Shown: one piece after another, positions 1 through 64,000 of the stretch
How positions within the stretch are numbered: the stretch's first letter is position 1
How the letters are laid out: every line of letters begins with the position of its first letter
DNA from: Alloascoidea africana
Taxonomy: Eukaryota > Ascomycota > Alloascoideomycetes > Alloascoideales > Alloascoideaceae
NCBI GenBank assembly: GCA_030581615.1
Contig: JAKTTT010000014.1
Location: 1 to 64,000 of the forward strand
DNA length: 64,000 nucleotides
Direction of reading: 5' to 3'
The notes under the pieces: generated by a model
The model's database searches: none
The model's input: only the letters and a program-made list of their open reading frames with translations
What the model was told of the DNA's origin: nothing
Position numbers and translations under genes: made by a program

Positions 1-117
1 ATAGTATAAATAGAACTTTGTTTGTATATTTAGTTTTCTTCTTCTTAAGCTACTTAATGACAATCTTTTGAGCCATAAACTTGAGAGTTCAGAACAGAGG
101 TTCTGTTCTCTCACAGG
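1..117 (+). repeat. Fragment of a second dispersed repeat
   Basis: This sequence closely matches 4130-4246 in the same orientation, both ending in gttctgttctctcaca. A reversed piece of the same repeat lies at about 4280-4345. It looks like an LTR or LTR fragment of a second family flanking the Ty3/Gypsy element. No coding part is seen. Confidence 0.65.
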
Positions 118-120
118 TTT

Positions 121-448
121 TGTAAGGGAAACCACGGCAACGGACCAATGGAATCCTAAGGAAGATTCCATTGACAATGCCACCTATGCTTTATTTTATT
201 CTGTCTATTTTTACTCTTATGCGCTGTTCTTAAGCTATGTTTGTCTTTTAGAACATTCTATATAATTCTTATTCTTAGCTTTACATAGGACTATTTAAAA
301 GGGCGGTTCCACCCTGGAGAAGAGGACAATAAGAGAAGACGATCATCTTTCACTTCAAACCCTTCAAATCTTAAATCCTCTCCCTGCTTCCTCCTTCTTC
401 TCCTTTGAAAGTAACAGCAGTAGGACCCTGAAACCTATTGTTGTTACA
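121..448 (+). repeat. 5' LTR of the Ty3/Gypsy element
   Basis: A 328-base terminal repeat with TGT...ACA ends. It contains a TATA-like stretch (tatttaaaagg) near 290 and is followed directly by the putative tRNA primer site. It is nearly identical to the copy at 3421-3751. Confidence 0.9.
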
Positions 449-2896
449 ATTGGTAGCGATGCAAGATTCAGAGAACCACATCGAAGAACCTAGACTAGAA
501 TCCATGGAACAATTAACACCAGAATTGAGATTTCTCCAAGAAATGGGAGGAACAATGAGAGCGATGTATGATACATTAAATCAACAGCAAAGTGTCATAA
601 ATGCTCTTGTTGAAAGAATTGAAGTTTCCTCAACTGTCCAAGAAGAAACAAGAAAGAAGCTAAACAAAGTAGCTGATCCTTCAAAAAAAATGCCTTTTAA
701 ACCCCAGATCAAGACCTTTTCAGGAAAACGAGACATCCGAGAAGTCAACAACTGGGTGGAGCAAGTGGAATCATCGCTTGCAATATTCCAAGTTACTCAT
801 CATTCCGAAAGAATTGCCTGGGCTAGATATTTTATGGCCCCCTCTTGTCACAGATGGTTTGATGAAAACTCAGAAACCTTTTCAAACTGGAGTGCTTTCA
901 AAAGTGCGTTTCAAAGACGATTTTATCCTGACAATTATGTCGGTCATATTACAAAAAAACTATGGACAGCAAAACAAAGAACTACGATTTCAAGTTACGC
1001 CGAATATTTTAGACATTGGGACGTGGCCCTACCCAAAGAAGCCATGTCTATCGACGTTCGGAAGGAAATGTTTATCAACGGATTAAAACCCACAGTACAA
1101 TCGCATGTCACTAATACGATCAGAGATTGCAACACCATGGAAGAAGTTTATACAATTGATTCAGTTTATGATCGCGCGCCAGCGACCCGTAATGATGAAT
1201 TCAGAAAGTTTTCTCAGCCAAGAACAACAGACTTTGATATGAAGATGGACCTAGACTTCGTCAAAGCTTCTACAGACGAAAAAGAAAGACTTAGAAAAGA
1301 AGGACGATGCTATAATTGCAAACAGAAAGGACATCTGTTCTTCAATTGCCCAAAGAATCAAAAGAAACTTCAGAGATCAATGACAGTCTCTGCCCTGGAG
1401 GCGGAAAACGAGCAGGATCAAACCTTGACTACTATGGAACTGGACTTATGCGATGTGAAGGCGAAGTTTGGAGTACCAAACCATAAACTATTCTTGGTTC
1501 CATTTATAGTCAACGGTAAAGAAGTCGAGTGTCTGATCGACTCTGGATGCACTACTAACGTAATAACCCAAGAAATGATAGCAACATTGGGAATGAACAA
1601 TCAAGTTAAGCCAGTACAATCAACCATCAAGATAGGAACAGCGGAAAAAGGGAATTCTGGAATAAGGACCATTGGCGCTGTTAAACTTCACCTTACTTTT
1701 CATAACATTAAAGAAACTGTCCCTTTCTATGTGGTAAGTAAACTAACAAGACCTATAATGCTCGGAAAACCATACGTGGCCAACCACCAATACTGGATCG
1801 ACTGGAAACGCAACAAATTCCATGGATATGACCTTGCTGAAGAATCCCAAATTGAATGTGAGAATGTTGAAGCGTTCCTGGTAGAATATGACGACTTTCT
1901 AAAGGATATTAGAACGATTGACTTTGGTTTAGCTAATGTAACCTTTACTGAACAAGATAAAGGTGATGAAGGATCGAAGATACCCGAATTTATATTGAAC
2001 GAATACTCTGACGTTATAAACAACGAACCAATTACTGGAGTGATTGAGAGACCAGATAAGTTTACCCATCGAATTGACTTAATTCCGGGATCAACTCCTC
2101 CGCCAAGACCACCTTACAGACTGTCATACGCTGAAAATATTGAGCTGGAAAAACAAGTACAACAACTGCTAAACGCTGGGTTTATTAGCAAGTCGACTAG
2201 CCCTTACAGTTCACCAGTTTTGTTTGTGAAAAAGAAAGATAACTCGCTCCGATTATGTGTGGATTACCGATTGTTGAACAATCAGACCGTGAAGAATAAA
2301 TTCCCATTACCATTGATTGATGATCTTCTGGACCAGTTAAGTGGTTCCAAATTCTTTTCGAAACTTGATCTGATGACGGACTACCACCAAATGCCTATTC
2401 GAAACAGTGATAAAGAAAAAACCGGGTTCACCACCAGAAACGGACATTACCAGTGGAATGTGATGCCCTTCGGATTAACAAATGCCCCAGCAACCTTCCA
2501 ATCAGTGATGAATGAAGTATTGTCCGACTTTATTGATAAATTTGTTGTTGTTTACTTGGACGACGTTCTTATCTATTCCAAAACAAAAGAAGAACACGAG
2601 AAGCATATTCGACAGGTTTTGGACAAATTCCGTATCCATAAGTTTGTTGCCAAACAGAAGAAATGTGCATTTGGACTCAGCAGATTACACTATTTAGGGT
2701 TTGTGATTTCAGATAAAGGAATTGAAGTGGATGAATCCAAAGCCGAAGCTGTCAGATCGTGGAAAACCCCAAAGTCGCCAAAGGAAGCCAAATCGTTCTT
2801 AGGACTTGCAAACTTCTATCGTCGATTTGTAAAGAACTTTTCAAAGATTGCCGCGCCTTTAAACAGCTTTGCAAGCGGAAAAGTCGAATGGACTGA

Positions 2897-3513
2897 AAAA
2901 ATAGACAAAATAAAATAAAGCATAGGTGGCATTGTCAATGGAATCTTCCTTAGGATTCCATTGGTCCGTTGCCGTGGTTTCCCTTACATTCTCCCTTTAT
3001 CAGAATCTATGTCGTCCTCGACATTATCGTCTTTTGCAAAAGAATTCCATTGTTCTGCCAATGTATCCAACAAGACCTTATCTGCTTGAGAAAATATCCA
3101 GAAAGGCAACTTTGAAACCAATGTAGGATCGCAATCCGACCACGTAACATAAGCAGATTCGTCTTGTTTGTTTATTCCTAAGACTGCTGTTATCTCATTG
3201 ATCCGACTTAGTGATTCTTGTTGACTCTTAGGAATAAACAAGCAAGACGAATCTGCTTATGTTACGTGGTCGGATTGCGATCCTACATTGGTTTCAAAGT
3301 TGCCTTTCTGGATATTTTCTCAAGCAGATAAGGTCTTGTTGGATACATTGGCAGAACAATGGAATTCTTTTGCAAAAGACGATAATGTCGAGGACGACAT
3401 AGATTCTGATAAAGGGAGAATGTAAGGGAAACCACGGCAACGGACCAATGGAATCCTAAGGAAGATTCCATTGACAATGCCACTTATGCTTTATTTTATT
3501 CTGTCTATTTTTA
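2897..3513. repeat. Large inverted repeat spanning LTR and pol end
   Basis: The arms at about 2897-3182 and 3228-3513 are reverse complements of each other, separated by a loop of about 45 bases. Each arm carries the start of the LTR plus the last part of the element's internal sequence. The arms are nearly identical, so the rearrangement is recent. Confidence 0.85.
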
Positions 3514-3751
3514 CTCTTATGCGCTGTTCTTAAGCTATGTCTGTCTTTTAGAACATTATATATCATTCTTATTCTTAGCTTTACATAGGACTATTTAAAA
3601 GGGCGGTTCCACCCTGGAGAAGAGGACAATAAGAGCGGAAGACGATCATCTTTCACTTCAAACCCTTAAAATCTTAAATCCTCTTCCTGCTTCCTCCTTC
3701 TTCTCCTTTGAAAGTAACAGCAGTAGGACCCTGAACCCTATTGTTGTTACA
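3421..3751 (+). repeat. 3' LTR of the Ty3/Gypsy element
   Basis: A 331-base repeat with the same TGT...ACA ends as the LTR at 121-448, about 97% identical by eye. It is preceded by a short stretch of internal sequence that also occurs inverted at 2989-3182. Confidence 0.9.
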
Positions 3752-3752
3752 G

Positions 3753-4053
3753 GTACTGCTGTTACTTTCAAAGGGAAAAGAGGAATCGGGAAAAGGATTT
3801 AAGATCAGAAAGTTTTTAAAGTCAGATGATCGTGTTTCTTATTGTTGTCCTCTTCTCCAGGGTGGAACCGCCCTTTTAAATAGTCCTATGTAAAGCTAAG
3901 AATAAGAATGATATATAATGTTCTAAAAGACAGACATAGCTTAAGAACAGCGCATAAGAGTAAAAATAGACAGAATAAAATAAAGCATAAGTGGCATTGT
4001 CAATGGAATCTTCCATTGGATTCCATTGGTCCGTTGCCGTGGTTTCCCTTACA
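3753..4053 (-). repeat. Reversed, diverged LTR copy
   Basis: This stretch is the reverse complement of the same LTR, ending in cccttaca (the reverse of the TGTAAGGG start). It abuts the LTR at 3421-3751 tail to tail. It is more diverged than the other two copies, so it is probably a remnant of a separate, older insertion. Confidence 0.85.
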
Positions 4054-4129
4054 GGCTTTCTAAGAATTGTGATTCTTATGAAGAAAAGGCTCAATGTATT
4101 CAGGAATGATGTAATAATGCCTGAAGCCA

Positions 4130-4380
4130 AAGAGTATAAAAAGAACTTTTTTTGTATTTTTAGTTTTCTTCTTCCTAAGCTACTTGATGTTAATCTATTG
4201 AGCCATAAACTTGAGGGTTCAGAACAGAGGTTCTGTTCTCTCACAATGTCTGTGATAACACTAGGTTTTCTGGGGCCTGTTGCTATCCAGTTTATGGCTC
4301 AGAAGATTAACATTAACTAGCTTCAGAAGAAGAAAACTAACAATACAAACAAAGTTCTAAACAGAGGTTCTGTTCTTTCA
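4130..4380. repeat. Direct and inverted copies of the second repeat
   Basis: Positions 4130-4246 match 1-117 in direct orientation. Positions about 4280-4345 match the same unit in reverse, and a third fragment (aacagaggttctgttctttcaca) follows to 4381. This is a cluster of old repeat fragments. Confidence 0.6.
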
Positions 4381-4381
4381 C

Positions 4382-5585
4382 AAAGTCTGTAAGAAAACCG
4401 TTAGAGTTGGGCCCATAGAAGTAGAAAACGAATAAAATCAAACCTTATCCAACATAGAATCTGGAATTAGTTTTTACAAGAGTACTTTTGAAGAAAAAAA
4501 TCAAAACAAGAGGGATATTTCATCTGATTCAGTTGGTCTAACCCTGACGGTTCTCTTACAATGTCTTTTTAGACTGGTGATTTTCACTAGAATCTGGAGA
4601 GTTATCATACAACTTGTTTTCCATTAAAGTGATTTAACGCGTTAATTTTGAGCAGACCTGAATCTCAGTTCTTCCACATTCTTCTTTGGAAAATTCGGAG
4701 TCTGTATTGGCTTATAGCCTTCTGTTTTCTTCTCTTTAAGCTGTAGACTGTATTTCTTGCTTTTAGAGAATTATATTTGAGGTCGAATCTGTAATAATTG
4801 ACCTTCCGTCACTGTTGCAGTAGGGAACTTTCATACCGAATTTCAAAACCTTTTCAATACTGGTTTCTTTCTTTCCAAAGAAGATCTCACTCTGACAATT
4901 AAATAGGAAGCTTAAACTCGATGATGTAGACTGCAAAGCAGAGGATCTCAGTTTGCAAATGAGGTTGAATATTTCAGACAAAGGGATGGGTAGTCAGATC
5001 CAACATTGAGTTTCCTTTCACTTCGAACTTGATACCTTTTATAATCTTTTAACAAGAGGGCTGTTGATTGTGGTCATACCAATCTTCTCCATTCTCGTTG
5101 TTGCTGAAAATGAATTCGTCGACTCAGATGCCTTATTAGTTACATATGGTTGAATGATGAATTAGAATGCTTTTGATATTTCCCGTTTTCCTTTCATTCT
5201 TAGGATTTTAATTTATAATAGTCTTTTAGATCCCTTTTATCATGGAAAGCTACATTAAAATCTCCTACTATGTACTTTTATTTGACCTACTGTTCATTTA
5301 AGCTAGTGTGATTTTATAAAAAAATAAAAAAAGTTGAGATAATTAAGACCGTTTTGAAAAAGAAAAAAAAATAAATGGAAAAAAAAATAAAAAAAAACAC
5401 AAAGAATCCAATTGGAACCCTTTTAGTTTGGGGGTCCTCCACTCATCGTTAAAAGGAACGTAAAGATATGCAAACATCCTTCCAAAAATTGAGATAGTAG
5501 TAGTAGTAGTAGTAGTAGTAGTATTATTATTAAACAGAACAAAGAAAATATTAAAACCATGCAACAAAAGAAAGAAAAAAAGCTG
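4382..5585. other. Gene-free AT-rich stretch with a TAG microsatellite
   Basis: No supported gene lies here. The sequence is AT-rich, with homopolymer A runs near 5318-5400 and a perfect TAG trinucleotide run at about 5495-5523. A 12-base palindrome, TTAACGCGTTAA, occurs at 4634-4645. Confidence 0.6.
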
Positions 5586-7613
5586 TTAAAACGGAGACGC
5601 ATCTGAAAATGATGAGCCTGTAGACACGTCATAGTCGTCTTGATCAAGTTCAGAGCCAGAATAAATCATTGGAATGGATTCAGCGGCACGCTTAACTAGA
5701 GAACAGACATCAACTCCAAACAAATCCATGCCTGTAGCAGCAGTTTCGTTTCCTAAAGAGGGTATATTGGAGTTCTCATTGCTATGGTGGTGAAATTCCT
5801 CGGACCTATCCGGCGAACAAAAGTACAACTGGGAGATTTCGACATCATCTTCTCCATTTCTTTTGGAACGACTTGGACTTGCATAAAAGTCATCAATAAA
5901 GGGAGGGGACTGCCGCATCCTTCGAATTACTGACCTTTTGGTGGAAGCTGGGGTGACAGAATTTATTAGGTTAGTGCCTGGTGTTGTCAAGGCAGGTTTA
6001 GATGAATTTCTCAATCTCGATGCTGGTGTTAGAGGAAGTAGAGGACCGGGTCCCATTTGCTTAACAGGAGAAGTATCAATATTACAGCTGAAAGAGGAAA
6101 TGTAACATGTTGTACCCTTCTCAGCACTTCCAAGTGGGTGGTATCCTGCCTTCAACACATCATCGAGAAACGCAGGGCGTGATGAATTAACATGGTAAAA
6201 ATCATTAGGATACAGCTTCCAAGACGAAGAATTTCCGGGTGACTCTGACGGGTTGGGTAGAGTGTGAGAAACCCACAAGTCCCCAGTCGAAGGTTCCTTT
6301 TGATCTGTGTTCACTTTTAAAGCATCCTCGGAGGACTTTGGAGGGTGTTGCAACCCAATAGCAGTTTTGGCTCTTTTTATGGGGATAAAATGGTCATCTT
6401 CATTGATAGACGAGCGTGTTTTAGAACGTTTAGCACCATTCTTTGGAGAAATGCGTTGCTTTGGCGTTTGTAAATAAAGCGAAACTGTATCACGATCATC
6501 GTTGTCTTCAGGTTCAGATTCGGAGATTGGATCAGTAGAAGGATCATCTAGAGATTTATCAGTTTCTTTTGATGGTGCTGGCAAAGAATTTTGTCTTGCA
6601 GAAACAGAAGGAAGCTTTTTGGTTGAGGAATTCGAATCTGCTGAAACATTAGCAGCAGTTTCTTGAGAAGATAGTTTTCTACTTGTCTTTGCTTGCACGA
6701 ACTGAAATTCATATCCCGGTTCAATTACCCAATAATGACCCTTGCCATCTTTGGATTTTTCCTGTTTTTGGAAGGCCTTGTTCAGTGAGAGATTATGACG
6801 GATGGAATTTTGCCAACCATTCTCACATCTCCTGTAGTAACGGAACGTACCTGAAATCCACTGATAAATCTGGGACAAGGTTAATCTCCTCTCTTCAGAT
6901 CTAAGAATAGCCATTCCGATGAGATTGGCATAGGAATAAGGAGGTTTGGAGCCGGTATCAACCAGGGGAGGCATCTCAGAGGGCAGTGGTATCTCAGCGC
7001 GGGATAACGACCTATCTTGGGTAGCAGGGTTCTTTGAGGAAGCACGGCCATTTGAAGCTGAGGCTGAAGCTGATTTTCCAGGCACGAAAGAAGGGAGCGG
7101 AGGCGGTCGTGTTGAATAGCGGGACGCAGAAGAAGAAGAAGAAGATATGTGCTTTAAATCCAAAGGGGAAGTTTTTGCAGGAGAAATCGTCTGGTTGCAT
7201 TGGGACGGTATAGGCCTGTTCCGATGAGAATGTGCTGATGTAGGAGACGGTAGCGATGGAGGATTATCATGAAGGTTCTTGGCCTGATTGCAAGTTCTAG
7301 AAGACGACCTATGAAGGGTATGTGGAGGAGTGTTCAGTGAGGATGATTGGGAGATATCTTTTAAAATCTCCGAACCGCCTTTAGAAACTGTCAGTGGGAT
7401 TGCAGAAGGGCTGTCATCTGAAGAAAAAGGCTCTATCGCCTTCGGATTTTCCACTTTTTTGGAGGTCATAGTCTGAGGTGTATCGGGCAGGAATTGTGAA
7501 GAGGCAGGCAGAGGGGGCAGATAGACAGACGATAGGGATTTCATAAAATTGGAGTTCAGGTTAGCAGAAACTAGCCGCTGGTCAGAACAGTTGCGGTCGC
7601 CAGAAGCTGCCAT
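5586..7613 (-). CDS. HCM1: Forkhead transcription factor, HCM1-like
   Basis: This 675-residue protein has one clear forkhead DNA-binding domain at about residues 223-303: it opens with KPPYSYANLIGMAIL, contains LTLSQIYQWIS, then WQNSIRHNLSLNKAF and KGHYW. The WQNSIRHNLSLNKAF helix is the major-groove recognition helix of the family. The rest is low-complexity Ser/Pro/Thr-rich sequence with many SP and TP dipeptides, as expected for a CDK-regulated activator. Known forkhead factors of yeast with a central domain and no FHA domain belong to the HCM1 type, which drives S-phase expression of chromosome-segregation genes. No FHA domain is visible, which argues against FKH1/FKH2. The start is the first in-frame ATG. 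The orthology call rests on domain and architecture only. Confidence 0.85.
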   Translation of the reverse strand: MAASGDRNCSDQRLVSANLNSNFMKSLSSVYLPPLPASSQFLPDTPQTMTSKKVENPKAIEPFSSDDSPSAIPLTVSKGGSEILKDISQSSSLNTPPHTLHRSSSRTCNQAKNLHDNPPSLPSPTSAHSHRNRPIPSQCNQTISPAKTSPLDLKHISSSSSSASRYSTRPPPLPSFVPGKSASASASNGRASSKNPATQDRSLSRAEIPLPSEMPPLVDTGSKPPYSYANLIGMAILRSEERRLTLSQIYQWISGTFRYYRRCENGWQNSIRHNLSLNKAFQKQEKSKDGKGHYWVIEPGYEFQFVQAKTSRKLSSQETAANVSADSNSSTKKLPSVSARQNSLPAPSKETDKSLDDPSTDPISESEPEDNDDRDTVSLYLQTPKQRISPKNGAKRSKTRSSINEDDHFIPIKRAKTAIGLQHPPKSSEDALKVNTDQKEPSTGDLWVSHTLPNPSESPGNSSSWKLYPNDFYHVNSSRPAFLDDVLKAGYHPLGSAEKGTTCYISSFSCNIDTSPVKQMGPGPLLPLTPASRLRNSSKPALTTPGTNLINSVTPASTKRSVIRRMRQSPPFIDDFYASPSRSKRNGEDDVEISQLYFCSPDRSEEFHHHSNENSNIPSLGNETAATGMDLFGVDVCSLVKRAAESIPMIYSGSELDQDDYDVSTGSSFSDASPF

Positions 7614-8174
7614 CTAAACTGGAGCTGGAGACGAGGGTCAAGGCAGAGATTAATAAGGACGGGAAAGGCCTGGAAAGAGCCTGGAGTCTCGTGTTAGAAG
7701 GTCAGTTCTCAGTTCCGGCCAATTCGAACTAAATGTGGGCACATACGGCGGGGGGCAGACTGTTGGATCTGGGAAAAGAAGGGCGGCGTACTGGGCTCGC
7801 TGGGCTCGCTGGCGGCTAGCAGAAGAGAACGGAAGAGGGCTCGGGCACTGGCGGCTGGGCGGTGAACAGGCTGGACGGGATCTGAAGAAGCGGCACAGCC
7901 AGCTGGCGTCTCTGGAGAAGGGCAGGGGCAGAAGAGCAGACTCAGGGAAAAAAAGAAAATGGAGGTGGACTCGAGCAAAAATGAGATGCCTCGGGACCGC
8001 GTTTCGGGGCGGGTCGGGTCGGGGCAGCCCGCGCCCCGTGTCTGGCGGGTGCGCGCACGTGCAAACGCGGTCCCGCCCACAAAGGCACATGTCCGAAATA
8101 AAAGAGAAAGATAGCTTGCGAAGGGATTCTCCCGCTTTTGGACTTGGTTCTGGGCTGGACACATCCCTACGAAC
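7614..8174. promoter_or_regulatory. GC-rich divergent promoter region
   Basis: These 560 bases separate the divergent HCM1-like and ankyrin genes. The stretch is clearly richer in G+C than its surroundings. Open frames on both strands here follow from that composition and have no recognisable protein features. Confidence 0.5.
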
Positions 8175-8635
8175 ATGAACATGACGAGTCTGGCTGACAT
8201 CTGGACGGCCGCGTCCGACGGCGATTTGGACACTGTCAAGCGCTACATTGAGTCCGGGCAGTTTAGCCCAGACGAACGGGACCTAAACGGTTTCACCCCC
8301 GTGCAAGCAGCTGCCTCCTATGGCAGAGTCGACACTCTGAGATATCTCTTGTCCAAGGGGGGGCAGGTCGATGCTCAGGACCACGATGGCGGGACTGCTC
8401 TTCATCACTGCGATAGCATTGAGGTTGCAAAATTGCTTATCGATGAGTACAATGCCGATTGGAGAATTAAAAATAGAGAGGGCAAAAACGTAAGTTCGAG
8501 CTTACCTGTTGCTTTAGAGTTTGAGTTTTTTTTTTGCTAACAAAAAGCCCCTAAAAGGTGATTGAGTACAAGGGGGAGGTCGATGAGCACCCTGAACTTT
8601 ATGAATATCTATCCTCCTTGTCTAAGAAAGATTAG
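8175..8635 (+). CDS. Small ankyrin-repeat protein (two exons)
   Basis: Exon 1 (8175-8489) and exon 2 (8558-8635) give about 130 residues with three ankyrin-type repeats: DIWTAASDGDLDTVKRYI, GFTPVQAAASYGRVDTLRYLL and GGTALHHCDSIEVAKLLI. The 68-nt intron starts GTAAGT, has a TGCTAAC branch and ends AAAAG, giving the in-frame tail VIEYKGEVDEHPELYEYL. A near-identical layout is seen in small conserved fungal ankyrin proteins of unknown role. Partner and pathway cannot be read from the sequence. The AAG acceptor is unusual, but no CAG or TAG lies between the branch and the only frame-keeping acceptor. Confidence 0.8.
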
Positions 8636-8839
8636 ATAGCTATAATTAATGAATAGTATGAATACACATCTCTCGTTAAGATCTGAGAATCGATTCATGA
8701 GGTCGTTTAAGAAGAGCCGAATCAAGTTATTCTATTCAAAATGCGCATTATGTATGTACAATTTCAAAAGGAACCGCGATTTGAAAAGAATCTTTTGAAA
8801 CCCTGCCCAATCTCCTGTTTTAATCAATCAATCAATAAT

Positions 8840-9670
8840 CTAGGGGCGTGCTAATAATGCTTGCTTATCCAGGGGAATGTTTGAGGCAACAACTTGTATC
8901 TGCCGTTGTATGCTTTGATCTCGGACCTCTATGGTGATCTCGTAATTCCCAACAAAGTCAATCTCCTCCACTTCCGCACCTCGTCTGTTCTTCCCCGTGG
9001 ATAAAAAGATCTTGAGTTTCTCAACATTGGGCTTCACATCTACTAATTTTGATATTCTTTTAGCAATTTCAGCTTTCGTTACATTCTCTTGCAAAAATCC
9101 CGATTCAAGAGCCTCTGAAGAGATTGAAAGCATGGAAGGCAGTTTTTCAAGATAATCCTCTTGGAATATTGACTCCTGATGACCTTCTTCTGACTGTTCC
9201 ACCGCTGAAAAATCAAGATTTAGATGGCTCAAAGCTCTTGGAGCTTCTGTTGGTTGGTCAAATGAAAAAAGTTCAAACTCTTTCTTTACTATCGTTTCCT
9301 CCTGCACCGCTGGCTTGACCTTGAACTCCTTTAACGTCGCTACAGGAATCCGAGGTCCTTGTCCAGGCAGAATATAGCAAGCTCCATTCTTTGGGTGAAG
9401 ATAATTTCTCATGATGGAAGGTGGTACCTCCACTATTTGACCTCTAACCCCAATTGATTGGAAGTCTTTGAGTAGCTGGACCTGTATTTTCGACTTGCTC
9501 GAAGATGCATATCGTACCAGATTTAGCGATCTAGATAATGGGACCTCATGGAAGCAGCTTCTGCCACCAATAAAAATCGACATTGGTAGCGCTGGGTGTT
9601 GGAACTGACCACTGAGACCTGAAGAAATATTGCATCCCCAATTATACACACAAGTTCTGGTTTTACACAT
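8840..9670 (-). CDS. MRPL50: Mitochondrial large-subunit ribosomal protein bL9m
   Basis: The segment VQLLKDFQSIGVRGQIVEV followed by RNYLHPKNGACY is the signature of the bL9 N-terminal domain, which binds 23S/21S rRNA. The N-terminus before it is basic and Ser/Arg-rich, as expected for a mitochondrial presequence. The first ATG (9670) gives 276 residues; a second ATG at 9583 gives 247 and opens right before the presequence-like part (MSIFIGGRS). The equivalent second ATG is conserved in the chimeric copy upstream, so the start is undecided. The gene lies downstream of YIH1 and of a chimera that carries its own N-terminal region. The call as bL9m is firm. Confidence 0.88.
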   Translation of the reverse strand: MCKTRTCVYNWGCNISSGLSGQFQHPALPMSIFIGGRSCFHEVPLSRSLNLVRYASSSKSKIQVQLLKDFQSIGVRGQIVEVPPSIMRNYLHPKNGACYILPGQGPRIPVATLKEFKVKPAVQEETIVKKEFELFSFDQPTEAPRALSHLNLDFSAVEQSEEGHQESIFQEDYLEKLPSMLSISSEALESGFLQENVTKAEIAKRISKLVDVKPNVEKLKIFLSTGKNRRGAEVEEIDFVGNYEITIEVRDQSIQRQIQVVASNIPLDKQALLARP

Positions 9671-10111
9671 GTCCGTTAACCCAATGTACACCCGCCAAAA
9701 TACTAGTTTAGAACGCAACTTTTTTGGCTGTAAGTTTTACTCTCAGAGACAAGTTAGAAATGAATTGCTAGCAACTAAAATCTAGCAGATAAACATTTAA
9801 GCGTTAGGAAACTAATGGACATGAAACTGACACAAAAACAACAAAACCAGTTGGTGTTTACCCGGACTCTAGTCAATCAAATGTGCTATATTCATAGTGG
9901 TCCTGGATTAGTTATCATAAATGCATATTTATTGTCAATGTTCATTTGATTCTGACACAGAGTTCGGATTTTCAGTGCCTCGGAAGTTCATATGACAGTT
10001 GTGACAACACATAGTGTAGTTGCACAGAATGTATCATTTGGTTTTGACCATGAAAGAGTCTTCCCGAGATTGATCTTGTCCTTAAATTCTTAAAAAAGCT
10101 TCCTTTCCAAC
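9671..10111. other. Spacer between bL9m and the chimeric gene
   Basis: This holds the promoter side of bL9m and the 3' flank of the chimeric gene. No further gene or clear repeat is seen. Confidence 0.5.
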
Positions 10112-10927
10112 TCACTTTTTACGCTTTTTCTTTTTAGTTTTCGTTATTTCCTTGTTTTCATCAGGAGTATCAAGTAAACCAGCGCTCACTATGGCTTCTC
10201 TTGCACAAGACTTTATATGTCTGAATCTAAATGTTCCATGCATTATTAGAAAGGATTATTCGAGAGTATGACACCAAGATAATACAATACCTGGCAGGAC
10301 CGAGTTGTACTCCACCATACCATCTGGAAACACAAATCATGACGTTCCATAAATCCATAGACTTGAAAGTCAATTAGCATCAATTACTCAAGTTAAACAC
10401 AAAATAGTAGAACTCACTGTAAGTAAGTTTAGTAGTCTCCCTCCTGCAGCATTCTCTCCATCATCGTTAAACTCTTGGATCACAGTTCCATCAGGATTCT
10501 TTATTCTCCACGCTGTCATGTTGTGGAACGCTTTTGCAATCTTTTTGTCCGAGACCAGTTCTTGTAGTTTTGATTCAGCATCTGCTAGTGATTCAACTCT
10601 TATTGCATGACCCACAAAAGTTGATTTTCTATCCGTTATTGGTTCCGAGCTAGTCCATTTCTCAATTGAGTCGTTGGTTTGGTTTGGTTTCTGGCAATGA
10701 TTTCCATTCAAGCTTTTGTATGATCGCAAACCCTTACTTGCATTACAGCTGTATATATTAGAGTATTTCCACAGCCGCGCTTGAACTTTTGACTTTCCCG
10801 GAGCATATCGTACCAACGAGTACGGGATCCCATGCAAACGACTCGTTAGAGAGATGAATCTCACCATTGGTAGATACTTGATTTGACCACTAAACCCAGG
10901 AGAGATGTTTCGTGCCCAAATGTACAT
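10112..10927 (-). CDS. Chimeric gene: bL9m N-terminus fused to YIH1 IMPACT domain
   Basis: Exons 10418-10927, 10291-10361 and 10112-10226 give about 231 residues. The first ~60 residues resemble the N-terminus of bL9m next door (YIWARNISPGFSGQ against YNWGCNISSGLSGQ; SLVRYAPGKSKVQARL against NLVRYASSSKSKIQVQL). After a short linker the frame continues as the IMPACT (UPF0029) domain: EPITDRKSTFVGHAIRV, HNMTAWRIKNPDG, then CVSRWYGGVQLGPARF and a Lys-rich tail. Exons 2 and 3 are exactly 71 and 115 nt, as in the intact YIH1. Both introns keep donor, branch and acceptor. The RWD domain that binds Gcn1 is absent. Preserved frame and splicing argue for an expressed gene rather than a dead copy. If translated, the bL9m part could direct the IMPACT domain into mitochondria; that is inference. 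Confidence 0.75.
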
Positions 10928-11141
10928 GTGGGTACCATAATTACCTGTCAATATGCCTTACTATCAGTTACAATTGACTGGTTTCCTTACGAGACTTTCT
11001 TTACCAGAAACATTTGATGATGCTGTAATGAAAGATATGAGATGGATAAACTTATTAAAGCGAGCGCTCTCTACACCGTGCCCTAATTAACTTCGGGTAA
11101 CCTTAAAAGTGAAATAATGAATGCTTTAATTTCTAGTTTTA

Positions 11142-12166
11142 TTACTTTTTGTTCTTTTTCTTTTTGCCTTTCCCAGTTGACTTGCTATCGTTATCATTGG
11201 GTAATAGTCCTGCGTTTACTATTGCTTCTCTGGCACATGAATTTATATGCTTGAATCTAAACGTTCCAGGTTTTGTTAGAGTAGAAAGTCCTCGAACTCA
11301 AGCAAATGAAGCATACCTATCGGGACCTAGTTGTATTCCCCCATACCATCTGGAGACGCAAACCATGACATTCCATAAATCCATAATCTTGAAACGTGGT
11401 TAGCATAAATCGTTCGCCTTTAAACTCTGTAATCTCAATTGCTCACCGTAAGCAAGTGTAATAATCTCCCTCCTGCTGCATTTTCTCCATCGTCGTCACA
11501 ATCTTGAATAGTAGTTCCATCAGGATTCCTTATTCTCCATGCCGTCATATTGTGGTATGCTTTAGCAATCTTTTTGTCCGAGACCAATTCTTGCAGCTTG
11601 GCCTCTGCATCCGCTAGCGACTTGACTCTCACTGCATGGCCAACAAAAGTTGACTTTCTATCAGTTATCGGTTCCGAGCTGGTCCATTTTTCAAGAGGAT
11701 CAGCTTTATGAGCAGAGCGTGCTTTATTAGAGTGATGCTTATGAAAGCGCTCAGTGTGCGGGATTGAGTCCACTACATCATCATCGTCATCATTTTTATT
11801 TAATGAAAGATCTTGTAATGGTGTCGTAATTTCATGTTCTTCATCTGGTTGGGACACAGTAGAGCTGGAAAGAGCATTTTCAAGCTCACTGAGAAAGTCA
11901 AATATGCACTCCTCGCCTTTACGGAAACATCGATCCAAAATATCATTAAAAAAAGATATGGTATAGGATGATTTGTTGCTCGAGTCTATGAAAGATAGTA
12001 CTGTTGGAGGATCTTCTGGGTATGATTCAGGAAAGGAGAATTGTAGGGAAATATATGTGTTTGATGGAACCACCAATTGTATCATACAAGGCCCTAGACG
12101 GGTCACACACTCTGGATATATAGCCTCTATTGAGAGAAGCTCATCTTCATATACTTCACTGGCCAT
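11142..12166 (-). CDS. YIH1: YIH1/IMPACT, inhibitor of Gcn2 activation
   Basis: Three exons (11447-12166, 11317-11387, 11142-11256) give 301 residues. An N-terminal RWD domain (about 1-105, with YEDELLSIEAIYPE and FPESYPEDPP) is followed by an acidic linker and the IMPACT domain (EPITDRKSTF, HNMTAWRIRNPDG, VSRWYGGIQLGPDRF). In yeast Yih1 binds Gcn1 through its RWD domain, blocks Gcn2 activation and also binds monomeric actin. Introns are 59 nt (GTGAGC, GCTAAC branch, AAG acceptor) and 60 nt (GTATGC, TTTAG acceptor). The splice between residues HLLT and IMDLWNVMVC restores the conserved family sequence, which supports the AAG acceptor. A Lys-rich C-terminus ends the protein. Confidence 0.92.
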
Positions 12167-12494
12167 GATGAGTGTCCAATTTAACCTTTCTGCTGCGTAT
12201 AAGAGGAGAAATAAACAGCCCAGACCATAAATTACACATCTATATATGCGAGAAATCCTGTACTATTCTTGATTATTGGGGAGAATCGAATACTTCTACG
12301 GTTGTTTACATAGGTTCGAATAGACCAAAGATTAGACAAATGAATTTTTTTTGAATTAAGATGTGTTTGATAAATTTAGAGAGAACCTCGATGTTTAAGC
12401 TTCTTATTTTGAAATAAATATAGACAATGCCTTCAAAGCATTGAATTTCAGAAAGGGTGGCATCTATGAAAGTTGAAATTGGAAATGCAAAGCT

Positions 12495-15400
12495 TTAATC
12501 TGGCTGAAAAAACTGTTGGAGTATATCGGGAAATATCTTTGATGTCAAGTGAACATCAAAGAAATCAAGTATCATAGGCAAAAAGAGCAACGCCGAAAGC
12601 AAAATGATTACAAGTATAAAGGTGAAAAAGTAGAATGCTACCGTTCCGTTGTTCTTCTGTCTTGTCTTTGTAAACTCAAATTTCTTTTTCAACCAAAGAA
12701 CCATAACTTTTGTGTGAAATACATCAAACCAGGGAATTAGTAAGAATGGAAATTGAAGCAACAGAAGAGCATGGCCTAGAATAAAGTCACCCGAAAATTG
12801 GCTGAGTTCCGCCAGTTGACAGAACAATTCCCGTGTCCAAGCCCCGAAAATTGTCCAGCCAAGACCTGTTGAACACCACTTCCCTGATCGCCATGCTATT
12901 GAGCACCTGTCATCCCTAAATTCATGGCCAATAAAAGAAGTTATAAGATTAAAAAACAGCCTCTGGATATTTGTTGCAGCTACAACTCCCAGTAGAGTTG
13001 CTTTAAAATCATAATTTTGCATGATAAAGAACAGGTCAAAGCTTGCCAGATGAACAACAACTGAAAAAATGCGCATTAATCCAGCGATGGCAGTTGTTGG
13101 TCGCATCTTAAAACAGGAAAAAATTGTAGCTCCAAGAATCAGAGAAGAGATAAACTGTAGAAATAAAAGCCCCATGTTTACAACGATAGGAAGTGAGCTA
13201 AATAGGAGCAGACGAATGAACGCTTTTGGTTTTGGTTCATCAGGTATCTCCCCACTAATGATTTGGGTATTTGCAAATAAGTAAGCAGAAATTATAAACC
13301 AGATTACCACAATCCGCGAAGGTAGTTCATAGATAAATGGTCCAATTAATGACGCTTTCTTTTTATTAGGATAAATCACAGCTGAATTGTCGTTTGTTGT
13401 TTTTTTCCTGTATCCAGTAATGCTTGCTCTTTTGTTTTTAACAAATCGAATCCAGGAGTTTAATCCACTACTTTCAGCACAAAATAACCACCGCAAATAT
13501 TCTCCGTAATCAAGAAAGAATCTTTTGAATCCGAATTGATGTGGGTTGTACAAGAAAGGTGCGAGGCTACATGAAATAGTTGTTACCCAAAACCAGAGAA
13601 GGCACACATTCCACATTGTCATGCTTGCATACAACAGTAAGAGAGAGGACAAGACGCCGAAATAAATAGCAGAAATAGCAAATTGCTCATACAGTTTTGA
13701 GAATCGAGTCCTTGCTGTCCCAAAACCCCGTCCTGTAGCAATGTATATTGCGCCTCCCAATTTGACATCCGAAACCATAGAAAATGAGTAGATCTTACAA
13801 ATCAAAACTTCAAAAATGGGAGACAGACAGGCAATATGTTTAAGCAGCCTTTTAAAAGCACTAATAAGTCCATTTTCAGAACTCTCAAATGCAGATAGAG
13901 GAACAAATGACACCCCAAAGACTACAACGAGAGAAATGACACACCTTTCTATCCATTTGATGAGGGGGATCAAGTTAAGGCAACCTTCATCCAAAGTGCT
14001 CTCTGATGGTGACTGGTCTTTGACATATGGACACACGGTTGATTTATCAACCAAAGCCCCTAAGTTAATGCATATAAGGATGAAAAATTGTGTTGATAGA
14101 ATGATAAAAACATTGTTAAGATGGAATCCAGGATGCGCATAGTAAAAAGAAAGAAATCTATCAATGGGGAGGTGAGTCCCAAGATAAAAATATTCTCTCG
14201 ATAGGATTTGTTCCCCCATTCCAGAACCAATTTTGGTAACAAAGCTCATGATCGAGCTAAACTCGAGATCTCTCCCTTTGCCACATTGAATATATTCACA
14301 ATGCTTTATGCGACCTCCTCTCATAAAAGCATTTATCCCTGCGTAGATATCTTCATTCAAGTGTAGTCCTTTCTGAGCCTTTGAAACCCCACCTCTTGTT
14401 GTTATGAAAACTGTATTGAGAAAATCGGGATGCCCATAATGTAGCTTTCCGCCAATGTAAGATAGTGTTCTAGCTGCCACAGTACCAAATGTTTGCTCTT
14501 TTCCAGCTGCAACATCCCCAAGAATTCCTAACCTCTCAGAAAAAATGTACTCTCTGTTTCCTACTATTGCAACAGGCGCGGGTCTGGTTGAAGGATTTGC
14601 AAAGTTCTCGGCGTGGTGCTCTTCAGACTCAATGTCATGATTTGCTGCTTCGCTATAGTACTGTAGTTCCTCAAACTCAGATAACACAGCTCTGATTTTC
14701 AGACATTCTTCAAGATAATTGTCTTGGTTTGAATCTATCAATTGGATGTATTCTCCCCTACTGAATATAATCGAATGGTTTTGGTTGTCACTTTTTCCAT
14801 CGCCCAACATTGGATTCCCCGAAAGCTTTATTCGATAACGTGGATAAATAAACCCATCTGGTCCCCTTAATCCCGAGCCATCAATAAGAACAGAGTAGAA
14901 TACGCTTTCGGAGCTATTATTTGGTCCTGCCAACTCCTCTTCTATGTAAGAAATTTTTAATTTGGGAAAATCCTTCAGAACTTCATCTCTTTCATTTAAC
15001 TCATCGTCGGTAAATTGTTGCATTCTTTGCATGCACACCAACATCTGGCACTTTCTGTTAGCCAAATCTTTATTTTCAGACCTCTGGAAAGAAGCAGATT
15101 CCACTTCCTGGAGTATCCTGATAGCATTTAAGTAATTCATAAAACCGCTTATCGTGCGATAAAGAGTTTGGGAACGAAGCGATGCCCATTTTCTTGTACC
15201 CATTGTGGCTTCCTGGGGAAACTGATTGTTCAACTCCAATCCAGGAGCGTCTTGTTCTGATAAAGTGTTCTGATCAATTATCTTCATCGATTGGCTTTTA
15301 AAACAATCCCATTCGTCTCTTTTCAATTCCTGTAGATACTCTAGGATTGTGACATGGGAATCATTGCCATGTTCCACTATTTCATTAGATTTTAAAATTA

Positions 15401-17744
15401 TCCTTTCTTTGTAATGAGAAATGAGAACAGTAAAAGAAGGCATTTGCTCAAGAAGATATGGATCTGGAATTGGCATTGATAGCGATTGTGCAAAAAAAGA
15501 TACTCTTCTTTTGGCCTCAAAGCTTGAAATTTCCCTAAACTCTTTTTTAGAGTCAAAACATTTTGGCTCTTCATAAATACACTCTCGATTGTTTGTTTTG
15601 ATCTTGTACATTAACTTTGGTAACTGCTCTGAAGATATCAAATGATCCTTATATAGTGCCAATACGAACTCGTTCCAAACCTGTGAGACGGCCAACCTTG
15701 AGGGCAATCCAATGAGTCTTTCTGTACAAAGCAAGTTTGAGTAAATTGTCTGAGCGATTCTTGAGAAACTATTTTTCCAAGGAGGCAAAATCGAAGCTCC
15801 AAGATAAAATGACCGAACTATAGAGAATAAAGTATTATAGATGATATACCAAAGATATGTGTCAAGGAAATACAGCATCACATCAGTGGCACACATCAAA
15901 CCAAGTAACATTTTTGGGTGGAATTTGCATAAAAATCCACCCAAGTATTGATCCCCTAAGCATTCTTTTATTTCCATAGTTAAAAGCACCAGAATAGATT
16001 CACGGAAGGAACGAATCATGAAAAAATATGATTCAAGGAATTTCGATACAAAGATAAGGACCCACAATCCCTGAGAGCAAAACTTTTCTTTTCTAGCTTG
16101 CTGGTAAAAGTTTGCAGCAAATGTCTTTGTAGCAAGGTATTCTGTTTTGTTCAGATATGATCCAAATAAGCTTGACAATGGTTTAAAAGAGAGGTAAACT
16201 GCAGTTATTATTGATACACCCAATTGAAGCCGACTGATCATGACCACCCTGCCCACATTGGGTAAGACACTAGTCAAGATCAATATCGGCAACACAGTAT
16301 TCAATGCTAATAGTGCTAAAAGGCACAGAAATCTTTTCCAAAGACTCTCGCTCCCTGGCCAAGACCGAGAAACAAATCCTGTTTCAACAAGTGTAGCTAT
16401 CAGATTGATAATTACAGAAGATGATCCTCCGAATGAAAGCCAAGAGTTTAACTGTGTTTCCTCACGACCAAAAACAGAGCGTGCAGTATATAAAACAAAA
16501 AACCAATACGATGAAAGGTGAATAATCCAAATTCTGTTGAAATTAACTAGAGCATGAACCCATGTTCGTTTTTCTCGGTAAGTTTTGATAAATGTGGCTT
16601 TCCAGTTTACTTGATTTAGGAATAAATACCTAGTGTGCTCTGGAATGTCAATTAGCCTCCTCCCATCCCAAAGCACTATTCTCCGAAGGCTCTTCTGATA
16701 CCAGAATAGTTGATTCATATCATCGTATCCAATAACTTTTGAGTGATCTTTTCTTCTGAGAAGCCATTTATTTTCCTGAAAGCGGTAGTTTTGCTCTCTA
16801 TAAAATGTGTAAATAGGGGTAATGACATCGTTCAAGTAATTTCGGAAAGGACAAGCCAAGAAAGTGAATTTGTTACTGTCTCCATAGTAGTAATCCAAAC
16901 AGCATCTGAAAATAAAGCAGAGACATTCAGGAATGAACCGTATATTGCTTGCCTCGCCCCAGCAAAGCAGGTAAATCGCCAATTGAACGATTTTGTTATG
17001 GAGATCAGCACGCACAACCATCTTGTTCCAGTTATATTCAAACCGTCGTAGAGCGTCAGTTTCGGGGGGATCATCATATTGAGGCTCATTTTCAAGTGTG
17101 GCATTCTGCGAGCTAGTCCAATTGAACGATGTCTCTCTTTGACAAGTCTGCATCCATTTTCTAAAGTTTGCGTGAGCGCCGCCGACATAATCGTCATGTA
17201 GAGAGTAAAGGGCATTTTTGGGACCGAATCTCGAAGCTCTTGAGTCCAATAAACACATTAGATAATCAAACATATTCCTTTTATTGTCTTCCTGAAATTT
17301 AAATGTTTCTTTTAGGGTTTGGAAAATGAGTGCTATTTCAACCTCAGAGACTGGGCACTCATTTGTGTTCCATGCTGGATACTTGTCTTCGTAAGAAGGT
17401 ACTGAAGTACTTTCGCCCGGCAAATAATCATGCAATTCTTTTGGTGGTTTTTGAACTTCTTCATGGATCAAATTACTTTTATTGTCTTCGCTGGAACCTG
17501 AATTGTTGCCTGTGCTTTCTGTGTACCCAGTGCCTTCTGACCTGCTACTATCTTGATTTTCTCCTTGGTTCAGAATAACATTTCCTGTAATACAATATAG
17601 TTAGACGATCTTGTTCATTTTGAAGGCATCAATTTTATTACCTTTTTGACTAGCGTTTTTAGTAGTATCTGGATCCCAGCTCTCTGAAGACTCTTCAGAT
17701 GATAATTCTGAACTTGAAACTTGGGCTCTACTAATTACTACCAT
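12495..17744 (-). CDS. FKS3: 1,3-beta-glucan synthase catalytic subunit, FKS3-like
   Basis: Exon 1 (17642-17744) and exon 2 (12495-17584) give 1730 residues. The N-terminal FKS1 domain (YPAWNTNECPVS, RNMFDYLMCLLDSR) is followed by a first membrane cluster, a long cytosolic glucan-synthase domain (KAQKGLHLNEDIYAG, RGGRIKHCEYIQCGKGRD, GSGMGEQILSREYFYLG) and a second membrane cluster. It would make cell-wall 1,3-beta-glucan from UDP-glucose at the plasma membrane with a Rho1 subunit. It is shorter than FKS1/FKS2 because the Gln/Tyr-rich N-terminal tail is replaced by a short Ser/Glu-rich one. Several normally strict motifs are slightly altered (CEYIQC, DLEFSS). Both points suggest the FKS3-like, sporulation-type branch. 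The 57-nt intron has a CTAAC branch and CAG end. Confidence 0.85.
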
Positions 17745-18144
17745 TTTCCCTTCATTACCAAACTGTTCTTTTTCACAACTTGTTGTGCTTTTCAAGTATC
17801 TGTCAAGTTAGATCTTTGTATACGATAAGCGCCGAAGTTTGTAGGGGTGAGATTCTCTGAGAAAACACCACAAAAAGGACACAATTGTACCCCAAAGCAT
17901 ACCCAATTGAGGTTGTTTACTAACCCTTCTGAATAACTCCCTTGTTGAACCTTTTTGTGTTCAGTGGTAGTCTTGAGAGTAACGTAGAGATGGAAAGGAG
18001 TGTGCAAACAATTGGTGGTAAACAGGAAAACGGAAAATCAAACAGTCTACTTTAAAGTACTAACACAAAAGATAAAATAGCAATAATGATATAACACTAT
18101 ACAATTGGTCTAACATAATATAGGGGTTGAATAACATAACGATT
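17745..18144. other. Promoter side of the glucan synthase gene
   Basis: These 400 bases lie between the FKS-like start and the ARE2 stop codon, which is on the same strand. No gene is supported. Confidence 0.5.
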
Positions 18145-19872
18145 TCAAAAAGTCAAATAGAGAAGACATAATAAGGAGGGGCATGAGGTTATTCCCACCC
18201 AGAATATGATATTACCAAACAGTTTTTTACCTCTAAAAAACTTAGTTCTTGCTAACATAACAAGAGGAATTTGGTTCATTTGGGCCAGTAGCAGATAGCC
18301 TCTCAGCTTTCTAAATATGACGTACATGACAACTTCATGGACGCAAGCTGACAGGAGAAATGTAATCAATGTAGCGCTGTACTTTGATACTGACAAGGCA
18401 GAAATGCTACTGTGATAAACATGGCGTAAAAGAAATTTGTGTATTGGGATGTTCCAAAGTCTTGCAAATTCATCCCAGCTTACACAATTCCACCATTCGC
18501 CATAAAAGTCTCGGTCAGCAAATCTGGTCAGCTCAGCAATAGCGTTCAGTATAGCATCCCAAATGAGATAAAAACACAATAAATACATCAATTGAAACGG
18601 AGGAACCATTTCTAGCAGAATAAAGGGAAAAACTTTGACTTTCTCGATAGTTGAGGAATTCTTCAAAGCTAGCGCTTTCATTGCCACAGGGAACATGTAG
18701 TTTTGTGCAAGCATGAACATCAAAAATATGACGCCAAATATAGCTGCAATCTTCTTGAGAACATAGGACTTTCTAACGCGTTCAGTTCTTGGGTAATCAA
18801 TTTCATAAACCACGGTGGGGAACATCGAGTACATGAAATAGTTTGAGAAGGAAACGTTCGAGGGGAAAGGAATTTGCGTTGACTGAGATTGAAGCTCAAA
18901 TTCTGTAAACTTTAGACTACCCTGATAACGAATCTTTTCAACATCATCCAGGAAATCAGCTTCTTTAAGCGCCTTTTTCGCCTCTTGGTTCTCGAGGTAG
19001 ATTTTCCAGAGATAGCCATTGTAGAACGCATAGGAATGCATTTTCATGAGCAGGACAAATGAGTGCAGGACCAAAAACACACGGCCAACCCACGGAAAGT
19101 CATTATGATCGGCCCACCATAAAAAGAAGAAAAAGAATCCGCATTGGTATATATTCTGGATAATCCAGCCACTCCTGTTCCAGTTCAAAAGTCCTCGCTT
19201 GACACTCAGTTGAAGCAAAACCCCGAAAAAGGTTGACCCGTACATCCAGCCATCCGTCAGAAGAACGGCAACGACCTGTTTGGATAAAATGTTGTAAAGG
19301 TCGTTATCTACAAGCGTGCCATGTGTTTGATAATGCTTCAGAAAAGTGCTCACAATAAATAATGTGGTTCCCAGCCAAAAAAGAACGTAGAAGCCTCGGA
19401 AGGGAGACGTCGTGCTCAGCTCGCTTTCCAAAATAGAAGACTTTGTAGTAAACTGTACATCGGAAAACCTTGATCTTAACCGTCCGCCCTTCATATAGCG
19501 CTCTCTTTTGGCTTTTACAAGGACGTGGTCATTATACTTTCCCGGAGATAGAGCTGCTTTTTCGAGTTGGGCTGCAAGGACATTCAGATCTTCGTCCTGC
19601 TGGTTTGAACGCTTTGAATCTGATTTGTAGCTTTTTCTTTGTGTCTTCCCATGCTCCTCCGCTTCTTCGAATTCGTTATTCTCGGCTAGCAAAGGTCGAA
19701 ACTCGTCTCCGAGGTTTTGTATCGTTACCTCATTAATAGTACTGGTACTATCATTAATACCAGACTGGAGCTTTTTCCGATCCGTCATACTAGCGCCAGT
19801 GTCGGTTATGTCTATCGATGATGATGACGACGAACCCGAAGTTGACAGATGAGAAACAACGGTGAGCGGCAT
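18145..19872 (-). CDS. ARE2: Sterol O-acyltransferase (ARE1/ARE2 family)
   Basis: This 575-residue membrane-bound O-acyltransferase esterifies ergosterol with acyl-CoA in the ER, feeding lipid droplets. The family motif FYGEWWNC (a variant of FYxDWWN) is followed by WDEFARLWNIPIHKFLLRH and by SACVHEVVMYVIF, which contains the catalytic histidine. Several hydrophobic segments span residues ~170-570. The N-terminal ~150 residues are hydrophilic and poorly conserved, as in other fungal members. The chosen start is the first ATG (19872); the frame is open slightly further upstream without another ATG. ARE1 and ARE2 cannot be told apart here. Confidence 0.87.
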   Translation of the reverse strand: MPLTVVSHLSTSGSSSSSSIDITDTGASMTDRKKLQSGINDSTSTINEVTIQNLGDEFRPLLAENNEFEEAEEHGKTQRKSYKSDSKRSNQQDEDLNVLAAQLEKAALSPGKYNDHVLVKAKRERYMKGGRLRSRFSDVQFTTKSSILESELSTTSPFRGFYVLFWLGTTLFIVSTFLKHYQTHGTLVDNDLYNILSKQVVAVLLTDGWMYGSTFFGVLLQLSVKRGLLNWNRSGWIIQNIYQCGFFFFFLWWADHNDFPWVGRVFLVLHSFVLLMKMHSYAFYNGYLWKIYLENQEAKKALKEADFLDDVEKIRYQGSLKFTEFELQSQSTQIPFPSNVSFSNYFMYSMFPTVVYEIDYPRTERVRKSYVLKKIAAIFGVIFLMFMLAQNYMFPVAMKALALKNSSTIEKVKVFPFILLEMVPPFQLMYLLCFYLIWDAILNAIAELTRFADRDFYGEWWNCVSWDEFARLWNIPIHKFLLRHVYHSSISALSVSKYSATLITFLLSACVHEVVMYVIFRKLRGYLLLAQMNQIPLVMLARTKFFRGKKLFGNIIFWVGITSCPSLLCLLYLTF

Positions 19873-20904
19873 GCGGACTAGTTTCTTATGCAACGGCAAA
19901 ACTGAAGTGAAAGCTTTTAGGGAAACGGTATAAGGTGTTATAGCTCAGTGGAAACCCCTAGGGCCAAACAACTCTGGTGTTCGAGATGTGAGATGAGTAG
20001 AAGATCGCAGCTGGGCTAATTTATAGTCTATGCAGAGTCTAAGTTCATCCAGAAACTTGATTATGATTATGATACAGAGACATCCCTTCCAGGATATGCC
20101 GGCACTTCCATTTCCATTTTCCATTTCCATTTTAATTTTTCTTTCTCTTCATTGGTGTAGTGCTTCTAGGCATTGTCGGTTTAGTCCCCAGTCGGCCAGA
20201 AGTGCAGGTGGATATCGCCTTCTCTTCTCCAGTTTTGCTGCTTACATCGTTAAGCAACAGTTTGCAAACGACTTGCGTTTCTCTCCGGAGCGGGCGTTTC
20301 AGTCTCCATGACCGCCACGCCACGGCAGTAGGCGATGAGCCCTAGTTGGCAGCTTGCCAGGGCGCAAGCATGCTGAATTCCAAGAAGAGTTTTTTCTATC
20401 CATAGGCCAATTCGTCCAGGCTCTCTGACACAGGCACATTCTGTTTTATCTCTCTACCATACTCTGTAGCATCTGAGCATCTTGCTGGCCCCACCAGTCA
20501 GGAGCCTGAACTGTCGAAGAAGGTTGTATTATTCAACATCAAATACGTGTGTAGTTTAGTCAACCGTATCGACCCGATGACCCATTCTACTATCACTCAG
20601 CGAAAATTACAATAGAGAGACGCTGTTTGGGGAATTGACAATGCCCTGTTTGGAAACTTTAGATGACTGGCTGATTACGCTAACGGCAGGACGATTGGGT
20701 ACTGCGGTACGAATCACAATATTTAGGAACCACTTTGAAGTCATATTATCTAGAAATCAATAGGGTCTGGCATTCATCGGCAGACTCGCCAGTGTAGAAA
20801 TTTAAGGTTATCAGATGTACAAGTGCAAGACAAAGCTGTCCTCAGCCACACACTAGTAGGCCTTAGTTCCCTGAAACTGCTTCACCTTCATTACATCCAA
20901 CACA
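19873..20904. other. Intergenic region, ARE2 / cyclophilin promoters
   Basis: About 1 kb of divergent promoter sequence between ARE2 and the ER cyclophilin. Short overlapping open frames near 19945-20345 on both strands show no domain or codon pattern worth calling. No tRNA is seen. Confidence 0.45.
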
Positions 20905-21711
20905 ATGAAGACAGCAACCCTCCTTGCCCTCCAGGTGCTTCTTGTTCTTGGAGCACTATGCTTCACTTCTGTGGCCTCTCCAATACCCGACCCTCCTATC
21001 ACAGACAAAATTTACTTTGACATCACTCAAGGCAACCAGCAATTGGGGAGAATTGTCTTGGGTCTGTTTGGAACAGTTGTCCCCAAAACAGCTGAAAACT
21101 TCAAAACCCTCGCACTAGGGACGGAAGGGTATGGATACAAGAACTCAGTGTTCCATCGTGTAATCAAGAACTTTATGATCCAAGGAGGAGACTTTGAGAA
21201 TCGCGATGGAACGGGTGGTTACTCCATCTACGGGAAAAGATTTCAAGACGAGAATTTCCAATTGAAACATGATGTTTTGGGACGATTGAGCATGGCCAAT
21301 GCCGGGACTGATACCAATGGGAGCCAGTTCTTTATTACCACTTCATTAACGCCGCATTTGGATGGAAAACATGTAGTTTTTGGTCAAGTAATTGATGGAA
21401 TGGATATTGTATACAAAATCTCGGATACAGCGGTAGTTCAGAGTTCTCCAAAAGAAGATATCGTTATATCTGACTGTGGTGTATTGTCTACTGATGCTGA
21501 AAAAGGCGATGGCGATAAAGCCGCAATCGAAGTGGAAGCGATAGAAGCAGATAGTACCGGACCGGCAGCTTTTGCTGTTAGCAAGCTGCTAGAAAACTAC
21601 TCTTTGATTTGTGTTATCATTATTTTTGCTATTGTAGTTTTTCTGATTTCCAGGCTCAACAAAAACCGAAAGACTTTGAGCGTCGCGCCTTTGGAGGGGA
21701 AATTGGCATGA
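20905..21711 (+). CDS. Membrane-anchored ER cyclophilin (peptidyl-prolyl isomerase)
   Basis: This 268-residue protein has a signal peptide (residues ~1-25), a full cyclophilin domain (~36-195; [36 protein letters not shown]) and a hydrophobic segment at 233-249 followed by a basic tail. It matches the secretory-pathway cyclophilins (CPR2/CPR5/CPR4, CypB group) but is anchored like CPR4. The catalytic arginine of FHRVI and the FMIQGGDF strand are present. The tryptophan that contacts cyclosporin A in CypA is replaced by histidine (H151 in [12 protein letters not shown]), so drug affinity is likely reduced. The domain would face the ER lumen. Assignment to a single S. cerevisiae CPR is uncertain. 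Confidence 0.87.
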
Positions 21712-22693
21712 AACTAGATAGTTAGTCACCACATGTTCTTGTTTTTCTGAGTGGTTCATGATTGTTGATCTGCCAATGTGTACTCGAGGAGTTCACATGA
21801 AAAGTTGGACTCTGGATAATAGATAGAAGTTAGGGATTACAGATTATTCACCCCTTTACAGTGCCGAAACAAATGTTTCTCGAGTGAATTAAAGCTGTGG
21901 AGTGCATTTGACAGAGCTATCCCTGACCAGTGATGTAACTAATGATGACTCCGTTGAACATACGAATGACTCTATAAGGTCCTGCTGATCTACGGTGATG
22001 ATGGTGATATTGCATTAAAACTTGTTGACGTTAACTTTCGTCAACTCTTCAAGTAAACTTCAAGTATGAGCATAGGATCAAACCATGAGGTTTGAACCAC
22101 TTGAACCGCCCTGTATTTTTTTGGTAGAAAATATCCATTAAGAGGTTTTATTGCTGTCAATAACTGCAGGCTTGGAATGACTCATGGTATTGAATTCGCG
22201 ATAAGAGTTACCATCCCGCAACTCTTATCGCGAAGTAACAAGGCCATTCAATCCAAAGTCAGTTAACACACACCCCAAACCCATTTCCCGAGACATTTGA
22301 CTGTTACAGGACGCAACCTCCCCCCAAAATGAGGTAGAACGTGTATTGAATATGCTTATTGAAAGCTTTGAAAATGGGCGTGCTGAACACTCTAAGGGTT
22401 TGGAACTCTATGGGTAAAACTGTTCCTTCTAACCTCTAGAACGACGCTAAGAAGCCGGACTACTCAAATATGCCCCTTAATCTAATAGACCTTAAAGTCC
22501 TTTAAACCGCTCTGGACCTAAAAACCTGATGGTACAGAAGATGCAAGACAACGAGATAAAGGTCTGCGTCGTCACCAGTCATGAAAAAAGAGGTGGTTAT
22601 AACACCTTCAAAATATCCACGTGACGCATCTCATCATAAAAATTCTGGTTGGAAAAAAAATCTTCCAGGACAAACATCAAGCAAAGCTCAACA
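21712..22693. other. Intergenic region with a strong hairpin
   Basis: About 980 bases between the cyclophilin and BUD23 genes. It holds a perfect 15-bp inverted repeat (listed separately) and a smaller one near 22023-22044. No coding sequence is supported. Confidence 0.5.
22195..22234. repeat. Perfect 15-bp inverted repeat with 10-base loop
   Basis: The arm ttcgcgataagagtt (22195-22209) is followed by a 10-base spacer and its exact complement (22220-22234). There is no U-tract after it and no nearby gene end in the right place for a classical terminator. Function unknown. Confidence 0.8.
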
Positions 22694-23500
22694 ATGTCGA
22701 GACCAGAAACAACTGCTCCGCCTAATATTTATTACGGAGACGATGAGGCTAAAAAGTACACCACTTCGTCTCGTGTCCAACACATCCAGGCGGAAATGAC
22801 ATTTAGAGCATTAGAGTTACTCAACGTTCCTCCTTCTCAACACATACTGGATATTGGCTGTGGATCAGGTTTATCTGGGGAAATATTAACGGAAGAAGGA
22901 CATACCTGGGTGGGATTAGATATAGCGCCTTCTATGCTAGGAGAAGCCCTAGACAGGGAAGTGGAAGGAGACCTGTTCTTGGCTGATATCGGACAAGGCA
23001 TTCCTTTTAGGGCTGGCACTTTTGATGCTGCTATTAGCATCAGCGTTATACAATGGCTGTGCAATGCCGACTCTTCAAATAATGATCCTCGGCGCCGATT
23101 ACTTCATTTCTTCAACACACTATTTTCGAGTTTAAAGCGTGGCGGCAAATTCGTGGCTCAATTCTATCCTTTAAACGACAAACAGACGGATTCAATCCTG
23201 AATGCTGCAAAAGTGGCCGGCTTTGCAGGTGGCCTTGTCATAGATGAACCCGAAAGCAAAAAGAACAAAAAATATTACCTGGTTTTGACAGCAGGGCACA
23301 GCGCGCCATCTGAGGAGGTAAACCTGGAAGGTGTGGTTATGGATGCGAGTGCAGTCCAGTCAACGAAGAAACGAAAGGCGAAGAAGGAGGAAACCCGGAA
23401 AGAGTATATAATGCGGAAGAAGAAGCTGTGGGAGAAAAGAGGTGTTAAAGTGGCTAAAGACAGTAAATACACGGCAAGAAAGAGGCGGCCAAAATTCTAG
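22694..23500 (+). CDS. BUD23: 18S rRNA (guanine-N7) methyltransferase
   Basis: The 268-residue protein has a class I SAM-binding fold with motif I LDIGCGSGLSGE at ~52-63, VGLDIAPSML, and AISISVIQWLCNAD, which is highly characteristic of Bud23/WBSCR22. It methylates the conserved guanine of 18S rRNA (G1575 in S. cerevisiae) with Trm112 as partner, during 40S assembly. The C-terminus is Lys/Arg-rich (KKRKAKKEETRKEY), the usual Bud23 tail. The ATG at 22694 gives MSRPE, the typical family start; the frame is open a little further up without need for it. No intron. Confidence 0.94.
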   Translation: MSRPETTAPPNIYYGDDEAKKYTTSSRVQHIQAEMTFRALELLNVPPSQHILDIGCGSGLSGEILTEEGHTWVGLDIAPSMLGEALDREVEGDLFLADIGQGIPFRAGTFDAAISISVIQWLCNADSSNNDPRRRLLHFFNTLFSSLKRGGKFVAQFYPLNDKQTDSILNAAKVAGFAGGLVIDEPESKKNKKYYLVLTAGHSAPSEEVNLEGVVMDASAVQSTKKRKAKKEETRKEYIMRKKKLWEKRGVKVAKDSKYTARKRRPKF

Positions 23501-24897
23501 GATTTTTCGCGGTTTGTTTGATTTCATTTCATGGAGATTTTCAACCACTAATGCATATTCACAAAATTTGTACTAAAAGACCCTGTTTAATGTATCGAGG
23601 GTTAAACTGATTGCTTGTTCTCGACAGTTGGCCCAGGCTAAAGTGATCAATAAGAAAGCCTTTGAGAAGAGTTCTGGGGAAGTCCTAGACTTGCCTAGCT
23701 GTGTGGTACCAGATGGTTACTGGAGCATATATGGCGTTACAATACTAGCATTAGGGGAATATATGGAAATGATGTTTGTAAGTCTACACTAAGCTTTGGA
23801 AGGAAAATTTCACCAGTAAATGGTTGCAATGCCACATTTACTAGAAGATATCCATATCTTCCCCATTTAACGTTGTTTATGCTGAATCTTACACCAACTT
23901 AGAAGATCATTTGTGTGTCAAACTTGTATAAGCAATGTGAAGAACAAATTCCCCTTTCCTTTTAAATCTCAGACGTGGATAATAAGCAACACACCTCTTC
24001 AAAAAGAAAAAGAAACACAGAAGCAAAGCTGAAAGGAGTAGGAGTTTTGAAATAGGCCAAGCTCCCTTCATAAAAGTCCAACTTCTTTTAGCTCTCAATC
24101 AAAAGAGGATCTTACGTTAATCAACTTGGTCGTCTCAACTTGTTACAGTAGGAAAAGATAAGGTTACAGGTATTAAGAGAGTGAGGCAAATACCTTTTCT
24201 AGCCTTTTTTCCTCTGACAACCAATGCTTCTAAAAAATTAGGCCTTCGTGAGCCGTTCTTGAATACAGTATGACATGACAGTCAAACTTAAAACAAAAAA
24301 AGTGTTTTTCTTTCTTTACTTTCTTACTACTGTTCGGTAGCTAGAGTGTATCTACGTCACTCAAAGGTCATGCTTAACTGGGTCAGCTTTGAAATCAGTT
24401 TCCAGAAGGCAGAGCCTATACAACGCAAATCCCGAGTTTGTGCTTGGGAATATATCATTGAAGCATATGGTGGGCAGCGAGCGGTTATCTGCAATAACAA
24501 AGGTCAACCATACCTCATTTGAAGAAAATACAGTTTTAGCACCGACATCATCCATTTGTGACTGTTTGGTGTCCAGTGAACAGTAGTATAAGTAGAAGTG
24601 GTGGCGTTCATATACAGATTAAGGTTTCTTGTTTCCTCTCCTTTTGCAGACTTCAAACTAGAGTTGTATATTGTAGATCCTTCTGTGATGGTTTTGCGTG
24701 TTCATCACCCACCAAAAAGTAAAGCTTATTAGGGTCATGTTTATAGAAGGGCACTCTATATCTCAAGCTTGGCCCTTAGTGTCACTAACTCATATAGGCT
24801 TCCACAAAAGACTATAAAAGGGGCCGGTTTTTCCTCTCAAATGATTGGAAACTATCAACCCCCAATAACACTTTTACTATCAAACAACAAATACACA
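23501..24897. other. Gene-free region upstream of a metallothionein
   Basis: About 1.4 kb with only short, featureless open frames. Its right end carries the promoter of the metallothionein gene at 24898. Confidence 0.45.
24813..24820 (+). promoter_or_regulatory. TATA box of the first metallothionein gene
   Basis: TATAAAAG lies 85 bases before the ATG at 24898. A strong TATA box suits an inducible, metal-responsive gene. Confidence 0.6.
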
Positions 24898-24978
24898 ATG
24901 GAACCAAACTGCTCTTGTAACGACGCCAGCAGCTGCTCTTGCGCCTCGGACTGCTCCTGCTCCTGTTGTGGACATTAA
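24898..24978 (+). CDS. Small Cys-rich metallothionein (26 aa)
   Basis: The peptide starts MEPNCSCNDASSCSCAS and ends in CSCSCCGH: 26 residues, eight of them cysteine, in CxC and CC clusters with no aromatic residue. This is a textbook copper/metal-binding metallothionein composition. MEPNC also opens the second such gene at 27752-27823 on the other strand. Expected role is chelation of copper, zinc or cadmium in the cytosol. The ATG at 24898 sits 85 bases after a TATA box. Close orthologues cannot be named because such peptides align poorly across species. Confidence 0.8.
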   Translation: MEPNCSCNDASSCSCASDCSCSCCGH

Positions 24979-25439
24979 GATCTTCATTTCAGTATCAGCT
25001 ATAGAGATGTCGACAATCAACCAATAATATACTCTCAGACTCTGCAGTTACACAAATCATCTGGAAACGGAATCATTGATTGAAAGTTTTAGTGCTGTAT
25101 CGTGAAAAATTAGGAATTGAATGTTATATGAAACGCACTTGTTGAGATTTTCTATGTTATGGATAGGTATAGCTTGTTTATCATGAATGAATGATTCTTT
25201 ACTTGGAATATGCCATGATCGTAGAATTATAGTATTAGTAACTCGAAAGCTCCATTGCACATTCATCAACTCTTGATTTGAAGGATAATTCTTTGAGTTG
25301 TCTATTTCGATTCCAAGGATGCGGTCTCATGCATGTGGTTTTTGTTTTACCCGGCTAATCGGGCTGTTTCCTACCCCGGCTACTCCAACTGTGTTTCTTT
25401 TCTCTTCACAGACAATTTTTATACTATTATAGACTTATC
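24979..25439. other. Spacer between metallothionein and SAP30
   Basis: About 460 AT-rich bases, holding the SAP30 promoter. No gene seen. Confidence 0.45.
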
Positions 25440-25955
25440 ATGGCGCCTCCGAAATCTGGCTCAGGAAACAATAACAATAACTCTAGTGCACATACCGGAA
25501 GCGGAGCTCACTCCTCTAGGGCATCTGCCAAAGCTCGGTTAGCAGCCCAACAGGCCTTTATGGCCCTTCATGTGAACAAAGATGGGCCTTATAAAAAACA
25601 ACTTCCAGAGCCGATGGACTTTGAGTCTCTTCCTTTGGAATCTTTAAGAAATGCCAAATACTTGTACAACTTACAAGTTCCATCAGCTATGTCTTATAAC
25701 GGATCGTTACTAAACAGCCGGATTGGGAAAAAAACTTACTCCTACAAGAACAACACGAGAGTTTCGAAGAAAGAATTGGCAGATGCCGTTAAGAGGCATG
25801 TTTTAGAACAACCGGTCAGAGAAAGCGAGATCATAGTCGATTTTTTATACAGTGTTCATAACAAAGGTAAGTTTTTGCTTTTTTCTCCTAACCCACCAAA
25901 GATCAGCTCTAACTTTACAATAGATCGAGTATTCAAGTTAAATTTCTCCCAGTAA
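25440..25955 (+). CDS. SAP30: SAP30 subunit of the Rpd3L histone deacetylase complex
   Basis: Exon 1 (25440-25866) and exon 2 (25924-25955) give 152 residues. A Ser/Asn-rich N-terminus is followed by PMDFESLPLE, then SRIGKKTYSYKNNTRVSKKEL and the Sin3-binding C-terminal part (VKRHVLEQPVRESEIIVDFLY, VHNK, ending FKLNF). The order and spacing match yeast Sap30, which tethers Rpd3 to Sin3. The 57-nt intron starts GTAAGT, has a TCTAAC branch and ends CAATAG; splicing gives VHNK-DRVFKLNFSQ-stop, matching the family C-terminus. Reading through the intron would append unrelated residues. Confidence 0.85.
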   Translation: MAPPKSGSGNNNNNSSAHTGSGAHSSRASAKARLAAQQAFMALHVNKDGPYKKQLPEPMDFESLPLESLRNAKYLYNLQVPSAMSYNGSLLNSRIGKKTYSYKNNTRVSKKELADAVKRHVLEQPVRESEIIVDFLYSVHNKGKFLLFSPNPPKISSNFTIDRVFKLNFSQ

Positions 25956-26267
25956 TCGAAACGCCATTATCAGCCTTTGTATTTCTATACCAAATGTTCT
26001 GGACTCACCAGAAAATGCAATGAATTTCTCTTTTCAAATAAATTGCTATTGTCTTCAGCGGATCAATTTGCTTTCAGGTTTTTGTATGCTCTTCTGGTTG
26101 CTTATTCGCCAGACTTTGAGACGACTTTATTAGATCATCTATTTAATGCAAATCTTATTGTAATAAATGAGCCATACGTAGAGTAGTTGTTCCACATTTT
26201 GGGTGTGTTCTGCACCCAGACCCAACTCCAAAGATTCGAGGATTGGACTCTTTTCTCCCTTAGAAAT

Positions 26268-26710
26268 TTAACGTTCTATGCTGCTAATACGGCTTAACTT
26301 TTCGAATAGGATAGAGTGCCACCTTTCTCTGAATTTCGGGGACAGTTGCATCATCAGCGCTTCGGGCGTCTCGAAAACTTGACTGCTTCTATCGGTACTA
26401 TTCACTGCCGTGGTTGGGGTCCGGGGGCCTAATTCGTCATACTAATAAAATGCTGTTAGTACGCCAACTCAGAAGAAGAGACCACCCAACTTACTCTCCA
26501 GCCTTTAGCATCCACATAAACTACGTATCCTTTTTCTTCTAATGTTTTGAGTTCAAGAAAGGGCTTGCTCGAAGATGTATCAGCTACGGCGTGCTTCTCT
26601 GCGCCCTGTTCAAGTGTTGAATCAATCAAGAAGATCGAGCTGACCAAACCAAATTTTGTATACTCCTCGATAATTGCTTTACATTCTTCTAGAACAGATT
26701 CAGAGCGCAT
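26268..26710 (-). CDS. Two-exon protein of unknown function
   Basis: I do not recognise this gene. Exon 1 (26495-26710) and exon 2 (26268-26441) give 129 residues if the ATG at 26710 is used. The 53-nt intron is textbook: GTAAGT donor, TACTAAC branch and TTAG acceptor, joining ...DAKGWR to YDELGPRTP in frame. Exon 1 is rich in amphipathic helix (SESVLEECKAIIEEYTKF) and ends in LKTLEEKGYVVYVD; exon 2 ends FRERWHSILFEKLSRISSIER. The EKGYVVYVDAKGWRYDELGPR stretch faintly resembles a winged-helix end but is too short to name. Another exon upstream is possible. It converges on SAP30. Confidence 0.55.
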
Positions 26711-27751
26711 GACGGTGTCCCTCGCTCTCCAGCCAGAGTTTGAATATATGGCAGGTTCTTGTTTGTGACAACAGTGTAAGATTCCTTACCCGGAGCATCA
26801 GACAAAAAGAATGAGACCTTAGACATCTTGGACTCTGAAGCTGACTTTCGTTCTCCTGCTATTGTCTGTTTTCCGCGGTGTCAATTTCCTCTCCTTTTCC
26901 TATCCAGGAACCGAGAGAATCTGACGTTTATGAAAGATTGACAGATGGTTCGATTATTCGACTTGAAAGAGAAGGCCACAGATTCCCAGTACCAATTCTG
27001 TTGTTACGCATACTCTCCTTCTACCAACGTTTCTAGTGTTTCCCAAATATCTCCAAGCTAGTCCTTCCGGTTAAGAATCGCATTCCCAAGCTAACAATTG
27101 TCTCGTCGCCAAAAAGGCGTTTCCAGAGCGCTCATCTCTGTTGACTTGTGATCCCATATTGATCCAGTCTCTGTGTATCTCTCTGTCTTGAACGTGCGTA
27201 GAGGATCAGACATGAGAAAATGGCCTAGTGAAAGTTTGGGCATTTAGAACCAATTCTGCTCAATAAAAATCTCAATATTTAAAAGTAATGGCACTTTTAT
27301 CCATTTACTAGTGCTGATAAGGGCTTTTCGTTCTATGCTGTACATGCGTCGATGAACTATTAGGCTGATAAAAGGAAGTGCGCATCCTAGAACAAACAGG
27401 AAAAATGATCGATTCCCTTAAGAATGTCAAAGCAATATCAAGAACAGTTCATTTTTATATTGACCTACGTTTTCTACGAGAAAGAGCAAAATTAAACAAG
27501 AGTTCAGTACATTTAAAACAAATATGTCTAAAGAGCACAGTCTCTATAAGTTTGAGTTACATTTCACCGAGTCCAAAACAATAGTAATAAAAAAAACACC
27601 ATTTAGAATGACCACAATTGCATTATCAATCAAAACAACAGAAATCCCTCCAATATGTTATACTATCTTTTGCACTTTGTTTCCACAAGGCTTGTTTGAA
27701 AGTCTGTCTGTAGTGCTGGATTGAAAAGTGGATCAGACATGTTAAGGACAT
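26711..27751. other. Gene-free region between two minus-strand genes
   Basis: About 1 kb with short open frames only. A 45-codon frame starting at about 26825 on the minus strand overlaps the unknown gene's 5' side; it could be an upstream exon or uORF. Confidence 0.4.
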
Positions 27752-27823
27752 TTACTCGGAGCATCCAGTGCAGGATCCGTCGCAGTCAGCGCAAGTTCCG
27801 TCCTTGTTGCAGTTTGGTTCCAT
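27752..27823 (-). CDS. Second small Cys-rich metallothionein (23 aa)
   Basis: The minus strand encodes MEPNCNKDGTCADCDGSC followed by TGCSE: 23 residues with five cysteines in spaced pairs. It shares the MEPNC start with the 26-aa gene at 24898, and a TATATAAA box lies about 100 bases upstream. The shared start, small size and TATA promoter argue for a real metallothionein rather than chance. It has fewer cysteines and more acidic residues than its sibling, so metal preference may differ. The two genes point towards each other with SAP30 and the unknown gene between. Confidence 0.72.
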   Translation of the reverse strand: MEPNCNKDGTCADCDGSCTGCSE

Positions 27824-27924
27824 TTTTGAAGTAGATTTGTTAGAGTTAGATAGAAGGTAAGCTTTGAAATCGATTGTAGATTTTTGAGCTATGGGAAATC
27901 GAAATGATGGGACAAAAAAGCTCC

Positions 27925-27932
27925 TTTATATA
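27925..27932 (-). promoter_or_regulatory. TATA box of the second metallothionein gene
   Basis: TATATAAA on the minus strand lies about 100 bases upstream of the ATG at 27823. Confidence 0.5.
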
Positions 27933-30406
27933 TTCTTTTTTCCCTTCTTTTTTTGAATCTTACGTTTGCATGTACTTATTGCAATACAAGTATTGTCATC
28001 AGATGTACTTTATCACTTTCTGACCCGCAACCTTACTTTTGTTTATCGCATAGTGGGCACCGGAGGCTCAAGACCTTTTTTCTTAAAAGTCGCAATAACC
28101 ATGTATATGATGATCTACCTTTCTAAACTGATTAATAACACACCATTTTGAAACATGGCATAATTGCATTCTGGGGGATAATAATGAACCTAAACCAAGG
28201 AAAGATTTTGGTGTTTCATGGGGTAGGATGAGGTCATCTAGCTACCTACTCTGTTTTCTACCTTATTTAGATAAGACTCTAGAGACTGCCAATGTCTGAT
28301 TTATATGTAACAAGTTCTATACTTTGTATATCATAAAACTCTCGTTATGGTACATTTTGGAAAAGTGAGAAGAGTCGGAAACATCTTCTGTATCATGCCT
28401 TTCGCATCAACCCAAGATGCAGATGTAGATGTTGGTAGGAGTAATTAGTGGCAAAGTACTATTTAACATTTTACTTCAACAAAACAGAAGCAGATCCCAA
28501 TTTCTTCTTTCCAGCGATCTGCCACATCCTAGCCTTTCTGTCAAAAGCATAATTAGGAAAGTTTGTCTCTGTGCCCTGCCATGCTCGTCGATATTCCCAG
28601 GCACATTTTTTTGGACGGTTCAAACTTCCTTCCATCTGTCTCTTCTTTCAGGAGATTGTGATCACAAATAGAGATGGATGATCTTGGATTTCTACGGTAA
28701 CCGCTCGAGATCATTAGTTTCAAATCCTTTAAACCCATAAGGGGCAGAAAAAGCAATAAAGAAAGAAAAGAAAGTTTAAATAAAGAGCAGGTAACAAAAC
28801 CTAGCGATTTGGCCAACCCCGAATAGGAAACCCGTGACTATGTACCAATTAGGAAGCCTGCATGATTTGTTGCGCCCCCCCTCGCTCAATAATACCGTAA
28901 TACCGGGTAACCTCACCGACCGGCCAGCCCGGTCCCACGGGCCAGAGGATGCTGGTCGCAGCGGGCAGGCCTCTCTGCCCGGGCCTATTGCTCTGCCCGG
29001 GCCTATTGCAACCGGTACCAGAATGATTTGTTTGATTTTCCACTGGTTCATGCAACTGTGAACTGCAATAAAAGAGTGGATATGAGATCTAAAACATTTG
29101 CTTATCATTCTGAACAGAAATGCAATTACTAAAGCTTTAAGGTAGAGCTTTAAGAGTTCAAACAAGGTCTGGATATTGCATACAGTACTAAAATATGGAA
29201 TCCAATAAATATGCCAGATATAGATGGCTTAGCCAAACAAGAATAAGTATATGTAGTTCAATATCAGTTAAGCCTTAACTGATCAAATTGTGTTTATTTT
29301 GGAAAAAAGACAGGCCAGCCTGTGTGTAGATCCAGCTTCATCACTGATAGGCACCGTATAAAGTGCCCGTTGAGTCAGAAAAACAACAGAAAAAAGCGAT
29401 CCACAATTTTAAAAAGAAAGCTGATTAGATTAAAAGATTCCTCAAAGTTTTTCCTTTAATATGAAGTATAATGGTAAAAATTTGGATAATAGGTTGTTCA
29501 ATTATTCTCTTATAGGTGGTTCTTTATGTGTTAGATCTATAATCTAGGATGATATATAGTCTCCAAAATTTGTCACAACCGATTTTGTATTTTCCGATAT
29601 CCATAGAAAGAGAATTTTGAGCTGAACATTTCTATATAATTATTAGTATTCTTTGAATTTGAATTCAAATAGATATTATCGTGCAAAGCTCCAAAAGTAA
29701 GGTAGAAAACAACCAAAATTACAGATTTCCCCCGCTACACCAGAATAGTCACTATTTAAACTTGTATAAGATATAAGCTATACTTCCAAATGTTTATAAT
29801 CAATGTATTCTGTCAATAGCTGCCTAATTTAGAGGCTAAATATAAAAAATCAAATTTTTGCGATTGTACGCATGAAGGTTTCAACCGTTTAAAACTACAT
29901 GCCATAATAGCTTCTAACGGGAAATTTACATTAGAAAACGCATAGTTAAACCTTTAGGTTGCTTTTTTTTGTTTTGTAAGTTTATTCAGAAAGATAAATC
30001 ATTTTTAAAGCTACTAATCAATCTATAACAGTGTTCAGTTAAGCGCTGAGAGTACTCTTTTGCTAGCGGCGTTTAATAAGCATAAGACTCACAGTTCTTT
30101 GGATTGATATGTAGTATTAACAGGAATAAACGATTTCACCAACTTTCAGGATGGTAAATTAGTTTGTGGGCGATATACAGGGAAAAAACCATTAAATTTG
30201 ATTTCCTACAGCCCTAAAAAGAGCTTATCTAAACGATCTCGAGAAGCAAAACACTAAAATCGACCAATCACAGAATTTTCCTTGAATGCATAGTGCTTGC
30301 CTATGCATGGTTTTTCCGAGAAACACGCTACTCTCCATTGCCCTGCATATAGTAAAAATCTTCAACCCACATTCTCTTTTGCTACACAGTTAAACTTGTA
30401 TCAAAA
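27933..30406. other. 2.5-kb gene-poor region containing a GC island
   Basis: Only short open frames are present. The sequence is AT-rich except for the GC-rich cluster at 28863-29025, listed separately. The right end holds the transposase promoter. Confidence 0.5.
28863..29025. repeat. GC-rich cluster with an 18-bp tandem duplication
   Basis: A sharply bounded G+C-rich block sits in AT-rich DNA. It includes ctctgcccgggcctattg twice in perfect tandem (28973-28990, 28991-29008), the hairpin gggcag/ctgccc, two CCCGGG sites and two ACCGGT/ACCGGTACC-like palindromes. The form resembles GC clusters of yeast mitochondrial DNA, so transfer from mitochondrion is possible. Confidence 0.6.
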
Positions 30407-33185
30407 ATGAACTCAGAAATAACCACGAGCTCAGCAGATGTTGAAATTTCAACAGAAATTGAGAATCAACAAAATTTATTCAATTTTGGGGCCACATTTG
30501 AAAGGGAAATGTTGGGCATCGACCCCCATTCTCTCAGCAAAGAGGAACTGGTGAAAGAGTTCCTCAATGCACAAGAATCTGTGAGAGAATTTATGTGCTT
30601 GATTAAAAAGGCAATGAGATTCCCCAATGAAGATGACTCAGAAGGCCACTCTGACATGGACTACATCCCTGTGCCCGATATCGACTTGGACAGAGGTGCT
30701 TTGGAAGATATAGAGATTGAAAACCATGCCAACACCGGTGTTACTGAGGTTGACCTCGGTCCAATAGAGACCACGTTCTGGGTTCAGCTGCCACAGGAAC
30801 CCCTTCAAGGAGGTAAGTATTATTGTGTGCAAATTCAAGTCACATTAATTGTCCACTGCTAACAGTCCTGTAATCGCAGGCCTTGAAACTGAAGTTATGG
30901 ATCCAGAGGCCGCACAAGTTATGGACGATGTCAATTCAATTTCCTCCTCATTGATAGAAATATTTGACCCATCGACACTTGAACTGGATCCATCTGACAA
31001 CGCATTATTAGAGCGTTTGATAGAAAAATCCAAGTCATTTAATGTTCCTAATGGACTTCAAGTAGAGTCATTTGCCGATGCAAAGTTTCTATTCTATATA
31101 AAATTAACCATAGAATGCGATATACCTTTTCATTTGGTACACTCTTTAACTGAGGAGACCGCCATAAAATACGGCAAGCAAGAATCATATAGGTATTCTT
31201 GTTCTCTGTGTAAACAAGGAGTAGCCATGGTATTCAAAGCTGTAAGTAATTTTTTTTCTTTATCAAATACTGTGATACTACGAGCATATATAGAATATAA
31301 GACTATAATATAAAAAGATGTTGAGAAGAAGAAGACTGTGATACTAACTGAAGGTTAAATTAGAATCGTGACAAAAAGAATGTTTCAATGAAACAAAAGA
31401 CTCGAAAACTTCATTCGGATCGCTACCTTCAGCGCCTATAACGATGAAAACATTTCTACAAAGATTTCTTCGGTGTTAAGAGATTTGTTCACAAGAGGTT
31501 TAGAAGTTGAGCCTGTTTCCGACATAGAGTTTCACCGGCTTGATTCAAAAGTGAAGCGCATATTGCGCTCTACAATCGCTGCGGATTCAATGCCGACATC
31601 AACCTACCCGCAATTCCTACTACCAATCCTTCTAAATACAAGGCAAAACAACGAGTCCTTTTGCGCATCATTTGAAGGACTTAGTCCTAATGGTGATCGC
31701 GTAAGAGTGGAGAACGGAGAGGAGTTACAAAGCATGCAAAATACATTCGGGAACTTCTGGATTTTCGACAGATTCTACTTGTCTGATGATAGTGTACTAA
31801 GTTATTTTGCTGCAGCCAAAGGTGTGGTTTTCATTGATGCCACTTATCTTCGTTCTGTTAGCATGAACACTGTTGACAGAATGCAGCTTCTGGTTGCTGC
31901 ATCAAGCGATGCCAACCATCATCGGTATATACTTGCAAGCGGCATCTCAAGAAGTGAAAACTCTAAAAATTGGACATTCTTTTTAGAGTGTCTAAAGCGA
32001 TCGCTCTTGGATGTCATGAAAGAGGAAGATGTTAATGCATTGGTGTTCATGTCTGACCAAGACAAAGGTCTTGAAGGTGCAGTGTCGAAAGTATTTCCTG
32101 GTTGCGGGCATTTTGTATGCGTGAAACACATGATCCGCAATATAACGCCCTTAACAAGACTTGCACCTGGGGATCTTGCTGCAGAAGGCTCAAGGTCAAA
32201 AAAAGGTTCTTCCCAAACCTTATCCAAGAAAAGAGAGCAGATCACGAAGCTAATTTGGGATATCACCTATACCCCAACAAAAGATGTCCACGAGCAGCTA
32301 GAGAAATTCAAGAATTTACTCGGAGTTGATGATTTACAAATGGGTAGTGCCTGCGATCTTTTTCTCAACCATAGAAATAGGTTTGCTCTGGCTTATACCA
32401 CTCAAAATGGATTGAGGTTTTTGGATGCAACCAGCAATGTTGTCGAATCCTACAACTCGTACCTCCTGGACGTGCGTCTTAGAGATCCAAGCTCGGCGCT
32501 AATCTATATTCAAAAAGAAATGGTAGGCAAGCGGAACAAGAACCTACATCAAATAGCAAAAGGCAAAGAAATTACTGACTTTGCCAGCCGCTGGATCGCC
32601 ACAATGGACAAGTTGAGTGGCTTTCTAGGCGGTTTCAAAAAGTTACAATGTGGAGAACAAGATGGAGGTCAGTTTGTTATTGAAGGGTGTCTTAAATCAA
32701 GCATTGGCGCATGCTTTGATATCCTCTACGAATATAACAAGAAGGAGGATAGGAGAAGCAACTATATAGCGTGTCGAAGAAGCCTATTTGAGGGTATGCT
32801 GGAACAGGCGCACTCTGTCGACCTCACACAAAATTCTTGCACCTGCTTAGCGGGTATGGACATGGGTTTGCCTTGTGTTCATATTCTGATGGTGGTTCGA
32901 GAGCGTCGTTTGAAGCTCGAAGACTTTATCCACAGCCGCTACTTTAAGCATCAGTATGCCCACCTCTCGCCATCCGTGGTCTCTGATCCAGCTAGCCTTA
33001 AGAAGGAATTGCAGGATGTGTTTCTGAATGGTGCAATAAGTCTGCCAGTCCTTTCACATCCCTCAGATATTCCAAGGCGAGGAAGACCTAAAGGCTCAAC
33101 TGCGTTGGCATTGGGGAAAAGGGCCTCTGCTAGAATGAAAGGAGCTCTTGATTATAGCTCCTCTAACAAGAAAAGAAAGAACTGA
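30407..33185 (+). CDS. Mutator-like (MULE) transposase with SWIM zinc finger
   Basis: Exons 30407-30812 and 30880-31241, then a third coding block to 33185. The N-terminal part is acidic and followed by a CSLCKQG zinc-binding CxxC. The core shows the MULE DDE set: D in FIDATYLRS, D in MSDQDKGLEGAVSKVFPG with CxxH (CVKHMIRN), and E in NVVESYNSYL. A SWIM finger (CTCLAGMDMGLPCVHIL) follows, then an AT-hook-like end (RRGRPKGS). It would cut and paste DNA. The second intron (31242-31363, TACTAAC branch, TAG) leads into a frame that closes after ~25 codons, while the main block is open in another frame from about 31399: either one frameshift or a further intron. Mutyl of Yarrowia is a known yeast MULE. 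Confidence 0.85.
30407..33185 (+). mobile_element. MULE DNA transposon, coding part
   Basis: The transposase gene marks a Mutator-superfamily element. I could not find terminal inverted repeats or a 9-base target duplication by eye in the flanks, so the ends are unknown. The element may be degenerate or the transposase may be a host-captured single gene. Confidence 0.6.
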
Positions 33186-33768
33186 AAAGAAAAAATATAT
33201 ATTATTGATCTAATCTAACTAAATATAATACTTCATCTATCTAACTAAATATAATATTGATCTAACTAAATATAATACTTCATCTATAATAAATTTCTTT
33301 ACATTGCCTTTCCATTAGTGCACTGGGTGATTGTGTTTCTAACGATGAGCTGATGATGACGGTGTCGATGTTCCACAGAAGCCAACACTCCTTGATGCTC
33401 AAAACCAAGCTAAATCAATCGTTGTGGATGCCATTTGAAACACTCGCCTTCGCTTGCCAAGATCCTCCTGTGATACCTCTGTGACGAATGATGATTCCAA
33501 ACGCCAATGACAAAACATTTGGTTTCGACTAGAAACGACAGTCAGCTAATACCAACCAGGTTAGGCGCGCGAGCTGGTTTCAAGAGTCTCTCAAGGGAAT
33601 GCTGAGACTGGTTCTCCTTGTAGACGGCTCATTAGGATGCGATAGTTGGTGACATCGCCACTATATATGGCTAGCCATAAGCCCTGGATTTCCTGTTCTG
33701 CTCTCTTCTCTTCATCTTTTGATGGAAAATGGCGATGTGGAGTGGTGGACACGCGGAACTAGGAAAGG

Positions 33769-33878
33769 CTATCACGAATGTGGTCAGACTAATGAGCGCG
33801 AAAGGAATCAAGATGTATTGAGTGTCAGACGACCTTACCTATCACGAGTGTGGTCAGACTAATGAGTACGAAAGGAAT
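33769..33878. repeat. Direct repeat pair, about 40 bp
   Basis: Two copies (33769-33808 and 33839-33878) share ctatcacga, then tgtggtcagactaatgag and gaaaggaat, with about three differences. They sit 30 bases apart. Confidence 0.75.
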
Positions 33879-33994
33879 AGGGAGTCGAAAGGAACTACAG
33901 AGAGAGATCTAAAGACTATCTCGTAGATCTGAGCACGAAGAAGAAACTGGAACCAAAGAGCATGAACTCTTTCTAACAGACCACGGTTTGTAAG

Positions 33995-34155
33995 CAGGAA
34001 CCCGCTAACCCGTGAGCCAACACAAGACCCGATGTGTTAAAAGACTTAGCGAAAAAAAAACTGATCAAAGCTCCATAGTAAAAAAAAGACTCTGCCGGGT
34101 AACAAAACCCGTTAACCCGTAGGCTGACAGACGACCCGCTGTTCGAAAAGAGAGT
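33995..34155. repeat. Imperfect direct repeat with acccg motifs
   Basis: aacccgctaacccgtgagc near 33999 and aacccgttaacccgtaggc near 34107 head two similar stretches of about 50 bases; both continue with a spaced gacccg. Diverged duplicates of one unit. Confidence 0.55.
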
Positions 34156-34768
34156 CAGGAGAATGGTCGCCCCCCTCCAGTTTCCTCAAGGGGGTGTGCA
34201 AGTCTTAGTATGGCGAGCAGAATAAAGACTAAGGGGGGTCTGCATCAACGTACATGTCTCGTGCATATGGCCGGGTGATGTTGGCCAAATCGCTAGGTTT
34301 TGTAGGTTACTCTTAAATAAAATGAGTAAAAAGCGGGATCAGTGCCTAAAGATGAAAGAGAATGAACGATTATCGCAGCTCTGGCACCGATTAGAAATGA
34401 GACATCACAAAACAAATCCGTAGCGACCGGTACCAAACGAACTTATGCAGCTCTTTTTCTTTGGCTTGGCTCTCGGCATTCGAAACGCAGACTTCTCATC
34501 GATTTTGCTTCTTTTTTAATTCGCAGTTTGGGCTCCGTGTACAAGAGATATAAGATCAAACTTTAATCTAACCTACTTCGTAGAATGCTGGCAGGATCGA
34601 TGATACTGAGAACGACTGAGGGCTCATATTGGCTTTGTCGACCGAGATCGGAAACAGTTGTAATTTGTCGCTCTACTACATAGAGCTCCCACCTCAAATC
34701 GGAGACAAAAAGAAATCACAAGTATAATTAATTAGGGTGCAAAGACCGGAGGACTATTTCACTAACTG

Positions 34769-35086
34769 CTACTGGCCACCAAACTTGAGTGTATACTCCT
34801 CCGGCGTAAAATTCTTCTGTGTAAATGCATGAATCTGGGCAATTTGCTCGCGTAGAGCACTATTCACCAGTCTGTGTCGGATCAAAGTGGACTTTCCTTG
34901 GAACTGAGGAGACACAGTGATAACCTCAAATGCCTGGCCACACCCGCCTTCAGAGAAAAGCTGTTAGCACAGGTGGACCACCAGATATTTGCTGCTTGTA
35001 TACATACCGGATTTGTCGTTAACTATGGTATGAACTGCGCCTACTTTCTGCTGTAGATGGAACGTGATTTCTTCGGCTGTCACCAT
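34769..35086 (-). CDS. BOL2: BolA-like protein Bol2/Fra2
   Basis: Exon 1 (35008-35086) and exon 2 (34769-34947) give 85 residues. The fold signature is [27 protein letters not shown], then the conserved histidine in IAQIHAF; the invariant cysteine of GGCGQ marks the Bol2/BolA2 branch rather than mitochondrial Bol1/Bol3. In yeast Bol2 (Fra2) pairs with monothiol glutaredoxins Grx3/Grx4 and signals cytosolic Fe-S status to Aft1. The 60-nt intron begins GTATGT, has GTGCTAAC, and ends GAAG; only this AAG acceptor restores SGGCGQ in frame. It is divergent from NIF3, with ATGs 80 bases apart. Confidence 0.9.
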
Positions 35087-35166
35087 TGTCAGTGGAGGAG
35101 GTTGTGTGAAAAGTGTGTGAGCTTTGAACAAGATTTTTTTTTTCTCCCTCTTTGCATCACCGAGAA
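35087..35166. promoter_or_regulatory. 80-bp bidirectional promoter, BOL2/NIF3
   Basis: The two start codons face away from each other with only 80 bases between. Core promoter elements of both genes must overlap or extend into the neighbour's coding sequence. Confidence 0.6.
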
Positions 35167-36172
35167 ATGGCGTCAGCACGGACCGTCAAGAATATCGTCG
35201 CAACCAGTAAGTGGAGCAAACCCCTTATCCAGCAAACCTCTTCTAACTGCTAGTATTCAATACATGCCATATAGTCCAGAAATTCTATCCCCCGTCTCTA
35301 GCGGATAAGACATGGGACAACACTGGCTTGCTCCTTGAAGCTCCTTTAACAGCATCTGAACTGGCTACTGCAACCAAGGACGAGGCTAAAAACGTACTCC
35401 TGACCATTGATCTCACCTCGGCTGTTGCAGACGAGGCAATTCGGCGAAATGTTGGCTTAATTATGGCATATCGTGAGTGTTTAAAGAAATTGTGACTTGT
35501 CCACTCACTGGTATTTTTGCTAACATTGGTACAAAAGACCCATTCATCTTCCGCGGATTGAAATCAATTACAGGCTCCAACACACAGCAACAGTCTCTTA
35601 TCAGACTTACAAGAGCTGGGATTAGCGTCTATTCGCCACACACAGCCATTGATGCTGCTGTTGGAGGGGTGAATGATTGGCTGGCTGATGGCATCTCAGG
35701 TGGTCCTGAGCACGAATTAGAACGTAGCGTCCTGGAGAAGGTCCCTGGAGTTGAAACTGTAGCTGGCCATGAGGCTGGAGGAATGGGGCGACTTGTGAGA
35801 TTGAGAGAGCCCATCGGAATAAATGTTGCTATAGAAAGGGCAAAGAAGCTACTCGGGTTGGACAAGACCCAGGCAGCTATCTCCAGCGCCCACGCCTCTG
35901 AAAGTCATAAGATTGAGAGCATAGCTATATGCGCGGGATCCGGCGGGTCGCTATTTGGCAAGATCAAAGCTGATCTGTTCTTCACGGGAGAGCTCAGCCA
36001 TCATGAACTGCTCGCGATTGTGGAGAGTGGAAGCAGCGCGCTTGTCTGTAATCACTCCAACACTGAGCGTGGATATCTACAGGTTGTGAAGCAGAAACTG
36101 GAAAAAGAGGAAAATATTGAAGGTCAGGTTCTAATCAGCGAGACAGATATAGATCCTTTGGTCATAGTGTAA
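35167..36172 (+). CDS. NIF3: NIF3 family metal-binding protein
   Basis: Exons 35167-35206, 35275-35472 and 35538-36172 give 290 residues. Family landmarks are YPPSLADKTWDNTGLLL near the start, VLLTIDLTSAVADEAI, the metal-ligand strands AYHPFIFRGLKS and YSPHTAIDA, and the C-terminal FFTGELSHHELL. Histidines of HP, HTAID and SHHE are the expected dinuclear metal ligands. Nif3 is universally conserved; its activity is unresolved though annotated as a GTP cyclohydrolase I type 2 homologue. Introns are 68 nt (TAG) and 65 nt (GTGAGT, TGCTAAC, AAAAG); the second splice rebuilds the AYHPF ligand motif, which supports its AAG acceptor. Confidence 0.92.
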
Positions 36173-36267
36173 AAAGAATAGTTATAACTTGTACATAGAG
36201 TGTTTTGAGTTCAAGGCCTAACCTCTTCACCACACTCTCCATCCACGAAGTAGTAAGCCCTCCAAGA

Positions 36268-38035
36268 ATGAATACCAACAACACCAAACCAGCTATTGTC
36301 TTTGGCCAATTCACAACTCCAATATCATTTAAATCCTATTCGCCAATAGTTGCGGTCAATAACAAGGCGGTTATGCTAGAGGGTTCTCCAATCAACCACT
36401 ACAACAATTCTTTGCGGGAATATGATCAAATTCACGTACTAAACTTGGACACAATGAGCGAGTTTGAGAAACGGTTTCTTCCCAGTAGATACGGCATTAG
36501 AGAAGGTAAGTGGAAACCCACACGACAAGCGAACAGATAAACCTCATGGGCCATGCTCTGACAACCTCTTATATTGAATAGGCCAAGTAGCAGTGGCAAG
36601 GAGTAGCCAACAGAAAGGCAAAGAAACAGCTGAAATAATCATAACAGGTGATAAATATGCCATCCTTGACGTTAAAAGTTATGAACTGCGGAATCTCCCC
36701 GATACACAGAGCAAACCTGGAGCTCGTAATTTTCAAGCCTGCTGTTTATCTCCAGATGGGAATACTATGTATCTATCTGGAGGAAAACGTCAGAACAGTG
36801 CTAATAGAGGGGGATATACTTCTAATGAGCCAAAATATGTTCAAAGTGATCTTTGGAGCTTGGATCTTCGAACTATAACATGGAGGAAGATTAAGTCTGA
36901 TTTTGTAACAGACTACAGCCACTTGATTACAGTATATGACAACAAACTTTGGGCTTTGTCTAGCCTCCAATCAAACCAAATAACGTATATGCCATTGGAC
37001 ACGGGAGAAATCAGAAGTATCAGTTGTTCATATCCACCGATGAAAAACGTGGTATTCATCGAAGGACGTGCTTTCTACTTTCAATGCAATGGAGAGTTTT
37101 CTAAACTCATTGAATTTAGTCTTTCTGAATTGACGTGGAATGTTGCTATTGACGGTAAGAATAATAGCTGGGGGACGTGCAAATGGAAAGATGGATTTGA
37201 ATGTGATGATTATATCGTATTCCTTGGGTTTAAGGGTGAAAACAGTTCAAGTTACACACACTGGCTAAAGATCAATAAAACCCAAGTGGGCTTAAACGTT
37301 GATTCTTTATGCAAGCAGTTGCCTTTACTATCACTGGAGCAATCAGGAACAGCCAAATCTGTAACCGAGAACCAAAGAGATGATTGGAAAAACGTGTTTC
37401 CAGATCTCGAAGCAAGTTACGGTAGCATAATAGACAACTCTATTTACAAAATGTTACAAGAATCTCGGGGTTGTGATTTTGAAATAGTCGCGCTAAATCT
37501 CAAGACACGGCCCACGTCACCAATTGAAGAAAGAGGAGCGTTACAATCTATCAAGGTCCATAAGCTGGTGCTTTTGGGGCGATGGCCGCATTTCCTCAGA
37601 ATCATAAATTCGGGAATGAGCGAAACCCAGACGGGGAAGCTCATTCTTCCAGAGCCCGTGCGATGGGTACAGGGCCTTGTTCAATACCTTTACACGGACA
37701 CCATTTCCAACAACTATACACAGCTGGAGCTGCTTGGGATCTTGATAATCTCCGACATGTACTCGCTAAACGCCTTGAGTGAGCTGTGCTTGGAGAGGTT
37801 CAACGCCAATAAGATTCCGGACGAGGACATCATATATTGCTGGCAGCTCTGTCAAGGGCTGAGTATAATCTTGTCTAACAACACGAGCAAAGATCCGGTG
37901 TCGGCTATCCTGGTGCGGTGCTTCTCACGATGGGGCAGAATTGTGCGCAGTAAGAGGTTCCGAGAGATGAGCAAGGCATCGCTGCTTAGCCTGCTGGAAG
38001 AGGTGAAGATAGGAGCCTCCATCGAAAAGGAATGA
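36268..38035 (+). CDS. Kelch-repeat and BTB-domain protein (Ral2-like)
   Basis: Exon 1 (36268-36505) and exon 2 (36582-38035) give 563 residues. The N-terminal two thirds hold kelch-type blades (YLSGGKRQNS, DLWSLDLRTITWRKI, NKLWALSSL, LIEFSLSELTWNV). The C-terminus has a BTB-type region (DFEIVALNLKT, KVHKLVLLGRWPHFLRII, LVQYLYTDTI) with a BACK-like helical tail. This kelch-then-BTB order is found in S. pombe Ral2, which acts with the Ras1 exchange factor; that function is a guess here. The 76-nt intron uses GTAAGT and TAG and joins GIREG to QVAVARSSQ. Starting ATG is the first after the NIF3 stop, 95 bases away. Confidence 0.72.
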
Positions 38036-38140
38036 ACAATGTTGGTGTTGATGATACTTTGGGTGGACGGAGGTGTACACACTTTGTTCCGCAGACACGG
38101 CTCCCTGCTCCAGTCCACTCCACGCTTATCAACACACACG

Positions 38141-39259
38141 ATGGAGCTATCTGTTTCGATTCCAGTCACCTCCGTGGAGTCCACGGGCGGACCCTACACG
38201 CTATACCACATTCTAGTGCGACATAATCTCCGATCCTATGAGCTCTACAAGCGCTACTCAGAGTTTGTGACCCTGGTTAAGGATATGGAAACTGATCTCA
38301 AGACACAGGTGCCCTTTCGCATTCCAGGCAAGCAAATCTTCAAGCGCACCGTCTCATCGCCAGAGCTAACAGAGGAGCGAAGAAAGGGTCTGGAGGAGTT
38401 TCTACAGGATGTCGTGACCGACCAAGACTCCAAGTGGCGAAGCTCGTCCGCGTTTCTGGATTTTTTACAACTCCCTCCAACTGCTTTTAGCTCCAGCAAC
38501 GGCCAGCGGCTCATGACGGGGAGCTCAAGAGATGCTAAAATACATTCGGTATGGTCTCTTTCTAGTTCAAGGTCCAACGACGCTATCATAGACACAACAG
38601 CATGGCTTGACACGGTACGCGAATGTAAGTCTTTGTTGCAGCAGGCCCGCTCATACATCCTCGACTCTCCAGCTGAGAGTCGCAAATGTCTAATAATGGT
38701 CGGTGCAAAAGTCAATCCCCTTGTCAAAGGGCTAGAGCATGCTGGGGCAAACAACTACATAGGTGCTGGCGAGCTAAGAAGGGGTGGTGACCTTTTACTT
38801 GGTCTGAAGAGGGAGTATGAAGAGCTTGATACTCTCCTGCAAAAATCGTCAACATTGGCCCGCGAAGCCGCAGGTGGAGAGGCTTCATTCCAGCTTCTCT
38901 CGAATTCCAACCCCTTAGGTGGAAACAACGGCAGTAATAACAGTAACAGTGCCGGTTCAAACTCCTTGTTTTCAGAGGCGACAGCTCGTCGCGTGCTGGG
39001 CAAGCCTGCTGGTGAGACATTCCGCACGCGAGATCGAGATAACCAGGAATTGCTTCAGTTGCAAAAAGATGACCTTGTAGAGCAGGACCAGGCTCTGGAG
39101 CAGCTTCGGCAGATGGTCCAGAAGCAAAAGGATATGGGAATCGCGATCAACGAGGAGATAATTCTGCAGAATGAAATGCTTGAAGAATTGGATGACCAGG
39201 TTGATAACAGCCGGAGAAAGTTGGGAAATGCCAGGAAGCGGGCTGAAAAGATAGTTTAA
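38141..39259 (+). CDS. VAM7: Vacuolar SNARE Vam7 (PX plus SNARE motif)
   Basis: From the ATG at 38141 the protein has 372 residues. Residues ~1-110 are a PX domain (YELYKRYSEF with the Arg-Tyr-Ser that contacts PI3P, then FRIPGKQIF). A central Ser/Asn-rich stretch links to a C-terminal Qc-SNARE helix (LVEQDQALEQLRQMV, GIAINEEIILQNEMLEELDD, NSRRKLGNARKRAEKI). There is no transmembrane anchor, which is the Vam7 hallmark; PI3P binding recruits it to vacuoles. An earlier in-frame ATG (38039) would add 34 residues lacking PX features, and it lies four bases after the kelch stop codon, so the later start is preferred. Confidence 0.9.
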   Translation: MELSVSIPVTSVESTGGPYTLYHILVRHNLRSYELYKRYSEFVTLVKDMETDLKTQVPFRIPGKQIFKRTVSSPELTEERRKGLEEFLQDVVTDQDSKWRSSSAFLDFLQLPPTAFSSSNGQRLMTGSSRDAKIHSVWSLSSSRSNDAIIDTTAWLDTVRECKSLLQQARSYILDSPAESRKCLIMVGAKVNPLVKGLEHAGANNYIGAGELRRGGDLLLGLKREYEELDTLLQKSSTLAREAAGGEASFQLLSNSNPLGGNNGSNNSNSAGSNSLFSEATARRVLGKPAGETFRTRDRDNQELLQLQKDDLVEQDQALEQLRQMVQKQKDMGIAINEEIILQNEMLEELDDQVDNSRRKLGNARKRAEKIV

Positions 39260-39615
39260 TCGGAAAGAGAAGAGATTTGAGATCGAGATTAAGACTGAGA
39301 CTGGACGCATCTGGAAACAGAACTTGATAATCAAGGGGGGAAAAAAGTTTATGCCTGACCCGTATATTCATCCGTTTTTATTTTCTACATAGGAACGTAT
39401 TTATGCTGCTTCTACATTTTCATTTTCATAATTGTTTTTGCTAGTTCATCGTTTGGAATTGTTTTGGATAAAAATACAGATAAATCGAAACTAATGACCT
39501 TTTCTTCGATTCATAGCAGAGTGAAATTGGGTTTGCTAATAACTGGGAGTAGAGTAGTATCACCAGATATCCACTCTTTTCTATTTACATTATAAAACTT
39601 CATATTTACAAATTG
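39260..39615. other. Convergent 3' spacer, VAM7/NAM2
   Basis: These 356 bases separate two converging genes and hold T/A-rich sequence fitting 3' ends. No gene. Confidence 0.5.
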
Positions 39616-42480
39616 TCATTTCTGGACAACAAAACTAACAACGCGCTCTTTCACAATCACTTTGTTGATTTTGTCCTTTTCAATGAGCTTGGAACCCTGT
39701 TCTGATTCCAGAATTTTTGCAACCAACTCTTCCTGGTTCAAAACATCTTCTTTCTTTCCAGGGAACATGAATACAACTTTTCCATTCAAAAAGATTGAAA
39801 ACACATGTTTTTGCTTCTTTACAGCTTCTGAAACTGGCCACTTTTGCGCAAAGATGGTTTCCCAGCTCGTCTCTGGTTTCCTTAATGATTGGAGCGACGA
39901 CCACGCCTCTTCTGTAACAGAAGGGGTCACTGGCGCCATAAGAGTCAGCAAATCGGTGTAAGCCTTGACAGTAAGAGCAGGGGACACATCGCCTATATCT
40001 GAAATTGCAGTCAGGAGGGATCTAGTTAATTTCATGTAGTCGGAAATAACAGTGTTCAGGGAGAGCGTATCGGCAAAGGAATCGGTCACTGAGGCAATAG
40101 TACTCTGTAGAGAATTCCAGAGCTCTATCTCTTTTTCGTTCAAATCGCTTGGAATCGTGGAAGCAGAGAATACCTTTTCTATCTCATCATTAGGAAGCTT
40201 ATCCAAATACTTTTCGATTGATGTTCCTACAGTAAAAACCCGTTTCAGCCAGCGCTGGATGCCCACAATCTTATCCTCGTCCCAGTCCAGTACATCGTTT
40301 ACTGGCGCCTGGAATAAGATATGAGCTCTGACACAATCAGGGCCAAAGTTTGCAATACAATCGTGTGGATCTGCTCCGTTATACTTTGATTTTGACATTT
40401 TCTCATACGAGATATTGGCAATTTTGCCTGTGTCTTTGATTATTGGCGTGTTTGGATCCTCAGATGTATCAACCTCCTCCGGCTTTAAGAACCTGCCGGT
40501 TTCGGGTTCGGTGTAAGTCTTACCATGAACCATTCCCTGAGTTACCAATCTGCGGATTGGCTCGCCGTTCAAGTCACTTCCTGACCACAGTTTCTTGTGA
40601 GCAAGAAACTTGGAGATGAATCGTGAGTACAAAAGATGCAAAATCGCGTGCTCTACGCCACCAATATAAATATCAATTGGCATAAGTGACGACGCAGCAT
40701 TGTAAGAAAAGGGACTAAAAAAGAAACAGTTAGCAAAATGTACCACAAAACAAATGAAAGAACCAAATGCTTACACAGTGGCATTCTGAGAATCTGTAAA
40801 TCTGAAAAAGTACCACGAACTGTCCATAAACGTATCCATAGTGTCTGTGTCCCTCTTAGCTGGTCCATGACACTTGGGACAAGTTGTATTCACAAATTCT
40901 TCCATATGGGCTAAAGGATTGCCGGTCCTCCCTTGGACATGGACGTCTTCTGGAAGCAAAACGGGCAAGTCTTGCTCAGGAACAGGTACAACTCCACAGC
41001 TATCGCAATGCACCATTGGGATAGGAGCCCCCCAATATCGTTGTCTGCTGATGAGCCAGTCTCTGAGTTTGTATTGTGTAGAAAACCGGCCAAGCGCTCC
41101 CAAGGCTCCAAGTGGACTGGACTCCAGTTTTTTAACAATAGCGCTACCTCCTTTTGAACTTGACATACCGGCGAATTCGCCACACTTGGCATTTAAAATG
41201 CCGTTCTTTCCGGTGAATATTTTCCCTTCATTGTTCTCAGCATTGAGAGGCTCAACAACTTCAATGACATCTGACTCTGGAGAGTTGTATCTCCAAAAGT
41301 CAAAATCTCTTGTGTCATGTCCAGGGCAGCCCATAACAGCGCTATGTCCATAGGAACTAATAACATAAGGCGCAACAAAAACAGGTAAATCGTGTTTATC
41401 AGGAGTCAATGGGTTGGACACTTGAATATTTGGCAAGAGAAAGCCCTCTTTGGTGTCTTCTGGTAGTGATTGCGCTTTCTCAATAAACTCTTTTAACTTT
41501 GCGTTTGTCTCTGCTGCTTTCAGCACAAGCTTATGGTCCAAAGCCAAGGCAACATACTGAACTCCAAAGAGAGTATCTGGTCGTGTTGTAAACGTGGTTA
41601 TTACACCATCGTCACTGCCACTGATTTCTGGAGAGCATTCAACAGGGAATTTTATCTCGGCCCCATGCGACTCTCCAATCCAATTGCGCTGCATAGTCTT
41701 CACACGTTCCGGCCACTGTTTCAAAAGAGACAAGTCTTCTTTCAATTGTGGAGCAAACTTTGTAATTCTCAAGAACCACTGCTCGAGATTTCGCTTCTCG
41801 ACAATTGCGCCAGATCTCCATGATCGACCTTCATCGTCCACCTGCTCGTTGGCGAGTACAGTCTGATCAACTGGGTCCCAGTTAATCTCAGCCTCTTTGC
41901 GATATGCCAATCCTTCTTCATACAAGAGTTGGAAAATTCTTTGTGTCCACTTGTAGTATTCAGGAGAACATGTTGTCAGCTCATGCTCCCAGTCAAAGTC
42001 CGCCAACATTTGCATCATCTGGGATTTCATCTTCTCAATGTTGTCTGCAGTCCATACTGCCGGATCGATGTTTCGATCGATAGCGGCATTCTCTGCTGGA
42101 AGACCAAAGGCATCCCATCCCATTGGGTGAAGGACATTGTAGCCTTGCATTCTCCGAAACCGTGTAAGGACGTCGCTTATTGTGTATACACGGACGTGCC
42201 CAATGTGAAGCAGTCCCGAAGGATACGGAAACATTGTAAGAGCATAAAACGTTTCCTTCCCATCTTGCTTCAAATGTGGGCTGGATTTGAGGGCAGAGGT
42301 GTGTTTGGCAGGGTTTAATGAACCATCTGGACTGGCTTCTTTCCACTTCTTGCTCCATTTGTTTCCAATATCCTGGAACAAGGTCTTCGACTCCAGATCA
42401 AGCCTGTGCAAGGAGCCTAGGCTCCGGACATACCTCGGCACACAAGCAGATCGGATATACCTGGGCCCAAGCCTCAGCAT
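39616..42480 (-). CDS. NAM2: Mitochondrial leucyl-tRNA synthetase
   Basis: Exon 1 (40775-42480) and exon 2 (39616-40714) give 934 residues. It charges tRNA-Leu in the mitochondrial matrix; in S. cerevisiae it also helps splice group I introns. Visible motifs are PYPSGLLHIGHVRVYT (class I HIGH, ~86-101), a CP1 editing region (TTFTTRPDTLFGVQYV), a zinc-like CHGPAKRDTDTMDTF block, DIYIGGVEHAILHLLYSRF, and KMSKSKYNG (~674-682). The N-terminus is basic and could serve as presequence. The 60-nt intron (GTAAGC, TGCTAAC, TTTTTTAG) joins SQNAT-V to PFSYNAAS in the spot where family members read continuously. ATG is the first in frame. Confidence 0.95.
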
Positions 42481-42663
42481 TTTCTTCAGAGTGACTCAGG
42501 TTCGAGGGTCTCCAAAAGAAATGTCTTGACCACTTCGACCAAAAACAAGATCACGTGCCGGGTGAACTTTCGTTTCTTGGTTTCGTTTCCCAGTGCAAGC
42601 GCGTACCTGTTCACCAAAGAGATTTGGTCCGTACCAGTTTCTAATCGAGCATCAGAAGAATAA
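42481..42663. promoter_or_regulatory. Divergent promoter, NAM2/SMC6
   Basis: The two ATGs are 183 bases apart on opposite strands. A CACGTG site (cacgtg in gatcacgtgcc near 42551) lies between and may serve either gene. Confidence 0.5.
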
Positions 42664-45600
42664 ATGCCGACGGTGGCGAAACGGGCTTTTGACGCGTCTC
42701 TGGGGAACGTGTCCATGCAAAGGGTAAGTCGGTGGTCGTACTTCTACAAGGCATTTGCTCAACATTAACGCGTTAACATAATGATAGGCCGAAACCCCTT
42801 TCTTTCCACAGACTCAGCTTCCAAACTTTATGGACTCTCAGGAGTCCGAGGCTGTTCAGAGAAGGAAAATTAGGAGATATGAACAAATTTATGAAGAAAA
42901 GCTCGCTAGGAATGCGACCCAGACTCTGGAAATAGACGAGGTATGTGAATCTTTTTTAGCCTCACACGTTTTTTTGATTCCGATCTAATATTTCACTTAA
43001 AGACTCCGTCGACCGCAGGCATTATCGAACACATTGAATTGAGAAATTTCATGGTAGGTTTTTACAAGATTTTTATTGTGGCGATGGTGAAGAAAAGAGC
43101 ACACTCATGCTAACCCTGAATTAGTGCCATGAACGATTTGCAGTAGACCTAGGTCCAAAGATCAATTTCATAATTGGACATAACGGGAGTGGTAAAAGCG
43201 CTATTCTCACCGCTATACTCGTATGTCTGGGCACAAAGGCTTCGATCACAAACCGTGGTTCTCGTCTGAAGGCACTTATTCGCGATGGGACTGACTCTTC
43301 AAAAATTATTATCCGATTTCAAAATGAGGGAAACGATGCTTTCCGGCCTCACATCTACGGACCAAAAATCATTGTGGAGAGGACTATTAAGAAAGAAGGC
43401 TCCAGCACATATGCTATCAAGAACAGTAACGAGCGCATAATATCAACCAAAAGGGATGTTTTACGCGAAATGCTTGACTTCTTTGGGATTGTGGTTGACA
43501 ACCCAATGGCTTTCTTGTCCCAGGATACAGCACGTTCATTTTTAGCCGATACTACAGATGCCCAAAAGTACGAATACTTTATGCGAGGATCACATTTACA
43601 AGATGCCAGAGACAACTATGAGCTTGCCACCAAGCAGATTGAGAAGAGTCTTGACGCCGTGAAGGCGTATACCGAGGAATGCAATAATCTGAAGAAGATC
43701 CGTAATGATAAGCTTGAAAGATTTTTGATATCTCAGCAAAATGATGAGCTTCGGTTGGAGTACAAATTAATGCAAGCGAAGATGGTGTGGTCTCAAGTCC
43801 GTGATAGCGGCACAAAGTTGGAAGTTGTTCAGAAACAATGCAAACAAATTGAAGACGATATCGAAATAATTAATAACGATATAAAGTCGAAAGAAGAAAC
43901 TGTTCAACGGCTCGATGATTCAATCTCCAAATATACAGATATCAGTGCTAATCTTCTAGAAAAGTATAACGCATTTAGAAATGAAGAAGTGGCAAGCGCA
44001 ACAAAAGATGTACAGAGCCAGCAGGTCCGAGTCTCCAAGTTGGAAACAGAGGCAACTTCGCTTCACTCTTTGATTACAAGATCAAAGAGAGATGTAGAAA
44101 AGCTCGAAAGAGAGGCTGAAAAGGAACAAAAACGACTGGATCAACTAAATGGTGGTGGCGCTTCTGTACTGAGCAGCAAAATTGAAGCACTAGAAGAAGA
44201 GAAGGCTCAAAAGGAAGTGATAAGCGGTGAAAAGGAAGCAAAAATAGAGCGCGCCAATGAGTCCCATCACAAGCTCATAAATTCTTTGAATGCAATTAAA
44301 GACGAAATTTTTCAGAAGCAAGACGGTATTGCTACAAACAGGAATAGATATCAAGAACTTCAGAAGAATGAAAACAACAAATTTGCTCCGTATCGGCCTG
44401 TTATACAGCAGGTAGTCAGGGCCATATTGAACGAGACTGGGTGGAGACAGAAACCAAAGGGGCCTGTAGGAACTTTTGTGACACTTAACCCCCGATACAA
44501 AAAGTGGAGACCTGTTATTGAGCAGCACCTGGCACGGCATCTGGATACATTTGTTGTGTCGAACTACGATGACAATTCCAAATTGAGAAACATCTTCAAG
44601 CGGTTCAAATTCAATGGTATAATCTCCACACGAAAAGAAGAACTTACTGATTATTCTCGGGGTCTGCCAGACACCAAATTTACCTCTTTGCTAGACGTTC
44701 TCAGTATCAGTGATGAACATATAAAGAGATATCTGATCGATGTGGTGTCAGTTGAATCAACTATTTTAATTGAAAATCGAGAAGAAGGTGATCGTGTTAT
44801 GTATACAAACCCTCACAACGTCAAATCTTGTATCTCCTTGGATGCTCAGAACTACGGCTCGGGCTTTCTAATTACTAGCAAAAATGGATCCTCAAGCAGC
44901 ACTCCCATCTACGGTAACAGAAACAACGTTCCAAAAATCCCAACATCCGATGCTTCAGCTGATGATGCACTTAATGACATCAAGCAAGCAATTGCCGAGG
45001 ATGAAGAACATTTGAAACAGTTGAACCTAAATGCTCGAGATAACCAGAGGAGTATTAACCAAAAGAAACAGGAGATAGGAACGCTCAAGTCTGAAATCGC
45101 AAGGCTTCGTGCACGAAGACAGAGCATTGAAGATGAAGTCATGGATCTACGGGCAAAGATTGAAGATGTTGATGATGGTAGGCTTTCCTCAATTTTGGAT
45201 GACATATCTAATAAACGGGCAGAACTAGAAATCAATGAAAACCAGCATAGCTTGTTGACAAACGAAAAGATATTAGAGGAAAAACAACAGCTCGATTATT
45301 TGAAAGAAGCTCTTGAAGAGGTCTCCAAAACAGCAATGGAACTGCACAAGAAATACCAAGAGCTCAACAACAAAATTGCTGATTTAGGCGTGGACCGCGA
45401 GATTAACTCTACTCAGATTAAACACTGTGAAGCAAGTAAACAGAGACGCCAGAGCCACCTTGAAGAAGGTAAGAGGATTATAGAACAAAGGAAACAAAAG
45501 CAACGAGATTTGGAGGAGCAAGCCCGATTACGATGTACCCCAGAAGAGGCTGATCTCCGTCCTGAAGAAACCACACAAGAGATTCACAAGAAGCTTGACC

Positions 45601-46226
45601 GACTCAGTGGACAGCTAGAGCGTGCCGAGAAAGAGTTAAATGCGTCACACGAACAGATTTTGGAAGAGTTCAAGGAAGCAGATGAAAGACTAAATGAAGC
45701 ACAGAGTATTCTGGACGGAATAAAGAAGAATGAACGTTTACTTAGTCATGATCTTGAACTTCGTCAGAAGGCATTTCTCAAAAGTCGTGGCAATACAATT
45801 GCGACTGCTAGTGTTGAGTTTGCGCAGTCTTTAGCTCGAAGAGGTTTTGATGGGCGACTCGACTTTGATAATGCTAAAAGACAACTCAAGCTCGTTGTTA
45901 ACACAAAGAGTGACAAGGTCACACGAAAGACAAACTCTTTATCCGGTGGGGAAAAATCATTTGCTCAGATCTGTCTGCTTCTAGCAATCTGGAAACCTAT
46001 GGATTCGAGAATCAGGGGCCTGGATGAGTTTGATGTTTTTATGGACTCTGTTAACCGTGAGTTAGGTATGAGACTCATGATTGAAAGACTTCGCGAAGAC
46101 TCAAAGTCTCAAACAATATTCATCACTCCCCAGGCCATGGGGAAAGCTGTTCAGGGTTGTCAAGATGTGAAGATCATTCGTGTACAGGATCCTAAGCGCC
46201 ATGTCAACACTGATAACCCGTCCTAG
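42664..46226 (+). CDS. SMC6: SMC6 subunit of the Smc5/6 complex
   Basis: Four exons (42664-42723, 42812-42940, 43003-43053, 43125-46226) give 1113 residues, close to yeast Smc6. Landmarks are GIIEHIELRNFMCHERF, Walker A GHNGSGKSAILTA at ~98-110, two long coiled coils flanking a hinge with VGTFVTL and the DNA-binding-type residues, the ABC signature NSLSGGEKS near 1019 and Walker B-region LDEFDVFMD. Smc6 with Smc5 and the Nse proteins acts in DNA repair and replication-fork processing. Introns are 88, 62 and 71 nt; the second ends TTAAAG. All three fall in the first 90 codons. Each splice junction keeps frame, and the third rebuilds FM-CHERF. Confidence 0.94.
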
Positions 46227-46432
46227 CCCCAAAACCTGCATTTTTTCAAGTCTGTAGGCATATGTATTGTGTAACATATTGGTCATTTCTTTAATAAACT
46301 TTTTGGTGCTGGTGTGAATTGTGATGCAGTATAGTAATAAATCATTAACAAGAGAAGCTATGTACTAAATCTAAATCCTGACTATTGTTTAAATGCTTTT
46401 GTTCTCCCTTTCCCACACATTCTTTGAAAAGA
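46227..46432. other. Convergent spacer, SMC6/ELP1
   Basis: About 200 AT-rich bases between converging genes. Nothing else seen. Confidence 0.4.
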
Positions 46433-49400
46433 TTAATACTCCAACATCTTTTTCACGGGAAATGGCTTTATCTGGGGCACAGGTAAAGTCGGAATAAGGT
46501 AAATATTGCCCTCATCGTCATAGCGTTCTCTATCTTTATCTGTCATTGAAAATACCTCCACAACACAACCGTTCAGAATCGACAAAACTTCCACAAATGT
46601 CTTTTGAATCAAATGTGCTTGCTCTCTCATTCCTCTTCTAACCAAACCCTCTATCAACCTAACTGCCTCAGGCCGAGTTTGGTCCATCCGCTCCACCATT
46701 CTGTTTATAGAGTTTAGCAAGTACTCTTCTTCGTAGATAGTTCCTTGTTTTCCTCGAGCACGTTTTCGTTCTTGACGTCTCTTGTTCTTTGCTGTTTTTC
46801 TAGAAGCTCCAGTAACAGCTGTTCCAGCAGTCTTTCCTGTGTACCGAGTAAAGAATGATGGGGCAGTTGATGTTTCAGAACCAGCTATTGAAACGTTATC
46901 CGAGTTATCATTATCCTCAGTATGACCAAAAAATGCGCTGGGGTCTTGTTGCTTCTTTGTTCGGAGCAGTCGAAGTCTCCTCAGCTGAGAGTCAATCTGC
47001 CCTTTGCAATCTGCAATCAACTCGGCAATTTGGCCAAACCCTTCCGAAAGGCCCGGGTCAATAGTTGACTCCAGTAGATTTTGCTGTTTCTTGTTTTGGG
47101 CGATTCTAATAGCATCATCAAAGTAAAATCCTAGGCACAGCAATCGAACAGCCTCTTTCACATTTTCAAGGTATTCAAGTTGAATAGTGGCCGCATCATA
47201 ATATTTGTGTGATTCTACAAGAGAATCTAACAAAATTCGTGCAGTTTCTTCTGTCTTCTCGGGGAATGCCGTTTGAGTAACACTAAGAGCTTCTTTCCAC
47301 AACCCTCCAAGCTGGTAACAAAAGATTGCATTCTCGAGATCCGCTATTGATTCAAAGATCAGTCCTGCTTCGGCATACTCTCGTGTACCTTGAAGATAAC
47401 TTGCATAGAGCTCCAAAATCCTGTCCATTCTTTGAGTGTTGTATCTGTATATTTCAAGAGCAGGCTGATAGAGGGAATGCTCAACAACATAATCATCAAG
47501 CTCACTATAACAGCTTTCACCAAGGTTGTTGAGGTGTCCCAAGGCCTTTGTGTAGTTCTTTAAATAGGTATCTATTGAAAACTTTCTTCGAGTTTCCTCT
47601 TTCTCATATAGATCTTGTAAAAAGGGTAAGTACTCTTTTGGATCCTTTTGTGATTGTTGAGCCACCAATACTGCCAATGGAACATCGTAGATACCGAGTG
47701 CCGTGTTATACAAAACATTGACATCCTGCAAGAAACAGAGATGCTGAACTGCCTTCTCTGCTTTTTCGCCCTCTGAACTTCGCAGACTCCCAGCCAGGGT
47801 CAAGGCAGTTACTAAATCAGGGGGGCTTTTACAGGCATAGGTGGTAAGAATCGACTGCAGATATTTTTCCTTGTACTTATCTTTCTGAAGTACCTGGAGA
47901 AGAGAATCGCATATTTTGTTTACCTTTTGGATTTCATTCTTATCATCTTGTGGTTGATCCTCATCAGCAGTGTCTCCATCTGGCTTTGCAATTGTTTCTT
48001 TATACTTTGTCTTTGTCACATCTTCCTCTGTCAAGGTAGAAACAAAAAGATCTAGATATTCCACAGAATCGAGTTGCTGAATGAAAAGTTCAATGTTGCT
48101 GTAAAACCTTTCAGGGTTGTAATCGTGCAAGATGCTTAGATCAACTCTGTGTACTCTACAAGCTGCAAAAGCTTTGGCATATTCGAGCTCTTCAATGTTT
48201 CTTCTCACTTCGGTGAGAACCATTATTCTTGGGAAGATTGTTTCAAGATTCCCTCTAGGTGCCTGTAAAACAACTGCTGTTTTGGAAGGTATCGCTGTTA
48301 CAATGATTGACCCTCGTTCAATCATACGGTTTCTCTCATCTTCTCCAGTTTCATTATCCACTGTGACACAAATTTTGCTCGGTGACACGTTGAGATGAAC
48401 AAATTTGAGAAAATGCTGAGCGGTAGTTAAAATGAGATGGGCATTAGTGACAATAAAAGAAGTAACTGAAGAGGTTAAAAGTCGATCATTTATGAATAGT
48501 TTCCCACCGTCTGTCAAGCCAAATATCGTGGGTAATTCTTCCTCTGGCAACTGTATTGTATTGATTTGTTGGCATATCTGAGGCAGTTGGGTTAACTTTT
48601 CAGCAGAAGAGAGGTTTTCGGCCGTCACTCGGTAGACTGAAGCATCAATTGTCTCAAAGATAGCAGAGTCAAAGCTTGGATCTGATTTGAGAACCAAAAC
48701 GTCAAGTCCAACGTTTATGGTATCGATAATTTCAGGGAATTCCACATTGGAGACGTCATAAAAGAGAACTTGATTGCTTGCGACGGCCAGTATATTATCT
48801 CCAATAAACGCTAATTGTCTGGGATAGGCGCCCATATCGCTAAACATTGTATTGCTGATTTCTCCCGCGTACTCTGGGGACTGGATCTTTTTGGGATTAG
48901 AAGTATCCCATTTATGTAGAAATATTCCAAAGTAAGTTAACGAAGCAAACAGACTGTTGCTCTTGTTAACAGCCACATTGAGAACTGGTGCATCTGTTTC
49001 ATATTCTCTAAAAGCCATTGGCGGAGGAACATTTGCAATTTTGAGAGGAGTAACTTTCACAGTTTGCCCATCAATAACGCAGGCGGTCCCAATGTCATTT
49101 GGAACGTGTGTTGATCCAACAGTAACAGACCACGTAAAAGTGTAGGTTTCAATTGTGCTATCGTCTTGGTGTATCAGTAATGTTAGAGGTTTCTCTGGAT
49201 GCCATAGAAGTGATGATTTGCTCAACTGTATAGGGATGATCTGTTTCAAATACCAGTGATAGTTCTTTGTGCTCCATAGCTGGATAATGTCGTCACAAAC
49301 CACTGCCAAAACTTCTGAATCCGAATTCCAGCAAAGTTCGTGAACCTCTTGTGAAGTGGGTAGTCTCAAAGAGAATTCGCCATGCCGCAGACCATTGCGC

Positions 49401-50382
49401 TCAAAGAAAATCAAAGTCAATCCTTCTTCATTTCGTTGAACACCGGCAATCAGATTACCAGACGGTCGCCAAGCCAGTGGGCCTTCCTGCCCATCAACAG
49501 GTTCTGAAACGCTGTCTAAACCACATTCTCTGTTGAACACCCGTATAGCTCGCCTTGAATTTTCATCACCACTGTGCCATGAGACTGCAACAAATTCGCC
49601 ATCTCCTCGCCAAGAGATGCGACCTTTACCATCATCGTATTCGCTGATTGATCCCTTTACAGTTTTGCTTGGTAGAGTCGGGTCTTGAGTAATCTCGAGA
49701 TCTCCACCAGAGTTTTTCAAAAGCGATCGTTGTGCAAAGGTTTCTGATGCTTTGGCACCTTTGCCCCTAAATTGCGTTTCTGCTTTACCCCAACCAACAG
49801 AGACATGTTTCGATTTTTCAAAATCTGAATCTGAGAGTTGATACTCTGAAATGGGTTCAAAGTATCTAGACATGAGAATCACTTTGCCGTTTTTGGAAAG
49901 AATAGACAAGATCTCTTCCTCTGGACTCCACTCTGCAGCTGAAATCTCATCGGCAAGAGATCCAATTAACTCAACCTCTGAATTTATCGTTTCTTCCTCC
50001 ATGTCGGCTGTTATTTTGTATAGGTCGCCTTTTTCAAGAACGAGAACAACCTCGTTCAATTCTGCAAAATATTTCAAACTTTTTATCGAATCTGGCTCTT
50101 GGCCTTCCTCTAGTGGACCCAAATCAATGAACCCAAGCCCTTTGATTGTGCCATTTTTCTTCACTCCTTTGTTAGCACTTCAAAAACTTGGAGATGTCAT
50201 CATGATACTATACTCACATAAATCTGCTGGACTTCTAACATGTTGTAGTCTTCTGAGGGCCCAAATGCAGCAATCATGGTGTCGTTTACAGGATCGAAAA
50301 TCGATCGAGAAACCGGTAAATAGGGGGCCTCTCGAGATGAAAGAGTGAGAGTCCCCTTATGTAATTCAGTCAAGTTTTTCAT
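46433..50382 (-). CDS. IKI3: Elongator complex subunit Elp1/Iki3
   Basis: Exon 1 (50218-50382) and exon 2 (46433-50158) give 1296 residues. The N-terminal half is a WD40 pair (KVILMSRYFEPISEY, GRISWRGDGEFVAVSW, LAWRPSGNLIAG, LCWNSDSEVLAV), the C-terminal half is helical TPR-like, and near 1180-1195 lies the basic patch KNKRRQERKRARGKQG, needed for tRNA binding. Elongator (Elp1-6) makes mcm5U/ncm5U at the tRNA wobble base. The 59-nt intron is GTGAGT...TGCTAAC...GTGAAG; only the AAG acceptor keeps frame (VQQIY joined to KNGTIKGLGF). The first ATG gives MKNLTEL, like the MRNL start of yeast Elp1. Confidence 0.95.
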
Positions 50383-50932
50383 GGTATTTACTGTATCTTA
50401 TTTCCTTCAGATGTCAAGGTTTAGGATCCCTGGATCGATTTTTGTTCAAAATTTTGGGGGAGATGTTGTTAGCGATGGGAGGGTAAATTCAACACGATGA
50501 GGTGGACTTTTTTTAGCTGTGGTACAATTACTGACAAAAAATGATTCTCTCTGTGAAGAATCAAAAATATGATCGGACATTTGAGTAGACATCTAGAGTG
50601 TGTTCTCTGCACATTCTCATTGAAAAAAGTCATGATTGGCGGTTTGGGTTTTGTAATTGTAGAAGCATCAAACATGACATTGGCTAGACCTACCTCAAGA
50701 TCTTGAAGGAGGTCTCACTTCAAATCTGATTTCTGACGCTACCACATTTACAAAATATATCATACCATTCAGCTGTTAATCAATACAAAGCATATTCTTA
50801 TCGAAACTGTCAAATAATGTATCCTTTCTATTATGATTGATAGCCGGGTTGGGATAGGTATCGTTACATGCAACAGTTCAAATCAAGCATGGTTTCATCT
50901 ACACAAATTAACCAACCCCCCTGACCAATTTA
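50383..50932. other. Intergenic, ELP1 promoter side
   Basis: About 550 bases between the ELP1 start and the VPS33 stop codon, both on the minus strand. Short frames only. Confidence 0.45.
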
Positions 50933-53247
50933 TTAAACCTCAATCGCGCTATCTACTATCTGACTCCCATTAATCATGCCAGTTGTAGCAATTACAAATT
51001 GTTTTGGTTCTTCACTATTTTCGTTCAACTTTTCAAAACATAGTTGAAGTGCTGCCACTTCAGCATAGGTGATTCCACCAAGAAAGAATAAAACGCACGT
51101 GTTGAGAGTCTTGTTCTGAGCTGAAGAAGAGCCCGATTTGGATTTTTGGGAGGAACGGATGCTTGGAGCTCGAGAGGTGTGTTGGGATTGTGTAATTGAT
51201 GCTGATGATGTAGCCGTGGTGGTAGAACCTCCAACGGGTGCAGCAGCATTTCTTGTCAAAGAATTGGGCCTTGCTGCTGCGGCATCCAGACTCGAGATTG
51301 GATTTTTCTCTATAGTGTCACCACTGATACACTTTGTGATTTCTTCCAATCCCTTCCAACCAACATTAAAGGTTTTTGAAGAGCCTAGGAAAGAAGAAGA
51401 AGTTTTGATAAAAGATTTATCAAAAATCGCTTGGATCAGACGTAGTGATAAAGGTGTATAACCCGCATAGGCATAGTCCACATCTGTAGGAGCCGAATCA
51501 TCGGGGAGTTCTTCCGAGACAAGAGACAATTTTGATCTGAGGGTGATCCAATCTCTAATGACAATGTTTCTAGGAGGGTTTGATTTCGAATAGCATAGGC
51601 CCAGTTTGTGCAAGTTTTGAAACGTGAGAATGTGTTTGTAACCATAGGTTTGAAGGATTTCTTTCTTGACGCTTTGATAGGTCTTGTCTGAAATACCGTT
51701 ATGCGTGATGCTTTCAAGACACAACAACCTTAGAACCATTTCGATGGGCGCCGATCGATAAATCAATTCCTCTGTCATTGAATGAAGAGTGGACAAATCA
51801 AGGGAATCCGAAAGCATATTCTGTTGAATTTCCAAATTTTTGTTGAAAATGATCATACTCGAATCCATAGCGGCCTTTGTATGATCGAATTTTTTCAAAA
51901 TCTCCTCCGTTAGATTTGTATGTATTTTTAAATTTGCTTGTTCCTGTTGGAACTGGGGGATTATGCCCACAAACTCTTTTATTTGAGAGACTGTTGTGGC
52001 CTTGTTACGGCTTTCGTAGATCTCCTGTAATTGTCTTGCTTTGCGGCTAAGGACAGGACCTACTTGGTACATACTAAGGTCTCTAATTTCATTAAACAAC
52101 TCATCTGTTGAATTCAAAGTGATTTTTCTCGTTTTCTTGTCTCTTGAGATGCTTGAAGCGATTGTTGTACTTGCCGTGGCGGCGGTTGTGGATGTTTTGC
52201 TTAAAGAGAGGATCGAGTTGGGGACCTCAACCTGGTTCGCGGATATGTGGAAAAGCTCATCGATGAATCCTTCATATGTCAACTGTTGTAAAAGAGGCGT
52301 TATAAAATCCACACTTCGTTCGAGTATAACGAGTTCGGATCTTCTGCCAGTTCGCACATTAGTACCAGTACCGTATAAGGCATTGTCTATGCGATGATTT
52401 GCAAGGCGCTCTTCGGGGCTCAAGTTGGCTTCAAATTCGGACGAAATCTGTTCGTACATGTCTAGAAGTGCTCTTGCTTTGTCACCTTTGGATATAACAT
52501 GGTTGAATCTCAATGCCGAGGGGAAGGTTTTACAAAGGGAGTGTAATGCGAGTGTGGATTGATGGATTGGAGTAAGAACATTGTCAATGTACAATTCTTT
52601 TGAAACGTTTGAAGGATATTCCATGCTCAAGAGATTTGGTCTCAACTCGATAAAGCCCATGTTCCAGTCTCTTATTATCACATCTCCCATGACATTATTT
52701 GACTCCAGTACGAAAAGAAAAGCTGGAGATTTGTTTGGGGTGACGATGATTGTTACATCAATGTTTGATAGTGCTTTCAGTCGTGTCAAGTTCTGAACGT
52801 GTCCTGGAATGTCATAGGGTTAGCATTAGTTAGAAAACGATTATGGGGAATGGGACAAGCACTTACTGACTATTAGGTCGGCATTTATCGTAAGTGACCT
52901 GACGAGGAAAACGAGGTTCTTGACACCTTTGATCAGTGTGGCGTTTCCCGAGTCTATTGTTGAGCTATCCAACAGGGTTTCTGTGTGCTCAGTTATCCAA
53001 AACACTTCATCGATGCCATGGCTTTTGAGAGTTGAGAAAGGGGTAAGGAGATTAATGGAGCCCGAGAGAGACCTATCTAGAACCAGGTGTTTTTTGCCCA
53101 CGACCTGACGGATATTGATTAGAATTCACAAATCCCAATTGAGAAAAGGGAGTCGATAGTACTTACAGAGTCTAGGGTGTTTAGCAAAGACTCGATATAG
53201 ATGTTGGCCAGTTTGGAGGTATCCACTCTATGGCTTGAGTATGACAT
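50933..53247 (-). CDS. VPS33: Sec1/Munc18 protein Vps33 of HOPS/CORVET
   Basis: Exons 53167-53247, 52867-53104 and 50933-52803 give 729 residues. The SM fold is shown by VLDRSLSGSINLLTPFSTLKSHG, VFLVRSLTINADLIVRHVQN, ELVILERSVDFITPLLQQLTYEGFIDELF and the C-terminal VLFFLGGITYAEVAALQL and VIATTGMINGSQ, which separate Vps33 from Sec1, Sly1 and Vps45. Vps33 templates SNARE assembly at endosome and vacuole, in the same machinery that uses Vam7 (also in this window). Introns are 62 and 63 nt, both ending CAG. A Ser/Thr/Ala-rich insert at about residue 610-660 is unusual in length. Start is MSYSSHRVDTS. Confidence 0.92.
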
Positions 53248-53848
53248 CTCGGTAATTCCCAAGTAGTCTTTGTTGGATGGTGAAGCGAAGCAGAGACGAG
53301 AGAGGCTGCATGATGAGAATGGATGTCTAGAGGTGCTCAGTCAGAGAGTCACCATAACTGCGAATGGATTCCACGAGAACGATCAAACAGATCTGGCGAA
53401 TATAGTGTAGTTTATATTCGCCTCGGAGCATAATCATTGAGATGATTATACAAGCCGCGCGCGGTTTCGAAAGATGGAGATGATAAGACTACGCACAACT
53501 ACACAGAACGGAGTGGGAAAAGCCGAGCCAGTTTTCAGTTTCTCTTCTTTCTTCTATTTCTGTATCTCAGATGTAAAACTTTATTGACATTTTATTAGAA
53601 AGAGGATAAGCAAAAAAGACAGAAAAAAGAATACGGAAAATTTCCCAAGAGTGATGAATCAATCAATTACAACGGCTCTGTTGATAATCGTTAAACTAGC
53701 CGGATATCTACAACAGAACGAACACAAAATGCTCAAAGGTCGAGTTAGCCAACCAAGAACCGGGGAAAGTAAGGATGATGATGTGAACAGACTTGTACAT
53801 ACCGTTTTGGTCGTTTCTTTCTTTCTATTTGAGCTTCGGACTCCAAGT
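53248..53848. other. Intergenic, VPS33 promoter / COX9 3' end
   Basis: About 600 bases with an AT-rich block near 53570-53640. No gene beyond the COX9 flank. Confidence 0.45.
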
Positions 53849-54176
53849 TTAGTTTTCCTTCTGGTTTGCAGCGTACCATGCTTCTCTTCTGGCAACCATG
53901 GGCTTGTGGAATCCGTACCACCAGGCACTTCCAGCGGACAAACCGAGAGCTATAGGGATATCGCGTGTTAATTGCAGTTGTGACTAGACATGTACTGGGG
54001 GTGCCTCGGACCACACATACTCAGAGCTACAAGACGGGGACAGTTAGTACCGCACACAAACCACGCAAGCAACGCAGGCAACGCAGGCCACATGGCTGCC
54101 AGCACAGACACATACCGACAGAGATGTCGATGAGAATTCTTCGCTTGATGATTCCTTGGATGGGAGCAATGGGCAT
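53849..54176 (-). CDS. COX9: Cytochrome c oxidase subunit VIIa (Cox9), with microexon
   Basis: Exon 1 (54116-54176, MPIAPIQGIIKRRILIDISV), a 6-nt exon (54021-54026, CTCTGA) and exon 3 (53849-53949) give 55 residues: one transmembrane helix of complex IV in the inner membrane. The frame matches yeast Cox9 (IAPITGTIKRR..., WWWGFH). Intron 1 (89 nt) is GTATGT, TACTAAC, CTTGTAG; intron 2 (71 nt) is GTATGT, ATTAAC, CTATAG. With the microexon the RR-to-WW.GFH span is 26 residues, equal to S. cerevisiae; skipping it gives 24, also in frame, so both forms are possible. There is no cleavable presequence, as in yeast Cox9. The gene is head-to-head with COX8. Confidence 0.85.
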
Positions 54177-54416
54177 TGTTGAGATCGAGATCGGGGTGGA
54201 GAGAGAGAAGAATCCGCGGGCTGGCGCTTTTTTGCTGGCGTGGGCCCACACGCCGTGCCCAGATTTACGCGCGGACACCGCGGCCAGCCAATCAGCGCGC
54301 GGCAGTTCGCGAAAGTAAGGCCACCTCTGCGCCACGTGACCTCCGTCCAACTGGCGGGTATTTCTGGAGCGTCTCTTCTTCTCCACCATCCAGCACTTTT
54401 TGCACTTTCCACCCCA
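54177..54416. promoter_or_regulatory. Shared COX9/COX8 promoter with CCAAT and CACGTG sites
   Basis: In 240 GC-rich bases between two complex IV genes lie CCAATCA (54288-54294), the Hap2/3/4/5 site, and GCCACGTGAC (54331-54340), a Cbf1-type E-box. Both are typical of respiratory gene promoters, and one set may drive both genes. Confidence 0.7.
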
Positions 54417-54900
54417 ATGCTAGCCAGAAGAGCCCTTGCCAACGTTTCCTCGAAGACCTCCGCCAGGTCGTTTGCGTCGTCTGCCCTCAGACCCGCCCAC
54501 TTCCACGAGGGCACCTACTCCAACCTGCCTTTCAAGGTGCACAAGAGAAAGATCCCTTACTGGATCATCCACTTTGGCTACTGCGGTACGTAACTGCCAA
54601 TTCCCGCTCTTTTTCCCCTTTTTTTTTCCGGCATTACTTTGGCACATTTTCCTGCTTTTTTTGCCCGTTTTTGTTCTTTTTGTTTGCTCAAGAATGCCCA
54701 TGCCAGGTCTGAAATCATCAGGCCATGTCCAGGCAAGGCTGTATTGTTATATTAAGGTTTTTTAGTTTGCTTTTCGCTCGCGTCAAGTCAAAAATTCTAA
54801 CTACTTAATGATGACGCTTGTCTCATTCTTTAAATGTTGTATAGGTCTCGGATTTGGCATCCCGTTCTTTGCCGCTTGGTGGCAGATTAGAAAGTCATAA
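54417..54900 (+). CDS. COX8: Cytochrome c oxidase subunit VIIc (Cox8)
   Basis: Exon 1 (54417-54585) and exon 2 (54845-54900) give 74 residues. A basic, Ser/Ala-rich presequence (MLARRALANVSSKTSARSF) precedes the mature part: HFHEGTYSNLPFKVHKRKIPY, then a single membrane helix (FGIPFFAAWWQ) and the short tail RKS. This matches yeast Cox8 (HFKDGVYENIPFKVKGRKTPY). It is a peripheral-helix subunit of complex IV. The intron is long for this window (259 nt, GTACGT, TATAG) and falls within the HFGYCGLGFG turn. Divergent neighbour of COX9. Confidence 0.9.
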
Positions 54901-55615
54901 GATTGATTGACTCAACAGAACAGAACAGAACAGAACACAGAAAGAAAAAACTAATTTACCTGGGGACTTGTTATGAAATGAAAATTTTTTTATTATTATG
55001 AACTATTGCTCTTCTGGAAAGGTTCAGCAAGCAATCCGAATATCAAGTTAAGAAAACACAATGCCTCCCCATGTTTTTTGTTTTCGTTTTCGTTTTTGTC
55101 CTCCCTCTTGTAATACTCTAGGTGTTTTAGGCTAATCAGATAAATATTCACTACTTTACTCTCGCTTTATAGTATGTACCGGTAACGGTAACGGTCCACT
55201 TCAAGCTCGACCTCGACCTCGACCTTGGTCTCGATCTCGATCTCGATCTGTTTAGAGCCAATCTCATTGGCCATGCCCGTTCTGTTCCGGTTTCCTACGG
55301 GATCGGACGATAAGATCCTCCTCCATCCCCGCTCCCCTGTGTCCTCAGCACCGTCTCACTCCAAGACCGTGCAATCAGTCCGTACGAAACAGACCCCGGC
55401 CAGGGCCCGTCTCTGGACTCTGGACTCCCTCCGGCCGCGGTCGAGGCGAGCTGCCCAGGGCATAAAAGCCCGGATGCGTCCAGTTCCAAACACCCTCCAC
55501 CCTTTTTTTCGCTCCTCCTCCTCCTTGTGCCTATATAGCCCTCCGGTGACTCAGACTCAGACTCTTCCTCTTCTTCTTCCTTTGCACTGTATTTCCTTTC
55601 TGCATTTTCGGAATC
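54901..55615. other. IDP1 promoter region with a CTCGAC/CTCGAT run
   Basis: About 700 bases. It includes a hexanucleotide run of ctcgac/ctcgat units (about 55204-55249), gaacagaacagaacagaac near 54920, and a GC-rich stretch near 55380-55450. The open frame at 55225-55638 lacks protein features. Confidence 0.5.
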
Positions 55616-57003
55616 ATGTCTTTGAGAGCCGCACTTAGATACCGTTCAATTGTTTCGCGAAACGTCTCTGCCAGATGCTGTAAGTCCGGAAAATCGCAAT
55701 CCCAGCTCATCTGCTACATTTAAGTACTGACATATTAACCCATACTTTTTTTCCAGTTTCGTCCTCTGCTTTCAGTCTGGACAAAATCAAGGTGAAAACC
55801 CCGATAGTGGAGTTGGACGGAGACGAAATGACCAGAATCATCTGGCAGGTCATCAAGGATAAGCTTATCCACCCTTACCTTGACGTTGACCTCAAGTACT
55901 ACGATCTCAGTATCCAATCTAGAGATGCAACCAAGGACCAAATCACAATTGATGCGGCAGAGGCGATTAAAAAGTACGGTGTCGGTGTCAAATGTGCCAC
56001 CATCACTCCAGATGAAGCCCGTGTTGAGGAATTTGGACTTGAAAAGATGTGGCTCTCGCCAAACGGAACGATCCGAAACATTTTGGGAGGCACCGTTTTC
56101 AGAGAACCAATTGTGATTCCACGTATTCCTCGCCTTGTGCCTGGATGGGAAAAGCCAATCATTATCGGCAGACACGCCCATGGTGATCAATACAAGGCGA
56201 CTGATCTCGTTGTGCCAGGTGCCGGGAAATTGGAGCTTGTGTTCCATCCCGAAGGAGAAGGAGCAACTCCACAGCGCCTCAAAGTGTTTGACTATCCTCC
56301 ATCCGGAGGCGTGGCTTTGGCAATGTACAACACGGACGAATCCATTCGAGGGTTTGCACATTCGTCTTTCAAACTTGCTTTGAACAAGGGTCTAAATCTG
56401 TTTTTGTCGACGAAAAATACAATTTTGAAAAAATATGATGGCCGATTCAAAGACATTTTCCAAGAGATTTACGATGCAGAATACAAGGCTGCATTTGAAG
56501 CCAAGGACATTTGGTACGAACATAGGTTGATTGACGATATGGTTGCACAGATGGTCAAGTCCAAAGGTGGATTCATCATGGCGTTGAAAAACTACGATGG
56601 TGATGTTCAATCGGACATTGTGGCACAGGGATTTGGATCTCTGGGACTCATGACCTCTGTTCTAATCACCCCGGATGGCAAAGCGTTTGAGTCCGAGGCT
56701 GCGCATGGAACAGTGACGAGACATTTTAGACAGCATCAAAAGGGCAATGAAACCTCTACAAACTCGATTGCGTCGATTTTCGCCTGGACCAGGGGGATTC
56801 AACAACGTGGTAAGCTGGATGAGACTCCCGATGTGGTCCAATTTGCAGACCGGTTGGAAAAAGCAACTTTGGATACGGTACAAGAGGACGGTATAATGAC
56901 CAAGGATTTGGCATTGGCTTGTGGTAGAACCGATCGAGAATCATATGTCACCACGATCGAGTTTTTGGATGCTGTTGAAAAAAGATTGGAGAATACGGCC
57001 TAA
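55616..57003 (+). CDS. IDP1: Mitochondrial NADP-dependent isocitrate dehydrogenase
   Basis: Exon 1 (55616-55679) and exon 2 (55757-57003) give 436 residues. Exon 1 encodes an Arg/Ser presequence ([20 protein letters not shown]); the enzyme proper begins with [19 protein letters not shown]. Substrate and metal sites include [17 protein letters not shown], the [22 protein letters not shown] strand and the NADP-loop [16 protein letters not shown]. It converts isocitrate to 2-oxoglutarate and makes matrix NADPH. The 77-nt intron (GTAAGT, ATTAAC branch, TTCCAG) divides the presequence. The presence of the presequence makes this Idp1 rather than cytosolic Idp2 or peroxisomal Idp3. Confidence 0.95.
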
Positions 57004-57094
57004 ATGGAATAGAAACGTGTTGTTGTAGCTCTATAAAAAAAAAAAAAGTAAGGATGTGATAGACTTGTTGTCTCTTGACTATATATAAAGGTGT

Positions 57095-57617
57095 CTATTT
57101 CGTACTGTTTGCGGGCTGCTTAAGCTCATCCTCTTCACCGTGTTCTAGATATTGCCAAAGGGCTTGTAAGCAGTAATAAGTGCCAATTGCCATAGCCACG
57201 ACTTTGACGAATGGGCGTCCAAAGTTTCTGTAGATGAGGAGCTAGAGGAGAAAAAAAATACAAGGTTAAGAATATGAATATGAAGACCAGGAGGGTATTT
57301 GGTTTGATTCTTACATGTGGAGATATCTCTTTTGCCTGTACTTTTATCTCAGCTTCAGGAGGGATTCCTGAGTCCGCGGGAGATTCCACTTTGAACTGGT
57401 TCTGAACCGGTGGAGATGGTGGTGATACTTTGTCTTTTGTCCCCTGTGACGATGCTCCACCAGCACCAGCACCAGCACCAGCACCAGCGCCGGTGCTAGG
57501 ACCGGTCTGGTTAAACCGCACGCGTGTTACAGGTCGTGGCAAACATGCTAGGGCAATGTAGGATGATCTGAGAGCTGGGCGTGGCAGTACTTTTGTTCTG
57601 AAAAGGAGACCCGACAT
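57095..57617 (-). CDS. Small mitochondrial-type membrane protein, unknown
   Basis: Exon 1 (57315-57617) and exon 2 (57095-57241) give 149 residues from the ATG MSGLLFRTKVLPRPALRSS, a basic presequence-like start ending near RVRFNQT. A (Gly-Ala)n run, coded by a gctggt repeat, and a Pro/Ser linker follow. Exon 2 holds the likely single membrane helix (VKVVAMAIGTYYCLQALWQ) and an acidic tail. The 73-nt intron is GTAAGA with CTCTAG. I do not recognise the family. The same frame stays open for about 100 more codons upstream, with other ATGs (for example at about 57853), so the N-terminus is uncertain. Confidence 0.6.
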
Positions 57618-58333
57618 GCCAAGTGATTTTGTGCTTGTGAGGGAAGAAAGAAGATGGATGGTTGGGTTCTTCCCTGTTGACTTCAGAGATGTCAGAGATC
57701 CGCCAACTAAACCATCGGCCAGGAGGACCAAACCGGTTCCGAGCAAAAGTCTCTGGAAGATTTTTTCATCGTTTTCCGAGTACTTGAGTCCGTGTGCTAT
57801 ATGGTACATTCTGGTTTGCTCTACCATGGCCCGGCTCTTACGCAAAACCATGCCTGGTGCCCATGCCTGGGGCAGGACCACAGCGAACAATCGCACTACA
57901 TGAATCACAAGCACAATCACAGTCACAATCACAATCACCACTCGCCAAGAGCCTCAGGTGAATTCCAACCGAAGGCGAATTCGGTCCGAGTCCAGTTGCA
58001 ACGCCCTCTCCAGCTCGGATCGCACCCGGATCGCACGACCACCGCGGACGGCCAAAGCCAGCCAGAGCCAGCACCAGCACCAGCCCGCCAACACGGCCGC
58101 AGCCCGGAAACTACTCCAGCAGGCTCCCAGCAGGCCCCCAGCAGCAATTGGCCGTCTCCGGAGGCTTCCCGAGGCCTCCTTCGGCTTCCCGAGGCAGTGG
58201 CAGTCACGGCGGACCAGACGAGAAAGACAAAAAGGACAAAAAAGATGACCGCACAGCCCCAGCCGCAGGCTTTAAAAGGACGAGTGCCTCCATCTCTTTT
58301 TCCTCCACATCCACATATCACATCCACGCTGCA
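57618..58333. other. Divergent promoter, repetitive CA and CAGCC-rich sequence
   Basis: About 700 bases between the small membrane protein and the vWA gene. Contains (cacaat)n-like repeats at 57905-57940 and cagcaccagcaccag units near 58070. Long open frames on both strands reflect composition, and none has a domain. Confidence 0.5.
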
Positions 58334-59434
58334 ATGGGCTTTTTTTCTAGAAAGAACCGACAATCCACCGACTACAGCTCCTACAACTCCTACAGAGGCA
58401 TGCCTGCGCCGCCGCCCCAGCAGTATCCCCAGTATCCCCAGCAGTATCCGCCACAGGATCAGCACTACGGGTACGGCCCGCCAGGAGGCCCCCCTCCGAT
58501 CCCGGTCCACCCCAATCAACAACCGCAACTACAACAACAGCAGCAGCAACCGCAACAAGCGTACGGTCCGCCCGGAGGTAGCGGATCTCTGGAGATGAAG
58601 ATGCGCGAGGTGATCAAAAACATTACGATCCAAAACAACCTGCGCCAGGGGTTCTACCCCAGCGAGTACGTGCTCTCGACCATGATCAACTTGCAAGCAA
58701 CGGCGGCGAATCTGCAACCGTTGGGACAGAGATGGAGGATCACGGAGGACGAACTGGCCAGGTTGGGGACGCTGGCTCTCTACGACGTTGTTATCTTCAT
58801 TGACGATTCGGGCTCAATGCGTGGAGCAGAAGGAGGACGACGGATAGAGGATTTGAAAGAGATGCTGGCACACTCGATAGAAGCCCTGACGGCTCTGGAC
58901 CAGGACGGCGTGTCCATACGGCTCATGAACAACAACAACTCCGCGGACGGCATGAGGACCCCCGAGCAAGTCCGGGACTTTGTCAACGGCGTGAACTTCT
59001 ACGGCATGACGCCGCTGGGATCCAATTTGTACACCCGAGTGCTGGAGCCGATGGTCCTGCGGCCGGCAAAGGCAGGCCAGTTGACCAAGCCCGTGCTGGT
59101 GCTGACCATCACGGACGGCGAGCCCAGCGAGAGCCCTGACATTCTGCCACGCAGGATCCACGACACGATAAAGGCCCTGCAGCGAACGAAATACGGGCCC
59201 AACGCCGTGGCCTTCCAGTTCTGCCAGGTGGGCAACGACCAGCGTGCGCAGAGATATCTGGACCGGCTGGACAACGATCGCAAGGTGGGCAACTACGTGG
59301 ATTGCACGTCCTCGTTGGAGCTTGAGCAGGAACAGGTTGCCCGCTACGGCCGCCATCTGGACTTTTCGCACTGGATCATGAAGATGCTGCTGGGAGCCGT
59401 GGACCCTTCTTACGACCGCAAGGACGAGCACTAG
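58334..59434 (+). CDS. von Willebrand factor A-domain protein
   Basis: The 366-residue protein starts MGFFSRKNRQ, where Gly2 could be myristoylated, and runs through a Pro/Gln/Tyr-rich region (~20-80). A vWA domain (~148-345) holds the metal-ion site DDSGSM (DxSxS at 157-161), the later threonine of YGMTPLGSNL, and the aspartate of TITDGEPSES, so the MIDAS is complete. Similar proteins are common in filamentous fungi and some yeasts but have no assigned role. Copine-like C2 domains are absent. Start is the first ATG after the stop-rich leader; upstream ATGs exist in frame but give low-complexity sequence. Confidence 0.8.
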   Translation: MGFFSRKNRQSTDYSSYNSYRGMPAPPPQQYPQYPQQYPPQDQHYGYGPPGGPPPIPVHPNQQPQLQQQQQQPQQAYGPPGGSGSLEMKMREVIKNITIQNNLRQGFYPSEYVLSTMINLQATAANLQPLGQRWRITEDELARLGTLALYDVVIFIDDSGSMRGAEGGRRIEDLKEMLAHSIEALTALDQDGVSIRLMNNNNSADGMRTPEQVRDFVNGVNFYGMTPLGSNLYTRVLEPMVLRPAKAGQLTKPVLVLTITDGEPSESPDILPRRIHDTIKALQRTKYGPNAVAFQFCQVGNDQRAQRYLDRLDNDRKVGNYVDCTSSLELEQEQVARYGRHLDFSHWIMKMLLGAVDPSYDRKDEH

Positions 59435-59639
59435 CTTGAGCTTTTGTACTCCTGTAGCACATAGCCCTAAAAAATAATAATAAAAAAAAAGATTGGCGAA
59501 ACAACTAAAATGAAAAGGGTGTCCGATAGCTCCTTCTCCGGCGGGCCCTGAGCTTTGTGATCACCACCGCGGGGAAATCGGCCGCCCGAAAAGCCCGGCC
59601 CAGCAATCCAGATATAAGTTAGCCTCCAGCCCACACCAG
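59435..59639. other. Short promoter of the ABC transporter
   Basis: About 200 bases between the vWA stop and the pump's ATG. A caccgcgggg stretch near 59566 faintly resembles a drug-response element (CCGCGG core). A TATA-like gatataag lies at about 59610. Confidence 0.4.
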
Positions 59640-62600
59640 ATGGAAGTCAAGTCGCACCACCATCGGAAAAACATGCCAGACGACTCCAAGAAACAGGACT
59701 TTGAGCTCGAGCAAGACAGTCGATCGCTGGAAGCCATGGCCAGAGACGACTCGCGCTCGTCGGAGCACCGGCAGGAGCTCATTCGCATCACCTCCCAGCC
59801 CGGCGGCGATGCCCTGCGCCGGCTCGCCTCGCTGTCCCGCGCCCTGTCGACCCACACGGCCCGCGATGCCCCCGTCAACATCGATCCGAACGACTTTGAC
59901 CTGAACCTGATTCTCCGTGCCATCGTCCACCGCCAGGACCACGACCAGATCCACGCCCGCTACTCCGGAATTTACTGGCGCGGTCTCGCGAGCTACGGCG
60001 TCGATTCGACCCTTGCCAGCTTTGCACCCAGCGTCGGGGCCCTGGCGGAGGCCGCTAAATTCTGGAATTGGCCCGCCGCCGTTAACTCCTTGAGACACCC
60101 CAAGCCCCTGCGCAAAATCATACGGGACGTGAACGGCCTTCTTCGCAAGGGCGAAATGCTGCTTGTCCTGGGCCGGCCAGGGGCCGGATGCTCAACTCTG
60201 CTGAAAAGCCTGGCTGGTGAAGTTGACCAGTTGGCCAAAGTCGAGGGAAACGTTTATTTTGACGGTCTTCCGCAAAAAGACATGCTGAGAGAGTTTAAAG
60301 GCGACGTCATTTATAACCCAGAGTGTAAGTACTCTCTATACTAGCAAATTGTCATTATAAGCCAATTCAACTGATCTAACGTTTTGGCAGTGGATGTTCA
60401 CTTCCCACATTTGACTGTGGATGAAACTCTCAAGTTTGCAATTGCCTGTAGAACACCCGAAAAAAGAATCGCTAATGTATCTCGCACAAAGTATATCGAG
60501 GCAGTGAGAGACATTTTGGGTACAGTGTTTGGTTTACAACATACCTACAATACTAAAGTCGGTAATGATTTTGTCCGTGGTGTCTCTGGAGGTGAGCGCA
60601 AGAGAGTTTCTATTGCTGAAGCTTTGGCATCAAGAGCCTCCATTTACTGCTGGGATAACGCCACTAGAGGCCTGGATGCAAGCACCGCTCTTGAATATAC
60701 CCGTGCGATCCGCACGTCCACAAACCTGTTGAACAATGTGGCCATAGTGGCTATTTATCAAGCGGGAGAAAACATTTATGAAACTTTTGATAAAGTCACT
60801 GTAATGTACGCGGGGAGACAAGTTTTCTTTGGATCAGTTACCAGAGCAAAAGCCTATTTTGAAGAGATGGGTTATGAGTGTTTGCCCCGACAGTCAACTG
60901 CTGAGTTTCTAACCTCAGTTACAGATCCAAATGGAAGATTTGTGAAATCCGGTTACGAATCAAAAGTCCCTAAAACCCCCGATGAATTTGTGGATTATTG
61001 GCGCTCGAGTCCCGATTATACACACTTGATTGCGGATATTGAAAATTATGAAACAGAGTGTAATGCTCAACATACCTATGACAAGTTTAAATCTTCCGTT
61101 CAACAGGAGAAAATGAAAAGAAGTAGGCAAAAATCAAGGTATAATCTCACTTTTTCTTCCCAATTGGCGCTTTGCATCAAAAGAGGTTTCCAGAGAACTA
61201 TTAACGATAGAGCATATGCAATTACCGATACAGCAGCCTCAATTATCCAGGCCCTAATTGTGGGATCTCTTTTCTACAATACTCCACAATCCACCGTTGG
61301 TGCCTATTCCCGTGGTGGTGTTCTTATGTTTGCACTAATCTACTTTTGTATCTCCTCTTTGGCCCAAATCTCCCATGATTTCGAACACAGGCCAATCCTG
61401 TTGAAACAAAAATCTTACCAATTTTATCATCCTGCAGCTGAAGAATTGGCCTCAATTCTATGTGACATCCCACTAAGACTCTTCTCAATGGCCTGTTTCT
61501 CCATAATCATGTATTTTTTGGTCGATTTGAAATTGGGTGCAGGTGTTTTTTTCATCTTTTATGCCTCTATCGTACTCTCCTCTTTGACAATGTCCTCCTA
61601 TTTCAAAATGATTTCCGCTCTTTGTCCTACCGTTGCCGCTGCAAACTCAATCTCGGGTATTGTTGTGCTTGGTGCAAACATTTACACAGGCTATGTGATG
61701 CAACGACCAGATATGCATCCTTGGTTTAAATGGATCTCGTATCTGAATCCGCTTTTTTACATGTTTGAAAACCTCATGTCAAACGAATTCCATGGTCGTA
61801 AAATCGCTTGTGGATCTACACTCGTGCCTTCTGGTCCAGGATACGAATCAGTCTTGCAAGAAAACCAGGTGTGTCCTTATGTGGGTGCAGAAGGAACAAT
61901 TGTTAATGGTGACTCTTACTTGAGATTGCAGTACACTTACAGGTACTCACACATTGGTCGTAATTTCGGTATCACTATTGGGTTTATGGTTTTCTTCATT
62001 ACCGTGGCCGTTATTGCAACAGAATATATACGACCGATTGCTGGAGGTGGTGATAAGCTCATGTTTAGAAGAGGTCACATACCCGATGAATTCAAAAGAT
62101 CAAACCAGCACACAGTGAGTACAGATGATGATAATGATGATGATGATACCATTAAGAAAGATATTGAAAAGCAAGCCAGTGGTGGAGATAACGTGGAGGG
62201 CAAAGTAGCAGGTGGTGAAGAACTCCGAAACATTTTTAAAGAGGCGGATTTGGCAGGTACTGATGTTTTCTCTTGGCAACATGTCAACTATACGATTCCA
62301 ATTAAAAGAGACACAAGACAGTTACTCGATGATGTCCAAGGATATGTCAAACCGGGCACTTTGACCGCGTTGATGGGTGAATCTGGTGCCGGGAAAACAA
62401 CTCTTTTGAATGTTCTTTCCCAACGTATTCATTTTGGTGTAATAACTGGTGACATGTTGGTAAATGGACACAAAATCGACGAATCTTTCCAGAGAAGAAC
62501 AGGCTATGTGCAACAACAAGATTTACACATTGCAGAGCTAACCGTACGAGAATCCCTCCAGTTCTCGGCAAAGTTACGACAACCCGCCAGTGTTCCATTA

Positions 62601-64000
62601 TCTGAAAAATTGGACTACGTGGAGAAAATCATCCAGCTGTTGGGCATGTCTGCTTATGCAGAAGCAGTGGTTGGTGATCCCGGTGTTGGATTAAACGTTG
62701 AACAGAGAAAGAAATTGTCAATTGGTGTTGAACTCGTGGCCAAGCCCAGTTTACTACTATTTTTGGATGAGCCCACTTCAGGTCTCGATTCCCAAAGTGC
62801 ATGGGCAATTGTCCAATTTTTGAGACAGTTGGCTGCTGCTGGTCAGGCAATTTTGTGTACAATTCATCAACCTTCTGCAACGTTGTTTGAACAATTTGAT
62901 CGATTGTTGTTATTACAAAAAGGAGGTAAAACCGTTTATTTTGGTGATATTGGCCGAAATTCCGAAACGGTTATTGAATATTTTGAATCTCATGGGGCTC
63001 CCAGTTGTAAACCCAATGATAATCCAGCTGAGTACATTTTGGATTGTATTGGTGCTGGTGCAACTGCATCAGTGGATCAAGATTGGAGCATTATTTGGAA
63101 AAATTCTGCACAGTTTGAACAAGTTGCAAATACTGTTTTACAATTACAAACGGTTCAACAGAACAATAGTACTATGGCTCATGAAAGCAAACATTCATTA
63201 ACCGAAAAATACGCAACCAGTTGGTTCTACCAGTTGAAAATGTTGACAAACAGAACTCTTACTCAACTATGGCGAGATCCAGTATACATTGGATCCAAAT
63301 TTTCGCTTCTAATTGTTAGTGGGTTCTTTATGGGTTTCAGTTTCTTCAACATTCAACACACTTTGGCCGGTAATCAAAATGTTCTTCTCGCAATTATCAT
63401 GTCCCTTATTGTATCCGCCCCAATGATGAATCAGATCCAGGCAAGAGCAATGGCCGCTCGAGAACTGTTTGAAGTTAGAGAGAGCTCTAGCAATACTTTC
63501 CATTGGTCAATCATGATTTTGTCCCAGTTTTTGGGAGAATTGCCTTTCAATTTTGTAGGCACTGCTCTTTCCTTTTTCTGTTTTTATTTCCCCTTGAGAG
63601 TGGATGACAGCGCAAAATTTGCAGGTTATTACTTTTTGGTTTATTCGATCTGTTTTGTACTCTATTACACCTCTTTCAGTCTTTTGGTGTTGTACATGGC
63701 ACCAGATTTACCTTCTTCCGCAGTCATTGGTGCTCTACTTTTCAACTTTGTCATTTCATTCTGTGGTGTTTTCCAATTGTACAGTCTAATGCCCGGTTTC
63801 TGGACCTTTATGTACAAGGTTTCACCATTCACATATTTTATTCAATCTCTTGTTGGTACAGTTTTGCACAATTTTAAAATCAAATGTGATGATAAAGAAC
63901 TTAGCTTTTTCGAACCACCAAGTGGACAATCATGTGGAGAATTTGCAAATGCATTTGTGGATGCAAATAGGGGATATCTGTTAAATCCCCAAGATTCTTC
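59640..64000 (+). CDS. CDR1: PDR5/CDR1-type ABC drug pump (3' end cut by window)
   Basis: Exon 1 (59640-60324) and exon 2 (60391 to beyond 64000) read without a stop to the window edge, about 1430 residues so far. The order NBD-TMD-NBD-TMD is that of the full-size ABCG/PDR group. NBD1 has the degenerate Walker A GRPGAGCSTL (residue ~178, Cys in place of Lys) and VSGGERKR; NBD2 has canonical GESGAGKTTLL (~890), but its signature LNVEQRKKLS lacks the usual LSGGQ, which is typical of Pdr5. Walker B is LFLDEPTSGLDS. It would export drugs and lipids at the plasma membrane. The 66-nt intron (GTAAGT, ATCTAAC, CAG) splits NPE-LDVHFPHL. CDR1 or PDR5 orthology is not resolved. Confidence 0.92.

Follow-up and report, generated by a model that had tools for sequence, protein, structure and literature searches.

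The chimeric gene and its two parents

Genes that join parts of two neighboring genes may send an old protein domain to a new place in the cell, and such a case has been predicted in Alloascoidea africana, in a stretch of 64,000 nucleotides (contig JAKTTT010000014.1, positions 1 to 64,000; hereafter the window). The questions raised by this locus are what the gene lying between YIH1 and MRPL50 is made of, how it may have arisen, and where its product might act. The original prediction of one open, spliced gene built from MRPL50 and YIH1 at 10112-10927 holds to the nucleotide, on the minus strand, where the order is YIH1 (12166-11142), chimera (10927-10112) and MRPL50 (9583-8840). The features of the locus are:

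11142-12166, minus: YIH1 (RWD + IMPACT), parent gene; exons 12166-11447, 11387-11317 and 11256-11142
10112-10927, minus: chimeric presequence-IMPACT gene; 3 exons; 231 aa from Met1, 211 aa from Met21
10418-10927, minus: chimera exon 1, 510 nt from Met1
10867, minus: ATG of chimera Met21, counted from the translation
10762-10926, minus: 5' block, homologous to 9648-9463 at the start of MRPL50; covers the presequence region and roughly the first 7 residues of mature bL9m
10667-10761, minus: chimera junction segment, 95 nt; no source found
10666-10112, minus: chimera IMPACT part, from 'IEKW'; aligns with YIH1 from 11695
10362-10417, minus: chimera intron 1, 56 nt; GTGAGT...GCTAAT...CAAG
10291-10361, minus: chimera exon 2, 71 nt
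10227-10290, minus: chimera intron 2, 64 nt; GTATTG...TCTAAT...TTTAG
10112-10226, minus: chimera exon 3, 115 nt including the stop; lysine-rich tail at its end, as in YIH1
8840-9583, minus: MRPL50 (bL9m), parent gene; 247 aa from the nearest Met

After splicing, the frame of the chimera is open throughout and its GT-AG sites are intact. Two in-frame start codons (Met1 and Met21) are present, and 11 nt ahead of Met1 there is an ATG in another frame. As had been claimed, the exon lengths of 71 and 115 nt are identical in the chimera and YIH1 (exons of 720, 71 and 115 nt, introns of 59 and 60 nt), while intron lengths have drifted.

YIH1 carries an RWD domain (40.7 bits) and a UPF0029/IMPACT domain according to Pfam, and matches S. 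cerevisiae Yih1 (6BQI) with an E value of 9e-60. The spliced chimeric protein matches S. cerevisiae Yih1 with an E value of 4.4e-38 and PF01205 (IMPACT/UPF0029) over its full length (positions 1-107 of 107; 111.9 bits against a gathering score of 27), while Pfam found no RWD domain in it at E values up to 1. The IMPACT domain has thus been kept without the RWD part, as proposed. The alignment to YIH1, one of the checks originally proposed, is gapless from 'IEKW' onward over 144 codons (115 identical residues and 341 of 432 identical bases), and within the IMPACT core 107 of 125 residues are identical (86%, 18 differences). Two CTG codons are involved in this alignment, both opposite Leu codons, which is consistent with CTG being read as Leu and not Ser. 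Lysine-rich tails end both IMPACT genes (11142-11201 in YIH1 and 10112-10171 in the chimera, minus strand); for comparison, the S. cerevisiae Yih1 chain stops about 2 residues past the matched domain.

MRPL50 matches the yeast bL9m structures 5MRC and 3J6B (E values of 6e-9 and 1e-8), and its L9_N domain (PF01281) starts at 'IQVQLLKDF' according to Pfam. At the DNA level, chimera 10926-10762 aligned locally with MRPL50 9648-9463 with a score of 66, whereas 1000 dinucleotide shuffles averaged 25.2 and never exceeded 38; at the protein level, the 5' block of the chimera scored 102 against MRPL50, the best of 5000 shuffles reaching 54. By both measures, a recognisable MRPL50 block is present in the chimera. 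The match ends after 'KSKVQARLWK' in the chimera and 'KSKIQVQLLK' in MRPL50, and besides the presequence the shared block comprises the sequence just upstream of the nearest Met of MRPL50 and roughly the first 7 residues of mature bL9m. Since only some 7 residues of the L9 domain are covered, the chimera has captured the presequence region without the L9 fold; nor did Pfam find the L9 domain (PF01281) in the exon-1 frame or in the spliced protein. What was originally described as the N-terminus of bL9m is therefore the presequence region and not an N-terminal domain. Between the two homologous blocks lies the 95-nt junction segment, within which both breakpoints should be located. Searched as 10770-10667, it matched neither YIH1 exon 1 (67 of 100 shuffles equally good) nor MRPL50 (18 of 100) nor the plus strand of the window (16 of 100) better than shuffled sequence does; on the minus strand of the window the segment matches itself.

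Probable origin by tandem duplication

The arrangement probably originated by one tandem duplication event. The duplicated segment would have begun in the YIH1 linker and ended shortly after the start of the mature MRPL50 sequence, at about codon 40, so that intact YIH1 and MRPL50 would have been left behind with the chimera between them. An RWD-less IMPACT domain of YIH1 would thereby have been joined in frame to the start of MRPL50, which probably supplied promoter, start region and presequence. The gene order YIH1 - MRPL50(5')::YIH1(3') - MRPL50 and the strand are those that one tandem duplication yields, and the introns common to the chimera and YIH1 imply a DNA-level copy rather than a retrocopy. 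A single event also requires that both blocks be of the same age, and their silent divergence is not different: changed four-fold sites numbered 6 of 12 in the MRPL50 block and 26 of 45 in the IMPACT block (Fisher p 0.75), and silent changes affected 15 of 27 and 42 of 108 codons, respectively (p 0.13). No similarity was detected for the copied intergenic DNA predicted by the tandem model (337 of 500 shuffles equally good), which is not surprising considering that dS is about 1; since this predicted copy is not detectable, the single event is what we infer rather than observe.

Gene conversion between YIH1 and the chimera was also considered and rejected, in that the longest identical run of 22 nt was reached in 2067 of 5000 codon shuffles and no conversion patch was seen between the two genes. 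A dS of about 1 argues against an assembly artefact or a recent copy.

Purifying selection on the spliced product

Selection was measured pairwise between the two paralogues, chimera and YIH1, for which an omega near 0.5 is expected if YIH1 alone is constrained. The IMPACT core gave a dN of 0.075, a dS of 1.005 and an omega of 0.074 (2 delta lnL of 43.7 against omega 0.5 and 81.4 against omega 1), and a neutral chimera is rejected by the first of these comparisons. The two copies have thus diverged noticeably, as had been pointed out. When the C-terminal tail was included, omega was 0.131 (27.9 against 0.5 and 63.5 against 1); the lysine-rich tail itself gave an omega of 1.48, not different from either 0.5 or 1. 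Low values were found in each part of the core, namely 0.076 for the exon-1 part (2 delta lnL of 28.6 against 0.5), 0.142 for exon 2 alone (3.9), 0.010 for the exon 3 core (17.5) and 0.066 for the cores of exons 2 and 3 together (17.3). Because the reading frame of exons 2 and 3 depends on splicing of both introns, it is the spliced product that has been selected. Judged by these rates, the chimera is old (dS about 1.0) and has long been under purifying selection. We also polarized the 19 differing columns with S. cerevisiae Yih1 as outgroup, which assigned 11 changes to the chimera and 1 to YIH1, leaving 7 uninformative (p 0.006); on this count the chimera is evolving faster than YIH1 and is still constrained.

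The splice signals are not identical in the two genes. Both introns of YIH1 have the branch motif CTAAC and both introns of the chimera CTAAT, so that the claimed preservation of branch sites applies to their position but not to their sequence. An identical C-to-T change follows the branch-site A in both chimera introns (10227-10290 and 10362-10417, minus strand), and the donor of intron 2 reads GTATTG. All seven other introns that we accepted in the window end the branch motif in TAAC: CTAAC in the two of YIH1, in that of an ankyrin gene at about 8490 (by eye) and in those at 30813, 40715 and 60325, and TTAAC in that at 57242. The host genes checked by Pfam were YIH1, the ankyrin gene and LeuRS (40715). 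The underlying intron scan was crude: it gave 10 rows, one of them being chimera intron 1, and left chimera intron 2 and both YIH1 introns unreported. Five of its rows (28838, 30825, 39958, 53950 and 54020) were left out as doubtful by eye, among which 28838 reads CTAAT and 30825 is an alternative donor of 30813. A C-to-U change at this branch position leaves a G-U pair with U2, so splicing of the chimera may be weakened rather than lost.

These altered branch sites might represent the first damage to a decaying pseudogene or to a gene that has recently lost its function. CTAAT in both introns, the GTATTG donor of intron 2, the concentration of amino-acid changes on the chimera side (11 versus 1, with 7 uninformative; p 0.006) and a C-terminal tail in which no constraint was detected (omega 1.48, not different from 0.5 or 1) are all in line with such decay, but the frame is open, the GT-AG sites are intact and omega is low in each core exon. 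In neutral simulations started from present-day YIH1, all 5000 replicates at d=0.5 had more than 18 replacements, and 32 of them were free of stops. Replicates that combined no stop with 18 or fewer replacements numbered 1900 of 5000 at d=0.05 and 107 of 5000 at d=0.1, and none of 5000 was obtained at each of d=0.15, 0.3 and 0.5; any loss of function would accordingly have to be recent. We consider decay quite improbable.

The N-terminus and its presequence features

The N-terminus of the chimera was assessed by composition counts rather than by a trained predictor. Counted from Met21, there is no D or E before residue 66, 7 of the first 40 residues are basic, and the maximal helical hydrophobic moment is 0.46; counted from Met1, the first 40 residues hold no acids and 5 basic residues. 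As a background, 36 of 1685 forty-residue segments from 15 proteins of the window were acid-free, 5 of these 36 having at least 6 basic residues, and only 3 of 1614 sixty-four-residue segments were acid-free. The first 40 residues of YIH1 include 6 acids, and the N-terminus of mitochondrial LeuRS has 3 acids and 7 basic residues. MRPL50 itself gave 2 acids, 6 basic residues in 40 and a moment of 0.28 from its nearest Met, and 0 acids, 3 basic residues and a moment of 0.36 from the upstream Met, while the moment of an MBOAT protein (0.44) was close to that of the chimera. Considering the scores of MRPL50 from its nearest Met and of the MBOAT protein, these yardsticks are blunt, and it is the acid-free N-terminus and not the moment that is telling. 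By these counts, the N-terminus of the chimera has the basic-rich, acid-free and amphipathic character of a presequence. The best stretch that it has in common with MRPL50 is LVRYA, which we take to fit an arginine-minus-2 processing site.

The presequence block (54 codons, 29 identical residues between the chimera and MRPL50) gave an omega of 0.13, with 2 delta lnL of 20.8 against 1 and 8.0 against 0.5 and with silent sites near saturation. The chimera has thus lost the RWD domain, kept an IMPACT domain under selection and gained presequence features that are themselves under selection. Along the 20 codons upstream of the Met common to both genes, differences between the chimera and MRPL50 are distributed as 7/2/10 over the three codon positions, and 2 delta lnL is 9.5 against 1 and 3.6 against 0.5, a pattern suggestive of translation of this stretch, now or in the past. 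An open stretch is present upstream of the nearest Met of MRPL50 (9584-9670, minus strand), with an in-frame Met at about 9670. There is a hint, and only a hint, that both genes may start at their upstream in-frame ATG (10927 in the chimera and about 9670 in MRPL50).

The same observations bear on where the product might reside. The chimera might be a functional RWD-less paralogue of YIH1 that remains cytosolic and has obtained only a promoter and a basic tail from MRPL50. It might then modulate interactions made by the C-terminal domain of Yih1, such as that with Cdc28. The lysine-rich tail common to the chimera and YIH1 would suit such a protein, as would the report that Yih1 fragment 133-258 alone co-precipitates Cdc28 (PMC4503747). 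However, a promoter-only role requires neither a 5' block constrained as protein (omega 0.13) nor a presequence composition kept over 65 residues, and we regard a purely cytosolic paralogue as unlikely. The product might also be dually located, through a choice between Met1 and Met21 or through inefficient import, with cytosolic and mitochondrial pools that link both translation controls. The chimera does have two in-frame start codons, and the 7/2/10 pattern suggests translation upstream of the common Met, but with either start the first 40 residues are free of acids and include 5 (Met1) or 7 (Met21) basic ones, so import is expected for both, and the chance of dual location appears very small.

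Comparison with known IMPACT proteins and known presequence captures

A close relative of the chimeric IMPACT domain is found next door: its core is 86% identical to that of the adjoining YIH1 and has the same exon plan, but the chimera differs from Yih1/IMPACT in having no RWD domain and a new presequence-like N-terminus. Yih1 restrains Gcn2 by competing with it for Gcn1 through the RWD domain, which uses the same Gcn1 determinant as Gcn2, and overexpression of the RWD domain alone impairs growth under starvation, as described in passages of a review (PMC7140605). Having lost the RWD part, the chimera probably does not compete in the Gcn1/Gcn2 system in the usual way.

In lacking RWD, the chimera resembles bacterial YigZ. 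It retains each of the 16 columns in which YigZ is fixed to 90% or more and S. cerevisiae Yih1 agrees, as counted over a 94-residue fragment in a set of 32 rows (31 loci and an E. coli fragment) from one bacterial phylum. The chimera also scored slightly higher than YIH1 in four comparisons with bacterial entries: 54.0 versus 48.7 bits for TIGR00257 (YigZ), where the match covers only model positions 16-110 of 205 and the family cut-off of 167.95 is not reached, 31.0 versus 27.7 for PRK11568, 24.4 versus 22.2 for 2CVE and 22.9 versus 19.0 for 1VI7. Convergence on YigZ was rejected in spite of these scores, as the 19 differing columns, compared with the 32 bacterial rows, divided into 5 in favor of the chimera, 5 in favor of YIH1, 4 ties and 5 uncovered. 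The chimera thus differs from YigZ in falling far below the TIGR00257 cut-off and in having no convergent residues overall. A second, RWD-less IMPACT protein of a yeast is YDL177C of S. cerevisiae; as that protein is generally described, the chimera differs from it in being a sister copy of YIH1 with the presequence region of MRPL50.

Presequence capture and relocation after duplication are already known (PMC4045975, PMC2478720). Plant sdh3 genes took their mitochondrial presequence from other nuclear genes (PMC4045975), and the likeness lies in joining the ready-made presequence of an existing gene to another coding part; in the plant case organelle genes were returning, whereas the domain in the present case comes from a nuclear-encoded cytosolic regulator and seems to be a newcomer to the organelle. 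GLUD2 is a duplicate with altered mitochondrial targeting (PMC2478720) and therefore likewise a duplicate whose location changed, but through one substitution in an existing targeting sequence and not through capture of that of a neighbor. No paper containing both MRPL50 and YIH1 was found in the literature searched, in agreement with the claim that the arrangement is unreported. A mitochondrial IMPACT protein was likewise not reported in the titles and abstract starts among the matches listed, in a search that left most subscription journals outside.

Proposed product and function

The original prediction regarded a new mitochondrial protein with an IMPACT domain as plausible, and, kept in working order by long selection, the chimera probably does make one. 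The best explanation of the locus, and one that we consider likely, is a chimera of tandem origin whose product is imported by means of a presequence and acts as a free-standing IMPACT protein. Import into mitochondria would most likely proceed through the MRPL50-derived presequence, which might be cut near the shared LVRYA; in mitochondria, the IMPACT domain would work on its own, in a condition resembling that of bacterial YigZ, and purifying selection on the spliced product would have kept it since the duplication (dS about 1). Whereas the chimeric structure, the gene order, the homology and the selection are established, import, cleavage and a partner are what we infer.

As to the partner, a bacterial-type one may be guessed, with the mitoribosome in first place because ribosome association is described for Yih1 and IMPACT (PMC7140605) and free-standing IMPACT proteins occur in bacteria. 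The parts of Yih1 that suffice to bind ribosomes, actin and Gcn1 overlap residues 68-132 (PMC4503747); the chimera is without this part, so ribosome binding need not have been inherited, and the lack of residue-level convergence on YigZ likewise speaks against the mitoribosome. On the structural side, loops on a single face of the domain hold the features that are invariant between Yih1 and YigZ, and conserved molecules are suggested as binding partners (PMC4503747). A broader reading, which we put forward only as a tentative possibility, is that a domain of a cytosolic Gcn2 regulator moved into mitochondria in one step by means of the presequence, and probably the promoter, of a neighboring mitoribosomal gene, that it acts there on mitochondrial translation as YigZ may do in bacteria, and that the ancient function of IMPACT survives in this way apart from the control of Gcn2.

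A passage of the 2020 review still calls the function of the ancient domain of Yih1/IMPACT unknown (PMC7140605). A copy that is naturally without RWD, has long been under selection and bears a mitochondrial presequence would set the function of this domain apart from Gcn1 and Gcn2, and would allow a direct test of whether an IMPACT domain serves translation beside bacterial-type ribosomes. The locus is also a clear example, in a nuclear genome, of a protein probably relocated by capturing a presequence, with both parents still adjoining the chimera.

Other features of the window

Two frames of mobile elements were recognized by Pfam elsewhere in the window. The frame at 438-2918 (plus strand) is that of a Ty3-type retrotransposon with Ty3 capsid, gag, aspartyl protease and reverse transcriptase domains, and the one at 31473-33185 (plus strand) encodes a transposase of the MULE/Mutator family.
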